DNA of 64,000 nt from Sphingobacteriales bacterium. Lineage in GTDB: Bacteria > Bacteroidota > Bacteroidia > Sphingobacteriales > Sphingobacteriaceae. Position 1 is the stretch's first letter, and each line of letters starts with the position of its first letter. Under the pieces are notes generated by a model. The model did no database searches. It saw nothing but the letters and a program-made list of their open reading frames with translations, and was not told where the DNA came from. The position numbers and the translations under genes are program-made. The stretch spans positions 186,001 to 250,000 of the forward strand of contig JANXOD010000008.1 in assembly GCA_025353765.1 (NCBI GenBank). The letters are read 5' to 3'. Positions 1-64,000 of the stretch are shown piece after piece.

Positions 1-570
1 GTTTTTCCGGCCAATATCTCCGCTAAAAGCGATGCTTTTTTCGATGCCATGCTCGGTAACCGTTAATACAGCGGCTGCGGCACCCAGTAAATGCCCAACC
101 GGAATGAAAGTTAAGATAGCCTCTCCACTTAGTCGGAATTGTTTATTAAAACCGATGGTTACAAACCTGTCAACCGTTTCCATCACGTGTTTTTGGAGGT
201 AAAGAGGCCTTGGCCCGGATGAAGGTCCTCGCTTACCCCGGCGGGATTTACGCTGTTTACTTAGAAAAATATTGACAGAATCAAGGAGAAGTAATTCTGT
301 GAGATCAGCAGTGGGAGGGGTGCATAAAATCTGTCCCTCAAAACCCATGCGTACTAATGTGGGCAAATTACCCGAATGGTCAATATGGGCATGCGTTAAA
401 ATGACGACATCTATATCCGAAGGTGAAAATGGAAATTGTTCGTTTTCTTCTATCCAGGTATCCCGTTCATAATCTAAACCGCAATCTATAAGAATTTTAT
501 AATTGTCTAATTCTAACAAATGCATGCTGCCCGTAACTTGCTGAGCAGCTCCCCAAATGGTTAATTTCAT
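1..570 (-). CDS. MBL-fold/beta-CASP RNA-processing exonuclease-like protein (N-terminal part)
   Basis: The first 190 codons are seen; the gene runs off the left edge of the window. Reading from the ATG at 570, the protein opens with MKLTIWGAAQQVTGS, typical of the beta-CASP branch of the metallo-beta-lactamase fold (Ysh1/CPSF-like nucleases). It carries the metal-binding motif HAHIDHSG near residues 74-81, and a second metal-site segment with IPVGHLLGAA then FSGDIGR close to the window edge. Family members are RNA-processing nucleases with two zinc ions; that activity is inferred here because the beta-CASP domain itself lies outside the window. It lies downstream of the ABC exporter on the same strand, separated by a repeat-rich 126-bp gap. 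No upstream promoter could be assigned with confidence. Confidence 0.9.
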   Translation of the reverse strand, partial: MKLTIWGAAQQVTGSMHLLELDNYKILIDCGLDYERDTWIEENEQFPFSPSDIDVVILTHAHIDHSGNLPTLVRMGFEGQILCTPPTADLTELLLLDSVNIFLSKQRKSRRGKRGPSSGPRPLYLQKHVMETVDRFVTIGFNKQFRLSGEAILTFIPVGHLLGAAAAVLTVTEHGIEKSIAFSGDIGRKN

Positions 571-581
571 CTTTTTGAAAT

Positions 582-689
582 GAATGAATGATTGATGGAT
601 TGAAGGATAGAATGATTGATTAAATGGAGTAGGATAAGTTTTTGATTAAATAATCGCATTCAATCCTTCCGTCATTCTGTCATTCAATC
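582..689. repeat. Inverted pair of 8-bp-period GATTGAAT-like tracts
   Basis: Positions 582-621 read as five consecutive 8-mers (GAATGAAT, GATTGATG, GATTGAAG, GATAGAAT, GATTGATT). Positions 658-689 read as four such 8-mers on the opposite strand (GATTGAAT, GACAGAAT, GACGGAAG, GATTGAAT). The two tracts can pair over about 19 bases with two mismatches across a spacer of roughly 40 bases. The structure fills the gap between the ABC exporter stop and the MBL gene start. It could act as a transcript end or processing hairpin, but it lacks the tight loop and T-run of a normal terminator. Confidence 0.7.
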
Positions 690-696
690 CATACCT

Positions 697-2547
697 TTAA
701 ACTTCAAACTGTAATTGGCTAAGATAACGGTACAGGCCTTCATCGTTTTGCATTAATTGCTGATGTGTACCATTTTCAATCACTTTTCCTTTCTCTAATA
801 CGATGATCTTATCAGCTTCGCGGATGGTTGATAAACGATGAGCGATGATGATGGAAGTTCTGTTTTTCATCAATTCTTCCAAGGCTTCCTGTACCAAACG
901 TTCAGATTCTGAATCTAAAGAAGAGGTGGCTTCATCCAGAATCAATATAGCCGGATCTTTTAATAATGCACGTGCAATTGCAATACGTTGCCGCTGTCCG
1001 CCAGATAATTTTACACCACGCTCACCAACTAAGGTATCGTATCCCTCCGGAAAACCGCTGACAAACTCATGCGCATTAGCACGTTTAGCAGCAGCTATAA
1101 CTTCCTCATCAGATGAACTTAATTTTCCGTAAGCAATATTTTCCCGAATAGTTCCGCCAAACAACAGCACATCCTGCGGAACAATGGCTACCTGATTGCG
1201 AATATCTGTTAAAGAGTACTCTGTAGATGGCTTTCCATCAAATAATAATTCACCGCCCTGTGTTTCATAAAAGCGGAGTATTAATCCTGCAATGGTTGAT
1301 TTTCCGGCACCACTTGGACCAACAATAGCCACTTTTTCACCGGCAAGGGCTTCAAATGATACTCCTTTTAAAACAGTTATTTCCTTACGGGATGGATAAG
1401 CAAATACCACATTATTAAATTCTAAATTTCCTTTAATGTGCTGCTTAACTTCATTGTCTTTTTCATTTATGGAGATGGGTTCATTTACTTCTGCAAGAAT
1501 TTCTAATACACGTTCACTGGCGCCAAACGCTTTTTGCATAGTGGCATACAGTTCGGGGAAACTTCCCATAGCTGCACCTACAAAAGTGGAAAGTAAAATA
1601 AAGGTGAACATACTTGCCAAACTAATTTCACCTGCTTGTACTAAATGCGAACCGTACCAAACCACAGAAACAATGGTTCCGAATAGGCAAAAAACAATAA
1701 ATGAGGCGAAAACTCCTCTGAATTTAGCTCCTCTCATGGCAAGTTTTACTACATCACGAATGCTTTTATTATATCTCCCAACTTCAAAAGCTTCGTTAAC
1801 AAACGCTTTAACGTTAGAAATTCCCTGTAAAGTTTCTTCAACTATGGTATTTGATTCGGCCAGTTTATCTTGTGCCTGGCGTGATAATTTTCTGATAAAC
1901 CGCCCGAAAAAAACAGCAATAACTACCAAAACAGGTAATACGGCTAAAAGCATCAGGGTTAATTTGCCCGATACCAGTACCAGAAAGATAATACCGCCTG
2001 TAAATACAATCACCTGCCTGATCATTTCGGCAAGTGTAGTGGTTATCGCATCCTGAATTTGGGAAAGATCAGCTGAAAGCCGGCTGTTTAGTTCTCCGAC
2101 CCGGCGTTGGGAAAAGAAATTCATGGGCAGAGTGACTAACTTGAAATACGTATCGCGACGAATATCTGCTAATCCTTTTTCTGCAACTTCTACAAACCAA
2201 TTGATCCTGAAAAAGGAAAAAATGGACTGGACAAATAAAACAGCCAATAATGTTAGTGCAACCGTATTAATATCACTTGGAAAAAAGTCAAGTATTTCTT
2301 TAGACATCATGCTGCCTGGTTGTTTCGGGGTATTTCCCGTGCCAATTAAACGGCCCATTAACAAAGGAAAAAGAAAAGAACTGGAACTAGATAAAATTAG
2401 AAATAATAGTCCCAGAAAGAATTTTGTACGGTAAGGTTTGAGATATTTTAATAATCTCATTACCTGCTGTATGCTTTGTTTATTGATTTTTGCTTTGGGA
2501 AGTTCTTCTGCCTGAGCGTTTCCGCTGTTTAATCGTTGACGTGCCAT
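697..2547 (-). CDS. ABC exporter, fused permease and ATPase (MsbA/lipid-type)
   Basis: A 616-aa half-transporter that would work as a homodimer in the inner membrane. The N-terminal half (about 40-330) has the hydrophobic segments of a type IV ABC exporter domain. The C-terminal half is the nucleotide-binding domain with Walker A GPSGAGKST (410-418), Q-loop VPQD (456-459), signature LSGGQRQR (514-521), Walker B ILILDEA (534-540) and H-loop His570. The order permease-ATPase and the length match MsbA/LmrA-like lipid or multidrug exporters. The substrate cannot be read from the sequence. It stands alone, with a TATTTTTG promoter box about 40 bp upstream of its ATG. Confidence 0.95.
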   Translation of the reverse strand: MARQRLNSGNAQAEELPKAKINKQSIQQVMRLLKYLKPYRTKFFLGLLFLILSSSSSFLFPLLMGRLIGTGNTPKQPGSMMSKEILDFFPSDINTVALTLLAVLFVQSIFSFFRINWFVEVAEKGLADIRRDTYFKLVTLPMNFFSQRRVGELNSRLSADLSQIQDAITTTLAEMIRQVIVFTGGIIFLVLVSGKLTLMLLAVLPVLVVIAVFFGRFIRKLSRQAQDKLAESNTIVEETLQGISNVKAFVNEAFEVGRYNKSIRDVVKLAMRGAKFRGVFASFIVFCLFGTIVSVVWYGSHLVQAGEISLASMFTFILLSTFVGAAMGSFPELYATMQKAFGASERVLEILAEVNEPISINEKDNEVKQHIKGNLEFNNVVFAYPSRKEITVLKGVSFEALAGEKVAIVGPSGAGKSTIAGLILRFYETQGGELLFDGKPSTEYSLTDIRNQVAIVPQDVLLFGGTIRENIAYGKLSSSDEEVIAAAKRANAHEFVSGFPEGYDTLVGERGVKLSGGQRQRIAIARALLKDPAILILDEATSSLDSESERLVQEALEELMKNRTSIIIAHRLSTIREADKIIVLEKGKVIENGTHQQLMQNDEGLYRYLSQLQFEV

Positions 2548-2587
2548 GTAAGTTTAGAAATGTATCATAATATGCTATGATTGTGTG

Positions 2588-2595
2588 CAAAAATA
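2588..2595 (-). promoter_or_regulatory. TAnnTTTG promoter box of the ABC exporter gene
   Basis: On the minus strand this reads TATTTTTG, the Bacteroidota -7 box, 40 bp upstream of the exporter ATG. No good TTG -33 element is seen at the usual distance, so the call rests on the -7 box alone. Confidence 0.45.
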
Positions 2596-2681
2596 GTTTT
2601 TATTTAAATAGTGGATGTGGTGTTTAAATCAGCATAAAGTCAATTTAAATGAGAGAATGAGTATGAAGAGATTTCTTCAAT

Positions 2682-2972
2682 TTATAATGAATTCTTTTCT
2701 AAACTCCACGCTTCTGCCTTTTGAGAGAATAAAGGTTTAACCTTTGTCCAGGTTTCTTTAAAAAATTGGGAATTTCGGTAACTATTTAAATCGGCTTCTG
2801 TAACCCAATGACTTATTGTAAAACAGATGTTTGTATTTTGAACATCCTGCATTAAGTCTACTTTCATGCAACCATTAAAGTTCTGGATAACAGGCTGTGT
2901 TAGATAAAATATATCAACAAATTGGTCTTTGGTTTCTTCACTTAAAGATAGTTTTACTATTCGTGTGATCAT
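2682..2972 (-). CDS. ABM-family (putative quinol) monooxygenase
   Basis: A 96-aa protein resembling the antibiotic-biosynthesis-monooxygenase (ABM) ferredoxin-like fold. It begins MITRIVKLSLSEETKDQFV, then has a central strand NICFTISHWVTEADLN and a late helix with FFKETWTKVKPLF, the strand-helix pattern of this small dimeric fold. Its start overlaps the stop of the upstream SAM hydroxide adenosyltransferase by 4 bases (ATGA), so the two are translationally coupled. Members include YgiN-like quinol monooxygenases and heme-degrading enzymes. No heme- or quinone-specific residue can be assigned, so the substrate is unknown. Confidence 0.75.
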   Translation of the reverse strand: MITRIVKLSLSEETKDQFVDIFYLTQPVIQNFNGCMKVDLMQDVQNTNICFTISHWVTEADLNSYRNSQFFKETWTKVKPLFSQKAEAWSLEKNSL

Positions 2973-3748
2973 GGATGAAATTCAATTCTAACGATATCTC
3001 CCAAATGAAGTCCGAGTAATCCGCTTGCATTACCTTTATTGATAGCTATTTCCAAATGATTACTTATCCCGAAAAGGCATAATTTTTCACCTTCCGGAAC
3101 CTCGTTATAATGCCAGCTTAATTGAGAAAGAGTTTCATTTCTTCTGAAATACAAGGTAAAATCACGATTTCGCTGTACCGTGGTAAATATTTCTTTTGTA
3201 ATATTAGTGATCACATTTTGGAATGAATCTATATAGATCACGCTTCCGCGGATGATATCGCGTTCAATAACAGGTTGTAAAGTCATCTTCTCTTCAATAG
3301 TATTAACAGGAAGGCCAATATCTTTTAATTTCCCACCTTTTGCGAGATGACTTGCTGCTTTGGGAAATATGTCTGAAAGAGGAAAATGAAGGAATTTTAG
3401 ATCCTGAATAATATTTAATTCAACTATTTCTGAAGGCTCTTCATCAAACAAAAGCGAAAAAATACCGTTATCAGAACCAATAAAAAAGTGTTCTTTATAT
3501 TTTAAGGCCAGATAACGTGTGTTTTCATTAAAAACAGAATCGATACCAATAAGATGTACTGTTCCTTTTGGAAAATAATGAAAAGCATTTTTCAGAACAA
3601 AGGCAGCCTGTGGGATATTAAAGGCAGAAATGTGATGGGTTATATCAACAATATTGACATTTGGTAATTGGCTCAGGATGCTTCCTTTGAGAGCAGCCTG
3701 ATAAAAATCTTTATACCCTAAATCGGTTGTTAAAGTAATTATTGCCAT
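2969..3748 (-). CDS. S-adenosyl-L-methionine hydroxide adenosyltransferase (DUF62 family)
   Basis: A 259-aa protein of the DUF62 family, which hydrolyses SAM to adenosine and methionine and is related to fluorinase and chlorinase. It has the N-terminal TTDLGYKD segment (7-14) with the ribose-binding Asp, the IVDITHHI stretch (33-40), and IGSDNGIFS (90-98). The C-terminal beta-barrel domain includes GSVIYIDSFQNVITNIT and a closing LGLHLGDIVRIE. Its length is normal for the hydrolase type, and I do not see the 21-residue loop typical of halogenases, so hydroxide transfer is the likelier reaction. It is the first gene of a two-gene unit with the ABM monooxygenase. The physiological role of the family is unclear. 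Confidence 0.92.
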   Translation of the reverse strand: MAIITLTTDLGYKDFYQAALKGSILSQLPNVNIVDITHHISAFNIPQAAFVLKNAFHYFPKGTVHLIGIDSVFNENTRYLALKYKEHFFIGSDNGIFSLLFDEEPSEIVELNIIQDLKFLHFPLSDIFPKAASHLAKGGKLKDIGLPVNTIEEKMTLQPVIERDIIRGSVIYIDSFQNVITNITKEIFTTVQRNRDFTLYFRRNETLSQLSWHYNEVPEGEKLCLFGISNHLEIAINKGNASGLLGLHLGDIVRIEFHP

Positions 3749-3851
3749 TAAAATGCAAATATTTATTATTATTCTTGTGATAGATATTGCCGTTACAAAT
3801 ATTGAATTTTAATCTCATATAAAATACCTGTGAACTAAAAATAACCGTAAC

Positions 3852-4811
3852 TTGAACGAACTTAAATTAACCTTAGAAAACGTAAACCCTATTGTAATGT
3901 GGGGCTCTAACAATGAATATTTTGAAATAATTAAAAAACATTTTCCTAAAATAAAGATTGTAGCTCGTGGCAACGAGGTAAAAGTGCTTGGAGATGAAGC
4001 CGAACTGCAACTTTTTAATGTCAAATTTCAGGATATTATTAATCATGTAGATAAATTTCAGAGTCTTAATAATAATGATCTGGAACATATCTTAGGAGCA
4101 CAGTTAACGCCCCTCAATGGTGAAGCAATTCAATCAAGGAACGGAGGCGGCACCGAGCCAATTGTATTCGGCCCTAATGGTATTGTTGTAAAAGCACGTA
4201 CGGCAAATCAACGTAAAATGGTGGATAGTATAAATAATAATGATATTATTTTTGCTATTGGACCGGCTGGTACGGGTAAAACATATACAGCTGTTGCATT
4301 AGCTGTTAGAGCATTGAAAAACAAGGAGATAAAGCGTATTATATTAACGAGGCCTGCAGTTGAAGCAGGTGAAAATCTTGGGTTTTTGCCTGGTGACCTG
4401 AAAGAGAAAATAGATCCATATTTAAGGCCGCTCTATGATGCATTAGATGATATGATCCCGGCAGAAAAGTTGAAAGTTTTTTTAGAAAACAGAACTATAG
4501 AAATTGCTCCGCTTGCTTTTATGCGGGGTCGTACACTTGATAATTGCTTTGTAATTTTAGATGAAGCACAAAATGCGACTGATCTACAGTTAAAAATGTT
4601 TTTGACCAGAATGGGCCCAACTGCAAAATTTATTGTAACAGGTGATGTAACTCAAATCGACTTACCCAGAAAACAGCAATCTGGGTTAAATACAGCTTTA
4701 AGAATACTTACGGATATAAAAGGGATTGACATTATTTATCTAAGTGGAGAAGACGTAGTAAGGCATCAACTTGTTAAAAACATTTTAAGAGCTTATGGAG
4801 ATATACAATAA
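3852..4811 (+). CDS. phoH: PhoH-like ATPase
   Basis: A 319-aa PhoH-family P-loop ATPase, thought to act in RNA metabolism. Walker A is GPAGTGKT (137-144) and Walker B with its following residues is VILDEAQN (near 235). An N-terminal KH-like region carries IVARGNEVKVLGDE (37-50), usual for bacterial PhoH-L. The only possible start in this frame is TTG at 3852, because a TGA stop lies seven codons upstream and there is no ATG before the conserved N terminus. purC follows after 42 bp, and the two may be co-transcribed. The upstream gene is divergent. Confidence 0.93.
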   Translation: MNELKLTLENVNPIVMWGSNNEYFEIIKKHFPKIKIVARGNEVKVLGDEAELQLFNVKFQDIINHVDKFQSLNNNDLEHILGAQLTPLNGEAIQSRNGGGTEPIVFGPNGIVVKARTANQRKMVDSINNNDIIFAIGPAGTGKTYTAVALAVRALKNKEIKRIILTRPAVEAGENLGFLPGDLKEKIDPYLRPLYDALDDMIPAEKLKVFLENRTIEIAPLAFMRGRTLDNCFVILDEAQNATDLQLKMFLTRMGPTAKFIVTGDVTQIDLPRKQQSGLNTALRILTDIKGIDIIYLSGEDVVRHQLVKNILRAYGDIQ

Positions 4812-4853
4812 GTAATGTTATACTCGTGATTTAACTCATTAAAAATTCAAACT

Positions 4854-5801
4854 TTGAACGCCTTGAAAGATACCTATTTCGATTTGCCTGGACAAACCCA
4901 TTTTTATAAAGGTAAAGTAAGAGATGTTTATACTATTGATAATAAATTCCTAGTAATGGTTGTTACAGACCGGATTTCGGCATTTGATGTTGTTTTGCCT
5001 GAGCCTATACCTTATAAAGGCCAAGTTTTGAATCAAATAGCAGCTAAATTTTTATTAGCTACACAGGATATTGTGCCTAATTGGGTGCTTGACGTGCCTG
5101 ATCCAAATGTAACGATTGGTAAAATTTGTGAGCCATTTAAAATAGAAATGGTTATCCGTGGTTATTTAGCCGGACATGCATGGCGTGAGTATGAGTCCGG
5201 TAGAAGAACAATTTGCGGTGTTGAATTACCCAATGGCCTTAAAGAAAATGATAAGTTGCCCCATCCCATAATTACTCCAACCACCAAAGCTGCTATTGGG
5301 CACGATGAAGATATATCGCGGGAGGAAATTATTAGCAGAAATATAGTGACTGAAAATGAATATATTGAACTCGAAAAATATACCTATGCTTTATATCAGC
5401 GAGGTACAGAAATATCGGCAGAACGAGGGCTTATACTAGTTGATACGAAGTATGAATTTGGAAAAGCAGATGGTCGGGTACATTTAATTGATGAGATTCA
5501 TACTCCTGATTCCTCACGTTACTTTTATAAGGATGGTTACCAAGATCGGCAGAATATCAATGAACCGCAACGTCAACTATCAAAAGAATTTGTTCGTAAA
5601 TGGCTCATTGATGAAGGTTTTCAAGGAAAAGAAGATCAGCTCCTACCAGAAATGGCGAAGGATTTAATTAATTCTATATCAAATAGATATATAGAGCTAT
5701 ATGAACATATAACGGGAGATGAATTCATTAAAAATAATGATACTAATATATTAGATAGAGTTGAACGCAATATATGTGAAGCTCTTAAATATTTAAATTA
5801 A
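4854..5801 (+). CDS. purC: Phosphoribosylaminoimidazole-succinocarboxamide synthase
   Basis: A 315-aa SAICAR synthetase, step 8 of de novo purine synthesis: CAIR plus aspartate and ATP give SAICAR. Diagnostic segments are the ATP-binding YKGKVRDVY (18-26), [39 protein letters not shown], and [11 protein letters not shown] in the catalytic core. The length is that of the long form common in Bacteroidota and yeast rather than the roughly 240-aa E. coli form. The start is TTG at 4854, in a context (TTGAACG) like that of phoH upstream; a stop lies upstream in frame and no ATG precedes the conserved start. The other purine genes in the window, guaB and purM, are not adjacent. Confidence 0.97.
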
Positions 5802-5865
5802 TTTTTATTGCAATTAGAATTATCTTTTAATTACCTTTAGCTAACAAGAATTACTTTTATCCAAT

Positions 5866-6243
5866 ATGAAATTTACAGTTGATAAGCACGAAAAATATGT
5901 ATTGATTAAGCTTAATGAAACTAAGCTTAACAGTTTGATTTCTCCACAATTGAAATCAGAATTGATTCTTACAAATACTGAAGGTCAGCGTAATATTATA
6001 TTAGACCTATCTACGGTTAAGTATTCAGATTCATCTGGATTAAGCAGTTTATTGGTTGGCCATCGTCTCTGTAAAAATGCTGAAGGCTCTTTTATCCTTA
6101 CAGGTATAAATGATAATGTCTCCAGGCTTATAGCTATCTCTCAACTGGAAACTGTTTTAACCATTGTTACCACTGTTAGTGAGGCTATAGATCTTATCTT
6201 TATGGAAGAAATTGAAAAGGAATTAAAAAAAGAAGCCAGATAA
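5866..6243 (+). CDS. STAS-domain anti-sigma-factor antagonist-like protein
   Basis: A 125-aa single STAS domain. The hallmark is ILDLSTVKYSDSSGLSSLL (about 45-63), in which the Ser of DSSG at 56/57 is the position phosphorylated in SpoIIAA/RsbV-type antagonists. No partner kinase (RsbW/SpoIIAB-like) or phosphatase is encoded nearby, so its partner is unknown. It sits 64 bp downstream of purC and 24 bp upstream of rnz on the same strand. The pairing of a small STAS protein with ribonuclease Z recurs in Bacteroidota as far as I recall, but no functional link is shown here. Confidence 0.88.
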   Translation: MKFTVDKHEKYVLIKLNETKLNSLISPQLKSELILTNTEGQRNIILDLSTVKYSDSSGLSSLLVGHRLCKNAEGSFILTGINDNVSRLIAISQLETVLTIVTTVSEAIDLIFMEEIEKELKKEAR

Positions 6244-6267
6244 GCATTGTTCTGGTTATAATTGCCT

Positions 6268-7179
6268 ATGAAATTTGATGTCACAATTTTAGGCAGTAGT
6301 TCTGCAACTCCAATTTTTAATAGAAATCCAACATCACAGCTTCTCAATGTTAATGAAAAATATTTCCTGATTGATTGTGGAGAGGGAACGCAGAATCAAT
6401 TATTACGTTTTGGTATAAAAGCACCAAGAATAGATCATATTTTTATTAGTCATCTTCATGGTGATCATTATTTAGGTTTAGTAGGATTGTTATCCTCTTT
6501 ACATCTTAATGGGCGTATAAAACCTTTGTATCTATATGGCCCGCCGCAATTACAGGAAATAATAGATATTCAATTTAAATATTCTCAAACCCAACTAAGA
6601 TATTCGCTAATATTTAGCGCAATACGTTCGGATATTAGTACAAAAATATACGAGAATTATGATGTAATTGTTGAAACTATACCTTTAGATCATCGGATTG
6701 AATGTACAGGATTTAAATTTAGTGAGAAGAAACGTCTCCCCAAAATTATAAAAGAGAAGGTGCAGAAATTAGAAATCCCGGTTGATCAAATTCCACTAAT
6801 TAAAAAAGGAGCTCCTTTTATAGATAAAAAAGGTGTAGTATATCTATCTAAAGACTTAACAACCGAAGCAGATCACCCCAAAGTTTATGCTTACTGTTCA
6901 GATACAATATGTAGCTGGAATTATTTATCTGCCATACAAAATGTAGATTTATTGTATCATGAAGCTACATTCATGAATGATATGTTGGATAGAGCCGCAG
7001 AAACATTTCATACCACTTCTTTACAAGCTGGAGAAATAGCTTTAAAAGCGAATGTAAGAAAACTAATAATTGGACATTTTTCCGCTCGTTACCGGGAACT
7101 TGAGCCTTTATTGGAAGAGTGTAAGACGATGTTTCCTAACAGCTTCCTAGCCACAGAGGGGCAGAAATTTGAGGTTTAG
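6268..7179 (+). CDS. rnz: Ribonuclease Z
   Basis: A 303-aa MBL-fold endonuclease that removes the 3' trailer of tRNA precursors. The metal site is HLHGDH (62-67). Other family marks are LGSSSATP (8-15), DCGEGTQNQL, the DHRIECTGF segment, HEATF near residue 233, and GHFSARY near 272. I start it at ATG 6268, because the conserved MKFDVTILG begins there; a TTG two codons earlier would only add two residues. The tRNA genes in this window do not encode CCA, consistent with a need for RNase Z processing before CCA addition. Confidence 0.96.
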   Translation: MKFDVTILGSSSATPIFNRNPTSQLLNVNEKYFLIDCGEGTQNQLLRFGIKAPRIDHIFISHLHGDHYLGLVGLLSSLHLNGRIKPLYLYGPPQLQEIIDIQFKYSQTQLRYSLIFSAIRSDISTKIYENYDVIVETIPLDHRIECTGFKFSEKKRLPKIIKEKVQKLEIPVDQIPLIKKGAPFIDKKGVVYLSKDLTTEADHPKVYAYCSDTICSWNYLSAIQNVDLLYHEATFMNDMLDRAAETFHTTSLQAGEIALKANVRKLIIGHFSARYRELEPLLEECKTMFPNSFLATEGQKFEV

Positions 7180-7209
7180 CTCAATTTTTGGTTAAACCAG
7201 GCAGATTAG

Positions 7210-8157
7210 TTAGTCTTTTTTACCGCCAAAAACTGAAAAACTTACATATCGTTTTGGATTTGCCTTTAGATCAATCATTAGTTTATCCAAGTTTCCAGCC
7301 GCATTATTCAGATTTTTATATAGGCCCTCATCATTAACTAGCTGCCCTAAACTACCCTGACCAGAGTTGATTTTATTAACAATAGTCTGCAAATCTGTAA
7401 CTGCTTTATTAGCCTGAGCCATAGTTTGTGAAAACTTAGCTTTAGCAACGTCATCTGTAACCTTATCAAGATTATTCATAATAGACGTTATTTTTTCATT
7501 GTTATTTTTAAAATTGGCTGAAATAGATTCTAGATTCCCTAAAATACCTGCTATTTTATCGCTTTGTGTTCCAACTAAACCATCTACCTTTTTTGTAGTT
7601 CCTTCCAGTGTTTCCAGTGTTCTGGCTATACTAGCAAAACTACGTTCAAAATTATGTTGAAATTCAGGGCTAAGTGTACTATTAACAGCAGAAAGAACAG
7701 AATCTAAGCGTCCAATAATTTGTTCAGCTTTTTTCTGGATAGGTTCTACCTGTTCAAGTAGATTTTTTTGGGTGTTTGCATTTAGTGTATCTCCATCTAC
7801 AGCAAATTCATTGCTTCCACCTAAATCAAAAATTATAGCTTTCCCTCCCAAAAGATCAGTACTTTCCAGTCTTGCAATGGTATTCTTAGGAATTGCGTAT
7901 TGAGGATTAATTTTAAATTGAGCAAGGATTTTTCCGCTAGGCAATAAAACCAATTTAGATACTCGCCCAATTTGGTAACCATTAACTAAAACCGGTTTAG
8001 ATACGGCAAGGCCATCTACACGATCATATTGGGCATAAAATTCATTTTCGCTCGAAAAAACATCATTCCCCTTCAAAAAACTGTATCCAATAATTAATAT
8101 TGCAATAGCTACGGCAGCCAATACACCTACTTTAGTTTCGTTTGTGATTTTTTTCAA
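7210..8157 (-). CDS. MCE/MlaD-family lipid-transport protein
   Basis: A 315-aa protein with one N-terminal membrane helix (about 9-28, rich in Ala/Val/Ile) and an MCE domain at about 37-115 (YDRVDGLAVSKPVLVNGYQIG then VSKLVLLPSG), followed by a long helical tail. This is the plan of MlaD-type substrate-binding subunits that move phospholipids between inner and outer membranes. The partner MlaE/MlaF genes are not in the window. The start is TTG at 8157 (MKKITNETKVG), with no ATG nearby in frame. It lies 35 bp downstream of the amidase gene and is probably in the same transcript. Confidence 0.9.
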   Translation of the reverse strand: MKKITNETKVGVLAAVAIAILIIGYSFLKGNDVFSSENEFYAQYDRVDGLAVSKPVLVNGYQIGRVSKLVLLPSGKILAQFKINPQYAIPKNTIARLESTDLLGGKAIIFDLGGSNEFAVDGDTLNANTQKNLLEQVEPIQKKAEQIIGRLDSVLSAVNSTLSPEFQHNFERSFASIARTLETLEGTTKKVDGLVGTQSDKIAGILGNLESISANFKNNNEKITSIMNNLDKVTDDVAKAKFSQTMAQANKAVTDLQTIVNKINSGQGSLGQLVNDEGLYKNLNNAAGNLDKLMIDLKANPKRYVSFSVFGGKKD

Positions 8158-8192
8158 AATGTTTTTTTTATATATATTAAGATAAACAATTT

Positions 8193-9059
8193 CTATTCCA
8201 GCTCTACACTCTTTTTATAAGTTTGAATTGCTTTTAAAATACAATTCACAATTTCATCTTGGCCAGCTTCTGAATTCATATAATCTTCCTCTGTTGAATT
8301 GGAAACAAAACCAACTTCTGTTAATATAGCAGGCATTCCGGCTTTAGCTAACACGGCCAGACTCTGTTCTTTCACCCCTCTGTCAACCCGGCCTGCGCTA
8401 ATATATTCATCCTGTATAAATGTTGCAAGCTTTATACTTTGCTCTCTAAACGCATTTTTCATCAAAGATAGCATTATTATACTTTCCGGATCTTTAGGGT
8501 CATAACCTTCATAATTCTCTTTATAATTTTTTTCTAAAAGGATAGAGGAATTCTCACGCATAACTACATCTTGTTCATCCAAACGCCCAAAACCAGATAC
8601 AAATGTTTCTGTGCCACGTGTTGACGTACTTTGAATAGATTTATATATTGGAATCTTACGACCCTTTTTACCTTTAGTATAACCTATCACAACCCTTTTA
8701 AAAGGCATAGAATTACAATGTATTGATATAAAAATATCTGCTTTTATACGATTTGCTAAGCCAATACGCTCATAAAGGTTCACAAAATCATCAGTTGAAC
8801 GTGTATATACAACTTTTACATCCTTTAATTTTTCTTCAATTGCTTTTCCAAGCCTTAGAGCCACTTTTAACGTAATGTCTTTTTCTTTGGAATATATTCC
8901 TCTGGTTGCTCCGTCATGCCCCCCATGTCCAGCATCAATAACAATTGTTCGTATACGATAAGGTGCAGTTTTAGAGTTATTGGTAAAGGATGTTAGCGGA
9001 ACAAATAAAAGTGCAGCCACTAATGCGTAAATGTATCTTCTCAATGGTATATTTTTCAT
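8193..9059 (-). CDS. N-acetylmuramoyl-L-alanine amidase (Amidase_3)
   Basis: A 288-aa periplasmic zinc amidase that cuts the bond between MurNAc and L-alanine in peptidoglycan. An N-terminal membrane/signal segment (about 8-25) precedes the catalytic domain. Zinc-site and catalytic marks are VIDAGHGGHDG (40-50, His45), ISIHCNS (111-117, His114) and the catalytic Glu in ILTEVGF (245-251). A family-specific insertion of about 60 residues lies between His114 and the C-terminal catalytic segment, as in AmiA/AmiC-type enzymes. It is first in a likely operon with the MCE protein and divergent from the LptD-like gene, 55 bp apart; all three act on the envelope. Confidence 0.95.
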   Translation of the reverse strand: MKNIPLRRYIYALVAALLFVPLTSFTNNSKTAPYRIRTIVIDAGHGGHDGATRGIYSKEKDITLKVALRLGKAIEEKLKDVKVVYTRSTDDFVNLYERIGLANRIKADIFISIHCNSMPFKRVVIGYTKGKKGRKIPIYKSIQSTSTRGTETFVSGFGRLDEQDVVMRENSSILLEKNYKENYEGYDPKDPESIIMLSLMKNAFREQSIKLATFIQDEYISAGRVDRGVKEQSLAVLAKAGMPAILTEVGFVSNSTEEDYMNSEAGQDEIVNCILKAIQTYKKSVELE

Positions 9060-9090
9060 TAATTTTGAACGTGTTTAAAGTCTGTCATTG

Positions 9091-9098
9091 CAAAAATA
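9091..9098 (-). promoter_or_regulatory. TATTTTTG promoter box for the amidase-MCE unit
   Basis: On the minus strand this reads TATTTTTG, with its G 31 bp upstream of the amidase ATG. It matches the Bacteroidota -7 consensus TAnnTTTG. It lies inside the 55-bp divergent gap, so the promoter of the opposing LptD-like gene must overlap it or lie within the amidase gene. Confidence 0.5.
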
Positions 9099-9114
9099 AT
9101 ATTCATTAGCTAAT

Positions 9115-11721
9115 TTGGAATTTCTTATCTCTTTTTTGAAATATAATTTCTTGGCGGCAGTTATATCGCTAATAACTTTAACTGTATTTGCGCAACAGCC
9201 TTTATTAAAACCTGCTGTAGTAAAGCGTGATACAATACTGCCTTTATCAACTACCAAAACGGATACCTTAATAAAAAAGTCTAAATCTTCTTCTGGATTA
9301 ACAGCAAAAGTAACATATAATGCAGAAGATTCAATAAGATATAGCAGAGATGGCAGTATTGTTTATTTATATGGTAAAAGTCGTATTATTTATGAAGATT
9401 TTCAATTGGATGCCGATTATATTCGCTTAGATCAAAAAAACAATACTGTATTTGCCAGTGGTTATCAAGACGTAAAAAATAATCGTTATCGAGGAAAACC
9501 AATTTTAAAACAGGGCTCTGAACCGCCTCTTACCACGGATTCTTTACTTTTTAATTATAAAACAAAAAAAGGCAAGTCATACGGAATTTTTACAAGCCTT
9601 GATGAAGGTTATCTTCATGCAGGGCAGTTTAAAAAAAATGAATATAATGAGGGTTTTTTTAAGAATGGTATCTATACTACTTGTAATTTAGCACATCCTC
9701 ATTTTGGAATTCATATAACTCGTGGTATTGTTACTGAAAAGCAAATTATAACTGGACCTGCATATTTAGTAATAGAAGATGTGCCACTTCCTATAGGGAT
9801 ACCTTTTGGTTTTTTCCCAAAAACAAACAAACGATCCTCTGGAATTTTATTTCCAACTTTTGGTGAAGATGCTGTACGAGGATTTTTCATGCGTGATTTA
9901 GGATATTATATAGGATTAAGTGACTATTGGGATCTCGCTTTACGGGGAACTATTTATTCTAAAGGTTCCTATTTGGGAAGTGCAGATGCCAGGTATAGGA
10001 AAAATTATAAATATGATGGGAATATAGATTTAAGTTACTCCTCTACACGTAATGGGATTGAAGGTACGCCGGAATACAAGCCATCTACAGATTTTTACAT
10101 TCGATGGTCACACTCTCAACGACCGGAGGCAAATCCCGGAACTACATTCAGTGCTTCAGTTAATGCCGGTACATCACAATTTAATAGAAATACTGCGGCC
10201 GGAGGCTCATATAATATTACAGAATTAACAAGAAATACCGTTTCTTCAAGCATAAGTTATGGTAAAGTTTTGGCAGATGGCTTATTCAATTTTACATCAA
10301 GTTTAAGTCACGACCAGAATTTTGCAGATTCAACAATCAATCTTAGTCTGCCTGTAGTCAATTTTCACATGAACAGTATTAGCCCTTTTGATAGAAAGGA
10401 TAGAGTTGGAGATCAAAAATGGTATCAAAAATTAACGGTAAGCTATAATTTGGACGGAAAAAATTCTATTGCTACAAAGGATTATTTATTGTTCAAAAAG
10501 GAGAGTCTACAAAAATTCAGCAATGGAATTCAACATAATATTCCAGTAGGCTTATCTTTAAATGCCTTCAAATTTTTCCAGTTTACATCGGGTTTGCAGT
10601 ATAATGAAAGGTGGTATCTGCAAACTATTCGTAAAAGATTATCTACAACAACAAATGAACTAGTTAAAGATACAATCCAAGGTTTTAGCAGGGCTTATGA
10701 ATATAGTTTAAATACTGGTTTATCTACAAAATTTTATGGACAGGTTAACTTTAAAAAAGGAAAATTAATTGCTTTGCGTCATGTAATAAGTCCCTCAATA
10801 AGTTTTAATTATAGGCCAGATTTTGGCGCTGACAGTTATGGATATTTCAGAAAAGTTGCAGATGCTAATGGGAGTATTCAAAAATACTCTATATATGAAA
10901 ATGGTATTTATGGTTCACCTTCAGCAGGGCGTGTAGCCAGCATTGGTTTTAATTTAGATAATAATATAGAGGCAAAGGTGAGGTCTACTAAAGACTCGGT
11001 TAATAATTTCGTGAAAATCCCAATTCTGCAAAGTTTAAATTTTTCTGGGGGCTATAATTTTGCTGCTGATTCATTTAAGTTATCTACTATCAATTTTTCC
11101 GGCCGTACCGCACTTTTTAAAGAAAAATTAGGCGTTAACTTCAATGGAACATTCGACCCTTACCAAATTAATCAGTTGGGAAACCGTATTAATCAATACG
11201 CTATAAATAATGGCAAAATAGCACGTTTAACCAATTTTGGATTATCTTTTGATTTCAATTTCAATTCTGCTACATCCAAAAAACGGAATGACAATTTAAA
11301 TAAAGATGATCCCAGCAAACAAAACATAAATCAGCAGCAAAAAGATGAGCTTGATTTAATTAATCGTGATCCAAATGCTTTTGTTGATTTTACTATTCCA
11401 TGGAATATTAATGCGTCTTATAGTTTTAGTTACTCAAAATATAGTCTTAAATCTCAAATCTCAAATACTATTAATTTTTCAGGAGACCTGAATGTAACCC
11501 CTAAATGGAAAGTAGGATATAGGTCTGGTTATGATTTTGTTGCTAAAAAAATATCTATAACAGATTTTTCAATCTATCGTGATCTTCATTGTTGGGATAT
11601 GGCATTTACATGGATTCCTTTTGGACAATACAAGTTTTATAGCGTTGATTTAAAAGTAAAGGCATCAATACTTCAAGACCTTAAATTAAGCAAAAGACGC
11701 GATTATTATAATAATTACTAA
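9115..11721 (+). CDS. LPS-assembly protein LptD-like outer-membrane protein
   Basis: An 868-aa outer-membrane protein. It has an N-terminal hydrophobic/signal segment (about 1-25, ending near VFAQ). An OstA/LptA-like beta-jellyroll follows (about 60-150: SIVYLYGKSRIIYEDFQLDA, then YQDVKNNRYRGKPIL). The long C-terminal region alternates polar and hydrophobic residues and is rich in aromatic residues, as in a large beta-barrel. LptD inserts LPS into the outer leaflet. Bacteroidota LptD-like proteins are divergent, so the role is by architecture. The start is TTG at 9115, since a TAA lies six codons upstream and no ATG fits the signal peptide. cinA follows 3 bp after the stop. Confidence 0.85.
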   Translation: MEFLISFLKYNFLAAVISLITLTVFAQQPLLKPAVVKRDTILPLSTTKTDTLIKKSKSSSGLTAKVTYNAEDSIRYSRDGSIVYLYGKSRIIYEDFQLDADYIRLDQKNNTVFASGYQDVKNNRYRGKPILKQGSEPPLTTDSLLFNYKTKKGKSYGIFTSLDEGYLHAGQFKKNEYNEGFFKNGIYTTCNLAHPHFGIHITRGIVTEKQIITGPAYLVIEDVPLPIGIPFGFFPKTNKRSSGILFPTFGEDAVRGFFMRDLGYYIGLSDYWDLALRGTIYSKGSYLGSADARYRKNYKYDGNIDLSYSSTRNGIEGTPEYKPSTDFYIRWSHSQRPEANPGTTFSASVNAGTSQFNRNTAAGGSYNITELTRNTVSSSISYGKVLADGLFNFTSSLSHDQNFADSTINLSLPVVNFHMNSISPFDRKDRVGDQKWYQKLTVSYNLDGKNSIATKDYLLFKKESLQKFSNGIQHNIPVGLSLNAFKFFQFTSGLQYNERWYLQTIRKRLSTTTNELVKDTIQGFSRAYEYSLNTGLSTKFYGQVNFKKGKLIALRHVISPSISFNYRPDFGADSYGYFRKVADANGSIQKYSIYENGIYGSPSAGRVASIGFNLDNNIEAKVRSTKDSVNNFVKIPILQSLNFSGGYNFAADSFKLSTINFSGRTALFKEKLGVNFNGTFDPYQINQLGNRINQYAINNGKIARLTNFGLSFDFNFNSATSKKRNDNLNKDDPSKQNINQQQKDELDLINRDPNAFVDFTIPWNINASYSFSYSKYSLKSQISNTINFSGDLNVTPKWKVGYRSGYDFVAKKISITDFSIYRDLHCWDMAFTWIPFGQYKFYSVDLKVKASILQDLKLSKRRDYYNNY

Positions 11722-11724
11722 TAC

Positions 11725-12972
11725 ATGCTAGCCGAAATAATAACCATTGGCGATGAAATTCTCATAGGTCAAATTGTAGATACCAACTCCGCCTGGATGG
11801 CACAAAAATTGAATGATGTAGGTATCCAAATAAAACAAATAACTTCTGTTTCTGATGATCAAAAGCACATTCTGAATTCTTTAAAACTAGCTGCATCACA
11901 TGCAGATATTATTCTAATAACAGGAGGTTTAGGCCCTACGAAAGATGATATTACTAAAAAAACTCTTACAGAATACTTTAATGTAGGAATGCATGAAGAT
12001 GAAATAGCATTGGAAAATGTAAAACGCATTTTTGCACGATTCAATTCCCCTTTACTGGATGTAAATATCCGCCAGGCAGAAGTGCTTGAAAATTGCATCA
12101 CCTTACAAAATAAAAATGGCACAGCACCCGGTATGTGGATTGAACATGAAGGGAAGATTTATATTTCCATGCCGGGAGTTCCATTTGAAATGATGTATTT
12201 AATGGAAGAAGAGGTAATTCCAAGAATTATATCTTCCTATAAATTACCATCGATCGTGCATCATACCATTTTAACAGCTGGTCTTGGAGAATCATTTTTA
12301 GCCAACAAAATTGAAGACATAGAAAACCTCCTACCATCTCATATAAAATTAGCTTACTTACCTAAGCTGGGCATGGTACGTTTAAGACTTAGTGCATATG
12401 GGTCTGATAAAACAGTATTAGAGAAAGAAATATCACTATATGCCAGCCAAATTGTAAATAGGGTTGGAGAGTATGTCATCTCAGAAGTTGATATTCCGCT
12501 GGAAAAAGTAATACTTGATTTTATGGAAGCCAGAGGACTTACTTTAGCAACAGCAGAAAGTTGTACAGGCGGTTATATTTCCCATTTAATAACTCAACAT
12601 CCAGGTTGCAGCCGTGTTTTTTTAGGTGGCGCAGTTTCATATTCCTATGAGTTAAAGCAAATTATGCTGGGTGTTACACCGAAAACACTTGCAAAGTATG
12701 GCGCTGTTAGCGAAGAAACAGTAAAAGAAATGGCTTTGGGTGCTGTTAAAACTTATAAATGTGATTATTCAATTGCTGTAAGCGGTATTGCAGGGCCAGA
12801 TGGTGGCATGCCTGATAAACCTGTTGGCACAGTATGGATTGCTGTAGCAAATAAAACTAAAACCATTACCCAAAAATATCAGTTTGGTAATAGAAGGGCA
12901 CAAAATATTGAGCGTTCTGCAATAAATGCGTTAGTCCTTCTTTTTAAATTGCTGAAAGAAGATTACAGATAA
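11725..12972 (+). CDS. cinA: CinA-like protein, nicotinamide-nucleotide amidase
   Basis: A 415-aa two-domain protein. The N-terminal molybdopterin-binding-like (COG1058) domain shows IGDEILIGQIVDTNS (8-22), ITGGLGPTKDD and AEVLENC. The C-terminal CinA amidohydrolase domain starts near 255, with the active-site segment ATAESCTGGYIS and later SGIAGPDGG and KPVGTVWIAV. The enzyme deamidates NMN to nicotinate mononucleotide in NAD salvage; the N-terminal domain has ADP-ribose pyrophosphatase activity in some members. It starts 3 bp after the LptD-like gene and is surely translated from the same message. No recA is adjacent, unlike in some Gram-positives. Confidence 0.96.
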   Translation: MLAEIITIGDEILIGQIVDTNSAWMAQKLNDVGIQIKQITSVSDDQKHILNSLKLAASHADIILITGGLGPTKDDITKKTLTEYFNVGMHEDEIALENVKRIFARFNSPLLDVNIRQAEVLENCITLQNKNGTAPGMWIEHEGKIYISMPGVPFEMMYLMEEEVIPRIISSYKLPSIVHHTILTAGLGESFLANKIEDIENLLPSHIKLAYLPKLGMVRLRLSAYGSDKTVLEKEISLYASQIVNRVGEYVISEVDIPLEKVILDFMEARGLTLATAESCTGGYISHLITQHPGCSRVFLGGAVSYSYELKQIMLGVTPKTLAKYGAVSEETVKEMALGAVKTYKCDYSIAVSGIAGPDGGMPDKPVGTVWIAVANKTKTITQKYQFGNRRAQNIERSAINALVLLFKLLKEDYR

Positions 12973-12983
12973 ACTAAAAAGTC

Positions 12984-12991
12984 TATTTTTG
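12984..12991 (+). promoter_or_regulatory. TATTTTTG promoter box for the E2 gene
   Basis: TATTTTTG 31 bp upstream of the E2 ATG and just after the cinA stop fits the Bacteroidota -7 consensus. The distance to the start equals that seen for the amidase gene. No TTG -33 element is evident. Confidence 0.5.
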
Positions 12992-13022
12992 CAAATCAAT
13001 AAATTGTAATTTTTTTGTTTAT

Positions 13023-14384
13023 ATGGCTCAATACGAATTAGTACTTCCTAAAATGGGTGAAAGTGTTGCCGAGGCTACCATTATTAAATGGGTAAAAAAA
13101 CCAGGTGAGATTATTCAAATTGATGAATCGGTATTAGAAATTGCTACAGATAAGGTTGATTCTGAAGTTCCTTCGCCCGTTGCCGGGAAACTTATAAAAA
13201 CTCTTTTTAATGAAGACGATGTAGTACAAGTTGGGAGTGTTATTGCCATCATTGAAACAGATGTGAATGCATCTATTGAAGAACCTAAAACTAATTTTCC
13301 AACTTCAGAAATAAACATTCAGCAATCAGAATCTGAGAAAGAAGAAGAGCCTGTTATGCCGGAAATCCAGGAAGTAAATCAAACTGAGCAAACTGCACAA
13401 AAATTAACTCCAACAAATTATAGTAATTCTCAACGGTTTTATTCTCCTTTAGTAAAAAGTATTGCAGCCGAAGAAGGTATCAGTTTACAAGAACTAGACA
13501 ATATAAAAGGTACAGGTGCAGAAGGCAGAGTGACTAAACAAGATATTCTTAACTTTATCAATGGTCAGCCATTATCGTCTAAAATAAATGCGGATATTAA
13601 ACCACAACCTGTTCTGCAAACTCCTACAAAAGACCAAATTAAAACTAATGCAGCCCCTGCAATATCTGTTTCTGGTGGAGATGAGATCATTGAAATGGAT
13701 AGAATGCGCAAACTGATTGCCGATCACATGGTGATGAGTAAACATACCTCACCTCACGTAACTTCTTTCGTTGAAGCTGATGTAACTAATATTGTAAAAT
13801 GGCGTGAGCGTGTAAAAAATTCATTCGAAAAACGCGAAGGAGAAAAAATAACGTTTACTCCTATATTTATTGAGGCTATAGCAAAAGCTATTAAAGATTT
13901 ACCGATGATAAATGTATCGGTGAACGGAACACAAATAATAAAAAAACGGGACATTAATATTGGGATGGCTGCTGCTTTACCTTCCGGGAATCTAATTGTT
14001 CCGGTTATAAAAAATGCAGATCAGTTAAATCTTTTCGGACTTACGAAATCTGTAAATGATTTAGCCAATCGTGCCCGCCAGTCTAAATTAAAGCCAGATG
14101 AAACACAGGGTGGAACTTTCACGATGACTAATGTAGGTTCTTTTGGGAACGTAATGGGAACCCCTATCATTAATCAACCTCAGGCAGCTATTTTAGCTGT
14201 AGGGGCTATTAAGAAGAAGCCTGCGGTTATAGAAACCGAATATGGAGATGTTATCGCCATCAGGCACATGATGTTTCTGTCTTTATCCTACGATCATCGG
14301 GTAGTTGATGGCTCTTTAGGCGGATCATTCGTTAGAAAAGTAGCAGATTATTTAGAAGCTTGGGATATTAACAGAGAAATTTAA
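13023..14384 (+). CDS. Dihydrolipoamide acyltransferase (E2) of a 2-oxo-acid dehydrogenase complex
   Basis: A 453-aa E2 component. The N-terminal lipoyl domain (1-78) carries the lipoylated Lys44 in EIATDKVDSEVPSP. An acidic Glu/Gln-rich linker and the peripheral-subunit-binding domain (about 138-180, SPLVKSIAAEEGI then GRVTKQDIL) follow. The catalytic core (about 225-453) ends with SLSYDHRVVDGSLGG, containing the active-site His-Asp. E1 genes are not adjacent; the lpd (E3) gene lies 19 kb away. The sequence resembles branched-chain/SucB-type E2 of Bacteroidota, but pyruvate, 2-oxoglutarate and branched-chain keto acids cannot be told apart with confidence. Confidence 0.93.
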   Translation: MAQYELVLPKMGESVAEATIIKWVKKPGEIIQIDESVLEIATDKVDSEVPSPVAGKLIKTLFNEDDVVQVGSVIAIIETDVNASIEEPKTNFPTSEINIQQSESEKEEEPVMPEIQEVNQTEQTAQKLTPTNYSNSQRFYSPLVKSIAAEEGISLQELDNIKGTGAEGRVTKQDILNFINGQPLSSKINADIKPQPVLQTPTKDQIKTNAAPAISVSGGDEIIEMDRMRKLIADHMVMSKHTSPHVTSFVEADVTNIVKWRERVKNSFEKREGEKITFTPIFIEAIAKAIKDLPMINVSVNGTQIIKKRDINIGMAAALPSGNLIVPVIKNADQLNLFGLTKSVNDLANRARQSKLKPDETQGGTFTMTNVGSFGNVMGTPIINQPQAAILAVGAIKKKPAVIETEYGDVIAIRHMMFLSLSYDHRVVDGSLGGSFVRKVADYLEAWDINREI

Positions 14385-14451
14385 TCTTAGCCTTCTCTAA
14401 TATTTGTTTAATTTGATCGATGAAAAGTTAAACAATTATTGCAAAGCATAT

Positions 14452-15983
<1,532 letters not shown>

Positions 15984-16025
15984 GTGTGTATATAGTATCA
16001 AGTCAATTTTATTAATATAAAAATC

Positions 16026-16041
16026 ATTCCCTCATTCAATC
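16026..16041 (-). repeat. Two-unit GATTGAAT-type 8-bp tract
   Basis: On the minus strand this reads GATTGAAT GAGGGAAT. It has the same 8-bp period and composition as the tracts at 582-689, 32210-32241 and 33368-33391. It lies between guaB and the LOG gene. Confidence 0.5.
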
Positions 16042-16056
16042 ATTTATATATAATCT

Positions 16057-16641
16057 ATGAAAACTATCTGTGTGTTTTGTGGTGCTAATTTCAATGGCGA
16101 CCCCGTTTTATTAAAAGCTATTCATAACCTGGCTGATGTGTTTGTTGAAAAAGATATTACACTCATTTTTGGTGGTGGAAGAGTAGGAGTTATGGGTTTA
16201 ATTGCTGATGCTGTTTTAGAACGAGGTGGCAAAGCTATTGGTGTAATACCGCAGTTTTTAATGGATAAAGAAGTTGGCCACACAGGTTTAACAGAATTGA
16301 TTATTACAGAAACGATGCATCAGCGTAAGCAAAAAATGGCAGATCTTTCTGATGGAGTAATTACTATGCCCGGTGGTTTTGGTACACTGGAGGAATTTTT
16401 TGAGGTCCTAACCTGGTTGCAGCTCGGTTTACATCAAAGCCCGATTGGTTTGCTAAATATAGCTGGTTTTTATAATCCATTACTGCAACAAATGGATATA
16501 ATGGTAGAACAGAAATTTTTAAAGCCTTTGAACCGAGCCCTAGTATTATCAAATTCTGAACCCAGGCCATTAGTTACACTTATGGAAAACTTTAAAGCAA
16601 TACCAGATGAAGTTTGGTTTAAGGATAGAAATTTGACTTAA
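16057..16641 (+). CDS. LOG-family protein (cytokinin-riboside 5'-monophosphate phosphoribohydrolase-like)
   Basis: A 194-aa TIGR00730/LOG-family protein with a Rossmann-like fold. The signature PGGFGTLEEFFEVLTW (about 106-121) holds the catalytic PGGxGTxxE motif; GGGRVGVMG (42-50) and MHQRKQKMADLSDG add substrate-site Arg and Lys residues. LOG enzymes cleave the N-glycosidic bond of nucleoside 5'-monophosphates, in many bacteria AMP-like compounds. A longer paralogue lies at 26212-26919. The gene lies 73 bp after guaB, but a purine-salvage link is only a guess. Confidence 0.93.
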   Translation: MKTICVFCGANFNGDPVLLKAIHNLADVFVEKDITLIFGGGRVGVMGLIADAVLERGGKAIGVIPQFLMDKEVGHTGLTELIITETMHQRKQKMADLSDGVITMPGGFGTLEEFFEVLTWLQLGLHQSPIGLLNIAGFYNPLLQQMDIMVEQKFLKPLNRALVLSNSEPRPLVTLMENFKAIPDEVWFKDRNLT

Positions 16642-16788
16642 TAGGTGTTTAATATAAAATGCCATACTTCTTCACAAATATCATTTGGAATGATTTTTGT
16701 TATAGGTTAAATCAGCTAATTTCATAGCTAAATCATTAAAAATCAGCAATTTTTTCTTAAAAAATATCGTTTACTATATAGATATTTT

Positions 16789-16796
16789 TAACTTTG
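16789..16796 (+). promoter_or_regulatory. TAACTTTG promoter box of the sigma-factor gene
   Basis: TAACTTTG, a perfect TAnnTTTG, 30 bp upstream of the ATG of the primary sigma factor. No exact TTG is found at the -33 position. If real, the gene is read by the sigma factor it encodes, which is usual. Confidence 0.55.
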
Positions 16797-16826
16797 CAGA
16801 CTTTTAGAAAGGGATTCAATTCATAA

Positions 16827-17687
16827 ATGAGACAACTCAAAATAACACAATCCATTACCAATCGTGAATCACAGTCGCTAGACAAGTATTTACATGAGAT
16901 CGGTAAAGTAGACTTAATTACAGCAGAAGAAGAAGTAATTCTTGCTCAAAAAATCCGTGAAGGTGATCAGGCCGCTTTAGAAAGACTAACAAAAACCAAT
17001 TTACGTTTTGTAGTTTCGGTTGCAAAACAATATCAAAACCAGGGTTTAACATTAGGTGATTTGATTAATGAAGGAAATCTGGGATTAATTAAAGCCGCAA
17101 AACGGTTTGATGAAACCAAAGGATTTAAATTCATTTCTTATGCCGTTTGGTGGATTCGTCAGTCAATTTTACAAGCCATCGCCGAGCAATCACGTATTGT
17201 ACGTTTACCTTTAAACCAGGTAGGATCATTAAGTAAGATAAGTAAAGCCTTCTCCAGATTAGAGCAAGAATTTGAACGTGAGCCTTCTCCTGAAGAATTG
17301 GCAGATACTTTAGAAACTACAGTTGAAAAAATATCTGACACATTGAGCAATTCCGGTCGCCATGTTTCTATGGATGCGCCTTTTGTGCAAGGTGAAGAAA
17401 ACACTTTACTTGATGTTTTAGAAAATGATGATCCAAACACAGATAGTAATTTAATTAATGAGTCTTTGTCTGAAGAAATCAGACGTTCATTAGCTACTCT
17501 TACTGAACGCGAACGTGAAATCATCGTTTTGTTTTTTGGCTTAAGCACCAATCATCCGCTTTCATTAGAAGAAATAGGCGAGAAGTTTAACTTAACACGC
17601 GAACGTGTAAGACAAATTAAAGATAAAGCTTTACAACGCCTTCGTCATACATCCAGAAGCAAAATATTAAAATCATATTTGGGGTAG
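16827..17687 (+). CDS. rpoD: Primary sigma factor, RpoD/SigA type
   Basis: A 286-aa sigma-70 factor lacking region 1.1, the short form typical of the Bacteroidota housekeeping sigma. Region 1.2 shows [20 protein letters not shown] (17-36). Region 2 shows [21 protein letters not shown] with [22 protein letters not shown] and AVWWIRQSI. Region 3 follows ([16 protein letters not shown]), and region 4 ends with [28 protein letters not shown]. It is expected to read the TTG/TAnnTTTG promoters annotated here. It is closed by a strong terminator at 17711-17743. Confidence 0.97.
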
Positions 17688-17710
17688 TAATCTCAAAACA
17701 AAACAGTAAA

Positions 17711-17743
17711 AAGATTGGGTCAACGCCCGATCTTTTTTATTTT
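17711..17743 (+). terminator. Rho-independent terminator after the sigma-factor gene
   Basis: A 9-bp stem AAGATTGGG/CCCGATCTT (one G-T pair) with loop TCAACG is followed by a T-rich run TTTTATTTT. It starts 24 bp after the sigma-factor stop. It also separates that gene from gap, whose ATG is 20 bp further on. Confidence 0.85.
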
Positions 17744-17762
17744 AGCCTACGATTATAATAGC

Positions 17763-19208
17763 ATGTTAAATAAATACGAAAGCGAGTTTAGCAACTGGAT
17801 TGAAAAAGAGAAAAAAGCCATTGAATTAATCAATGTAGTTGGAAAACTTTGGTTCGACCGTTCTATAGAACTTGTACTGTTTCGCAAACCTTTATTTGAT
17901 ATAGGAAGCAGCGAAATTTTAGCACATCACCAATATGCTAAGCAGATTATTAATAAAAATATATCTATTTATGAAACGCTTGCATTAGCCCAGGCAATCG
18001 CTAAATCTAATCTGGCCCCATCACGGATAGATATTGGACGATTGGCTTCGGAATGGCTGGATGTGGATGTCAATTTCTCTTCTATGGAAGACTTTGTGAT
18101 TAAAAAACTAGGTCATCATATTGGGAAAGATAAAATGATCATGCAACCTAAAGATGTTGTGTTATATGGTTTTGGACGAATTGGCCGTATCGCCGCAAAG
18201 GAACTAATCACACAGGCAGGAAAAGGTGAACAATTGCGTTTACGTGCTATCGTAACCCGCAGTTATAGTGATGAGGATTTGATTAAGCGTGCAGATTTAT
18301 TAAGAAATGACTCTGTTCATAGTGCTTTTTCCGGAACTATTGTGGAGGACTTTGAGCATAAAGCATTAATTATAAATGGCCAGGTTATTTATATGATTGA
18401 TGCTAAAAATCCTGATGAAGTAGATTATACCAAATATGGCATTCATGATGCATTGATAATTGACAATACGGGCGTTGTACGTGATCGTGAAGGTTTAAGT
18501 AAACATTTAATATCAAAAGGGATTAGTAAAGTGTTGCTAACCGCTCCTGGAAAAGGGGATGTGCCGAATATTGTTTTTGGTATTAATCATTCTGAATTTG
18601 ATTCTTCCGAAACCGTGTTTTCTGCTGCTTCATGTACTACAAATGCAATTGTCCCGGTTTTAAAAGTAGTTCAGGATGTTTTTGGCATTGAAAAAGGACA
18701 TATTGAAACTATTCATAGTTATACAAATGATCAAAATTTGCTTGATAATTACCATAAAAAATATCGTCGTGGGCGTTCTGCAGCACTAAATATGGTAATT
18801 ACAGAAACAGGTGCAGACAAAGCTGTTGCAAAAGTGCTTCCTGCTTTGGAGGGAAAATTAACCGGAAATGCTGTTAGAGTTCCTACGCCAAACGTCTCTT
18901 TAGCAATCTTAAATCTCACATTAAATAAAAAAACGACAAAAGAGGAAATTGAGAAAACATTGAAAAACTCATCGCTTTTGGGTGAATTTGTAGAACAGAT
19001 TGAATATTCCATTTCAAATGAATTGGTATCCACTGATGTAATCGGAAATAGTCATACTTGTGTTATTGACGGTCCGGCAACTATTCTTTCTAAAGACGGG
19101 AAATCAGCTGTGTTATATGTATGGTACGATAATGAATATGGCTATACCCGTCAGGTTATTAGATTAGCAAAATCTTTAGCTGGTGTTATCAGGCTTACAT
19201 ACTATTAA
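17763..19208 (+). CDS. gap: Glyceraldehyde-3-phosphate dehydrogenase, long Bacteroidota form
   Basis: A 481-aa GAPDH (glycolysis/gluconeogenesis, NAD(P)-dependent). About 130 N-terminal residues precede the Rossmann motif YGFGRIGR (135-142). The catalytic Cys is in SAASCTTN (288-295, Cys291), followed by HSYTNDQNLLD and a C-terminal VWYDNEYGYTRQV. The N-terminal extension (NWIEKEKKAIELINVVGKL...) is characteristic of a long GAPDH class in Bacteroidota; its role is unknown to me. I start at ATG 17763, because the longer reading frame would begin inside the preceding terminator. Confidence 0.95.
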   Translation: MLNKYESEFSNWIEKEKKAIELINVVGKLWFDRSIELVLFRKPLFDIGSSEILAHHQYAKQIINKNISIYETLALAQAIAKSNLAPSRIDIGRLASEWLDVDVNFSSMEDFVIKKLGHHIGKDKMIMQPKDVVLYGFGRIGRIAAKELITQAGKGEQLRLRAIVTRSYSDEDLIKRADLLRNDSVHSAFSGTIVEDFEHKALIINGQVIYMIDAKNPDEVDYTKYGIHDALIIDNTGVVRDREGLSKHLISKGISKVLLTAPGKGDVPNIVFGINHSEFDSSETVFSAASCTTNAIVPVLKVVQDVFGIEKGHIETIHSYTNDQNLLDNYHKKYRRGRSAALNMVITETGADKAVAKVLPALEGKLTGNAVRVPTPNVSLAILNLTLNKKTTKEEIEKTLKNSSLLGEFVEQIEYSISNELVSTDVIGNSHTCVIDGPATILSKDGKSAVLYVWYDNEYGYTRQVIRLAKSLAGVIRLTYY

Positions 19209-19238
19209 AATCTATTAAAACGTTTTGTCATTTTAAAC

Positions 19239-19961
19239 ATGATAAAATACCTTATGCATCCATCCCAATATGAAAAGTTAAGCATAAATGAAGCTATTGC
19301 ATACCAAAATAAGTTAAGAGAACGATTACAGATTGTTCCACTGAAAAAGCCAATAAAAACGATAGGTGGCGCTGATATCTCATTTAACAAATATTCGGAG
19401 ATTGTTTATGCAGGAATAGTTGTGCTAAGTTATCCTGAATTGAAAGAAATAGAACGTGTAACCGTAATCTCGAAAACGTCTTTTCCTTATGTATCCGGCC
19501 TGCTTGCTTTTCGTGAAGTTCCGGCATTATTGGAGGTTTGGGAAAAGATCCAACTGAAACCTGATTTATTAGTTTTAGACGGACAGGGAATAGCACATCG
19601 CCGGAGAATGGGAATTGCAACTCATTTTGGGTTAATTGCAGATATACCAACCATCGGCTGTGCCAAAAGTAAATTATACGGACAGGTAATAGAGCCATTA
19701 AATATTCCTTTAGCTCAGACTGAAATGTTTGATAAAAATGAGGTTATTGGAATAGCTTTACGAACTAAGAAAAATTGTAAACCTATTTTAATTTCGCCAG
19801 GAAATCGAATAAACATAGAGCAAAGTGTAGAAATTATTAAGCAATGCATTGGAAAATATCGAATCCCGGAACCAACACGACGTGCACATATATTAGTAAA
19901 TGAAGCACGTATTAAAGATAGCCAGCCAGCCGCCAATTCACAGACAAATTTATTTGATTGA
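19239..19961 (+). CDS. nfi: Endonuclease V (deoxyinosine 3' endonuclease)
   Basis: A 240-aa endonuclease V, which nicks DNA one nucleotide 3' of deoxyinosine in alternative excision repair. Metal-binding Asp residues lie in GGADISF (near 48-54) and LVLDGQGIAHRRRMGIATH (near 112-130), together with the PYVSGLLAFREVPAL wedge/catalytic segment and GCAKSKLYG. The order and spacing fit a complete enzyme. It lies 30 bp after gap on the same strand. A stretch of Gln and Asn at the C terminus (DSQPAANSQTNLFD) is not conserved in the family, to my knowledge. Confidence 0.95.
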   Translation: MIKYLMHPSQYEKLSINEAIAYQNKLRERLQIVPLKKPIKTIGGADISFNKYSEIVYAGIVVLSYPELKEIERVTVISKTSFPYVSGLLAFREVPALLEVWEKIQLKPDLLVLDGQGIAHRRRMGIATHFGLIADIPTIGCAKSKLYGQVIEPLNIPLAQTEMFDKNEVIGIALRTKKNCKPILISPGNRINIEQSVEIIKQCIGKYRIPEPTRRAHILVNEARIKDSQPAANSQTNLFD

Positions 19962-20026
19962 AATAATTTTCTACTTTTTAATGTGCAGACAATTATAATA
20001 TCTTTATACAATTCAGATTTATTTAG

Positions 20027-21547
20027 ATGAAAAAAATAATTTACACCACATTAGTGCTTGTTTGTAGCACAATAAGTTTAAGGGCTCAAACTCCTGCTTT
20101 TGTTTCTGATAGTTTAGAAAGATACATTCAGCAGGGAATTAAGGATTGGGATATACCCGGATTGGCAATATCTATTGTAAAAGATGGTAAGGTTGTAGTG
20201 ATGAAGGGATTTGGTGTAAGAGATATTAAAACACAAGCTCCTGTGGATGAGAATACGCTGTTTATGATTGCTAGTAATAGTAAACTTTTTACCGGCTCTG
20301 CCCTTGCTCAATTAGAATATAATAAAAAGTTATCTCTGGATGATAAGGTGAGTAAATACCTGCCGGGATATCAGTTATATGATAAAAATTCAACTGATCT
20401 GGTTACTATAAAAGATGTTTTGAGTCATCGCATTGGGACAAAAACCTTCCAGGGAGATTTTACATTCTGGAACGGTACCTTAACCCGTAAGCAGATCATT
20501 GGGAAAATGAGGCTTTTGAAACCTTCTGGTCAATTCAGACAAGATTTTGGGTATTGTAATAGTTGCTATTTAACAGCAGGTGAAATTATTCCTGTTATAA
20601 CAGGCAAGCCATGGGAAGTTTATGTACAGGATAGTATTTTAAAACCGCTAGGCATGACAAATACTTATACACTTACCGCAGGAATTGCTCAACGTTCAAA
20701 TGTTTCTAAACCATATACAAATCAATTTACAGGGCAAATAACTGAGCTTCCTTATGATCAGGTTGATAATTTAGGACCCGCTGGGAGTATAGTAAGCAAT
20801 GTGAAAGATGTTTCCAAATGGTTGATGATGCAGTTAGATAGTGGAAAATTTGAAGGTAAAAGAATTCTTCCATGGCAGGTTGTCCGCAAAACAAGGGATA
20901 TTAATTTGGCTATGTCAAGTAGGAAAAGTGCTGTTAATCCCACACACTTTACAGGATATGGTTTGGGTGTTTTTATGACAGACTTTGCAGGAAAACAAGT
21001 TTTTTGGCATACGGGTGGTGCTTTTGGCTTTGTAACTAATACTTGTTTCGTTCCAGAATTAAATTTGGGCATAACCATTCTAACCAATAATGATAATCAG
21101 AATTTCTTTGAGCTCTTGCGTTATCAAATATTAGATGCGTATTTAAATCAACCTTATGTAAACAGAAGTAAGAGAGCATTACCTGCTCAATTAAAGCAGA
21201 TTTCAGATGCTAAAAAAGAAGTTTCTGATTTAGAAAAACGGGTTTTAAATAAAAAACCAACTATAGCTGTAAATTTATTTGAAGGCGCATATAACAATGA
21301 AGTATATGGTGGTATCAGCCTCAAAAAGTTAAATGATAATAAACTCGAAATTACATTTAATGGTCATAAAAATCTTAAGGCAACTCTTGACTATATGGAT
21401 AATGATGAGTGGTTATTACGTTATAACAATGTTGCTTATGGTATTTTTCCTGCAAAATTTGAAATAAAAAACGGCAAAGTATCTTCTGTAAAAATTAAAG
21501 CAAATGATTTCGTTGAGTATGATCCTTATGTATTTGTGAAGGAATAG
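20027..21547 (+). CDS. Beta-lactamase-family serine hydrolase with C-terminal DUF3471-like domain
   Basis: A 506-aa exported protein with a signal peptide (1-20, ending SLRA-Q). The class C beta-lactamase/PBP-like catalytic domain has SxxK at Ser83-Lys86 (IASNSKLF), YxN as YCN (176-178) and HTGG in FWHTGGAFGF. After about residue 400 comes a small beta-rich domain (VNLFEGAYNNEVYGGISL) resembling DUF3471. Members include esterases and D-amino-acid or peptide hydrolases; beta-lactam resistance should not be assumed. It converges on the GH44 gene and shares a bidirectional terminator. Confidence 0.9.
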   Translation: MKKIIYTTLVLVCSTISLRAQTPAFVSDSLERYIQQGIKDWDIPGLAISIVKDGKVVVMKGFGVRDIKTQAPVDENTLFMIASNSKLFTGSALAQLEYNKKLSLDDKVSKYLPGYQLYDKNSTDLVTIKDVLSHRIGTKTFQGDFTFWNGTLTRKQIIGKMRLLKPSGQFRQDFGYCNSCYLTAGEIIPVITGKPWEVYVQDSILKPLGMTNTYTLTAGIAQRSNVSKPYTNQFTGQITELPYDQVDNLGPAGSIVSNVKDVSKWLMMQLDSGKFEGKRILPWQVVRKTRDINLAMSSRKSAVNPTHFTGYGLGVFMTDFAGKQVFWHTGGAFGFVTNTCFVPELNLGITILTNNDNQNFFELLRYQILDAYLNQPYVNRSKRALPAQLKQISDAKKEVSDLEKRVLNKKPTIAVNLFEGAYNNEVYGGISLKKLNDNKLEITFNGHKNLKATLDYMDNDEWLLRYNNVAYGIFPAKFEIKNGKVSSVKIKANDFVEYDPYVFVKE

Positions 21548-21551
21548 AAAT

Positions 21552-21588
21552 AAAAAGAGAGGCAGTTATATGCTGCTTTTCTTTTTTA
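21552..21588. terminator. Bidirectional terminator between serine hydrolase and GH44 gene
   Basis: A 14-bp stem (21552-21565 with 21573-21586, including G-T pairs, core GCAG/CTGC) with a 7-base loop. A-rich and T-rich flanks suit both strands. It lies between two convergent stops and closely resembles the hairpin at 23634-23669 behind the other GH44 gene. Confidence 0.75.
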
Positions 21589-21610
21589 TCATACATAGTT
21601 TATACAAGAA

Positions 21611-23449
21611 TTAATACATCATAAATTTCTTACTGATATTTTCAGCATCAGTAGTTAATGTAGCGATGAGGATACCTGTTTGCTTTAAAGGAATACTCAA
21701 TGTATTATAACCTTTAATAAGATTAAACGTTTGTTTTACAAGCCTTCGACCACTAACATCAGTAATACAAATAATTCCGGAAGTTGTTTTAGGAGAATAA
21801 TAACTAATTTCTATAGCCTGTTTATCTGTGATTTCCGAAATTTTCATTTCAGTTTGTTTCAAGTCCGTAAAAATAAAATGATAAACAGAATAAGATGGTA
21901 TTTGATATGTTAAAACATTATTATTTATTGCACTTAAAGGTAGAGTAACATATTTAATTGAATTACTTGTTTGATCAAAATAATAAGCTTCTACATGATC
22001 ATAAGTTATTTTTCCTTGAATGCTTATAGTAGCATTAATTGCCGTAGTTCCATTTTTATTATTAACTATACTATGTAAAACAGTACCTGAAACATTGTTT
22101 ATTGATGCATAAATGGTTGAATTTGTTACATTATTGCTTATTGCCTGTACTTTAATTGAACCATATTTTGATTGATTTCCGTCATAGTTTAGATACAGAT
22201 CAAATGCGGTTTTTACATAGCCATCAACAGGTCCAAATATAGTGGCGTAATCCACTTCGTTTCTACTAAATATACCCAGAGCATCTGCTTCGGCTATTCC
22301 ACCGGAAATATCAGCATGAGCACCAAAATCATATTCTGTTATACCGAGCATAGTTCCAGGATAATAGGTATTAATTGAATTCTTGATATGTGGAATAAGA
22401 GGAAATTCTGAACCAAAACCGAGTTGTGTTATCCAGCTATTTTCAGTGTAGGTAGGATCCCAAAGCGTTCGGGTACATTGCATGCGATCATCCCTCGAAG
22501 CAAAAGTTTGTGGGGCATTGGAATTGATGTTATTTACTTGGGAGTAATAATGAAGAGTAAAAACATCAAGTAATCTTTTCTGAGCTGCAATTCCTGCAAG
22601 TTGCATCTGTTTTAAATATGTATCAATAAACCAGTGATCACCAGAATAATTGCCTGCATCAGCAGCATTTTGTAAATTCCACCATTCATTAAAACCATAG
22701 CTTTCTGAGCCAAATACTAATGCACTTGGGTCCATTAATTTAATGGTCTTAGCAAGATTAATAGATTTTGTTAATAATTCATTATAAGTAACCGGGTTAG
22801 TCCGCATAGTGGCAAACTGAGTAACCCATGCTCCAGGCTCATTATCCATGATATATCCCTTTACTCCAGTTGGAGTTGATGCAAGACCATAGGTGGTTGT
22901 TAAAAAATTTATTTCTTCATCAGTATAAATAACATTATCGGTTGTATTTGGTGTAAGCGTAAAGGCAGAACCTTTTGTATTAATAACTGTTGCCCAACGT
23001 GAAGAAGGAGCCACTTGTGCACTTGTTACAGGGGTAACATTCCCATCATTTGCAACAGAGCCTATCATAGGAAGGGTGATTAAGGATATCGCACCTTGTG
23101 CTAATGAAGCATCATGAAATGTTTTTAAACAACTGCCAGCCTTGGTATAATCTGAGACTGGAAGAACATTTAGTGCTAATGGTGATGGGAGATAGGAGTC
23201 ATTTTGATAAAAATAATCCGCTCCTGCATTTGAATAATTAGTTTCCCAGTTATAGGTAGAGAGTCTGTTGCCTCCTAACCTTCTTACTGTCGCTAGAGGA
23301 TAACTAGTTTCCATATTCATCCCATAAATATATTTGCTAATAGGGTTTCTTTCCTGGGAAGTATTAATAGTATAATTAACAGGCATTTGTGCCCTGACGG
23401 AGCCGACACTAGTTAAGCACATGAGTGCATATAGAATGTGTTTTTTCAT
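21611..23449 (-). CDS. GH44-family glycoside hydrolase with T9SS sorting domain (short paralogue)
   Basis: A 612-aa secreted enzyme with a signal peptide (1-20, SVRA-Q). The GH44 domain (about 25-460) shows RRLGGNRLSTYNWE (56-69), the acid/base Glu204 in YIMDNEPGAW and the nucleophile Glu372 in ITEYDFG. A beta-sandwich (about 460-530) follows, then a type IX secretion C-terminal domain (about 535-612; ITDVSGRRLVKQTF, ending ISKKFMMY). GH44 enzymes cleave beta-1,4-glucans, xyloglucan or mannans; the substrate here is not determined. It lies 240 bp downstream of a close paralogue that has one extra domain. Confidence 0.92.
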   Translation of the reverse strand: MKKHILYALMCLTSVGSVRAQMPVNYTINTSQERNPISKYIYGMNMETSYPLATVRRLGGNRLSTYNWETNYSNAGADYFYQNDSYLPSPLALNVLPVSDYTKAGSCLKTFHDASLAQGAISLITLPMIGSVANDGNVTPVTSAQVAPSSRWATVINTKGSAFTLTPNTTDNVIYTDEEINFLTTTYGLASTPTGVKGYIMDNEPGAWVTQFATMRTNPVTYNELLTKSINLAKTIKLMDPSALVFGSESYGFNEWWNLQNAADAGNYSGDHWFIDTYLKQMQLAGIAAQKRLLDVFTLHYYSQVNNINSNAPQTFASRDDRMQCTRTLWDPTYTENSWITQLGFGSEFPLIPHIKNSINTYYPGTMLGITEYDFGAHADISGGIAEADALGIFSRNEVDYATIFGPVDGYVKTAFDLYLNYDGNQSKYGSIKVQAISNNVTNSTIYASINNVSGTVLHSIVNNKNGTTAINATISIQGKITYDHVEAYYFDQTSNSIKYVTLPLSAINNNVLTYQIPSYSVYHFIFTDLKQTEMKISEITDKQAIEISYYSPKTTSGIICITDVSGRRLVKQTFNLIKGYNTLSIPLKQTGILIATLTTDAENISKKFMMY

Positions 23450-23633
23450 TGTTTTCCCTAGGTTATGTTTGTATTTGATACTCTGGTTGATTTACTCAAG
23501 TAAAAGAGATTTTCTAATGATATTTACGATCCTGATTTAAAGGCGAATTATAATCTTTTGCGTCTTCTTTTATTAACTTTAAATCTCCTGTCTTTTTATT
23601 GTTAACTCTACGAATTTATTGTCAGAAAAAAAT

Positions 23634-23669
23634 AAGAAGAGAGGCAGCATATAGCTGTCTCTCTTTTTT
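23634..23669 (-). terminator. Terminator of the long GH44 gene
   Basis: A 15-bp stem (23634-23648 with 23654-23668, two G-T pairs) and loop ATATA, with T-rich sequence following on the minus strand. The GAGAGGCAG core is shared with the terminator at 21552-21588, so the hairpin was duplicated together with the gene. Confidence 0.8.
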
Positions 23670-23690
23670 AATAATCAGTTTATATAAGAA

Positions 23691-25832
23691 CTAATACATT
23701 ATGAATTTTTTGCTGATATTGTCAGAATCAGTAGTTAATGTAGCGATGAGGATACCTGTCTGTTTTAAAGGGATATTCAATGTGTTATAACCTTTAATAA
23801 GATTGAACGTTTGTTTTACAAGCCTTCGGCCACTAACATCATTAATACAAACAGTTCCGGAAGTTATTTTAGGAGAATAGTAACTAATTTCTATAGCCTG
23901 TTTATCTGCTAATTCCGAAATTTTCATTTCAGTTTGTTTAAAATCCATATTAACTGGAATAATTTCAGATTCTGAAGAATTTCCATTTAGATCTACTTGC
24001 TGTAACTGGTAATAATTAGTGCCAAAATCAGGATTTGCATCAGTATAGCTATAACTGGTCATAACATTCGAATTATTATGCCCCAGAACAGATCCGATTA
24101 CATTAAATGTATTGCCATCTGTTGAACGTAGGATTTCAAAATAAGCATTATTTTTTTCAGAAGCGGTAGTCCAGTTTAATTGAACACCTTCATTTTGCTT
24201 TTTACCTGTAAAAGAAGTAAGGCTTACCGGAAGGGGTGCATTTTTTGTGAAAATGAAATGATAAACGGAGTAAGGAGGTATGTTGTATTTTAAAATATTG
24301 TTATTTATTGCATTTGCAGGAAGTGTAACATGATTAATTACAGTATTGGCTTGGTTAAAATAATATGCCTCTACATGATCATAATTTATAGAGCTCTGTA
24401 TTTGTATAGTTGCTGCAATTGTAGTAGTCTCATTTTTATTATTCACTATACTATGTAAAACCGTATTTGTATTATCATTTGCAGACGCATAAATGGTTGA
24501 ATTTGGTACATCACCACTTATTGCCTGTACTTTAATTGAGCCATATTTAGATTGATTACCATCATAGTTTAAATAAAGATCAAATGCTGTTTTTACATAT
24601 CCATTAACAGTTCCCCATATAGTCGCATAATCGACCTCATTCCTGCCAAATATACCCAACGCATCTGCCTGTGCTATCCCTCCTGAAATATCAGTATGTG
24701 CACCAAAATCATATTCGGTTATTCCAAACTTAGTTCCAGGATAATAGGTATTAATGGAATTCTTGATATGTGGAATAAGAGGAAATTCTCCAGCAAACCC
24801 CCAGGCTATTATTTGACTGTTTTCCTGATAATTAGGTTCCCAAAGTGACCGGGTACAGTCCATGCGGTTAAATCTTCCAGTAGAAGAGATATCATCCGGA
24901 TTGCCATTTACACCAGGTACCGCCGAATAATAATGAATAGTGAAAACATCCAGTAATCTTTTCTGAGCTGCAGCTTCTGCCAGCTTCATCTGTTTTAAGT
25001 AAGTATCAATAAACCAATGATCACCAGAATAATTCCCTGCATCAGAAGCATTTTGTAAGTTCCACCATTCATTGAAGCCCCAAGCTTCCGAACCGAATAC
25101 TAATGCACCCGGATCCATTTGTTTAATGGTAGAGGCCAGATTAATAGATTTTGTTAGTAATTCATTATAAGTGACTGAATTAGTCCTCATGGTGGAAAAT
25201 TGGGTAGACCATAATCCAGGTTCATTATCCATAATATACCCCTTTACACCTGTTGCAGTTGTTGAATTACCATAAGAATTCAATAAAAAGTTTAATTCTT
25301 CATTCACATAAACAACACCGTCATTCGTATTGGGTGTAAGTGTGAATGCAGATGGCTTTTTATTCACTACCGTTGCCCAACGTGAAGAAGGAGCAACCTC
25401 TGCACCTGTTACAGGCCCACTAGCATCATTTGCAACATATCCTGCCATAGGAAGTGTTATTAGGGACATTGCACCTTGTGCTAATGAAGCATTATGGAAT
25501 GTTTTTAAACAGCTACCAGCCTTAGTATAATCTGAAACTGGCAGAACATTTAGCCCTAATGACGAGGGAAGCCAAGAGTCATTTTGATAAAAATAATCAA
25601 ATCCAGCATTTGAAAAATTAGTTTCCCAGTTAAAAGAAGAAAGCCTGTTTCCTCCTAATCTTCGAATACTTGCAAGAGGGTAAATAACAGAATTCATATT
25701 CTCCCCATAAATATATTTGCTAATAGGGTTTCTTTCCAGAGAGGTATTAATGGTATAGGTAACTGGTATTTGAGCCTTGACGGAATTCAGACCGACTAAG
25801 CACAGGAGTGCACATAAAATATTTTTTTTCAT
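23691..25832 (-). CDS. GH44-family glycoside hydrolase with extra Ig/Fn3-like domain and T9SS sorting domain
   Basis: A 713-aa secreted enzyme with a signal peptide (1-20, SVKA-Q). The GH44 domain has RRLGGNRLSSFNWE (57-70), acid/base Glu204 in YIMDNEPGLW and nucleophile Glu373 in ITEYDFG. After the beta-sandwich that ends VYHFIFT comes a domain of about 100 residues absent from the neighbouring paralogue (LPVSLTSFTGKKQNEGVQLN to SSESEIIPVNM). Such SLTSFTGK...LNWTTASE domains are common in Bacteroidota T9SS cargo. The C-terminal sorting domain is almost identical to that of the paralogue. The pair probably attacks the same polysaccharide class. Confidence 0.92.
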   Translation of the reverse strand: MKKNILCALLCLVGLNSVKAQIPVTYTINTSLERNPISKYIYGENMNSVIYPLASIRRLGGNRLSSFNWETNFSNAGFDYFYQNDSWLPSSLGLNVLPVSDYTKAGSCLKTFHNASLAQGAMSLITLPMAGYVANDASGPVTGAEVAPSSRWATVVNKKPSAFTLTPNTNDGVVYVNEELNFLLNSYGNSTTATGVKGYIMDNEPGLWSTQFSTMRTNSVTYNELLTKSINLASTIKQMDPGALVFGSEAWGFNEWWNLQNASDAGNYSGDHWFIDTYLKQMKLAEAAAQKRLLDVFTIHYYSAVPGVNGNPDDISSTGRFNRMDCTRSLWEPNYQENSQIIAWGFAGEFPLIPHIKNSINTYYPGTKFGITEYDFGAHTDISGGIAQADALGIFGRNEVDYATIWGTVNGYVKTAFDLYLNYDGNQSKYGSIKVQAISGDVPNSTIYASANDNTNTVLHSIVNNKNETTTIAATIQIQSSINYDHVEAYYFNQANTVINHVTLPANAINNNILKYNIPPYSVYHFIFTKNAPLPVSLTSFTGKKQNEGVQLNWTTASEKNNAYFEILRSTDGNTFNVIGSVLGHNNSNVMTSYSYTDANPDFGTNYYQLQQVDLNGNSSESEIIPVNMDFKQTEMKISELADKQAIEISYYSPKITSGTVCINDVSGRRLVKQTFNLIKGYNTLNIPLKQTGILIATLTTDSDNISKKFIMY

Positions 25833-26211
25833 AGGTTTTCTTTTTAAAGTAAATGATCTAAAATTTATAACTCATTTATCTAATAAATATTAAATTATTA
25901 TATAATGATTCCAAATACAGAATTATTTGTTAAAAATATTATATTATTTTTCTAAAAAAGAAAATAATAGAATATTTCGATGTAACAAAATTGTTGTAAT
26001 TTAAATTAAGACAAATAAGGTTTTGATTGCCAATCAATTACATGTTTCTAGATTTATTTCCGCGGGGAAGTATAGGCTCAAAAGAGGCAATAATGCTTTT
26101 TAGGTAAAGCGGCAACTTATTTGAGAAAAAATATTTTTTATATTAAAAGAATAAAAGAATAATAAAAACAAGGTTCTCTTTACTCTTTTATCTTTTTTAA
26201 CCTTATTCAAT
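25833..26211. other. 379-bp intergenic region, no gene seen
   Basis: Very AT-rich sequence between the GH44 start and the LOG gene stop, both on the minus strand. No open frame with coding character is found. It should hold the promoter of the GH44 pair, but I cannot pick a convincing TAnnTTTG box. An inverted repeat AAGGTT/AACCTT (near 26171 and 26199) spans a T/C-rich stretch just below the LOG stop and may be its transcript end. Confidence 0.5.
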
Positions 26212-26919
26212 TTAAAAATTTGGCTTCAATACATATTTATCATAGAATCTAAAAATATGTTCTGCGGCTTCTTCTGCTGTATCAACCAAACGATATAAAT
26301 TTAAATCTTCTTCACTGATGTTTTTTTCTGATTTAAGCATGGTGTTTTTTACCCACTCCATTAATCCTCCCCAATAATCGGTTCCTACTAAAACAATAGG
26401 AAAACGGGCAACTTTGCCGGTTTGGATAAGTGTTAAAGCTTCAAACATTTCATCCATGGTTCCAAATCCGCCGGGAAGAACAATAAATCCTTGGGAATAT
26501 TTCATAAACATGACCTTACGGATAAAGAAATAATCAAATTCCAGAATCTTATCACGATCGATATATTTATTATGAAATTGTTCAAAAGGAAGATCTATAT
26601 TTAAACCTACTGATTTACCGCCAGCCTCATAAGCACCTTTATTTGCTGCTTCCATAATACCAGGTCCACCGCCGGAGATTACGCCATAACCACGTTTCGT
26701 TAATAAGCGGGCACAATCTTCTGCCAGTTTATAATATCTGTTTTCGTTATGAGTACGAGCTGATCCAAAAATGGATACACAGGGGCCGATACGTGCCAGT
26801 TTTTCAAATCCATCAACAAATTCGGCCATTATTTTAAATATCTGCCAGGAGTCGGTAACTTTTATTTCCTGCCAGTTTTTGTTTTCAAATGCATTCCTTA
26901 TTTTTTCATCACTTGTCAT
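26212..26919 (-). CDS. LOG-family (TIGR00730) Rossmann-fold protein, long form
   Basis: A 235-aa protein of the LOG/lysine-decarboxylase-like family, paralogous to the 194-aa protein at 16057. It has FGSARTHNEN (51-60), the nucleotide-site SGGGPGIMEAANKGA (about 81-95) and the catalytic PGGFGTMDEMFEALT (about 146-160). The N-terminal extension of about 40 residues is typical of the long subgroup, whose members act as AMP nucleosidase-like or LOG enzymes. It is preceded 23 bp upstream by the sodium:solute symporter on the same strand, so the two may share a transcript. Confidence 0.92.
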   Translation of the reverse strand: MTSDEKIRNAFENKNWQEIKVTDSWQIFKIMAEFVDGFEKLARIGPCVSIFGSARTHNENRYYKLAEDCARLLTKRGYGVISGGGPGIMEAANKGAYEAGGKSVGLNIDLPFEQFHNKYIDRDKILEFDYFFIRKVMFMKYSQGFIVLPGGFGTMDEMFEALTLIQTGKVARFPIVLVGTDYWGGLMEWVKNTMLKSEKNISEEDLNLYRLVDTAEEAAEHIFRFYDKYVLKPNF

Positions 26920-26942
26920 AATATATAAATTAATTTAAAAGA

Positions 26943-28451
26943 TTAAAATTGTGTTTGAGAGGTACTTGGCTTACTTATTAGTATCAGCCCAATAAAGGTT
27001 ATTAGGCCATTAACTACAATAAGCTCATTATCAAAAATATAGCCTCCCATTAAAATTGTTGAGTTATCATTTAAAACATAGCAAATGGCCGGAGACATAA
27101 GACAGATAAAGGGAACTAATTTATCTCTTATACCCCTGTTTTTCATAAATAGTCCAAATCCGTAAAGGCCCAATAATGGCCCGTAAGTATATGATGCTAC
27201 TTTGAATATGGCATTAACTACTGTCGTATTATTGGCAATATTAAATAAAAAAATTGCAACAAACATTAAAATGGAAAAAGCAATATGTACCAAATGCCTT
27301 GTTCTTATAACAGATACTGCATTTGGATTTACCTTTTTATCGAATCCTAAAAAATCTACGCAAAAAGAAGTAGTTAATGCTGTAAGTGCTGAGTCAGTGG
27401 TAGCAAATGTTGCAGCAGTCAATCCTAGCATAAAAACAATGGCGGGTACAACAGATAAATGATTTAAAGCAATTTCTGGAAATAGAAAATCTGTTCTTGG
27501 TTTCCCAGTAATGGAATCTAAGGGAATTGCAATTCCATTTTTACTTGCATAAACATACAATAAAGCTCCTACGCTTAAAAAGAATATATTTATAAGCACA
27601 AATATGCCAGTAAATGTGAACATATTTTTTTGTGCTTCGCCGATGTTTTTGCAGCTTAAGTTTTTCTGCATCAAATCCTGGTCAAGGCCAACCATGGCGA
27701 TAGTAACAAAAATCCCGCCTAACAGCTGTTTACTAAAATGGAATTTGCTAGTCACAAAATTCTCAAAAAAGAATATTTTAGAGTAACCGCTTTCTTTAAT
27801 AGTTTCAAACGCCTGCGGAATATTAAGGCCTAAGCCGGAGCAGATAAAATAGATAGTAAGAAATACGGAAGAAACCAAGAAAACAGTTTGAAGGGTATCT
27901 GTTATAATAATGGTTTTTAAACCTCCTTTAAATGTATATGACCAGATTAATGCCAGAGAAATAAGCACAGTCATCCAGAAAGGAATCCCATAGGAATCAA
28001 ATATGAAACGTTGGAGCACAATTACTACTAGGTATAAGCGGAACGAAGAGCCAATAGTACGACTTATCAGGAAAATACTTGCAGCTGTTTTATAACTATA
28101 TATTCCTAAACGCTGTTCAATATAGGTATATATAGAGGTTAATCGCATCCGGTAATATAATGGAAGCAAAATAGTAGCTATGAATATGAAGCCAATAGCG
28201 TTTCCTAAAACAAATTGAAAATACTTAAATTCATTTCCGGCCGGTGCACCAACTTCACCTGGAACAGAAATGAAAGTAACTCCTGATAGGGCAGTCCCTA
28301 TCATCCCAAAAGCTACCAGATACCATTTGGAATTACGGTTAGCTATAAAAAAATTAGAATTATCGGATGAATTTTTTGATGTTAAATAAGAAATACCAAT
28401 TAGCAATATAAAGTATCCAATAAGAAAAGAAAGCAGTACAATGGGAGCCAT
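26943..28451 (-). CDS. Sodium:solute symporter family transporter
   Basis: A 502-aa inner-membrane protein with about 13 hydrophobic helices and the SSS fold. Family marks are the early FFIANRNSKWYLVAFGMIGT (33-52) followed by LSGVTFISVPG, the mid-protein IWSYTFKGGLKTIIITDTLQ and the later LGLTAATFATTDSALTAL, which includes the sodium-site Ser/Thr residues. Substrates in the family range from sugars to amino acids and cannot be told here. It is divergent from recR (103 bp apart) and upstream of the LOG gene. Confidence 0.93.
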   Translation of the reverse strand: MAPIVLLSFLIGYFILLIGISYLTSKNSSDNSNFFIANRNSKWYLVAFGMIGTALSGVTFISVPGEVGAPAGNEFKYFQFVLGNAIGFIFIATILLPLYYRMRLTSIYTYIEQRLGIYSYKTAASIFLISRTIGSSFRLYLVVIVLQRFIFDSYGIPFWMTVLISLALIWSYTFKGGLKTIIITDTLQTVFLVSSVFLTIYFICSGLGLNIPQAFETIKESGYSKIFFFENFVTSKFHFSKQLLGGIFVTIAMVGLDQDLMQKNLSCKNIGEAQKNMFTFTGIFVLINIFFLSVGALLYVYASKNGIAIPLDSITGKPRTDFLFPEIALNHLSVVPAIVFMLGLTAATFATTDSALTALTTSFCVDFLGFDKKVNPNAVSVIRTRHLVHIAFSILMFVAIFLFNIANNTTVVNAIFKVASYTYGPLLGLYGFGLFMKNRGIRDKLVPFICLMSPAICYVLNDNSTILMGGYIFDNELIVVNGLITFIGLILISKPSTSQTQF

Positions 28452-28542
28452 ATTGGTTAAGGTTTAGCCGCTAAATGTAATAATTTAAGTTTTTAATAAA
28501 AAACGAGTTTGTAGTATACTAAGAAAGATTAAGTTTAAACTA

Positions 28543-28550
28543 TAAATTTG
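28543..28550 (+). promoter_or_regulatory. TAAATTTG box immediately upstream of recR
   Basis: TAAATTTG fits TAnnTTTG, but its G lies only 4 bases before the recR ATG. If used, transcription would begin at or within a few bases of the start codon, giving a leaderless or near-leaderless message. pyrD shows the same spacing. Confidence 0.35.
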
Positions 28551-28554
28551 TAGT

Positions 28555-29172
28555 ATGAATTTTTCTTCAAAACTGCTGGAAAATGCAGTAAATGAATTTT
28601 CAACGTTACCCGGAGTTGGTCAAAAAACAGCATTGAGATTGGTTTTGCATTTATTAAATCAGCCAGAGGCTGATGTGGAAAAATTTAGCCAGGCTATACT
28701 TCAACTTAAAAAAGAAATCCGCTTTTGCCAGATCTGCCGAAATATCTCTGATAATCAAATTTGTGAGATTTGTTCAGGATTAAAACGTGATAAATCATTG
28801 GTATGTGTTGTTGAAGATACACGTGACGTGATGGCTATTGAAAACACAAATCAATATAATGGCGTATATCATGTATTAGGCGGATTAATTTCGCCCATGG
28901 ATGGTATTGGACCTTCAGATCTTAATATAGAAAGTTTAATAGAACGAGTTAAAGCAAGTGAAATAGTAGAAGTTATTTTGGCATTAAGTGCAACGATGGA
29001 AGGTGATACCACTATATTTTATTTGTACAAAAAATTAAAAGATTCTGACATTCAGATAAGTACTATTGCCAGAGGAATAGCGTTTGGTGGTGAACTAGAA
29101 TATGCAGACGAGATCACTTTGGGACGTTCTATAACTACCCGTATTCCTTATGAAAACTCTTTAATTAAATAG
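28555..29172 (+). CDS. recR: Recombination protein RecR
   Basis: A 205-aa RecR, which acts with RecO (and RecF) to load RecA at gaps. It has the N-terminal helix-hairpin-helix [12 protein letters not shown] (18-29), the four-Cys zinc finger [16 protein letters not shown] (57-72) and a Toprim domain with [14 protein letters not shown] (about 82-95), followed by the C-terminal Walker B-like segment. The length is normal. It is the first gene of a plus-strand pair with an SDR gene 62 bp downstream. Confidence 0.97.
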
Positions 29173-29234
29173 TCTATCATATATGTCGATTAGAAAAATA
29201 TTTTTACCTCTATAAAAATCTGCTTATTATACTA

Positions 29235-30050
29235 ATGGATCTAAAAAACAAAACAGTTATTATTACAGGTGCATCATCCGGAATAGGAAAATCATGTGCC
29301 GAAGAGTTTGCAAAACGAGGTGCAAATCTGGTTTTAGGTGCAAGGCAATTTGTAACACTATGTGAAATAACCCGCGATCTGGAAAAATGCTATCAAATTA
29401 CAGCTGTAGCCGTACAATGTGATGTATCTAAAGAAAGTGATTGTGAACATTTGATTAACCAAGCTTTTTTAACGTTTAACCGGATTGATATCTTAATTAA
29501 CAATGCCGGGATTTCCATGCGTGCTTTATTTAAAGATCTGGATCTGTTAGTAATACGCAATTTAATGGACGTAAACTTTTGGGGCGCTGTTTATTGTACC
29601 AAATATGCATTGCCGCATTTGCTTAAAAATAAAGGCTCGGTAGTGGGAGTGTCCTCCATAGCAGGCTATCGTGGTTTACCCGGCAGAACAGGGTATTCAG
29701 CTTCTAAATTTGCGTTAAATGGTTTTATGGAATCTTTACGTGTCGAAAATCTGAAAACCGGCTTACATGTAATGGTTGCAGCACCGGGTTTTACAGCATC
29801 CAATATTAGACAGGTGGCTTTAGCTAAGGATGGTTCCTCTCAAGGTGAAAGTAGCATGGATGAAGGCAAAATGATGAGTTCAGAAAAAGTCGCAGAGATA
29901 ATTGTGAATGGAGTAATTAAACGTAAGCGTACACTAATTATGACTAGACAGGGAAAGCTAACTGTGTTTTTAAATAAATTTTTCCCTTCTTTTTTGGATG
30001 GCTTGGTTTATAATCATTTTACCAAAGAAAAAGATCCTCTAATTAAATAA
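29235..30050 (+). CDS. SDR-family oxidoreductase
   Basis: A 271-aa classical short-chain dehydrogenase. The cofactor motif is TGASSGIG (11-18), NNAGIS lies near 90, and the catalytic Ser...Tyr-x-x-x-Lys is in VSSIAGYRG...YSASK (about 136-159). The C-terminal region GVIKRKRTLIMTRQGKLTVFLNKFFPSF is hydrophobic-basic, as in membrane-associated DHRS7-like or YqjQ-like members. The substrate is unknown. It ends 21 bp from the convergent membrane-protein gene, with only a weak AGAG/CTCT hairpin in between. Confidence 0.93.
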   Translation: MDLKNKTVIITGASSGIGKSCAEEFAKRGANLVLGARQFVTLCEITRDLEKCYQITAVAVQCDVSKESDCEHLINQAFLTFNRIDILINNAGISMRALFKDLDLLVIRNLMDVNFWGAVYCTKYALPHLLKNKGSVVGVSSIAGYRGLPGRTGYSASKFALNGFMESLRVENLKTGLHVMVAAPGFTASNIRQVALAKDGSSQGESSMDEGKMMSSEKVAEIIVNGVIKRKRTLIMTRQGKLTVFLNKFFPSFLDGLVYNHFTKEKDPLIK

Positions 30051-30071
30051 ACTTAAAAGAGCATCTCTATT

Positions 30072-30533
30072 TTATAATGGAAAACGATTAGAGTGATTGA
30101 AAAAGCATCCCAATAAGAACATGATACAACTACCACCAACTGTAGCCACGCAATAAAGGATTTTTGAATATAACTCACTATTAAGAGTTTCTCGAAAATG
30201 AGGATCAAAATGACTAAGAATAAGCCAGTATATAAAACCGAGAGCTAAGCCTGTAATTCCTGCAAGACTGTAATGATCAAAAATATAAATTTCTTTACGT
30301 AGAACCCATAAAGGAACCCACGTTACCAAAAAAAGCGGAAGGCTGTATAATAATATGCTTATCAAGCCTATAAGAAATGCGAAAATAAAAATGACAATAA
30401 AAGCTCCTATGGCTTTATCAGAAGTTTTTTCTTCATGCATAGCTCTTATAGCTAAAAATAAAGCCATTAGTAACGTTACTAAAAATGAAGTACCTGCCCA
30501 CACAACAGCAAATTTGGTTAGAGCATTAGTCAT
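30072..30533 (-). CDS. Uncharacterised multi-pass membrane protein
   Basis: A 153-aa protein with about five hydrophobic segments (near 6-30, 42-62, 63-80, 90-112 and 123-145) and few charged loops. I do not recognise a family. It has no signal peptide cleavage site and no conserved catalytic motif. It is monocistronic between convergent and divergent neighbours. The reading frame is long, free of stops and ends in a normal stop, so I take it as a real gene. Confidence 0.65.
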   Translation of the reverse strand: MTNALTKFAVVWAGTSFLVTLLMALFLAIRAMHEEKTSDKAIGAFIVIFIFAFLIGLISILLYSLPLFLVTWVPLWVLRKEIYIFDHYSLAGITGLALGFIYWLILSHFDPHFRETLNSELYSKILYCVATVGGSCIMFLLGCFFNHSNRFPL

Positions 30534-30773
30534 GATTATTAATTTTTATAAGATTTATAAATAGCACCTTAAATAAGATGATTGCTTTTACAAAGCTATT
30601 GTTTCGCTTAAATTCTTCTCAATTAAGGCATTCTTAAAACGAAAGTAGAATTTATTTTATTCATATGTCCATTATTAATTCGATATTTTAGTCCGCTGAA
30701 ATTAGAAAAATAGCTGTAAATAGAGGAACATAATTTTTTATGTAAGGCTTAAAAATCGATAATTTAATAAAAT

Positions 30774-31340
30774 ATGTGCCATTTTATTTCGGGAGTTATT
30801 ACTCAACAAACCAACATTGACGACATAAATAAAGTAGGGCAGAGATACTCCATTACATTTGAAAAGTGCGACAATAATTTTGTTATAAGCCAATTAAAAG
30901 AATCAGAAGTTTATATTAAGAAAAATTCAAAGATATGTGACTGCGGTACAGAGTTAGGCATGTTGAAAAGAATGAATTTGCCCGAGACATTTAGGATTGA
31001 GAAAAGTGAAATAGAAAAATTAAATAAAAAGGGCTGGAGTGAAAGCAAAATAAACCGATGGACAGAGGATAGAAAAAAAGATGTGGAAAAGAAGAGAAAA
31101 CAATATAATAGTCGGGCTAATGAATTGCATACAGATATTGAAAACTGGCTAACTTATTTAAGAAACCTATTTGAGCAAACATCCGTAAGTCATTTTGGAC
31201 TTTTATTACACTGGTATAAAGGTGGTTTAGAAAACGAAAAAATTAAATTAAATGAAAGAAGAAAAGTAAGAATTAGTGAGGTAACTGAAGATATCTTATT
31301 AAATATAGACGAAGACATTCTTTACGACATTGTGAGATAA
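30774..31340 (+). CDS. Uncharacterised protein with MCH start and CDCGT motif
   Basis: A 188-aa soluble protein beginning MCHFISG, so Cys would be residue 2 (N-terminal after Met removal), and with CDCGTELGML near 56-65. I recall small uncharacterised bacterial proteins with both an MCH N terminus and a CDCGT-LG motif, but no known function. The middle (about 75-125) is highly charged and probably helical (EKSEIEKLNKK, DRKKDVEKKRK). Cys2, His3 and the CxC pair could bind metal, or Cys2 could be a nucleophile as in Ntn hydrolases; both are guesses. The esterase gene follows 11 bp later, suggesting co-transcription. Confidence 0.7.
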   Translation: MCHFISGVITQQTNIDDINKVGQRYSITFEKCDNNFVISQLKESEVYIKKNSKICDCGTELGMLKRMNLPETFRIEKSEIEKLNKKGWSESKINRWTEDRKKDVEKKRKQYNSRANELHTDIENWLTYLRNLFEQTSVSHFGLLLHWYKGGLENEKIKLNERRKVRISEVTEDILLNIDEDILYDIVR

Positions 31341-31351
31341 ATTATAATTAA

Positions 31352-32206
31352 ATGAATTTGAGACCTTTGTTATTTGTTATCTGTTTTATAACAGGTGTTT
31401 CCAATTGTTTTCCGTTTGCTATTAAAATTAAACGAGACATAGCTTACACCAATCATGCAAACGAGACCGGGACACGTCATTTTTTAGATGTTTATTATCC
31501 TAAGAATTTAGAAAAATCTAAAGATGTATTGGTGTTTATTCATGGTGGTTCATGGGATAGTGGTAAAAAAGAAACTTATTGGTGGTTAGGAAGAAATTTT
31601 GCACATAAAAATGTAGTAACTGTTATTGTTAATTATAGTTTATCGCCTCAATATCAATATAAACAAATGGCAACAGATTGTTCTGCCGCACTAAAATGGG
31701 TGAAAAATAACAGTGCTCAATATGGCGGCAATCCCGATCGCATTTTTGTAATGGGACATTCGGCAGGTGGACATTTAGCTGCTTTAATTAATTCAGATCC
31801 ACATTTTTTTAAAGAACAGGGAATAGAGAATCCAATTAAAGGGCTTATTTTAAATGATGGTTTCGGACTGGATATGTTTGAATATCTTATGGAAGCAGTT
31901 CCAAGTGATCAAAAAAATAGCTTTCTCACTACATTTTCTAATAGTAAGGAAATCTGGAAAGTTGGGTCACCGCTTACTTATTCGAGTAATATTAGTAACC
32001 CATATTTAATTTTTACAGGCGAAAAAACCTATCCGGCTATTCAAATGCAATCAAAACGACTTTTTGATGAGCTTTCTTTAGCCAAAAAGCAGGTGGGATA
32101 TGAGGTAGTAAAGCGAAAAAAGCATATAGGTATGATCACTCAAATGATTTTTGGATGCAACCAAATGTATGTTGCAATTTTAGGTTTTATGAGAAGGATA
32201 GAATAA
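31352..32206 (+). CDS. Alpha/beta-hydrolase (BD-FAE/carboxylesterase type)
   Basis: A 284-aa exported or membrane-anchored hydrolase with an N-terminal hydrophobic segment (about 1-20). The oxyanion-hole motif is FIHGGSWDSG (about 62-71), the nucleophile elbow GHSAGGH (about 133-139), and a late His in KRKKHIGM probably completes the triad. RHFLDVYYP near the start is typical of feruloyl-esterase/kynurenine-formamidase-like (BD-FAE) enzymes. The gene is 11 bp downstream of the CDCGT protein. Its 3' end is followed by an 8-bp-period tract and then a 21-bp-period array. Confidence 0.88.
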   Translation: MNLRPLLFVICFITGVSNCFPFAIKIKRDIAYTNHANETGTRHFLDVYYPKNLEKSKDVLVFIHGGSWDSGKKETYWWLGRNFAHKNVVTVIVNYSLSPQYQYKQMATDCSAALKWVKNNSAQYGGNPDRIFVMGHSAGGHLAALINSDPHFFKEQGIENPIKGLILNDGFGLDMFEYLMEAVPSDQKNSFLTTFSNSKEIWKVGSPLTYSSNISNPYLIFTGEKTYPAIQMQSKRLFDELSLAKKQVGYEVVKRKKHIGMITQMIFGCNQMYVAILGFMRRIE

Positions 32207-32209
32207 AGA

Positions 32210-32241
32210 GATTGAATGAGAGAGGGATAGAAGGATATAAT
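32210..32241 (+). repeat. Four-unit GATTGAAT-type 8-bp tract
   Basis: Positions 32210-32241 read GATTGAAT, GAGAGAGG, GATAGAAG, GATATAAT, with strict 8-base spacing. It starts 4 bp after the esterase stop and belongs to the same degenerate family as the tracts at 582-689, 16026 and 33368. Confidence 0.55.
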
Positions 32242-32282
32242 TATTCTTAAATCAGGCTCTATAAAATTTAACTGTCATATCA

Positions 32283-32450
32283 GCACCTATCTTTATAAAC
32301 GCTAAGAGGAGTTTTGCCTCCGCCATCGATAGCTTTCCCTGTGCCAGAAAAAATTGTCTTAGCGCCATCGGTACTTTTCCCTTCGCCAAAGGGAATTATC
32401 TCAGAGTCAACGGGGATTTTACCTCCGCCAGCACTAGTTTTACCCATTAA
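32283..32450. repeat. Degenerate tandem repeat with 21-bp period (array A)
   Basis: Eight consecutive 21-base units fit without gaps. Six of the boundaries show GCC or a close form at the unit end, for example units ending TTGCCTCCGCC, CCCTGTGCC, TCTTAGCGCC, CCCTTCGCC and TACCTCCGCC, with a TTTT core in mid-unit. Read on the minus strand it gives a heptapeptide repeat (GGGKIPV, GEGKSTD, GTGKAID, GGGKTPL). The last unit includes the stop and final codons of the downstream-strand SDR gene. There are no spacers, so it is not a CRISPR array. Function unknown. Confidence 0.75.
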
Positions 32451-33300
32451 TAATCTCGCCACCATTTACATGTATTACCTGTCCACTAATGTAAGAAGAA
32501 TCTTCACTGGCAAGAAACACATAGGCGGGAGCTACTTCAGACGGCTGGCCTGCACGGCCTATAGGTGTATCTTTACCAAATTCTTTAATATGTTCTTCAT
32601 CAAAGCTGGATACAATTAAAGGCGTCCAGATGGGGCCGGGAGCAACTGCATTTACACGAATATTCTTAGAGATTAAGTTTTTACTTAGCGATCGAGTAAA
32701 TGTTACAATAGCGCCCTTGGTGGATGAATAATCGATTAAATGCTCACTTCCGCGATAAGCGGTTACCGATGTGGTATTAATAATGGTATCGCCTTCTTTT
32801 AAATGATTTAAAGCTTCTTGTGATAAATAAAAGTAGGAGAAAAGATTAACTCGAAATGTTTTTTCCAGCTGCTGCTGATCAATTTGCTGTAATTCTTCCT
32901 CAGGATATTGCTGGGCAGCATTATTCACCAGGATATTTAATCTGCCAAATTCAGAAATAGTTTTGCTGATTGCTTCTTTACAGAATTGTTGTTCACTTAC
33001 ATCACCCCGAATTAAAAGGCATTTTTTCCCTTCTCTTTCAACGAGCTGACGGGTTTCTTCAGCATCCTGATTCTCTTCTAAATAAACAATGGCTACATCT
33101 GCACCTTCTCTTGCAAAATGTATGGTTATAGCACGTCCAATTCCGCTATCACCACCAGTGATCAATGCTATCTTTCCCTCTAGTTTACCAGCTGCTTTAT
33201 AATTCGGATTGATATATTGGGGTCTGGGAGACATTTCCTGTTCAACTCCCGGCTGATGTTCTTGCTCTTGTCCTGTTGAATGATCTGTTTGATTTTCCAT
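32440..33300 (-). CDS. SDR-family oxidoreductase (YghA/YhdF-like)
   Basis: A 286-aa SDR. A long N-terminal tail rich in Gln and Pro (about 1-40, SPRPQYINPNYKAAGKLEGK) precedes the cofactor motif TGGDSGIGRA (48-57); NNAAQ lies near 125 and the catalytic YSSTK near 190. The NPNYKAAGKL-GK-ALITGGDSGIG arrangement is typical of the YghA (E. coli) and YhdF/YhxC (Bacillus) branch, often called glucose 1-dehydrogenase-like and stress-associated; the substrate is unproven. Its final codons lie inside the 21-bp array A. Confidence 0.92.
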   Translation of the reverse strand: MENQTDHSTGQEQEHQPGVEQEMSPRPQYINPNYKAAGKLEGKIALITGGDSGIGRAITIHFAREGADVAIVYLEENQDAEETRQLVEREGKKCLLIRGDVSEQQFCKEAISKTISEFGRLNILVNNAAQQYPEEELQQIDQQQLEKTFRVNLFSYFYLSQEALNHLKEGDTIINTTSVTAYRGSEHLIDYSSTKGAIVTFTRSLSKNLISKNIRVNAVAPGPIWTPLIVSSFDEEHIKEFGKDTPIGRAGQPSEVAPAYVFLASEDSSYISGQVIHVNGGEIING

Positions 33301-33367
33301 AGTAGTAGAATATCATTATATCATTCAAAAACAGATGCTTTTTAAAAAAGTTTGGCGAATATGTAAT

Positions 33368-33391
33368 GAAAGAATGATTGAATGAAAGAAG
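33368..33391 (+). repeat. Three-unit GATTGAAT-type 8-bp tract
   Basis: Reads GAAAGAAT, GATTGAAT, GAAAGAAG in strict 8-base steps. It lies in the 203-bp gap upstream of the SDR gene and downstream of lpd. The rest of this gap is AT-rich with scattered TTCAA/CAACC words and no gene. Confidence 0.55.
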
Positions 33392-33503
33392 GTAGATTTT
33401 AAATCAGTTCCAAAAGTAATTCAATATTCAGAATTTAATATATTCAAAATTCAACCATTAACAGTCAACAATCAGCCAATGCAACCATTTACCAATTAAC
33501 CAT

Positions 33504-34892
33504 CTATAAATGTATCACTTCGCCATAAGCATCAGCAGCAGCTTCCATAATAGCCTCACTCATGGTTGGATGTGGATGTACTGTTTTAACAATATCCATT
33601 CCTGTAGATTCCAGCTTACGGGCCACTACAATTTCAGCGATCATTTCAGTAACGTTTGATCCAATCATATGTGCACCTAAAATTTCGCCGTATTTAGCAT
33701 CGAAGATCATTTTTACAAAACCATCTTTTGCTCCGGCTGCACTTGCTTTTCCAGATGCCGAAAAGGGAAATTTTCCAATTTTAATCTCATAACCCGCTTC
33801 TTTCGCGGCTTTTTCTGTATAACCTACAGATGCAATTTCGGGTGAACAATAAGTACATCCGGGTATATTATTATAATTTAAGGGTTCAGGATGGTGACCT
33901 GCAATTTTTTCTACACAGATAATACCTTCCGCAGAAGCTACATGAGCTAAAGCCTGGCCTTTTACAATGTCGCCGATGGCATAAACGCCTTCTACATTAG
34001 TTTTATAAAAATCATCTACTATCACATGACCCTTTTCAACTTTAACACCCACTTCTTCCAAGCCAATATTTTCAACGTTAGTACTTACCCCAACTGCAGA
34101 AAGTACAATATCGCATTCTAAAATTTCGGCTCCCACGGCTGTTTTAACCTGAACTTTACAACCACTTCCGGATGTATCAACCGATTCTACATTAGCACCC
34201 GTCATGATGGTGATTCCCATTTTCTTAAAGCTGCGTAATAATTGTTTTGATATTTCTTCATCTTCAACCGGAACAATATTGTCCAGATATTCTACGATAG
34301 TTACCTTGGTTCCAATAGAATTATAGAAATAAGCAAACTCAACGCCAATAGCTCCGGAGCCAACTACAACCAATGATTTTGGTTGTTCTGGTAAAACCAT
34401 TGCTTGGCGATAACCAATTACTTTTTTGCCATCTTGCTTTAAATTTGGCAATTCACGAGAGCGGCCACCTGTAGCCAAAATAGTATGTGTGGCAGTATAT
34501 TCTTTAAGAGATCCATCAGCACTTTTTACTTCCACTATTCCGCCTTTTTTAATCTTAGCGGCTCCCATGATTACATCGATTTTATTTTTCTTCATCAGAA
34601 ACTGAATCCCCTTACTCATCCCATCTGCTACATCACGACTGCGTTTAATAACAGAACCAAAATCAACTTCAGCACCTTGTATTGTAATACCATAGTTGGC
34701 AGCATGATTCATATATTCAAATACATTTGCGCTTTTCAATAATGCTTTAGTAGGAATACATCCCCAGTTTAAACAAATTCCGCCTAATGATTCACGTTCT
34801 ACAATAGCCACTTTTTGGCCTAATTGTGCAGCACGTATAGCAGCAACATATCCACCTGGTCCGCTTCCGATAATAATAATGTCGTAGTTCAT
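33504..34892 (-). CDS. lpdA: Dihydrolipoyl dehydrogenase (E3)
   Basis: A 462-aa flavoprotein that reoxidises the dihydrolipoyl group of 2-oxo-acid dehydrogenase and glycine-cleavage complexes with NAD+. The N-terminal FAD motif is IIIGSGPGGYVAAIRA (near 6-21), and the redox disulfide GGICLNWGCIPTKALL is near 35-50. The NAD domain shows VVVGSGAIGVEFAYFY, and the C-terminal interface holds the catalytic His-Glu in HPHPTMSEAIMEAA. I start it at the ATG at 34892 (MNYDIIIIGSG), since the five extra codons upstream are not part of the family. E2 is encoded 19 kb away. Confidence 0.97.
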   Translation of the reverse strand: MNYDIIIIGSGPGGYVAAIRAAQLGQKVAIVERESLGGICLNWGCIPTKALLKSANVFEYMNHAANYGITIQGAEVDFGSVIKRSRDVADGMSKGIQFLMKKNKIDVIMGAAKIKKGGIVEVKSADGSLKEYTATHTILATGGRSRELPNLKQDGKKVIGYRQAMVLPEQPKSLVVVGSGAIGVEFAYFYNSIGTKVTIVEYLDNIVPVEDEEISKQLLRSFKKMGITIMTGANVESVDTSGSGCKVQVKTAVGAEILECDIVLSAVGVSTNVENIGLEEVGVKVEKGHVIVDDFYKTNVEGVYAIGDIVKGQALAHVASAEGIICVEKIAGHHPEPLNYNNIPGCTYCSPEIASVGYTEKAAKEAGYEIKIGKFPFSASGKASAAGAKDGFVKMIFDAKYGEILGAHMIGSNVTEMIAEIVVARKLESTGMDIVKTVHPHPTMSEAIMEAAADAYGEVIHL

Positions 34893-34968
34893 ATATTTTG
34901 AGTGCAAAAAAGAAAATTATAGGGCCAAATCTAATAAATACTACTGCACTTAGAAAATGTAAAATTTA

Positions 34969-35050
34969 ATGGCTTTGATAAAATGTTTAGAAGCTTGAAA
35001 ATGTAGATAACTATTTACTTTGTTAACATTATCTTAATATGCAAAGCCAT
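34969..35050. promoter_or_regulatory. Nested inverted repeats in the lpd-TonB-receptor divergent region
   Basis: ATGGCTTTG at 34969-34977 is matched by CAAAGCCAT at 35042-35050, a perfect 9-bp inverted repeat 64 bases apart, extendable with one bulge into AATT/TTTAA flanks. Inside it lies AGATAA paired with TTATCT. It sits in the 240-bp divergent gap about 80 bp before the receptor ATG. It could be an operator pair or RNA fold; no regulator is adjacent. A likely promoter TACCTTAG (a one-mismatch TAnnTTTG) lies downstream of it near 35073. Confidence 0.4.
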
Positions 35051-35132
35051 TTAAATCCAAAAAAGCTCTATACCTTAGCGCCAAAATTAAAACAAACCAG
35101 CAGACTAATTTAAACTCAAACAAAGAAATTTT

Positions 35133-38100
35133 ATGAAGAAGTTTTTACTCTCTACACTTGTTTTGTTATTCACAGCATTAAGTATTTATGCCCAGATAAC
35201 AACAAGTAGTTTAACGGGAACCATTAAAGATGCGAAAGAACCTTTAATAGGGGCTACTATTAAAGCAACTCACGTACCCAGCGGTACGGTGTATGCTTCA
35301 TCTACCCGTGTTGATGGAAGATTTAGTATTCAGAATATGCGTGCAGGTGGACCATATTTGATTGAAGTTACTTATGTAGGCTACGCACCACAAAAACGGG
35401 ATAACATCATGTTGACACTGGGTGAGCCTTATGTTTTAAATGTTATTTTAAAAGAATCTGGTGCGGTATTAACCGAAGTTGTGGTTACAGCAAATGATCC
35501 ACGCTCGGTATTAAATTCCGACAGATCTGGTTCGGTTACTAATATTGGTACTCGTCAAATTACTACGTTGCCAACAATTAATCATAATATAAATGATTTA
35601 ACAAGATTAACACCACAGGCTAATGCTAATGGTAGTCCAAATTCGGTAGGAGCAGTTGGAGGTGGTAATTATCGCCAGAATAATATTACTGTAGATGGTT
35701 CCAGTTTCAATAATAGTTTTGGTATTGGTACTAATTTACCAGGTAATGGAACACCTATTCCATTGGATGCTTTGGAAGAGATTTCAGTGAATATAACTCC
35801 TATTGACGTTAGACAATCTGGTTTTATTGGAAGTTCTTTAAACGCGACTACCCGTTCTGGTACAAATGAATTTTCTGGTTCTGGTTATACTTATTTTAGA
35901 AATCAAAATAACTTAGGAACGCGTGTAAAATCTTTTGACGAATTAATTCCTGCAAATTCGGATGTTAAAACTTATGGAGCACGTTTAGGTGGCCCAATTA
36001 TTAAAGATAAATTGTTCTTTTTTGTCAGTGTAGAATCTGATAAACAAACCCGGGTAGGGCAAACAAAATTTGCCTCTACACCCGAAGCACCATTTCCTGC
36101 TTCACCCATTGCAAACAGGCCAACCAGAACAGAATTAGATGAAATTAGCAAGTATTTAAAAGATACGTATAACTATGAAACAGGGGCTTACGATGACTAT
36201 GGTTTTGCAAGTGAGCGTTTAAATATCGTAGCACGTTTAGATTGGAACATAAATAAGGATCATAGGTTTAACGTTCGTTATAGCCAACTGGAAAGTAAAA
36301 ACCCATCTTTAATAAGTAATTCTACAAATCCTTTAAGTACTCCGGCAGGATATTCAAACGCTTATCCACAGGGAGGTACAAGAACAGATAATAATGCTCT
36401 TCATTTCCAAAATTCAAATTATTTTCAGGAATCTAATTTTTACTCATTGGCTGCTGAATTAAACTCCACATTTGGACTGTTTTCAAATACGTTTAGAGGT
36501 ACTTATACTAATCAAAATGATCCAAGAAGTTCTGAAAGTTCTCTTTTTCCTTTAGTTGATATTTTGAAAGATGGTCGCCCGTTCACCTCATTTGGTTATG
36601 AGCCTTTCACATATGGAAATTTAAGAGATGTACAGGTTTATTCGTTTGTTGATTATCTACAATACACTTTGGGTAAACATAATTTACTAGCAGGTGTGCA
36701 GGCAGATTTTAGTACCACTAAAAATGGTTTTCAACGTTTTGGAACAGGTTATTACATGTTTAATTCATTTGATGATTTTAAATCTAATGCACAACCATTG
36801 GCTTATGCAAGAACATTCTCTTTAACTCCAGGATATGCGCAAGCTTTCCCAACATTTAAATTTTCTCAATACGCAGCTTATGCACAGGATGATTTTAGTG
36901 TAAATGATAAATTGCGCCTGTCTTTTGGATTAAGAGGTGATTTTTACTATTATCCAACTGCTATTGCAACACATCCATTAATTGCTGCATTAACTTTTGC
37001 AAATGGCGAAAAATTAGATACTGGTAACTTACCCGACTATAGTGCATTATTTTCTCCAAGGTTTGGATTTAATTATGATGTAAATGGAGACCGCACCTTT
37101 CAATTAAGAGGAAGTGCTGGCTTATTTTCCGGTGGTATTCCATATGTATGGATTGTAAGCCAGGCGGGAGATTCCGGAATGTTACAGTTTTCTCAAATTA
37201 TCCAGGATCCTACAGCCACTCCAAAATTTAGTCCTGATATTAATGCTAATTTACCTGCAGTACAACCCATACCCGGAAGTTCAATTCCAAATTCAGTCTC
37301 TTTGCTTTCACCTAACATAAAAGCACCTCAAACTTTTAAAGCCAGTATGGCCTTAGATAAAAAATTACCATTTGGTATAACGGGTACATTAGAGGGTATT
37401 TATAACAGAGATATTAATACTGTGACATTTAGAAATGCCAATTTAGTTGCTCCACAAAATTTAAATGTAACGGGATATGCTGATAATAGATTAATTTATC
37501 CCAATGCAGCAGGTGAAAAATTTATTAATGTAATTAATTCGGCAGGACAGGTTGTACCAAACAATGCAGTTGGTGCGGCGGCTTTAAATACCTACGTTTT
37601 AGATAATGCCAGTAAAGGTTATTACTATTCTATAACAGCTAAACTAGAAAAACAATTTAACCGTGGTTTTTCTGCTTCATTAGCTTATATTAAAAGTAGT
37701 GCAAAAAGTTTATTTGATGGAGGAGGTGATCAACCTTCGGGAGCATGGTTAGGAAACCCAACAGTTAACGGTTCAAATAATGCCGAAATGGGTTATGCAG
37801 GTTTTGTGGTTCCAGACCGTGTAATTGCCAACCTTTCCTATAAAAGAGAATATCTTAAAAACTTAGGTACAACTGTTTCTTTAATTCTTGATGGTTCAAG
37901 TCAGGGTAGAATATCTTACATATATGGTGGAGATTTAAATAGAGATGGAGCTAATGCAGATTTAATTTACGTTCCAAAAGACCCATCAGAAATTACCTTT
38001 ACACCTTTTACTGCCGGAACAGCACCTAACCAGGTAACCTATACTGCAAAACAACAAAGTGATATTTTCTTCCGTGTAATTGAGCAGGATAAATATTTAA

Positions 38101-38468
38101 CCTCCAGACATGGTAAATATGCAGAACGTAACGGTGGTTTATTGCCTTGGTTTACTGAAGCTGATATTAACATTTTGCAAGATCTATTTGTAAATGTTGG
38201 GAAAAAGCGCAACACCTTACAGTTTAACTTAACTATTGAAAATTTAGGCAACTTCATTAATAGAAATTGGGGAGTGCATAATCAGGTAGTAAACTCCAGC
38301 ATTTTAGTGCCAACAAACCAGGCTGCACTTACACCAGGTGGTGCTACCAGACCAACTTTCAGATTACAATTTGAAGATACTAATCCCGTTGCTACTGTGT
38401 TACGGGACAATGTAGGTTTCGCTTCAACATACAGAATGCAATTCGGTTTAAGATACATTTTCAATTAA
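35133..38468 (+). CDS. Oar-like TonB-dependent outer-membrane receptor
   Basis: A 1111-aa outer-membrane protein with a signal peptide (1-20, ending IYAQ). A carboxypeptidase-regulatory-like domain covers about 22-110 (LTGTIKDAKEPLIGATIKA). A plug-like domain follows (NITVDGSSFNNSFG, then LDALEEISVNITPIDVRQSG). The rest is a 22-strand-type beta-barrel ending in an aromatic residue pattern (FGLRYIFN). The ALEEIsVNitPyDVRqsGF stretch and length are those of Oar-like receptors rather than SusC. No SusD follows; a DUF4394 lipoprotein follows 72 bp later instead. The ligand is unknown; Oar in Myxococcus exports a protease-dependent signal. Confidence 0.9.
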   Translation: MKKFLLSTLVLLFTALSIYAQITTSSLTGTIKDAKEPLIGATIKATHVPSGTVYASSTRVDGRFSIQNMRAGGPYLIEVTYVGYAPQKRDNIMLTLGEPYVLNVILKESGAVLTEVVVTANDPRSVLNSDRSGSVTNIGTRQITTLPTINHNINDLTRLTPQANANGSPNSVGAVGGGNYRQNNITVDGSSFNNSFGIGTNLPGNGTPIPLDALEEISVNITPIDVRQSGFIGSSLNATTRSGTNEFSGSGYTYFRNQNNLGTRVKSFDELIPANSDVKTYGARLGGPIIKDKLFFFVSVESDKQTRVGQTKFASTPEAPFPASPIANRPTRTELDEISKYLKDTYNYETGAYDDYGFASERLNIVARLDWNINKDHRFNVRYSQLESKNPSLISNSTNPLSTPAGYSNAYPQGGTRTDNNALHFQNSNYFQESNFYSLAAELNSTFGLFSNTFRGTYTNQNDPRSSESSLFPLVDILKDGRPFTSFGYEPFTYGNLRDVQVYSFVDYLQYTLGKHNLLAGVQADFSTTKNGFQRFGTGYYMFNSFDDFKSNAQPLAYARTFSLTPGYAQAFPTFKFSQYAAYAQDDFSVNDKLRLSFGLRGDFYYYPTAIATHPLIAALTFANGEKLDTGNLPDYSALFSPRFGFNYDVNGDRTFQLRGSAGLFSGGIPYVWIVSQAGDSGMLQFSQIIQDPTATPKFSPDINANLPAVQPIPGSSIPNSVSLLSPNIKAPQTFKASMALDKKLPFGITGTLEGIYNRDINTVTFRNANLVAPQNLNVTGYADNRLIYPNAAGEKFINVINSAGQVVPNNAVGAAALNTYVLDNASKGYYYSITAKLEKQFNRGFSASLAYIKSSAKSLFDGGGDQPSGAWLGNPTVNGSNNAEMGYAGFVVPDRVIANLSYKREYLKNLGTTVSLILDGSSQGRISYIYGGDLNRDGANADLIYVPKDPSEITFTPFTAGTAPNQVTYTAKQQSDIFFRVIEQDKYLTSRHGKYAERNGGLLPWFTEADINILQDLFVNVGKKRNTLQFNLTIENLGNFINRNWGVHNQVVNSSILVPTNQAALTPGGATRPTFRLQFEDTNPVATVLRDNVGFASTYRMQFGLRYIFN

Positions 38469-38540
38469 AATAAAAAAATAAATCGCTTCATTGAGCGGAT
38501 TAAAAACAACTAGAATTAATTATAATTAATTAAATATTTT

Positions 38541-40283
38541 ATGATAACAAAACAAATCACAACAAAGATTCTGGGAATGGGACTTTTGTTAACTCTATTA
38601 GCATTCTTTAATGGATGTAAGGAGGATAAATTATCTTTAAATACACCAATTGTAAGGCCTAGCGTAAATTTTATTGGTCTAACAAATTTTACATCAACAG
38701 TTCCAAGTCAGTTAATCAGGTACAATTCAAGCAATGCTAATTTGTTAGTTGGTTCGGCATTGGCTATTACTGGCTTACAGAGTGGTGAAAGTATTGTTGC
38801 TATTGATTATCGTCCAGCAACCGGTCAATTATATGGTTTGGGAAGTACCTATCGCTTATATATAATTCCTGTACCGGCCAGTATTACAGCCAGTAGTGTA
38901 AAAGCCATAGCAGTTAAGTCTACACCTTTTATTGCACCACCTGCTGGAGCAACAGCAGCAGGTTTTGATTTTAACCCAGTAACAGATCGTATTCGTATCG
39001 TTACATCTAATGGTAAAAATTATGATGTAAATCCTGAAACTGGAGATCTTGGTAATGCTAGTGCCGATATTAATGGTATAACAGGTGCTCTTTTAACCGG
39101 ATCTGCTTATACAAACAACGTATTAGGTGCAACATCAACTTTGCTGTATGGTTTAGATGTAGCTAATAAAAAACTATATAAACAAGATGAGATCTTAGGT
39201 ACGATAACAGAAGTTGGTTCCTTAGGATTATCATCTCAATTAGATATTGGCAATCCTAGTTTTTCTGCAGCTTATAATACAAATATAACCAATGCAAGAC
39301 TTAATGCAGGTGGCGGATTAGACATTTCACCTAGTGGTGTAGCCTTGGCTGTTTTAATGAATAACTCAGCTCCGGCAATTCCTATAGATGGAATAGCTGT
39401 TGGAAATCCCAAAAGCAGCGCTAGCGCAGTTACAGGTACTCCAACACTTTATCAAATTAATTTAGAAACTGGTAAAGCAATTGATTTAGGCGTTCTCCCA
39501 ATACCGGCAGCATCTGGTGTTTTAGGTGGAACAGCTATTATTGGTATTGCTATTCCTACCAGTCCTATAGCTTATGCGGTTGATGAAACTAATGAATTAT
39601 TAGCTTTTAATCCTAATAAGCCAGCTACTATAGTAACAAAACCTGTAACAGGGTTAGGAGCAGGAGAAAATCTTTTAGCTATTGATTTCCGTCAGACAAC
39701 CGGACAATTATATGGTTTAGGAAGTTCAAGTAGATTATATACCATAAATACGATAACAGGCGTAGCAACACAAGTAAATACACTCCCTTTCACAACTCTA
39801 CTCTCAGGTATTTATTTCGGTTTTGCTTTTAACCCTACTACAGACTTAGTCAGAATAGTTGGTAATACAGATCAGCCTAATAATGTAGGGCAGGATATAA
39901 TAGTAAAACCAGCACTAGTGGCTACAACTACCGTTGCCCCAGAAATAGTTGATGTTACTGGAATTGCTCATGGTAATGCAGTCGTTCCTCCTGCAGTGGC
40001 TTCTACTCTTAATTTATACGGCGTAAACTTTAAAACCGATAAACTGGTTAGAATGGATCTAGCTGCTCCTGCTTTAACTGCTACCGTTGTTGGTTCTTTA
40101 GGAATTGATGTTGAAGCTCAAATGGGTTTTGATATTGGCACTACTTCTAATACAGCTTACGGAATTTTTAAGGTGGGTACAGGTTATAAAATTTATACAA
40201 TCAATTTACTGTCTGGTACAGCTACTGCTGTTGCTGACTTTCCTACCCCAATACATAGTATGACCCTTGGTTTAGGTTTTTAA
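38541..40283 (+). CDS. Lipoprotein with duplicated DUF4394 domain
   Basis: A 580-aa predicted lipoprotein; the lipobox is LLAFFNGC with Cys26. The body consists of two similar DUF4394-like halves: the segment SGESIVAIDYRPATGQLYGL (near 80) recurs as AGENLLAIDFRQTTGQLYGL (near 375), each followed by a FNP-TD-(I/V)RIV motif. The repeated blade-like pattern suggests a beta-propeller. Function unknown. It follows the Oar-like receptor closely and shares its orientation, and the pair is closed by the terminator at 40305-40339, so I infer one operon. Confidence 0.85.
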   Translation: MITKQITTKILGMGLLLTLLAFFNGCKEDKLSLNTPIVRPSVNFIGLTNFTSTVPSQLIRYNSSNANLLVGSALAITGLQSGESIVAIDYRPATGQLYGLGSTYRLYIIPVPASITASSVKAIAVKSTPFIAPPAGATAAGFDFNPVTDRIRIVTSNGKNYDVNPETGDLGNASADINGITGALLTGSAYTNNVLGATSTLLYGLDVANKKLYKQDEILGTITEVGSLGLSSQLDIGNPSFSAAYNTNITNARLNAGGGLDISPSGVALAVLMNNSAPAIPIDGIAVGNPKSSASAVTGTPTLYQINLETGKAIDLGVLPIPAASGVLGGTAIIGIAIPTSPIAYAVDETNELLAFNPNKPATIVTKPVTGLGAGENLLAIDFRQTTGQLYGLGSSSRLYTINTITGVATQVNTLPFTTLLSGIYFGFAFNPTTDLVRIVGNTDQPNNVGQDIIVKPALVATTTVAPEIVDVTGIAHGNAVVPPAVASTLNLYGVNFKTDKLVRMDLAAPALTATVVGSLGIDVEAQMGFDIGTTSNTAYGIFKVGTGYKIYTINLLSGTATAVADFPTPIHSMTLGLGF

Positions 40284-40304
40284 AAATTATATAACAATAA
40301 TGCT

Positions 40305-40339
40305 AAATCCGTTCTGCCAAAAGCAGAGCGGATTTTTTT
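40305..40339 (+). terminator. Terminator after the TonB receptor/DUF4394 unit
   Basis: A 13-bp stem (AAATCCGTTCTGC with GCAGAGCGGATTT, one G-T pair) and loop CAAAA, followed by a run of T. It begins 22 bp after the DUF4394 stop. Confidence 0.9.
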
Positions 40340-40443
40340 ATTTGGGGTAAGAGGCCATGCTGAATACAATGAGGCATCTCTAACTTAGAACTATGACTCT
40401 TTGTTTAACTTATATTCATTTACAGTTTAATACTGTAAACCAG

Positions 40444-40737
40444 TTTTTATACCCTTATTAACGGTTTTGTTAATATACATAGAGGCGATGTAAGCATATT
40501 TAAACGTTTTGCTAATATACATAGAGGCTTTGTAAGCATATTTAGTCGTTTTGTTAATATATATAGATGCTTTGTAAGCATATTTAGTCGTTTTGTCAAT
40601 ATACATAGAGGCTTTGTAAATAAGCAAAATCATTTCCCTAACACATAAAATCATTTTCAAGACAAAGAGAAAGACTAACTAAATAAGATTTACCATTCCC
40701 TTGACAAGGAAAATTGTTTTCTCAACAAGGAAAGAGC
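40444..40737. repeat. Tandem repeat with 21-bp period (array B)
   Basis: Fourteen consecutive 21-base units fit without gaps. The best-preserved block (40465-40632) alternates a unit starting TTTTGTTAATATACATAG with one starting CTTTGTAAGCATATTTAG, giving a 42-bp super-period repeated almost exactly; outer units (to 40737) are degenerate but keep the TTTTC/CCTT..AAGG spacing. On the minus strand it reads as heptapeptides such as YKASMYI and NKTTKYA, but the frame has no credible start or homology. There are no spacers, so not CRISPR. Confidence 0.85.
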
Positions 40738-40864
40738 TGAGATGATAGAGACAAACATCTTCTATACGAATAAGTATAGGAGTAATATTTTAATACCTAA
40801 ACTATCCAATTATTAAATTCATCGCTATATTAGCAGCCTAAATTCAAACCAAATAATTTGTAAT

Positions 40865-43078
40865 ATGAAAAAGAATAGATTGGTAGCTGTTTGGCTACTT
40901 GCTCTTATTTTATTTGTTGGCAGCATTGCTAAAGCAGATGAAGGGATGTGGCTTCCAATGCTTATCGGAAAGAACTACGAACAAATGAAAAAGCAGGGTT
41001 TTAAATTAACCCCCGAAGATTTGTACAGTGTGAATAAAGCCAGTATTAAAGATGCTATCGTTTCTTTTGGCGGTTTTTGTACCGGCGAAATTGTATCTAA
41101 AAACGGTTTAATCTTTACCAATCACCATTGTGGATATGATGCAGCAGCTTCAAACTCCACACCAGAAAACAATATTCTGGATAATGGTTTTTATGCAAAG
41201 TCTTATGCTGAAGAAAAACCTATTCCAGGTTTATTTGTGCGTTTTTTAGTACGTATGCAAGATGTTACTCCGCAGGTAATGGCTGGATTAAATGGAGTAG
41301 CTGATAAAGATAAAGCGGCAAAGGTTGCAGAGATCAGCAAGCAGATCAGTGCAGATATAACCAAAGGCACTACACAAGAAGCAGAAGTAAAAGATATTTA
41401 TAAAGCCAATCAATACCTTCTTTTTATTTATGAGCGCTTTACAGATATTCGTTTAGTAGGTATTCCGCCGCAATCTATTGGTAAATTTGGCGGTGATACA
41501 GATAATTGGGAATGGCCTCGTCATACCGGTGATTTTTCAATCTTTCGCGTTTACGCTGGTGCGGATAATAAAGCAGCAACTTATGCAGCTACCAATAAGC
41601 CTTATACTCCTAAAAAATTCCTTCCGGTTTCTATAAAAAGTATAAAGAATGGTGATTTCTCTATGGTTTATGGTTTCCCGGGCCGTACAGATCGTTTTTT
41701 AACTTCTTACGGTGTACAATTAGCTACTGAAAAAACAAATCCTACTATTGTTAAACTGCGGGATATTCGTTTAAAAGCATGGAAAGAAGAAATGAATAAA
41801 AGTGTGAGTACACGTTTAAAACTGTCTTCTCAATATGCTAATATTGCTAATTACTGGAAATATTATATCGGCCAAACTGAACAATTAAAAAGATTGAAAA
41901 TATACGATGAAAAGCAACAGCAAGAGTCTGCTTTTACAGCTTGGGCGGCTTCTAATCCGGTAAATGCAGGTTTAATGCAAGAATATAAAAAAGCCTATGC
42001 TGTTTATGAACCTTATGCCGTTCATGTAACTTATATTAATGAAGGTCTTTTAGCTTCGGCATGGATTAGAAATGCTTTTCAATTGGGCAGTACACTAAAA
42101 ATGATGCAGGATAAGAAAGATGATGTTGCTTATTTAAAGCAAACAAATCAGAACCTGAATAATATGGTGACTAAATACAAGGATACTTATAATGAACTAG
42201 CAGATAAGAAGATCTTCGCAAAGATTTTAACTTCTTTTTATGCGGATGTTCCTAAATCACAGCATCCTAAGTTTATCACTTCAATTATTACCGATCATTG
42301 GAAAGGCTCCCCTGAAGCTACTTTCCAGAATTATGCGGATTCGTTATGGTCTAACAGTGTATTGATTAATCCGGATAAGCTTAGTAAATTTTTAAGTAAT
42401 CCAAGTCAGGAAGCTTTAGAGAATGATCCTGGTTATAAATATGCTGCTAATTTGAATCCTCCAGAATATGTGAAAGCTAATTTTGGAACTACTATTTCAG
42501 ATTTTCAGGCTGCAAAAGCCCGTTTAGATAATTTATATCTTAAAGCTTTGCTTGAAAAAAACAAGGGAATGATCATGTATCCTGATGCAAATTCTACGAT
42601 GCGTATCAGTTATGGTCAAATTCAGAATTATAGTCCTAAAGATGGGATAACTTATAATATTCAAACCACTATTGATGGCATGGTTTCTAAATATCAGCCG
42701 GGAGATGGCGAATTTGATTTACCAAAATCGTTATTAACTGCGTATGCCAAACGTGATTTTAGAGAGTATGGTGAAAACGGAACTTTGCCTGTAGGATTTA
42801 TATCTAGTAATGACATCACAGGTGGTAATTCTGGTTCTCCGGTTATAAATGCCAATGGAGAATTAATAGGTTTGGCATTTGACGGAAATTGGGAAGCCAT
42901 GAGTGGTGATATTGCTTTTGATAAAAAGTATAAACGAACCATTTCTGTTGATGCACGCTTTGTTTTATGGTGCATTGATGTTTTAGGTGGTGCTCATAAT
43001 ATCATTAATGAGTTAGATATTCGCAGAGATGCTCCAATGGTTAAGAAGCCTGTTAGGGCAGCATCTAAAATGAAGTAG
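40865..43078 (+). CDS. S46-family dipeptidyl-peptidase (DPP7-like)
   Basis: A 737-aa exported serine peptidase with signal peptide (1-24, ending AKA). The chymotrypsin-like core carries the catalytic His in TNHHCGYDA (85-93) and the catalytic Ser in TGGNSGSP; FGGDTDNWEWPRHTGDFS holds the N-terminal-binding and Asp residues. Family knowledge: the residue 18 after the catalytic Ser (673 in Porphyromonas enzymes) is Gly in DPP7 and Arg in DPP11. Here the segment reads LAFDGNWE, so Gly, implying preference for hydrophobic rather than acidic P1 residues. Its job is periplasmic release of dipeptides. Confidence 0.95.
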   Translation: MKKNRLVAVWLLALILFVGSIAKADEGMWLPMLIGKNYEQMKKQGFKLTPEDLYSVNKASIKDAIVSFGGFCTGEIVSKNGLIFTNHHCGYDAAASNSTPENNILDNGFYAKSYAEEKPIPGLFVRFLVRMQDVTPQVMAGLNGVADKDKAAKVAEISKQISADITKGTTQEAEVKDIYKANQYLLFIYERFTDIRLVGIPPQSIGKFGGDTDNWEWPRHTGDFSIFRVYAGADNKAATYAATNKPYTPKKFLPVSIKSIKNGDFSMVYGFPGRTDRFLTSYGVQLATEKTNPTIVKLRDIRLKAWKEEMNKSVSTRLKLSSQYANIANYWKYYIGQTEQLKRLKIYDEKQQQESAFTAWAASNPVNAGLMQEYKKAYAVYEPYAVHVTYINEGLLASAWIRNAFQLGSTLKMMQDKKDDVAYLKQTNQNLNNMVTKYKDTYNELADKKIFAKILTSFYADVPKSQHPKFITSIITDHWKGSPEATFQNYADSLWSNSVLINPDKLSKFLSNPSQEALENDPGYKYAANLNPPEYVKANFGTTISDFQAAKARLDNLYLKALLEKNKGMIMYPDANSTMRISYGQIQNYSPKDGITYNIQTTIDGMVSKYQPGDGEFDLPKSLLTAYAKRDFREYGENGTLPVGFISSNDITGGNSGSPVINANGELIGLAFDGNWEAMSGDIAFDKKYKRTISVDARFVLWCIDVLGGAHNIINELDIRRDAPMVKKPVRAASKMK

Positions 43079-43110
43079 CAAATAGATCTTATTACAACAT
43101 TAGAAATATA

Positions 43111-43145
43111 AAAAGAAAGGCTCCTTATTGGAAGCCTTTCTTTTT
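43111..43145. terminator. Bidirectional terminator between S46 peptidase and purM
   Basis: A stem of 14 positions (AAAAGAAAGGCT..C with G.AGCCTTTCTTTT, one mismatch) with loop TTATTG and flanking A and T runs. It lies between two convergent genes and just reaches the purM stop. Confidence 0.88.
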
Positions 43146-44334
43146 AATGGTAAATAAACTCACCAAATTCTGATCGGATGGTAACCTTTTTCTTATCCAA
43201 TTTCTCTACTCTGCCAACTATTTGTGCATCTACATGAAACCCTTTCGAAATACTGATTATTTCTTCTGCAATATCCTGCGAAACATAAAATTCCATGCGG
43301 TGCCCCATATTAAACACTTTATACATTTCCTCCCAAGTGGTGGTGGATTCTTCTTGTACCAGTTTGAATAAAGGAGGAACAGGTAATAAATTGTCTTTTA
43401 TAATATGAAGACCATCAATAAAATGTAATACTTTCGTTTGTGCGCCACCGCTACAATGCACCATCCCATGAATTTGAGAGCGAAACTTATTGAGAACCTG
43501 TTTCACAATAGGAGCATAAGTCCGGGTAGGAGAGAGTACTAACTTTCCAACGGTCATACTAAGAAGAGTCGAAGCCTGAAGTAAATCCGAAGCATCATCC
43601 GTTAATTTTTTACTTCCTGCAAAAACTAATTCATAAGGTACAGCCGGATCATAACTTTCCGGATATTTTTCTGCTACATATTTGTGAAAAACATCATGTC
43701 GTGCAGAAGTCAAGCCGTTTGAACCCATGCCTCCATTATATTCTTTTTCGTAAGATGCCTGGCCATAAGAGGCTAATCCCACAATAACATCACCTGCCTG
43801 TATATTTTCATTTGATATGACATCCTCTCGTTTCATTCGGCAGGTAACTGTAGAATCAACAATAATAGTACGCACCAAATCCCCCACATCTGCAGTTTCA
43901 CCTCCGGTAGAGTAAATGCCTATTCCTAATGCTCTAAGCTCGGCCAAAATATCTTCTGTACCATTTATTATTTCTGCAATAACTTCGCCCGGGATGAGAT
44001 TTTTATTCCGTCCTATGGTTGATGATAGCAAAATATGATCTGTAGCCCCCACACATAATAAATCATCTAAATTCATGATAATAGCATCCTGTGCTATTCC
44101 TCTCCATACTGATAGATCACCTGTTTCTTTCCAATATACATAAGCCAGGGCAGATTTAGTTCCTGCACCATCAGCATGCATAATATTGCACCAGGAATTA
44201 TCTCCACCTAAAATATCAGGAATTACTTTACAGAATGCTTTTGGGAAAATACCTTTATCAATATTCTTAATGGCATGATGAACATCTTCTTTATTGGCAG
44301 AAACACCGCGTTGATTGTATTTAAGATCGGACAT
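43144..44334 (-). CDS. purM: Phosphoribosylformylglycinamidine cyclo-ligase
   Basis: A 396-aa AIR synthetase, the fifth step of purine synthesis (FGAM plus ATP to AIR). It shows MHADGAGTKSALAYV (53-67), GIAQDAIIMNLDDLLCVGA (79-97), STGGETADVGD and GDVIVGLASYGQAS, and a C-terminal ATP-cone-like domain with MGHRMEFYV. The Bacteroidota form is longer than the roughly 345-aa E. coli enzyme. Its first 12 or so codons are copied in the scar at 45047-45082. It is divergent from lipoprotein A. Confidence 0.95.
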   Translation of the reverse strand: MSDLKYNQRGVSANKEDVHHAIKNIDKGIFPKAFCKVIPDILGGDNSWCNIMHADGAGTKSALAYVYWKETGDLSVWRGIAQDAIIMNLDDLLCVGATDHILLSSTIGRNKNLIPGEVIAEIINGTEDILAELRALGIGIYSTGGETADVGDLVRTIIVDSTVTCRMKREDVISNENIQAGDVIVGLASYGQASYEKEYNGGMGSNGLTSARHDVFHKYVAEKYPESYDPAVPYELVFAGSKKLTDDASDLLQASTLLSMTVGKLVLSPTRTYAPIVKQVLNKFRSQIHGMVHCSGGAQTKVLHFIDGLHIIKDNLLPVPPLFKLVQEESTTTWEEMYKVFNMGHRMEFYVSQDIAEEIISISKGFHVDAQIVGRVEKLDKKKVTIRSEFGEFIYH

Positions 44335-44392
44335 GGGTGTAAATTTAGGTGTTAGTATTTAGAAGCGAACCATCTTCTCTTACAAAAAACTA

Positions 44393-44400
44393 TATATTTG
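44393..44400 (+). promoter_or_regulatory. TATATTTG box upstream of lipoprotein A
   Basis: TATATTTG fits TAnnTTTG and lies 33 bp before the lipoprotein A ATG, in the 99-bp gap from purM. No TTG is seen at -33. Confidence 0.4.
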
Positions 44401-44433
44401 TTCTAAAATATATGTTTCATACAAAATAAAATC

Positions 44434-44919
44434 ATGAATTTTAAAGGAATAGTACTCTTTTTATTAGTTGGCACTTTAATAACTGCCGGCTGTAAAAAAT
44501 CTAGTTTAAAACTAGATTCTCGTGCAAGCATTATTGCACAAGAATCCAAAATGACTACAGCCACCATACCTACATTTAAAATAGGTGGGGCTTTATTAAA
44601 GGCTGGAGCTATAATTCTATATAAAACAAATTTAGGAAATTATGGGAAGCTAAAATTTGTCAAGATAGAATCTGCCGGAGGTAATGGCTTACTAACTATA
44701 GATATTCTAACTTATAAAACTAATGGATCTATTTTAATAGATAAAAAAGGGTTTACTGTTGTAGGAAATTATTATTGTGATCTTGATAAGGGTACTACAA
44801 TGATGACAAATAATGCTGGAGCAGATTTTAATTGGAGTACTACTAGTGGAATGAGTAGCCTTCTGGATGCATCTATCATTTCTATTAATACTGCAAAGTT
44901 TTTTTTGTATTCTAATTGA
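44434..44919 (+). CDS. Uncharacterised lipoprotein A
   Basis: A 161-aa predicted lipoprotein; lipobox LITAGC with Cys20 followed by Lys-Lys, a Bacteroidota export-like context. The mature part contains YKTNLGNYGK (near 62-71), LLTID(I/V).TYK (near 85-96) and YYCDLDKGT (near 113-121), all shared with lipoprotein B at 45222. I do not recognise a wider family. It arose by tandem duplication with its neighbour (see the scar at 45018-45082). A perfect 20-bp hairpin follows its stop. Confidence 0.75.
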   Translation: MNFKGIVLFLLVGTLITAGCKKSSLKLDSRASIIAQESKMTTATIPTFKIGGALLKAGAIILYKTNLGNYGKLKFVKIESAGGNGLLTIDILTYKTNGSILIDKKGFTVVGNYYCDLDKGTTMMTNNAGADFNWSTTSGMSSLLDASIISINTAKFFLYSN

Positions 44920-44943
44920 TTTCAATCGAGTTGGTCTTTTATT

Positions 44944-44987
44944 TTTAAACAAGAAATGCTGTTTTATAACAGCATTTCTTGTTTAAA
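44944..44987 (+). terminator. Perfect 20-bp hairpin after lipoprotein A
   Basis: Arms 44944-44963 and 44968-44987 are exact inverse complements (core CAAGAAATGCTGTT) around the loop TTAT. There is no long T-run afterwards on the plus strand, but the 3' arm ends TTGTTTAAA, as many Bacteroidota terminators do. It starts 24 bp after the stop of lipoprotein A. Confidence 0.75.
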
Positions 44988-45017
44988 GCCGTTCCTTCTG
45001 TGGCGTGTTGGAGTTTT

Positions 45018-45082
45018 ATTTAATAAACAACAATTCCCTAAACTTAGGCAGAAACACCGCGTTGATTGTATTTATTTGACAT
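45018..45082. pseudogene. Duplication scar: glnN 3' end fused to purM 5' end
   Basis: Bases 45018-45050 match the end of glnN (45836-45868) at 32 of 33 positions; read on the minus strand they still encode the last ten residues (PKFRELLFIK) and a stop, with one silent change. Bases 45047-45074 match the start of purM (44296-44323) exactly over 28 positions, and the remnant retains a start codon at 45082 and MSNKYNQRGVSA. The two matches overlap in GGCA (45047-45050), present at both parental sites, so this is a tandem-duplication junction. Confidence 0.92.
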
Positions 45083-45221
45083 CAACTGTAAAGGTAATAA
45101 ACAGGGTGATTTAGGCTATAAATAGAATAAAATGTTATCAAATTAAATAAAAAATACCAATAGTATAATTATGGCTTGACATTTGTCGTTATAAAATATT
45201 ATTTAACTTAAAAAAAATATC

Positions 45222-45719
45222 ATGAACCTTAAAAAAACAGTACTCGTATTATTAATTGGCAGCTTAACAATTGGAGCTTGCAAAAAATCAACACCTGTCG
45301 TAAAACCAGTAGATCCCGCTAATATTGCTGCTCGTGCAACTATTGCTGCACAGTTAGCTAAAATGACTAATGCAGATATAGTTGTAACAGAAGCAGGCGT
45401 TAATAAATTAAAACTTGGTGCGGTAGTATATTACAAAACAAACTTAGGCAATTATGGTAAGTTTACACTGGTAAGCGCTGGAGATGTTTCCACTACTTAT
45501 TTACTTACCATAGATGTGATAACCTATAAAATTGACGGATCTATTTTGGTAAATAAAAAAGGAGTTACCGTTCAGGCATCCTATTATTGTGATCTTGATA
45601 CGGGTACCCAAACTACACAAGCTACAAAAGAGGCAGGAGATTTATGGTGGGATTTGAATAATACTCAACAGGTTTTTGCTCCCTTGGATACTACAGTTTT
45701 TTATGTGTATTCTAATTAA
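45222..45719 (+). CDS. Uncharacterised lipoprotein B (paralogue of A)
   Basis: A 165-aa predicted lipoprotein; lipobox LTIGAC with Cys20 and following Lys-Lys. It shares with lipoprotein A the N-terminal signal sequence, an (S/A)xIAAQ(L/E)xKMT segment, YKTNLGNYGK, LLTID, GSIL(V/I)..KKG and YYCDLD.GT, with perhaps 40-50 percent identity overall by eye. The C terminus (VFYVYSN against KFFLYSN) also matches. Function unknown; a beta-rich periplasmic or surface domain is likely from the strand-like pattern. It is the right-hand product of the duplication that left the scar at 45018-45082. Confidence 0.78.
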   Translation: MNLKKTVLVLLIGSLTIGACKKSTPVVKPVDPANIAARATIAAQLAKMTNADIVVTEAGVNKLKLGAVVYYKTNLGNYGKFTLVSAGDVSTTYLLTIDVITYKIDGSILVNKKGVTVQASYYCDLDTGTQTTQATKEAGDLWWDLNNTQQVFAPLDTTVFYVYSN

Positions 45720-45772
45720 TGGGAATTATACTTGAATAGTAGAATATTTGAAATTAAAATGGATGCTAAAGA

Positions 45773-45818
45773 TTAAAAGAATAAAGTCCGGGCTTTCTCC
45801 TAGACTTTATTCTTTTAA
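45773..45818. terminator. Terminator between lipoprotein B and glnN
   Basis: A 16-bp perfect stem (TTAAAAGAATAAAGTC with GACTTTATTCTTTTAA) around a 14-base loop, with A and T runs suited to both strands. It lies between the convergent lipoprotein B and glnN stops. Confidence 0.85.
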
Positions 45819-45833
45819 CTCTATTATATACAA

Positions 45834-48020
45834 CTATTTAATAAACAACAACTCCCTAAACTTAGGCAAAGGCCATTGAACATCATCAACCAGTTGTTCT
45901 AATTTGTCTACATGATATCGGATGGGTTCAAAAAAGGTTTTAACCTTTTCATCATATGCTATCGATTTTTCGCGTACATCTTCAATATGATTAGCTTTTT
46001 TACGTTCTTCAATCATGTCTTCCACATTACTTTTAATAAAATTAATATGTTCTGATAGTTTAGTGATAATATCCAATTGCGCTTTGTAAGAGCTTTTATC
46101 CATGCCAATGTCTTTCAATCCTTTTACGTTCTCCACCAGTTTGCTTTGGTAAGTAATAGCTGCCGGAATGATCACATTATTTACTAATTCCCCCATTACA
46201 CGGGCTTCAATCTGCAGTTTTTTATAAAAGCTTTCTAACCGTATTTCATGGCGTGCATGTGCTTCACGTGGACTAAATACCTTTGTTTTAGTAAAAAGTT
46301 CCATGCTTTTTTCACTTACATCAGCATCTAATGCTTTTGGTGTTGTTTTAATATTAGATAAACCACGTAAGTAAGCTTCCTTTTCCCACTCATCACTATA
46401 TCCATTTCCTTCAAAACGAATGCTCCTTGATTCTTTAATATATCTCTTCAGGATGGTTAAAATAGCAATATCTTTCTTTTCACCTTTTTTAATTTGCTTA
46501 TCAACTTCTATTTTAAATTTGGTTAGCTGATCGGCAACGATGGTATTTAAGATAGTCATTGGGGCAGATGAATTAGCAGAAGAGCCAACCGCACGGAATT
46601 CAAATTTATTTCCGGTAAATGCAAATGGTGATGTACGGTTACGGTCGGTATTATCTAGCAATATTTGTGGGATTTTAGGAATTCCTAACCAAAGTCCATT
46701 ATCTTCTTTAATTTTTTTGCTGATTCGTGATGTTTCTATTTCGTCTAAAACTTCACTTAACTGGCTTCCCAGAAATATGGAAATAATGGCCGGCGGAGCT
46801 TCATTAGCACCTAAACGATGATCATTACTTACCGAAGAAATAGATGAACGTAACAGATCTGCATATTCATAAACCGCCCTTACTGTGTTCACAAAAAAGG
46901 TTAAGAACATCAAATTATTTTTAGGCGTTTTACCCGGCGACAATAAATTTTTACCTGTATTGGTAATCATGCTCCAGTTATTATGCTTCCCTGAGCCATT
47001 GATGCCTGCATAAGGTTTTTCATGTAATAATACTTTGAAATTATGGCGTCTGGCCACTTTCTCCATGATATCCATTAACAATTGATTATGATCAATAGCC
47101 AGATTTATTTCTTCATAAATTGGAGCACATTCAAATTGAGATGGCGCAACTTCATTATGGCGTGTTTTTACAGGAATCCCCAATTTTAAAGCTTCTGTTT
47201 CAAAATCAACCATATAAGCGTAAACCCGCTCTGGGATAGTCCCAAAATAATGATCTTCTAATTGCTGTCCTTTGGCAGACATGTGGCCAAAAAGAGTTCT
47301 TCCGGTTAAATGCAGGTCCGGACGAGCATTAAACAAAGCCAGATCTACTAAAAAATATTCCTGCTCAATACCTAAGGAAGCATTTACTTTTTCAATGGAT
47401 TTATCAAAGTAATGGCAAACCTGTACAGAAGCTTTATCCAGAGCCGATAAGGCTTTTAATAAAGGAGCTTTATAGTCCAATGCTTCACCGGTATAAGAAA
47501 CAAATACGGTTGGAATACAAAGCGTTTTGCCCGCCTTGCTTTCCATAATGAAAGCAGGTGATGAAGGATCCCAGGCAGTATAACCACGTGCTTCAAACGT
47601 ATTTCTTATTCCTCCGCTTGGAAAACTTGAAGCATCTGGTTCCTGCTGAACTAAAGCATCACCGGAAAAACGTTCAATGGCAGAACCATCTGAAGTGGGC
47701 TCAAAAAATGAATCATGCTTCTCTGCTGTAGTTCCTGTTAAAGGTTGGAACCAATGCGTATAATGGGTTGCACCTTTATTCATAGCCCAGGCTTTCATGG
47801 CTGATGCCACCTGTTCTGAAATTTCGCGATTAAGTGGTTCACCTAAATCAATGGAATTATTGATACTTTGGTAAGCTTCTTGTGATAAAAAGTCTTTCAT
47901 TTTCTTTTTATCAAATACATTTACTCCAAAAAAGTCAGAAATTTTACCAGAAGGTGCTTTTACATTAGGAATTGACCTAGAAAGTACAGCATTTAAAGCC
48001 TGAAATCTTAAACTTGACAT
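45834..48020 (-). CDS. glnN: Glutamine synthetase type III
   Basis: A 728-aa GSIII, the large glutamine synthetase found in Bacteroidota and some cyanobacteria, which makes glutamine from glutamate, ammonia and ATP as a dodecamer. Active-site segments include SLGIEQEYFLVD (near 209-220), VKTRHNEVAPSQFE, GINGSGKHNNWSM and NEAPPAI. The C-terminal extension of about 170 residues (KNKV-like HARHEIRLESFYKKLQIEARV) is typical of type III. The last ten codons are copied in the scar at 45018. It is divergent from pyrD across a 324-bp AT-rich gap with a TATTTTTG box. Confidence 0.97.
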   Translation of the reverse strand: MSSLRFQALNAVLSRSIPNVKAPSGKISDFFGVNVFDKKKMKDFLSQEAYQSINNSIDLGEPLNREISEQVASAMKAWAMNKGATHYTHWFQPLTGTTAEKHDSFFEPTSDGSAIERFSGDALVQQEPDASSFPSGGIRNTFEARGYTAWDPSSPAFIMESKAGKTLCIPTVFVSYTGEALDYKAPLLKALSALDKASVQVCHYFDKSIEKVNASLGIEQEYFLVDLALFNARPDLHLTGRTLFGHMSAKGQQLEDHYFGTIPERVYAYMVDFETEALKLGIPVKTRHNEVAPSQFECAPIYEEINLAIDHNQLLMDIMEKVARRHNFKVLLHEKPYAGINGSGKHNNWSMITNTGKNLLSPGKTPKNNLMFLTFFVNTVRAVYEYADLLRSSISSVSNDHRLGANEAPPAIISIFLGSQLSEVLDEIETSRISKKIKEDNGLWLGIPKIPQILLDNTDRNRTSPFAFTGNKFEFRAVGSSANSSAPMTILNTIVADQLTKFKIEVDKQIKKGEKKDIAILTILKRYIKESRSIRFEGNGYSDEWEKEAYLRGLSNIKTTPKALDADVSEKSMELFTKTKVFSPREAHARHEIRLESFYKKLQIEARVMGELVNNVIIPAAITYQSKLVENVKGLKDIGMDKSSYKAQLDIITKLSEHINFIKSNVEDMIEERKKANHIEDVREKSIAYDEKVKTFFEPIRYHVDKLEQLVDDVQWPLPKFRELLFIK

Positions 48021-48050
48021 ATTTTAATTCTATTTTATGATAATTATGAT

Positions 48051-48058
48051 CAAAAATA
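48051..48058 (-). promoter_or_regulatory. TATTTTTG promoter box of glnN
   Basis: On the minus strand it reads TATTTTTG, with its G 31 bp upstream of the glnN ATG, the same spacing as for the amidase and E2 genes. Confidence 0.5.
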
Positions 48059-48332
48059 ACATTCAATTATTAAATTAAAGCATAAATAATATTTTTTTAT
48101 TAAAATTTTAAGCATTTTTTAGTTTTTATATCGAAAATTATATTTGTATTTATATTTTTCATGATTTATATAATATTTTAATATTTATTGAGATTTTAAG
48201 TACTAAATCATGTAAATTAATTTAAAAATATCAACTATTTAATAAAATAGACTTGGAGTTATTTATTAAATTTAGATTTCTGCACTTAATTAGATAAAAG
48301 ATGATAAACTAACACCTCTAATTCAAAACGTG

Positions 48333-48340
48333 TAACTTTG
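48333..48340 (+). promoter_or_regulatory. TAACTTTG box directly upstream of pyrD
   Basis: A perfect TAnnTTTG whose G is 4 bases before the pyrD ATG. The usual distance from box to transcript start would place +1 at or just after the ATG, implying a leaderless message if this box is used. Confidence 0.4.
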
Positions 48341-48344
48341 AGAT

Positions 48345-49364
48345 ATGTACCAGCTGGTAAAATCTATTTTCTTTCGATATGATCCGGAGGATATCCATCA
48401 CTTTGTTACTAGAGGCCTGCGGATTGCCAATCGAATTTGGGGAGTAAAAGCTTTGCTTAAGAAATCTTTCCAACTGGAAGATATCCGGTTAGAGAGAGAG
48501 GTTTTTGGATTAAAATTTAAAAACCCAGTGGGTTTAGCTGCGGGGTTTGATAAAAATGGAGATCTGATAGAAGAACTTGTCCAATTTGGATTTGGTTTTA
48601 TTGAGATAGGAACAGTTACGCCTTTACCACAGTCCGGAAATGAAAAGCCGCGTATGTTTCGTCTTCCGGCGGATGAAGCACTGATTAATCGAATGGGATT
48701 TAATAACCAGGGGGTAGATGTAATTGCAGATCGTTTGAGTCGTGTGAAACGGAATGGGTTGATTATCGGTGGAAACATCGGTAAAAACAAGATTACTTCT
48801 AATGAAGATGCCGTAAGTGATTACGTTAAATGCTTTGATCGTTTATTTGATGTAGTAGATTATTTTGTGGTGAATGTAAGTTCTCCTAATACGCCAGGAT
48901 TACGGGAGCTACAGGAAAAAGAACCCTTAAAATACATTCTTAACACTTTGCAGGAACGCAATATCAAAAACAATATTTCACGTCCTATCTTATTAAAAAT
49001 AGCTCCTGATCTTACTGAGACACAATTAGATGATATTATTGAAATTGTTAAGGAAACTAGAATTGCAGGGGTAATTGCTACCAACACAACCATTTTACGG
49101 GAAGGATTAAAATCTTCATCATCTCTATATTCTGAACTTGGAGGCCTCAGTGGGAAACCTTTATCAAATCGTTCAACTGAAGTAATTAGATACCTTTCCA
49201 AAAACTCGAATAGAGCATTTGTAATTATAGGAGTAGGGGGAATTCATTCTGCGGAAGATGCTTTAGAAAAACTGAATGCCGGTGCATCTTTAATACAATT
49301 TTATACCGGTTTCATTTATGAAGGTCCGGGTTTAGTGAAACAAATTTTAAAGAAATTATTGTAA
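48345..49364 (+). CDS. pyrD: Dihydroorotate dehydrogenase (quinone), class 2
   Basis: A 339-aa class 2 DHODH, which oxidises dihydroorotate to orotate in pyrimidine synthesis and passes electrons to quinone. The N-terminal amphipathic membrane-binding helices ([19 protein letters not shown]) mark class 2. The FMN barrel has [14 protein letters not shown] (about 59-72), [12 protein letters not shown], the catalytic Ser in [15 protein letters not shown], and [13 protein letters not shown] at the phosphate site. MYQLVKS fits the family start, so the ATG at 48345 is right despite the very near promoter box. A strong terminator follows. Confidence 0.97.
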
Positions 49365-49404
49365 AAGCCTAGTTAGAAGATAATGATCGGGGGTGAGGCA
49401 AAAA

Positions 49405-49435
49405 AAAATCCTGATCAGGATATGATCAGGATTTT
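49405..49435. terminator. Terminator between pyrD and the 60-aa gene
   Basis: A perfect 13-bp stem AAAATCCTGATCA/TGATCAGGATTTT with loop GGATA, flanked by A and T runs so that it works on both strands. It serves the convergent pyrD and tRNA-Cys/60-aa units. Confidence 0.92.
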
Positions 49436-49455
49436 ATACTTTAAGCAAAAACCAA

Positions 49456-49638
49456 TTACTTTTTAGCTGCTGCTTCAATTTTGGCTAAAACAGCATTATT
49501 AATGCTTACCTGGCTTTTTGCAGATTGTAATGAACGGCTTCCAGTTTCTAGATTACGACCCAATTTTAAAAATTGAACTTCTAAACGTGAAACTGTTTTA
49601 TTTTTTCTGTCTTTTCTTTTTAAACGTGTAACACCCAT
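49456..49638 (-). CDS. Small basic protein downstream of tRNA-Cys
   Basis: A 60-aa Lys/Arg-rich protein beginning MGVTRLKRKDRKNK and ending KIEAAAKK; the rest is Ala/Ser/Leu-rich and probably helical. I do not recognise a family. The frame stays open further upstream, but that part overlaps the tRNA-Cys and cannot be coding, so the ATG at 49638 is used. It lies only 25 bp behind the tRNA, with an A-rich leader (AATTAAAATTAAAATC) typical of Bacteroidota translation starts and no promoter of its own. It is closed by the terminator at 49405-49435. Confidence 0.7.
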   Translation of the reverse strand: MGVTRLKRKDRKNKTVSRLEVQFLKLGRNLETGSRSLQSAKSQVSINNAVLAKIEAAAKK

Positions 49639-49663
49639 GATTTTAATTTTAATTTTTCTATTG

Positions 49664-49734
49664 AGGTCAGGAGCGGATTCGAACCGCTGTAAAAGGTTTT
49701 GCAGACCTCTGCCTAGCCACTCGGCCACCCGACC
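49664..49734 (-). tRNA. tRNA-Cys (GCA)
   Basis: The cloverleaf folds: acceptor GGTCGGG/CCTGACC, D-stem GCC/GGC, anticodon stem GAGGT/ACCTT with loop CTGCAAA (anticodon GCA), and T-arm AGCGG TTCGAAT CCGCT. The discriminator base is U73, the identity element of tRNA-Cys. CCA is not encoded. It is preceded by a strong promoter and followed closely by the 60-aa gene. Confidence 0.97.
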
Positions 49735-49749
49735 TTATTTTAACGATTG

Positions 49750-49779
49750 CAAAAATAGCAATTAATAATTGTTACCCAA
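49750..49779 (-). promoter_or_regulatory. Promoter of tRNA-Cys (TTG-N19-TATTTTTG)
   Basis: On the minus strand TTG (49779-49777) and TATTTTTG (49757-49750) are 19 bp apart, a near-ideal Bacteroidota promoter. The box ends 15 bp before the tRNA 5' end. The TTG lies next to the stop codon of the upstream methyltransferase gene. Confidence 0.75.
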
Positions 49780-50529
49780 TTAATTTAAGATATTTCTTTT
49801 TATTTCTGAGCAAAATATGGCTGCAGAAATGGCCACATTTAAAGACTCCGCAGCACCAAAACGCGGGATAGTGATTGGCTGTTTTATATATTTTAATACG
49901 GCTTCACTAATTCCATTGCCTTCATTTCCTAAGACTATAAGTCCTTCATTTTTAAAATCTGTATTATAAATGGATTGCCCACTTAACAATGCGCCATAAA
50001 CGGGTATCTTAACATACTCTAAAAAAGCTGAAAGATTTGTATAGCTGACCTTTATCCGCGAAAGCGAACCCATTGTGGCCTGAACCGTTTTTGGATTATA
50101 TGCTTCAACAGTATCCTCCGAACAAATGATCTGCTTAAAGCCAAACCAATCTGCAGTGCGTATTATGGTTCCTAAATTTCCCGGATCTTGAATGCCGTCT
50201 AATACAATGGTGAAGGTATTATTTAATATCTCGCTATTAATGGAAGTTTCTACAGGAAATTTAATAATAGCTAATATTTGTTGAGGTGTGGATAATGTGC
50301 TGATTTTTTTTAGTTCAGCATCAGTTATTTCATTTAGCTTTACTTTTTGCGATAAATTAACCAATTTTGGAATTAGATTTGCAGTACAGAAAATCGCATC
50401 TATAGTATAATCCGAATGAATAAAATCAGTTACAGATTTAATGCCTTCTACAATAAAAAGACCATACTCTTTTCTGATTTTTTTTTGATGTAACGATTTA
50501 ACAAAACTTATCTGAGACTTTGAAATCAT
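49780..50529 (-). CDS. TrmH/SpoU-family RNA 2'-O-methyltransferase
   Basis: A 249-aa SPOUT methyltransferase. The N-terminal substrate-binding domain begins SFVKSLHQKKIRKEYGLFIVEG (about 8-29). The SpoU knot has VLDGIQDPGNLGTIIRTADWFG (motif 1, near 108-129), LIVLGNEGNGI (motif 2, near 200-210) and a final IPRFGAAESLNVAISAAIF (motif 3). It uses SAM to methylate a ribose 2'-OH in rRNA or tRNA; the target is not determined. Its start codon overlaps the 5' end of the divergent TamA-like gene by ten bases. Confidence 0.94.
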   Translation of the reverse strand: MISKSQISFVKSLHQKKIRKEYGLFIVEGIKSVTDFIHSDYTIDAIFCTANLIPKLVNLSQKVKLNEITDAELKKISTLSTPQQILAIIKFPVETSINSEILNNTFTIVLDGIQDPGNLGTIIRTADWFGFKQIICSEDTVEAYNPKTVQATMGSLSRIKVSYTNLSAFLEYVKIPVYGALLSGQSIYNTDFKNEGLIVLGNEGNGISEAVLKYIKQPITIPRFGAAESLNVAISAAIFCSEIKRNILN

Positions 50530-52880
50530 ATTTTATTGCCCGAAATCTTTTGCTTACAAGTATACTGCTTTTGATTATTATTTTTAGCAGTTGCAGAACT
50601 CCTCGTTATTTACCAGACGCTCAGGCTTTGGTAACCCGGGTGAATTTGAAAGGTATAGACAAGCGATTTTCTGAGCAGGCCTTGTTATATGTACAAAAAG
50701 ATGTCAGGCCAAATTCAAGATTAAATTTGTTATTATATAACACCTTTAATACTAAAGGTGGCCGTTATAGAACAGATCGTATTAAAGATATTGGGGAAGC
50801 TCCGCATATACTTGACAGTTCATTAGTAGAAATATCGCGTATACAGATTGAAAAATTTTTTAAAAATAAAGGGTATTTCAGAGCTCATGTAAAAAGTGAT
50901 ATCCTAATTAAAAACAAAAAAGCTAAAATTACCTTTACGGCCGATCAGGGACCTGAATTCAAGATCAGAAATATTCAATATATCATTCCTGATTCTGTAG
51001 TATCAAAATTATATTCCGCTAAGCATAATTTTTTTACCCATCTACATTCCGGCAGTCGATATGATGCAGATTCATTAAACTATGAACGCGAACAGATATT
51101 CCAGATGATGAAAGAAAATGGATATTATGATTATGTAAGACAATTTGTGCGGTTTGAAGTAGATAGTACACTTTATAATAATGAGGCAGATCTGAAAATG
51201 TCTTTGTCTAATCCTAAAGGTGGTAAAGTTCATCAGATTTATACAATTGATAACAGTATATTCACTATAAAAAACAGTGATGGCTTAATGGAAGGCTTAA
51301 AAAAAGATACCGTATTGCTTGATACACAATATCATATAATAGACTATTCGCTTAAATTTAAGCCAAAGATTTTTAGAAAGTATTCTTTCATAAAAAAGGG
51401 TGAATTATACAATTTAAGTAAAGAAAATTTAACCTATGATCGTTTATATGATTTAAATGTTTTTAAAAATGTTAAAATAGAGTATGTTAAATCTGCGGAT
51501 AGTACATTTAAACTTAGTCCCAGGTATGATATTATTCCGCTAAAAAAGATGAGTAACCGGATTGAAGGAGAATTCACTTTTAATTCCGGCCGTAATGGTT
51601 TTAATTTTGGAGATACCTATTCTAACAGGAATTTATTTGGCGGAGCTGAATTATTAGAGATAAAAGCTAAATATGGAATTCAGTTTGATGCTACAGCAAG
51701 CGGGAACATTTTTAACCGGATTTTTAGTCGCGATTTTCAATTAGGAGCTAATATTATTGTTCCTAAATTACTTGTACCCTTTAAAATTCCTCAGTTAGGA
51801 AAAAATGGAATCCCACATACTACTATTTCAAGCAGCATTCAATTGTTTGACCAGGTAAATGCCTTTTCCAGCCGTATTGTGATCAACTCAATTACCTATG
51901 ATTGGGTAGAGACCAAAGCAAAGCTACATTCTTTAACTCCACTAAATATTGAATATAGAAAAGGTGTTTTAGATCCTGCATTTAAAAGCACACTTCAAAC
52001 GCAAGGATATGAATTATATATAAGGACGAATGACAGGGAATTTTTTAATCTGGGTAGTTTATATTCATACACTGTTAATACCATCAAATTAAATACGTAT
52101 GATAATTTTTTATACTTTAGAGGAAGCATAGATGCGGCAGGAAATTCACTGGGTCTTTTTAATACCATTTTTAAATTTAAAACAAATGATGATGGCTTTA
52201 AAACTATTTTTGGGTTGCCATATCAACAATATGTAAAAACTGAAATCGATCTTCGCCTGTATCGCCATTTAGGTGGAGAAAGCCAGTTTGTTGCACGTTT
52301 AAATCCAGGTATTGGAATTCCTTATGGAAATAGTTCTACTCTAACTTTTGAAAAAAACTTTTTTGCAGGCGGATCAAGCGGAGTACGAGCCTGGCAGGCT
52401 CGTACATTGGGTCCCGGAAATTATAATAGAGCTGTGCTTGCAAATGATGCTTTACGTACAAATTTACGCAACCTGGATCAACTTGGTGAAATCAAACTGG
52501 AAGGTAATTTAGAGTATCGTTTTAAAGTGTTAGATAATCTGTTTGGTGCAAAAATTAAAGGGGCAACCTTTACCGATTTTGGGAATGTGTGGCGTTTGCA
52601 TGAAAGTGTAGAAAATCCGGGGGGCGAATTTAAATTTAATAAATTCTTGGGACAATTGGCTGTAGGTGCGGGTGCAGGTTTACGTATAGATTTAAACTAC
52701 TTTGTTTTCCGGTTAGATGCTGGTATAAAAGTTAAAGATCCTCAATTTAGCGGTTCAGATCAATGGGTAATAAAGCATCTGTTTAATTATAGCGATTTTA
52801 AATCTAAATACGCTGCCTCTAATAAACCAGATGTCTATCGATTTGTTCAGTATAATTTTGGTATTGGAATGCCTTTTTAA
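50520..52880 (+). CDS. TamA/BamA-like Omp85 outer-membrane protein
   Basis: A 786-aa predicted lipid-modified outer-membrane protein. A hydrophobic signal ends in a lipobox-like IIFSSC (Cys25). About 350 residues of POTRA-like repeats follow (for example IRNIQYIIPDS, KKGELYNLSKENLTYDRLYDL), then a C-terminal 16-strand Omp85 barrel with SSGVRAWQARTLGPG and a terminal aromatic residue (FGIGMPF). The class helps insert barrel proteins in the outer membrane. The start is TTG at 50520, and the first ten bases overlap the divergent methyltransferase gene. Bacteroidota lipoprotein-type TamA (TamL) is the closest concept. Confidence 0.9.
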   Translation: MKSYFIARNLLLTSILLLIIIFSSCRTPRYLPDAQALVTRVNLKGIDKRFSEQALLYVQKDVRPNSRLNLLLYNTFNTKGGRYRTDRIKDIGEAPHILDSSLVEISRIQIEKFFKNKGYFRAHVKSDILIKNKKAKITFTADQGPEFKIRNIQYIIPDSVVSKLYSAKHNFFTHLHSGSRYDADSLNYEREQIFQMMKENGYYDYVRQFVRFEVDSTLYNNEADLKMSLSNPKGGKVHQIYTIDNSIFTIKNSDGLMEGLKKDTVLLDTQYHIIDYSLKFKPKIFRKYSFIKKGELYNLSKENLTYDRLYDLNVFKNVKIEYVKSADSTFKLSPRYDIIPLKKMSNRIEGEFTFNSGRNGFNFGDTYSNRNLFGGAELLEIKAKYGIQFDATASGNIFNRIFSRDFQLGANIIVPKLLVPFKIPQLGKNGIPHTTISSSIQLFDQVNAFSSRIVINSITYDWVETKAKLHSLTPLNIEYRKGVLDPAFKSTLQTQGYELYIRTNDREFFNLGSLYSYTVNTIKLNTYDNFLYFRGSIDAAGNSLGLFNTIFKFKTNDDGFKTIFGLPYQQYVKTEIDLRLYRHLGGESQFVARLNPGIGIPYGNSSTLTFEKNFFAGGSSGVRAWQARTLGPGNYNRAVLANDALRTNLRNLDQLGEIKLEGNLEYRFKVLDNLFGAKIKGATFTDFGNVWRLHESVENPGGEFKFNKFLGQLAVGAGAGLRIDLNYFVFRLDAGIKVKDPQFSGSDQWVIKHLFNYSDFKSKYAASNKPDVYRFVQYNFGIGMPF

Positions 52881-52890
52881 GATTTCCATA

Positions 52891-53451
52891 TTAAAATACT
52901 GACTTCAAACCATCAAATACTGTTTCGAAAAAAGTAGGAAGGTTTAATCCATTGCTGGAATTGAAAAAATATAGAGCAATTAGTAATATACCTGCGATGA
53001 TGATAAATTTTCGAAACATCGTTGCTAATACTATTATTCCCAATGGGATAAGTACCAACAGTAACCAGTTAATTTTTATCAGTTTTAAATTATCATCCTT
53101 TTTTATTGCATAGTACAACTTACCATGAGTGCCACTTTCATTCTCATGACGAAGGTATATAAATGTTGATTTATCAATTTGTTGTGGTGCAATAGCTACT
53201 CCATCATTAAATTTTAGGGCTTGTTTAAATCCATTGATACTGAATTGAAACGTCCCATTAACGTTCTCCAAGGGTTTTTCTACTTCATTACAGGCAATAA
53301 TAGCAATCTTGTCATTTTTAAGCAGGTTTTCTTTCACAATAAAATTACTGATAGCTATTTGCTGATTTCTAATAGTATCTGCTTGAGCATGCAATTTATT
53401 TCCTGTGAAAAACATGAGGCATAGCACTAAAAAAGGCTGTATTATTTTCAT
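52891..53451 (-). CDS. Uncharacterised exported protein with C-terminal membrane segments
   Basis: A 186-aa protein with a signal peptide (about 1-22, ending LHAQ), a soluble beta-rich domain (about 30-120) and two hydrophobic segments near the C terminus (about 127-165). I do not recognise a family; the region IAIIACNEVEKPLENVNGTF is not a known motif to me. It converges on the TamA-like gene with only 10 bp between stops and no hairpin, and it lies downstream of the patatin gene on the same strand, 94 bp away. Confidence 0.65.
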   Translation of the reverse strand: MKIIQPFLVLCLMFFTGNKLHAQADTIRNQQIAISNFIVKENLLKNDKIAIIACNEVEKPLENVNGTFQFSINGFKQALKFNDGVAIAPQQIDKSTFIYLRHENESGTHGKLYYAIKKDDNLKLIKINWLLLVLIPLGIIVLATMFRKFIIIAGILLIALYFFNSSNGLNLPTFFETVFDGLKSVF

Positions 53452-53482
53452 CTGTATAAATTGTTTTTAAATGGAAATTTTA

Positions 53483-53515
53483 AAGTTAATGAAACTTCTT
53501 GAGTTACATTAACTT
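53483..53515 (-). terminator. Possible terminator after the patatin/Omp85 gene
   Basis: AAGTTAATG and CATTAACTT form a 9-bp stem with a 15-base loop, followed on the minus strand by TTTAAAATTT. It lies between the patatin gene and the small exported-protein gene. The loop is large, so the call is tentative. Confidence 0.45.
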
Positions 53516-53545
53516 CTATTTTTAATTGGTAAAACTCTCGGGTAT

Positions 53546-55858
53546 TTATTCGAATGCTCGTTTATTATATATTAAAAAACCGATGTGAAACATCACACCG
53601 AAGCGATTTTGAGCATCATCATACTGATTAAAACTCAAACTAACAGGACCTGCCATGGTATTGTATACTAACCCCGCTGTAGCTGCATAATGCCTGTTCT
53701 CAAATAGTTTATTATAAGCAAGAGATTGGGCATCTTTGAGTCTAAATTCTTCTAAAGGCTGAAAAATGAACGCTTCTAATCTAAGATCAAGGTTTTTATA
53801 TAGGTTAAAAACATTTTTCAACCCAAAAGCACCATAAGTATTAGCTCTAAATTTCTCCAGGTAAATAGATTTTGAATCTTGTAAAGGATAAAATGCAGGA
53901 GCACTAAGTAGGGTAGATTTAAATGAATTAAAAGCCGGCTTATTACTTACTACACCTTCCAGCAAATAACCTAAGGAATAGAACTTGTTGCTTAATATAT
54001 AATGTTCATTACTCAGTTTTATGCGGAACCAATTTCGAAAATTTTCTGTTGCATGTATTTGATTGTAAAATGGTTCGTTTCTAAATATATTGCCAGGAGT
54101 ATAGTCTTCTACTCCATGATAAAAACTAAGTCCCAGTTGAAATGAAAGCCCGTGATTTGCATACTGACGTTTATTAAGGGTATTTTTTTCAATATTTAAA
54201 GCGGTTACAAAACCATTGAAACGACTATTATCCAATATATCACTAAATTGATAAGCATTGTTAGGGCTATAGTCGTCATCAAAAACAATGTATCCTGCTT
54301 GTGCTTCAATCTTCCCATTCCTATCTACCGGGATGCCAGCTTTCAATAAAAAACGATGATCTGTTTGTTCAATATAAGTAGGTTTAATTTTCTCTACAAA
54401 TATCTGACTGTCATTAAAATAATTCCAGTGATTATAGGTAAATTCAGTTTCCAGATAAAAGGGTAATCTGGTAGGTACATCCATCCGGATAGTAGCCTGT
54501 GCAGATTCATAGAATCTGCCGGAGTAGAAATTAGTCGAAAATGTATATGATTTTGTTCGTAAATAATTATACTGGAGACCCAGATATACATTACTAATGG
54601 GCCTGGAAGCTATAACTCCTCCAAAATCTATTTTAAAATTCTTTTGCGGTTGTACTTGTAATTCAAAATCATACGTGTCTTTTTTAGGTTCATAACTTAT
54701 TCTAGGGTACACCGTTTCAAAATTATCATCAGCTACTAATTTATAATATCCTTTTTTTACATCCTCCAAACTAATTTCTTTTTCATCATGCTTAAAAACC
54801 CGTTCAACGTATTTTTTTTGTTTAGAATTTATACCCGTTGCATTAATGCTACTAAAAGTAAGGTCGGGATTGCTGTGTTTAAAAGCTAAGCGTTTTTTTC
54901 TAATTTCATCTGCACTAACACGCCTACTAACTGCTTTTATAATATGAGGCATATTGGCCATGGTTGCATCATAACCACTTTTAATTATTTCTTCTACAGG
55001 TGTAAAATTAATCGAACTGAAATTAGTCATATCCGGCTGAATATAAACTCCATTTTTCCCGATGGATGTTGAATCACTTTTTGATAAGAACAGGTATATC
55101 AAAAAGCGGTTCATTAATTTTTCATCGCCCTTTTTAGGATACTCATTAAAAGTTTTAGAGGAAACATTTGCACCTATAATATAGTCGGGAGTAAATTCAT
55201 CTTTCATTACATCTACCGGGAAATTATCATATAATCCACCATCAAATACATATTGCCCATCAACTTTAATTGGCCGATAAATAAAAGGAACTGTAAAAGT
55301 GCCTCTTATGGCTTCTACTAAACTACCATGGTTTACAGGAATCATTTTTTGTGAGAAAACATCAGCTACAATACATCTAAAGGGGATAAACAGTTTGTCA
55401 AAATCATCGTGGGCATTGGCTGATGATTGCGCAAGCAATTCCAGCAATGCAAAATTAAGCGGAATGTCATTAATCAGGTTAGAGCGTAGATTTGTATGAA
55501 AACCAGTATCAATCTGGAGTTTCGCAGTAAAAATAGAGGGGTTATCAGGCTTCTTACGAAAAAAATAGCGATAATCACTTTGAAAGCGCCCGCTAACCCA
55601 ATCTTGAAAATCTTTACTTAATGCAACATATTCAATTTCTGAGGGAGAATATCCGGCAGCATACATACCCCCAACAATTCCTCCCATAGATGTTCCTACA
55701 ATATAATCAATAGGTATATGATTTTCTTCTAGCGCTTTTAAAACACCAATATGAGCCAAACCCTTTGCTCCACCACCGCTAAATACAAGACCCACTTTTT
55801 GCGCCTGTACATTATTTGTAAAAATTAAAACAAAACAAAAAAGTATTATTTTTTTCAT
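53546..55858 (-). CDS. Patatin-like phospholipase fused to an Omp85 barrel (PlpD type)
   Basis: A 770-aa exported protein; signal peptide about 1-19 (ending NVQA). The patatin domain (about 20-300) has the oxyanion GGGAKG (28-33), the nucleophile Ser in GTSMGG (55-60) and the Asp of DGGLYDNFP. A POTRA-like segment follows (about 330-390, FSSINATGINSKQKKYV), and then an Omp85/BamA-like beta-barrel to the end. This is the PlpD (type Vd autotransporter) architecture, in which the lipase may remain at the surface. I start at ATG 55858, rejecting the preceding TTG. Confidence 0.93.
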   Translation of the reverse strand: MKKIILFCFVLIFTNNVQAQKVGLVFSGGGAKGLAHIGVLKALEENHIPIDYIVGTSMGGIVGGMYAAGYSPSEIEYVALSKDFQDWVSGRFQSDYRYFFRKKPDNPSIFTAKLQIDTGFHTNLRSNLINDIPLNFALLELLAQSSANAHDDFDKLFIPFRCIVADVFSQKMIPVNHGSLVEAIRGTFTVPFIYRPIKVDGQYVFDGGLYDNFPVDVMKDEFTPDYIIGANVSSKTFNEYPKKGDEKLMNRFLIYLFLSKSDSTSIGKNGVYIQPDMTNFSSINFTPVEEIIKSGYDATMANMPHIIKAVSRRVSADEIRKKRLAFKHSNPDLTFSSINATGINSKQKKYVERVFKHDEKEISLEDVKKGYYKLVADDNFETVYPRISYEPKKDTYDFELQVQPQKNFKIDFGGVIASRPISNVYLGLQYNYLRTKSYTFSTNFYSGRFYESAQATIRMDVPTRLPFYLETEFTYNHWNYFNDSQIFVEKIKPTYIEQTDHRFLLKAGIPVDRNGKIEAQAGYIVFDDDYSPNNAYQFSDILDNSRFNGFVTALNIEKNTLNKRQYANHGLSFQLGLSFYHGVEDYTPGNIFRNEPFYNQIHATENFRNWFRIKLSNEHYILSNKFYSLGYLLEGVVSNKPAFNSFKSTLLSAPAFYPLQDSKSIYLEKFRANTYGAFGLKNVFNLYKNLDLRLEAFIFQPLEEFRLKDAQSLAYNKLFENRHYAATAGLVYNTMAGPVSLSFNQYDDAQNRFGVMFHIGFLIYNKRAFE

Positions 55859-56138
55859 CAAAATATAGCATTAAAATACTTGTTTTATTTGGAGTATTAT
55901 ATTCTGTTTTAAAAAGCTATTTTTTTGTAATTCTTATTAAGAATATACTTTAAAACTGAATTTGCTTAAATTAACGTAAAACAGTTAAATAAAATATGAG
56001 CATTTTAAAATGGAGTTAGTGTTTGCTTTTGAGTAAATAAAATATTATCTGTCAAATCTATTTTTTGTCTAAAAATTGGTATTAACATTCTATATTTATT
56101 TAGGTTTAAATATAAAACTTTGCTGATATAAATTACAG

Positions 56139-56780
56139 ATGACACCTCATAAAAAACGAATAATGCTTTATGTATTAGGCATTATAATATTAGGATTTAT
56201 TCTGTTAACTATTTTAGTTTCTTTTTTTCCTCACTCATTGATAGACAGAGAATTTTCTGAAGAAGTGCAAGAGCATCAAAATCCGTTTCTCGACTCTGCT
56301 ATGAAAGGGATTAGTTGGTTTGGCTATGTACCCATTTCAGTAGTTATGGTTATTGTTGTATCACTTATCTTTTTTTTATTAAAATATACAAGAGAAGCGA
56401 TCTATATCTTATTGACATTAATATCGGGCTTGATTAGTTGGATATTAAAAATACTGGTAAACCGTCCTAGGCCTACAGAAGATCTTGTTCGTATCGTAGA
56501 AAAAGCAAATCATCAAAGTTTTCCCAGTGGGCATACTCTCTTTTATACTATTTTTTTTGGATTTATGGTTCTTCTGATGTACCGATTAGAGGAATGGCCA
56601 AAATGGGTAAGAATTACTATTGGGGCATTTTGCTTGCTGCTTATTTTCTTAATTCCTTTTTCAAGAATTTATCTGGGTGCTCATTGGTTTACAGATGTAT
56701 TAGGCGGTTTTTTGCTGGGTATATTGTATTTATTTATACTCAGTTATTATTATTTGGAGAAAAGTAGATTTGTTAAATAA
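56139..56780 (+). CDS. PAP2-family phosphatase
   Basis: A 213-aa membrane phosphatase with about five or six transmembrane helices. The three PAP2 motifs are KILVNRPRP (104-112), PSGHT (129-133) and SRIYLGAHWFTD (175-186), the last holding the catalytic His. Members dephosphorylate phosphatidic acid, undecaprenyl-diphosphate or phosphatidylglycerophosphate; the substrate here is open. It lies on its own, followed by the minus-strand tRNA-Arg and ychF. A one-mismatch promoter AAAACTTTG lies about 25 bp before the ATG. Confidence 0.93.
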   Translation: MTPHKKRIMLYVLGIIILGFILLTILVSFFPHSLIDREFSEEVQEHQNPFLDSAMKGISWFGYVPISVVMVIVVSLIFFLLKYTREAIYILLTLISGLISWILKILVNRPRPTEDLVRIVEKANHQSFPSGHTLFYTIFFGFMVLLMYRLEEWPKWVRITIGAFCLLLIFLIPFSRIYLGAHWFTDVLGGFLLGILYLFILSYYYLEKSRFVK

Positions 56781-56853
56781 AAAACTTAACAAAATAAAAA
56801 AAGTTGCTCTTATTGATGAACAACCTGATATGATTTAAATTGTTATTAATGTG

Positions 56854-56925
56854 TGTACCCAGAGGGATTCGAACCCACATCAGCAGAACCGGAATCTGCA
56901 ATTCTATCCATTGAACTATGGGTAC
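56854..56925 (-). tRNA. tRNA-Arg (CCG)
   Basis: The acceptor stem GTACCCA/TGGGTAC is perfect, the D-stem is GTTC/GAAT, and the anticodon stem GCAGA/TCTGC carries the loop TTCCGGT with anticodon CCG. The T-arm is GTGGG TTCGAAT CCCTC, with one U-U mismatch. Discriminator A73. CCA is not encoded. It lies between PAP2 and ychF. Confidence 0.93.
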
Positions 56926-56932
56926 AATACTG

Positions 56933-56940
56933 CAAAAATA
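56933..56940 (-). promoter_or_regulatory. TATTTTTG promoter box of tRNA-Arg
   Basis: On the minus strand this reads TATTTTTG, ending 7 bp before the tRNA 5' end. A TTG on the same strand (56957-56955) is closer than usual (14 bp), so the -33 element is uncertain. Confidence 0.5.
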
Positions 56941-56968
56941 GAAAAACTATTCAGCAATGTTTAATAGG

Positions 56969-58069
56969 TTAAACATTAAACCGAAAATGCATGATATCGC
57001 CATCTTCCACAATATATGTTTTTCCTTCCACGCTTAATTTCCCAAATTCTTTACAGGCAGCTTCAGACCCTAAGCTTACAAAATCCTGATACTTAATTAC
57101 TTCGGCACGTATAAATCCTTTTTCAAAATCTGTATGAATTACACCTGCTGCCTGTGGGGCTGTAAATCCTTGTGTAATTGTCCATGCTCTAACTTCCTGC
57201 ACTCCGGCAGTGAAATAAGTAGCGAGGTTAAGTAATTTATATGCAGCCTGTATTAATTTAGCAACTCCTGACTCTGTTAGCCCAAGATCCTCCAAAAACA
57301 TCTGGCGTTCTTCGAAACTCTCCAGAGAGGCAATTTCAGCTTCAATTTGTGCAGAAATAACTAATACTTCTGCATTCTCATCTTTAATAGCTTCTTTCAC
57401 CCGATTTACATAATCATTGCCCGCACTTACCGACTTCTCGTCCACATTACACACATACATTACCGGTTTCTCTGTCAATAAAAAGAGATCAGCAATAAAT
57501 TCTTTGTCTTCTAAAGTGATGGGAGCAGTGCGAACAGGTTTTCCTGATTCTAAATGAGTTTTTACAATATTACATACTTCATATGTTTTTTTTGCATCTT
57601 TATCACCACCTGTTTTGGCCATTTTTTCAACCTTCTGGATTTTTTTGCTAACAGTTTCCAGATCCTTCAATTGAAGTTCAGTATCAATAATTTCTTTATC
57701 TCTAATCGGATCAACTGAACCATCTACATGAATTACATTATCATCATCAAAGCAACGTAAAACATGTATAATGGCACTTGTGGCCCTTATATTTCCTAAA
57801 AATTGATTCCCTAAACCTTCACCCTTACTGGCTCCTTTTACCAAACCCGCAATATCTACAATTTCTATTGTGTTTGGCTGAACTTTGTTTGGTTTAACTA
57901 ATTCTGCAAGCTTAGTTAAACGGATATCAGGCACAGTAATCACACCAATGTTGGGTTCTATGGTACAAAAGGGGAAATTTGCTGCCTGTGCTTTTGCGTT
58001 TGATAAACAATTAAAAAGTGTTGATTTTCCTACGTTGGGTAACCCAACTATTCCACACTGTAATGCCAT
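56969..58069 (-). CDS. ychF: YchF/OLA1-type ATPase
   Basis: A 366-aa Obg-related translational P-loop NTPase that prefers ATP and binds ribosomes. G1 is GLPNVGKS (8-15), G3 is DIAGLVKGA, and the degenerate G4 is NVDE instead of NKxD, the hallmark of the ATP-specific YchF group. A helical coiled insertion (about 130-200) and a C-terminal TGS domain (about 280-366; TWxxxxGxTAPQAAGVIHTDFEKGFI) complete it. The length is normal. A TATCTTTG promoter box lies upstream. Confidence 0.97.
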   Translation of the reverse strand: MALQCGIVGLPNVGKSTLFNCLSNAKAQAANFPFCTIEPNIGVITVPDIRLTKLAELVKPNKVQPNTIEIVDIAGLVKGASKGEGLGNQFLGNIRATSAIIHVLRCFDDDNVIHVDGSVDPIRDKEIIDTELQLKDLETVSKKIQKVEKMAKTGGDKDAKKTYEVCNIVKTHLESGKPVRTAPITLEDKEFIADLFLLTEKPVMYVCNVDEKSVSAGNDYVNRVKEAIKDENAEVLVISAQIEAEIASLESFEERQMFLEDLGLTESGVAKLIQAAYKLLNLATYFTAGVQEVRAWTITQGFTAPQAAGVIHTDFEKGFIRAEVIKYQDFVSLGSEAACKEFGKLSVEGKTYIVEDGDIMHFRFNV

Positions 58070-58138
58070 ATTTATAATTTATTAGCATAGGAGCAAAGCG
58101 AATATCGCAAGGCTAACTATGAATTGTTGGTTTTGCCG

Positions 58139-58146
58139 CAAAGATA
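58139..58146 (-). promoter_or_regulatory. TATCTTTG promoter box of ychF
   Basis: On the minus strand this reads TATCTTTG, a perfect TAnnTTTG, 70 bp upstream of the ychF ATG, which leaves a leader of about 60 bases. No TTG is seen at -33. Confidence 0.5.
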
Positions 58147-58275
58147 GAAATTCTGTTGTGAGTTTTATTTTAAGAATCTATTTATTAAAATTTGATTCAA
58201 ATAGAAGAAAAAAAAAGTATATGAATATATTTTACCAAACGAGGTAGGTAAATAATGTACTGAACTATTATAATC

Positions 58276-59109
58276 TTAATTGGCTTTCATTATTTTTTTA
58301 GTTTCCATGCGACCTTTATATTGCAGGGAGCAGAAATAAAGCCCTGCTCCCTGTTCATTTCCGGAAGAATCGTTTCCATCCCAAACCATTTCCTGATACC
58401 CTTTGTTTTTGTTTTCTGACCAATTTTTAAGCACTCTGCCATTTATATCGGAGATTTGGATGGTTACCCGTCCATCCTGGGGGATATGATATCCGATAGT
58501 TACTTCTTTGGTAAAAGGATTGGGAGAAGCGGAGTCAACTGCAAAACCTTGGGCAAGCCCTTCCAAACCTGGTGGGTTTTCTTCTCCAACGGTGATCCTG
58601 CCGATAGGCAAGGATTGGCCGGAGAGACTTAACGTGCTGCTCTGTCTGGAAGCCCTTTCGAGTTTAAAGCAGATCGCAAATAGAATGCTTCCATCGGGCA
58701 GGGCCTGTACTTGCCCGGAGGGATCTTTCCAGGAAAAACGAAGTATGCCGGCCTTGGCCTGGCTAATGTCAAAGGCAACTTGCTCTAATAACCCAAAGCG
58801 TTCCACGTTCATGAAAGTAACTATGTTGGGGTCCCAAAAAATAGAAAACTCACTACTACTACTCTCAAAATGATTTACTTTAATAGCCAGGCTCACTTCT
58901 GTATTTCTTGGTGCTATAATTTCTGTAGCATATATATATACTTGTTTTTTTAATACTGGAATTGATACACCTATTTGATTTATTGCAACAGGCGCCAGGC
59001 TCTCCTGCGCTTGCATTTTGGGCTGTTGTGCGTGGGCCTGCTTAAAGAAGATGACAGCCATTACTCCTCCTATTAAAGTGGCCGATAAAATTTTTAGGTG
59101 GTATACCAT
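58276..59109 (-). CDS. Cohesin-like secreted protein with T9SS sorting domain
   Basis: A 277-aa exported protein with an N-terminal signal (about 1-27, ending AHAQ). A cohesin-like beta-sandwich lies at about 60-175: FSIFWDPNIVTFMNVERFGL, then LRFSWKDPSGQ and LPDGSILFAICFKL. The C-terminal sorting/FlgD-like domain (about 195-277) has SPNPFTKEVTIGYHIPQDG and AGLYFCSLQYKGRMETKKI. The coding sequence is visibly G+C-richer than its neighbours (runs such as GGGCAGGGCCTG), hinting at foreign origin. No dockerin-bearing partner is evident, so cohesin function is not claimed. Confidence 0.8.
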   Translation of the reverse strand: MVYHLKILSATLIGGVMAVIFFKQAHAQQPKMQAQESLAPVAINQIGVSIPVLKKQVYIYATEIIAPRNTEVSLAIKVNHFESSSSEFSIFWDPNIVTFMNVERFGLLEQVAFDISQAKAGILRFSWKDPSGQVQALPDGSILFAICFKLERASRQSSTLSLSGQSLPIGRITVGEENPPGLEGLAQGFAVDSASPNPFTKEVTIGYHIPQDGRVTIQISDINGRVLKNWSENKNKGYQEMVWDGNDSSGNEQGAGLYFCSLQYKGRMETKKIMKAN

Positions 59110-59173
59110 TAGTATATTGTATTAAGTGTTGTATTCATTTTAATTCATCACGCTTTTATCCCTACTTTTGATC

Positions 59174-62100
59174 TTATTTTATAGTAAGCATAAAAAACCA
59201 AATCCTGTCCTTATGATAATCTGTAGGATAGATATGCCCTATAAAATTCTGACCATTGGCACCTACAGTAAAGGAGCCACAATCGTTATAAGTACAATTA
59301 GGTGAACTTCCTGGATCTCTAAAAACTTGTACCTGAATTTGATAGTTTCCTGGTTTTACTTTTCCCGTAATACCACAATTGCCTCCCCATGGACCCATAT
59401 CAAATGTCTGGTTATTCCATACAGCATTTTGTACGGCATCTTTAAAATCAAATACTTTTCCATCCGGATTTTTAATCAAAATATTTAAAGGTAATCCACC
59501 GGCATTATCAAAATTGAATGCTAAACCTAGATCTGCGCAATTGGGGCTAACCGGATCTTTAGGAGTTCTAAATCGTCGTACTTGTCCTTTGGTTTTTAGT
59601 TCACTTGTTGACCCACTTAAAGGATTAAATTGAGCAAAATACTCTGTATTCCACTTTAGTGGAGCAATATTAGTATTTTCATATAGATTTAGTGAATTTG
59701 CAATTAGACCTTTACCTGGCGGAAATATCAAAGGAACTCCGGCCTGCGTAACCAAATCTAATACATCTCCGTTAGCTTCTGCAAGCCCCAGTTTAAACTC
59801 AAAGCCATTCGGAGCAAAATCACAATACCACATGTAATGTATTTCTGAATTTTGTACAGATGTAACAGGTAAAACATCATTATCTCCTGGAGACAAGATT
59901 ATAGATTCACCTCGCATAATCTCATAACTGGATTTTGCTATTTCTCCAGGCAAATCTTTAGAACCTGATGTTTTAAAAGCCTGCACCTGCCATTCATACC
60001 CATTAGCAAATAAGGCCAGATCTAAAGGATAAAGTTTGTCCCCATCAAATATCTTTTCGTATTCGCTACTGCCATTATCTATAACATCTATATTAATTAT
60101 ATTGGCAAGTCCAAGAAGTCCTTTTTCTGCAATTGATAGTTTATAATAATTCGCTCCTTGTACCTTCTTCCATTTAAAAGAAATTTTAGGTTGTAAAAAG
60201 GTAACAGATGGGGATGTTATTAACTTAGGTTTTGTAATTGCATAATTATAAGTAAAAGCTAAAGGCTCAGATATTTCACCAAGCTCTGGGGTTTCCGGAT
60301 TATCTGCTGATTGATTAGTTAATGCAGATGGCAAAGGAGTAATTTGGCAATAATATTTATTATTGCCATCTGTTGCTGGGCCGGGATTAAAGGACTTAAT
60401 CGTATTATATTCCCCTATATTATCTTCCACATCTACAATAGGATTTGTCATATTTTTATTCTTGGATATTTGTACCCGATATTTACCTGCATTTAAAGTA
60501 CGTTTCCATACCAAATCAAATAATGGAAATGGTGCTTGTGGCGTATTGTCAAAAGGATTAATAAGGGCATTATCTGCGGGAAAAGTCAAACTGGTGAACG
60601 GCACCATAGTCTTAAACTCATCATGTGTATTTGGAGATCCATATGAATTTTTACCAAACACATCATCATGCCCCTGCGCATATACCGTCCACCCATAATT
60701 TGCACCAGCTTGAAGAACAACATAATCGGGTTTATCAGTTGGTATAGATTGTGTAGGGTTTGCAGATGCAGTATAAAAATTTTCAATAAATGGATTTGAT
60801 TCATTTTGACGAAAAACATTCACAATATACCTTTGGATTTCAGAGCCCGGAACACTCGGAAGCGTATTCCACGTAAATGGAACTCCCCAAGGATAGGGAT
60901 TGTCGAGATGCTTAACCGTGACTAGCCGCTCATCTGTAGTAAAGATTCTTATATCCTGCTCTGCATTCATAGATTGAATATTTGCATCTATGGTTGGACC
61001 GGGAGAATTATTTCCAGATTCTATTGGCCTTACCCTCCAACGATAAGTAGTTTTAGGTTTAAGATTAGCACTCGTTACAATGCTAAGTTTTCCATTAACT
61101 ATTTTAGTATCAGCCCCTTTCATTAGTATTTTAGTATACGTTTTTGAAGGATCGTTTGGAAAAGTTTTATCCTCAGAAATATCAATAGCCCATTTATTTT
61201 CAGCATTATCTACTATTTTTTCAAATGCAGTAGGCCATGGGTTAATATTTTGGGCACCTTCTTCAGGAATGGAAGGAAGACGTATGTTAACAGCAAAAAA
61301 TGCAGCTCTTACTGCATATAATTCCTGAGAGTTAGCACCATATTCAGCTATTGTGGCCTGTTCTACAGCTTCCCGAAAATCTAATAAGATCATGGAATTA
61401 GTATTATATGCCGGTAAAAATTTGGTAATTGTTCGCCATAAAATTTTTTCTGCACGATATACACCTATACCGGTTACGGTGAATGAGGGCTTTTCAGGAT
61501 TTTCGTCAATATGTCCTGAGCCTCCCATTGATAAAAGATAAAACCAATAAGGAAGAAGAGTACGGTTTAAGTGTGGATCAACACAATATTGATCATAATT
61601 TACTCCTTTGTAAGCAGTAGGAAACCCGGCAGATTTTATTGTCAGAGTATTACTTGCATCATAGAGAGGATTATTAAATTTCATTCTATGTGTCCAGTCA
61701 TAGATAGCATTCGCATTCTTCTGTTTCAGGTAATAGTTCTTAGCTAAAATTCCGAATACATCCGCAATTGATTCATCTATATAGCCAAAATCACAATTTG
61801 CAGCTGGAGAATTAATGCCATGGTAACGTAGTATTCCATGTGCAATTTCATGGCCGACAACATCTAAAGTATACGGTTTAGAACCTTGATCAAAATTTAA
61901 TTTATTTAATCCAAGAGTCTTATCAAGAATTTCGAATGATCCTATTGACTTGTAATATTTTTCTCCTATCCGCAAAGTATTTACTTCAGTTGGCTTATTA
62001 CTAATTCCAATATTACCCCACGTATTATAATATTCCATTACTTTACCTGCCACCCAATAGAGGGTAATGGCTTCTTTTTCATCAATGGTATGATTCGCAT

Positions 62101-62461
62101 TAATATATGGGCCATAACCGCCCCCAGTATTATCCACAAATTCATCATCGCTACTCATATCATTAGCCACATCCGTATTCCAATGAATTACTATTTTGGG
62201 CAGTACTGAATTTTGAGCATCTGGAATATTTTTAAGGGAATATTTGTCAGCACCCAAAAGGCTACTTTCATGGCATACCTGTATATCCTGATTACCATAA
62301 TACAGGGTGGGTAAATTTTTCCGGGTAACCATTTGTTGGCCTTTAACCAAGGAAACACCGCTCATAATGATAAAAAAAAGAAAGAAACTTGGAATTTTGA
62401 GGCGAGAATATTTAGAATAAATCAATGCTTTAAATTTTAATATGAATAGTTTTCCATCCAT
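59174..62461 (-). CDS. M4-like zinc metalloprotease with Fn3-type repeats
   Basis: A 1095-aa exported protein; a long basic N-region precedes a hydrophobic signal (about 24-41). The catalytic domain (about 85-400) carries HEIAH (204-208) and the third zinc ligand in DESIADVFG (Glu230), the gluzincin pattern of M4 peptidases. Several Fn3/Ig-like modules follow (about 400-970; recurring Y.W.V and W...PGA.KY patterns), then a beta domain (about 980-1095) that ends WFFMLTIK. I see no standard T9SS sorting motif at the end. Probably a secreted protease; the substrate is unknown. Confidence 0.85.
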   Translation of the reverse strand: MDGKLFILKFKALIYSKYSRLKIPSFFLFFIIMSGVSLVKGQQMVTRKNLPTLYYGNQDIQVCHESSLLGADKYSLKNIPDAQNSVLPKIVIHWNTDVANDMSSDDEFVDNTGGGYGPYINANHTIDEKEAITLYWVAGKVMEYYNTWGNIGISNKPTEVNTLRIGEKYYKSIGSFEILDKTLGLNKLNFDQGSKPYTLDVVGHEIAHGILRYHGINSPAANCDFGYIDESIADVFGILAKNYYLKQKNANAIYDWTHRMKFNNPLYDASNTLTIKSAGFPTAYKGVNYDQYCVDPHLNRTLLPYWFYLLSMGGSGHIDENPEKPSFTVTGIGVYRAEKILWRTITKFLPAYNTNSMILLDFREAVEQATIAEYGANSQELYAVRAAFFAVNIRLPSIPEEGAQNINPWPTAFEKIVDNAENKWAIDISEDKTFPNDPSKTYTKILMKGADTKIVNGKLSIVTSANLKPKTTYRWRVRPIESGNNSPGPTIDANIQSMNAEQDIRIFTTDERLVTVKHLDNPYPWGVPFTWNTLPSVPGSEIQRYIVNVFRQNESNPFIENFYTASANPTQSIPTDKPDYVVLQAGANYGWTVYAQGHDDVFGKNSYGSPNTHDEFKTMVPFTSLTFPADNALINPFDNTPQAPFPLFDLVWKRTLNAGKYRVQISKNKNMTNPIVDVEDNIGEYNTIKSFNPGPATDGNNKYYCQITPLPSALTNQSADNPETPELGEISEPLAFTYNYAITKPKLITSPSVTFLQPKISFKWKKVQGANYYKLSIAEKGLLGLANIINIDVIDNGSSEYEKIFDGDKLYPLDLALFANGYEWQVQAFKTSGSKDLPGEIAKSSYEIMRGESIILSPGDNDVLPVTSVQNSEIHYMWYCDFAPNGFEFKLGLAEANGDVLDLVTQAGVPLIFPPGKGLIANSLNLYENTNIAPLKWNTEYFAQFNPLSGSTSELKTKGQVRRFRTPKDPVSPNCADLGLAFNFDNAGGLPLNILIKNPDGKVFDFKDAVQNAVWNNQTFDMGPWGGNCGITGKVKPGNYQIQVQVFRDPGSSPNCTYNDCGSFTVGANGQNFIGHIYPTDYHKDRIWFFMLTIK

Positions 62462-62631
62462 AACAATTTATTATAGCTATTGTTTCAATTATTATATTTT
62501 TTTTAACTAAAAACTATAATCTGATATTTCGCGGGATTTATACAACTTTATTGGGAGAATTGGTGCCGGATTTGGCTGCTGAAAAAGCAAATGTTTAAGT
62601 AATAAAATATCCTCAACACTCAAATAGGTTT

Positions 62632-62665
62632 AAACAAGCTGAAATAATATTATTTCAGCTTGTTT
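62632..62665. terminator. 34-bp perfect palindrome after the PUR-protein gene
   Basis: AAACAAGCTGAAATAAT is followed at once by its exact inverse complement, with no spacer. It lies 12 bp below the stop of the PUR-protein gene and probably forms its terminator hairpin, with the central AT bases as loop. It also lies upstream of the protease gene. Confidence 0.8.
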
Positions 62666-62676
62666 GGATATTAATT

Positions 62677-63006
62677 CTATATATCAAATGAAAAATCATC
62701 ATCTGTTTTTGTAGTATCTATATGATTCTCATTGTATTCATATCTTTTTTCAACTACTTCTTGGTGTGTTTTAATATAGTCTATGGTTTCTTTTAAGCCC
62801 TCTGCAAATTTTTCGAAATCTTCTTTATATAAGAAAATTTTATGCTTGATAAAAACACCATCCTCTAAACGCTTTTTACTTTCTGTAACGGTTACATAAT
62901 AATCATTTGACCGTGTAGCTTTAACATCGAAAAAATAGGTGCGTTTTCCTGCTCTTACTTTTTTTGAAAAAACCTCTTCTCTCTCTTTGTTATCAAAATC
63001 TCCCAT
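62677..63006 (-). CDS. DUF3276/PUR-family nucleic-acid-binding protein
   Basis: A 109-aa protein of the DUF3276 family, the bacterial relatives of eukaryotic Pur-alpha found in Bacteroidota and spirochaetes. The single PUR repeat starts with EEVFSKKVRAGKRTYFFDVK (10-29), then DYYVTVTESKKR and HKIFLYKEDFEKF. PUR proteins bind single-stranded DNA/RNA with GGN repeats as dimers. A one-mismatch promoter TAACTTTA lies upstream at about 63049-63056. The gene is divergent from the tonB-family locus. Confidence 0.92.
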   Translation of the reverse strand: MGDFDNKEREEVFSKKVRAGKRTYFFDVKATRSNDYYVTVTESKKRLEDGVFIKHKIFLYKEDFEKFAEGLKETIDYIKTHQEVVEKRYEYNENHIDTTKTDDDFSFDI

Positions 63007-63174
63007 TGACTTTATAGTTTTTATGGCGGTAAATATAATAGATATATCTAAAGTTACAAATTGAAAATTAACAAAGTATACATGTTTTTAAATACAAATC
63101 CCATATACTGAAATTAATTATGGAATTGTGTGATGCTTGACATCTTAGTATTAACCAAATTAAATTCTAAGCAG

Positions 63175-63351
63175 ATGTTAAACTCAAAATCAGATTTATA
63201 CAGGAACGAGTGGCTCGAACTTGTATTTGCCAATCGTAATAAAACTTACGGAGCCTATGAATTAAGGCGTCATAATATTCAAACGACTTTAAAAGCTTTA
63301 GTTATGGCTTGTACTTTAATGATAAGTGCTGTAACAGCACCTGATGTATAA
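63175..63351 (+). pseudogene. TonB-family protein, N-terminal part (frame broken)
   Basis: 58 codons beginning MLNSKSDLYRNEWLELVF, with NRNKTYGAYELRRHNIQTTLKAL and the membrane helix LVMACTLMISAVTAP; this is the N terminus of Bacteroidota energy-transducing TonB proteins. The frame stops at 63349-63351 directly after the helix, whereas the rest of the protein continues one frame on from 63344. A start at 63130 is possible but does not match the family. Either a sequencing error, a real frameshift, or two coupled genes overlapping as ATGTATAA. Confidence 0.75.
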
Positions 63352-64000
63352 TAAACTATTTAAGAAAACTGATATTGAAAAACCGGAGATAGCTAAGGAA
63401 ACTATTGTTCAACTTTCTAATATCACCCTTAAATTAAATAAGGTAAAACCAAGTACATCTAAAACCATAAAGGCAGAATCGGTAAAAATAAAAACCTTGA
63501 AATTTGTGCCTATGAGAGTAGTAGATGCTGTAAAGGTTAAAACAGATGTCCCCACTGTAGCAGCTCTACAAACTGCTGTGATTGGTCAAACTACGCAAAC
63601 AGGCGTATCGGTATCATCTAATACCAATGTGAGTGAGTTGCCAAGTAATGGCACTCAAGCTCATGTTTCTAATGGGGACGAAATTACTACTATAGACTTT
63701 TTAGAATCATACCCTGAATTCCCCGGAGGAAAAGATGCATTTGCAAAATACCTGAGTAAAAGTTTAAAGTATCCATCTTTAGCTTTTGAAAATGGAATTA
63801 GTGGACGTGTAATTGTGAGTTTTGTAATTGAAAAAAACGGCGATCTTTCAAATATAAAAGTGCTAAAGGGAATTGGTGGAGGATGTGATGAAGAGGCTAT
63901 CAGAGTTCTGAAAAATTCACCTGCATGGAAAGCCGGGAGGCAAAATGGGCGGAATGTACGTGTAGCTTATACTGTGCCCATTGTGTTTCAGTTGGGGGAA
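63344..64000 (+). CDS. TonB-family energy transducer, periplasmic part (continues beyond window)
   Basis: An open frame of 219 codons runs off the right edge, from ATG 63344 (MYNKLFKKTDIEKPEI). After a Lys/Pro/Thr-rich linker comes the TonB C-terminal domain: YPEFPGGKDAFAKYLSKSLKYP, GRVIVSFVIEKNGDLSNIKVLKG, EEAIRVLKNSPAWKAGRQNG, RVAYTVPIVFQL. This periplasmic domain contacts TonB-dependent receptors. The membrane helix it needs is in the other frame (63175-63351), so on its own this part would lack an anchor. Confidence 0.8.
   Translation, partial: MYNKLFKKTDIEKPEIAKETIVQLSNITLKLNKVKPSTSKTIKAESVKIKTLKFVPMRVVDAVKVKTDVPTVAALQTAVIGQTTQTGVSVSSNTNVSELPSNGTQAHVSNGDEITTIDFLESYPEFPGGKDAFAKYLSKSLKYPSLAFENGISGRVIVSFVIEKNGDLSNIKVLKGIGGGCDEEAIRVLKNSPAWKAGRQNGRNVRVAYTVPIVFQLGE

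What the first reader, a model, noticed from the sequence alone, without database searches (positions are those of the whole stretch)
40444..40737. Intergenic array with strict 21-bp period (array B)
Fourteen contiguous 21-base units fit with no insertion. The central eight alternate two unit types, so the better-conserved period is 42 bp. Twenty-one base pairs is two turns of B-DNA, so repeated A/T tracts would lie on one helix face (curved DNA or an ordered protein-binding array). Twenty-one is also a multiple of three, so either strand reads heptapeptide repeats. It sits between a terminator and the S46 peptidase promoter.
Basis: seen in the sequence. Interest (0 to 1): 0.62.

Follow-up and report, generated by a model that had tools for sequence, protein, structure and literature searches.

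The report
Dispersed 21-bp phased intergenic repeat arrays
The spot is a real non-coding tandem repeat whose units are exactly two DNA-helix turns long, and it is one of at least fourteen such arrays scattered between genes of this one bacterium, mostly with different sequences but the same 21-base step, which suggests that the spacing matters more than the letters.

Summary
The array is real: core 40464-40622, two alternating 21-mers (lag-42 identity 0.89, lag-21 0.61; 0/2000 shuffles). The 21-bp register continues weakly to ~40737; the leftmost claimed unit is unsupported. The array is not unique. On its 588-kb contig (a Daejeonella-related Sphingobacteriaceae) I found 14 intergenic arrays with period 21 or 42 and ~8-10 different unit sequences. 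Such primitive 21-bp arrays are rare in 2.6 Mb of relatives. Four arrays (this one included) share a junction, and three a clear composite anatomy: type-I units, junction, type-II units. In the fourth the units have drifted almost to background similarity while the 21-bp register stayed. Arrays are non-coding (stops in all six frames in several; no 3-bp rhythm), this one shows no RNA structure, and orthologous gene pairs checked in relatives lack them. Column conservation inside units has a 10.5-bp rhythm across the set, but not in this array. Phased A-tracts, curvature and heptapeptide coding are not supported. Best reading: a lineage-specific dispersed minisatellite element whose two-turn register is kept by a helical constraint, most likely sites bound on one helix face by an unidentified protein; neutral slippage is the main rival. 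New variant of a known kind (cf. Porphyromonas BrickBuilt).

The parts
40464..40622 (-). Array B core: 7.5 x 21 bp, two alternating unit types (42-bp higher-order repeat), type-II units
   Evidence: homologous to C6:129988-130201
40615..40637 (-). Junction GGAAATGATTTTGCTTATTTACA between type-I and type-II units, shared with arrays L121b, L121a and L129 (1, 2 and 4 mismatches; other hits have at least 5)
40638..40737 (-). Degenerate type-I units (about five), weakly in 21-bp register; related to arrays L198 and L121b
40443..40463 (.).
   Evidence: 11/21 matches to the next unit, no independent support
32299..32445 (.). Array A: 7 x 21 bp, different unit, between convergent genes, reaching over the stop codon of an SDR gene
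38541..40283 (+). DUF4394 gene; together with array B it separates TonB receptor and S46 genes that are ~125 bp apart in relatives
40305..40335 (+). Terminator-like hairpin after the DUF4394 gene
40759..40782 (+). Weak terminator-like hairpin between array and S46 promoter
40826..40833 (+). TATATTAG, in the region of the conserved TATATTTG box upstream of S46 in relatives (promoter, inferred)
40865..43078 (+). Peptidase S46 gene
   Evidence: PF10459 E 5e-216
40427..40660 (-). 77-aa ORF over the array; judged an incidental open frame

Best explanation
Array B is one copy of a lineage-specific family of non-coding intergenic minisatellite elements. The ancestral form of this subfamily was composite: type-I units, a junction, then type-II units, all on a 21-bp register. 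Copies reached several intergenic regions and then changed by point mutation and by duplication of one-, two- or three-unit blocks (21, 42, 63 bp). Shown: the family, the shared junction in four loci and composite order in three, the absence from orthologous gene pairs checked, the near absence of indels. Inferred: the register is kept because units are contacted on one face of the helix every two turns, most likely by an oligomerising DNA-binding protein that tolerates varied sequence; the array would then act as a local nucleoprotein or boundary element between transcription units. The protein and the effect on S46 expression are unknown.
For: 14 intergenic arrays of period 21/42 on one 588-kb contig, including the window. 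Primitive 21-bp segments: 11 in 0.59 Mb here, 3 in 1.19 Mb of congeneric DNA, 1 in 0.66 Mb of other genera, 0 in 0.73 Mb around S46 loci of other Bacteroidota. TRF, which allows gaps, reports 0-1% indels in nearly all of them (L195 5%), although units differ by 20-50%. Shared junction in B, L121a, L121b and L129. L121a and L129 lie upstream of paralogous genes, and their units now match barely above background while both keep 21 bp. Column conservation has a 10.5-bp component (z 4.2 for all, 5.7 one per family; p 0.001-0.02 against a null matched for neighbour correlation) and no 3-bp component. Empty sites: TonB-S46 spacing ~125 bp in relatives; GNAT-aspartokinase spacing ~20 bp in G018 against 308 bp here. 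More family-I copies on contigs C13 and C20.
Against: Most unit families share no motif, so a single sequence-specific protein is hard to imagine. Array B itself lacks the 10.5-bp conservation signal (power 0.8). No array was found at an orthologous site, so there is no sign of long-term selection. No candidate protein: one HU gene as in relatives. A detector based on fixed lag favours indel-free arrays, and block duplication alone keeps units equal in length.
Confidence: 0.45

Rival explanations
1. Neutral minisatellites: tandem duplication by slippage or unequal recombination, spread by copying or gene conversion between intergenic regions, with no function. The common 21-bp step reflects common descent of all arrays plus block-wise turnover.
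For: Species-specific, absent at orthologous sites; higher-order 42- and 63-bp periods typical of unit duplication; units of related arrays can diverge to background while keeping the period; arrays stop at gene ends and tend to leave more room at 5' than at 3' ends.
Against: Type-I and type-II units and their alternating forms diverged by about 40% with almost no indels; conservation inside units follows the helix period; L123 has a 42-bp unit without a 21-bp subrepeat, which common descent from a 21-mer does not explain.
Confidence: 0.38
2. Intrinsically curved DNA: phased A/T tracts bend the region and so influence the S46 promoter or nucleoid folding.
For: Predicted net bend exceeds column-permuted controls in A, L195 and L201 (p 0.02-0.05).
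Against: Array B is ordinary (p 0.26). A-tract coherence at 10.5 bp is at the level of permuted arrays over the 14 profiles (Fisher p 0.83). The wedge parameters were taken from memory.
Confidence: 0.06
3. Coding array: a short protein of heptapeptide repeats (77-aa minus-strand ORF).
For: An open minus-strand frame; 21 is a multiple of three, so open frames are expected anyway.
Against: Stops in all six frames in the B tail, L197a and L201; no consistent frame or synonymous excess between arrays; no 3-bp component in conservation; no Pfam hit; no homologous DNA in relatives.
Confidence: 0.04
4. A miniature transposable element with internal tandem repeats, moved by a transposase in trans, like BrickBuilt.
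For: Dispersed intergenic copies with a shared composite order and junction.
Against: No shared flanking leader, tail or terminal inverted repeat among 14 array profiles; only one marginal Y1 transposase hit in the genome. Other transposases and target duplications were not checked.
Confidence: 0.1

Closest known systems
BrickBuilt and PgRS/464 elements of Porphyromonas gingivalis (PMC4596501)
   Same: Bacteroidota; intergenic, dispersed (19 copies), tandem units of about two helix turns (23 nt; 41 nt in PgRS), conserved and variable columns within the unit, species-restricted
   Different: All BrickBuilt copies share one unit sequence and many keep a leader, tail and IS5-like terminal repeats. 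Here units are 21 bp, sequences differ between arrays, and no terminal repeats were found.
Heptanucleotide (7-bp) intergenic satellites, found here in relatives G018, G012 and G026
   Same: Intergenic tandem arrays, also giving a lag of 21
   Different: They repeat at 14 and 28 bp as well and often carry more indels; the arrays studied here have no strong signal at 7 or 14 bp.
Iterons of plasmid and phage origins (from general knowledge)
   Same: Direct repeats of about 20-22 bp phased on the helix and bound by a protein
   Different: Iterons share one sequence beside a rep gene and origin; these are at least 14 chromosomal loci with different sequences.

Membership tests
Bacterial intergenic minisatellite / VNTR | Tandem non-coding units above ~10 bp between genes | tested here: met
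Bacterial intergenic minisatellite / VNTR | Copy number differs between strains | not testable with these tools
   one genome per species is held
BrickBuilt MITE | 23-nt unit | tested here: not met
   unit is 21 bp; the BrickBuilt sequence itself was not compared
BrickBuilt MITE | Shared leader and tail with terminal inverted repeats | tested here: not met
   flank-to-flank comparison of the arrays, no common flank
BrickBuilt MITE | Multiple intergenic copies in one genome | tested here: met
Curved-DNA element with phased A-tracts | A/T tracts in phase at 10.5 bp beyond chance | tested here: not met
Heptad-repeat protein gene | Codon-like (3-bp) pattern of variation between units | tested here: not met
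Structured RNA / known Rfam family | Fold better than shuffles or Rfam hit above gathering score | tested here: not met
   (array B only)
Phased protein-binding array | Conservation on one helix face (10.5-bp rhythm) | tested here: inconclusive
   present in the family as a whole, absent in array B
Phased protein-binding array | A protein bound to the units | not testable with these tools
   needs ChIP or pull-down

The most novel reading that the evidence does not exclude
A new class of chromosomal nucleoprotein platform in which the helical spacing, not the sequence, is the inherited property: arrays of unrelated 21-bp units, dispersed between transcription units of one species and all bound on one face by a spacing-reading protein.
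Probability: 0.15. Interest if true: 0.75.

Novelty: new variant of a known kind. Interest (0 to 1): 0.5.

Why it matters
Bacterial tandem repeats are usually classed by unit sequence. Here the period is common to many arrays while the sequence is not, so it asks whether a helical spacing can be inherited and selected by itself. The many arrays in one small genome make this directly testable with half-turn insertions and ChIP.

Tried and rejected
Coding heptapeptides. RNA structure and Rfam (SAM-III at 20 bits against a cut-off of 45 is chance). A-tract phasing and curvature. Origin from 7-bp satellites. Seeding of arrays from the adjoining gene ends: similarity largely stops at the array edge. 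Common flanks or terminal repeats. RAYT/REP origin: only one marginal Y1 transposase. Extra HU proteins: none. Homologues on plasmids or phages: none. Homologous DNA in 59 relatives: none. Literature searches found only the P. gingivalis elements as a close parallel.

Full report
Observation. The core of the array (40464-40622) is a clear tandem repeat of two alternating 21-mers. Identity is 0.89 at lag 42 and 0.61 at lag 21, no shuffle of 2000 reaches either, and TRF finds no indel. To the right the register continues weakly to about 40737 (lag-21 identity 0.51; 1/2000 at that lag, 19/2000 when all lags are allowed). The leftmost claimed unit is not supported. The array lies 181 bp after a DUF4394 gene, behind a terminator-like hairpin, and before the S46 peptidase gene.

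Where it is. The S46 neighbour has its best named relative in Daejeonella sp. (80%), so the genome belongs to that genus or close to it (Sphingobacteriaceae). The contig (C6, 588 kb) was read in stretches and scanned for periodicity.

A family of arrays. Besides array B I found array A (window 32299-32445) and twelve others on C6 with period 21 or 42: L121 10.0 kb and 19.2 kb, L123 (42 only), L125, L129, L130 (weak, four units), L134, L195, L197 (two), L198 and L201. A 43-bp array (L124) and a probably coding 21-bp repeat (L133) are separate. All fourteen are intergenic. Primitive 21-bp segments number 11 in 0.59 Mb here, against 3 in 1.19 Mb of congeneric DNA, 1 in 0.66 Mb of other genera of the family and 0 in 0.73 Mb around S46 loci of other Bacteroidota. 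In relatives G018 and G012 most lag-21 signals come from 7-bp satellites. Further copies of one family are on contigs C13 and C20, so the family is not confined to C6.

Relations between arrays. By unit profile there are related pairs: L121b-L198 (and the tail of B), B-L121a, L130-L197b, and more weakly A-L195; the rest show little or no similarity. Array B shares with L121b, L121a and L129 a junction, GGAAATGATTTTGCTTATTTACA, with 0, 1, 2 and 4 mismatches while background hits start at 5. In B, L121a and L121b it separates type-I from type-II units in the same order; in L129 type-I remains are slight. L121a and L129 lie upstream of paralogous genes with a conserved 72-bp upstream stretch (90%), yet their units match at 0.55, close to the permuted level of 0.50. 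So at least in this subfamily the sequence drifted and the 21-bp step stayed.

Lineage restriction. The array has no homologous DNA in 59 relatives, and two other arrays none in the genus. In 13 genomes of the genus the TonB receptor and S46 genes lie about 125 bp apart; here a DUF4394 gene and the array are between them. The GNAT and aspartokinase genes are about 20 bp apart in G018 and 308 bp here, with 250 bp of array.

Coding and RNA tests. A 21-bp unit leaves some frame open by arithmetic. The B tail, L197a and L201 have stops in all six frames, and in the open frames the synonymous fraction is not consistently raised. The conservation profile of the 21 columns has no 3-bp component. The 77-aa ORF has no Pfam hit. 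Neither strand of B folds better than shuffles, and Rfam gives nothing near its cut-offs.

Helical tests. Across arrays the conservation profile has a component at 10.5 bp: z 4.2 for all fourteen profiles and 5.7 for one per family; p between 0.001 and 0.02 when the null keeps neighbour correlation. The signal is strong in A, L125, L129, L195 and L201 and absent in B. The fourteen profiles count B and its tail separately and leave out L123. The choice of family representatives was mine, and ten frequencies were looked at. Phased A-tracts are not found (Fisher p 0.83), and predicted bend is ordinary for B (p 0.26) and only mildly raised in a few arrays (wedge values from memory). Indels are 0-1% by a gapped method in nearly all arrays (L195 5%).

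Interpretation. What it is: a dispersed, lineage-specific, non-coding minisatellite family with a strict two-turn step (about 0.85 sure). Why the step is kept: I favour contact on one helix face by a protein (about 0.45), with neutral turnover from common ancestry close behind (0.38). The first needs a protein that tolerates different sequences, and none was identified. The second must explain the near lack of indels at 20-50% unit divergence and the 10.5-bp rhythm of conservation. Caveats: my lag detector prefers indel-free arrays; array families are not fully independent; about three quarters of the genome was not scanned; only one strain is held.

Comparison. The nearest published parallel is BrickBuilt of P. 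gingivalis: 23-nt intergenic tandem units, 19 copies, conserved and variable half-units, leader and tail with IS5-like ends, and bidirectional promoter activity (PMC4596501). The present family occurs in a similar setting but fails the tests for unit length and common ends, so it is not filed there. It is a new variant of the bacterial intergenic minisatellite.

Noticed in passing
L124:4856-5138 (C6:184856-185138): 43-bp tandem array, 6.5 copies, 93% matches, with internal palindrome TTCCAAAGTTGGAA, between convergent genes.
   Followed up: no
L133:4755-4973: Small gene (72 aa) ending in five ADSTKM-type heptapeptide repeats: a probably coding 21-bp array, useful as contrast.
   Followed up: partly
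L121:19427-19475: Two type-II units in inverted orientation form a near-perfect hairpin (TTGCTAATTTACATAG...CTATGTAAATTAGCAA) at the end of a type-I array.
   Followed up: partly
L121:10446-11057 and L129:12218-12829: Paralogous 203-aa genes, both preceded by a 21-bp array and a conserved 72-bp upstream stretch.
   Followed up: partly
L138, L139, L254, L176, L184: Relatives G018, G012 and G026 carry 7-bp intergenic satellites instead of 21-bp arrays.
   Followed up: partly
window 38541-40283: DUF4394 gene lies between TonB receptor and S46 genes that are neighbours in 13 relatives.
   Followed up: partly
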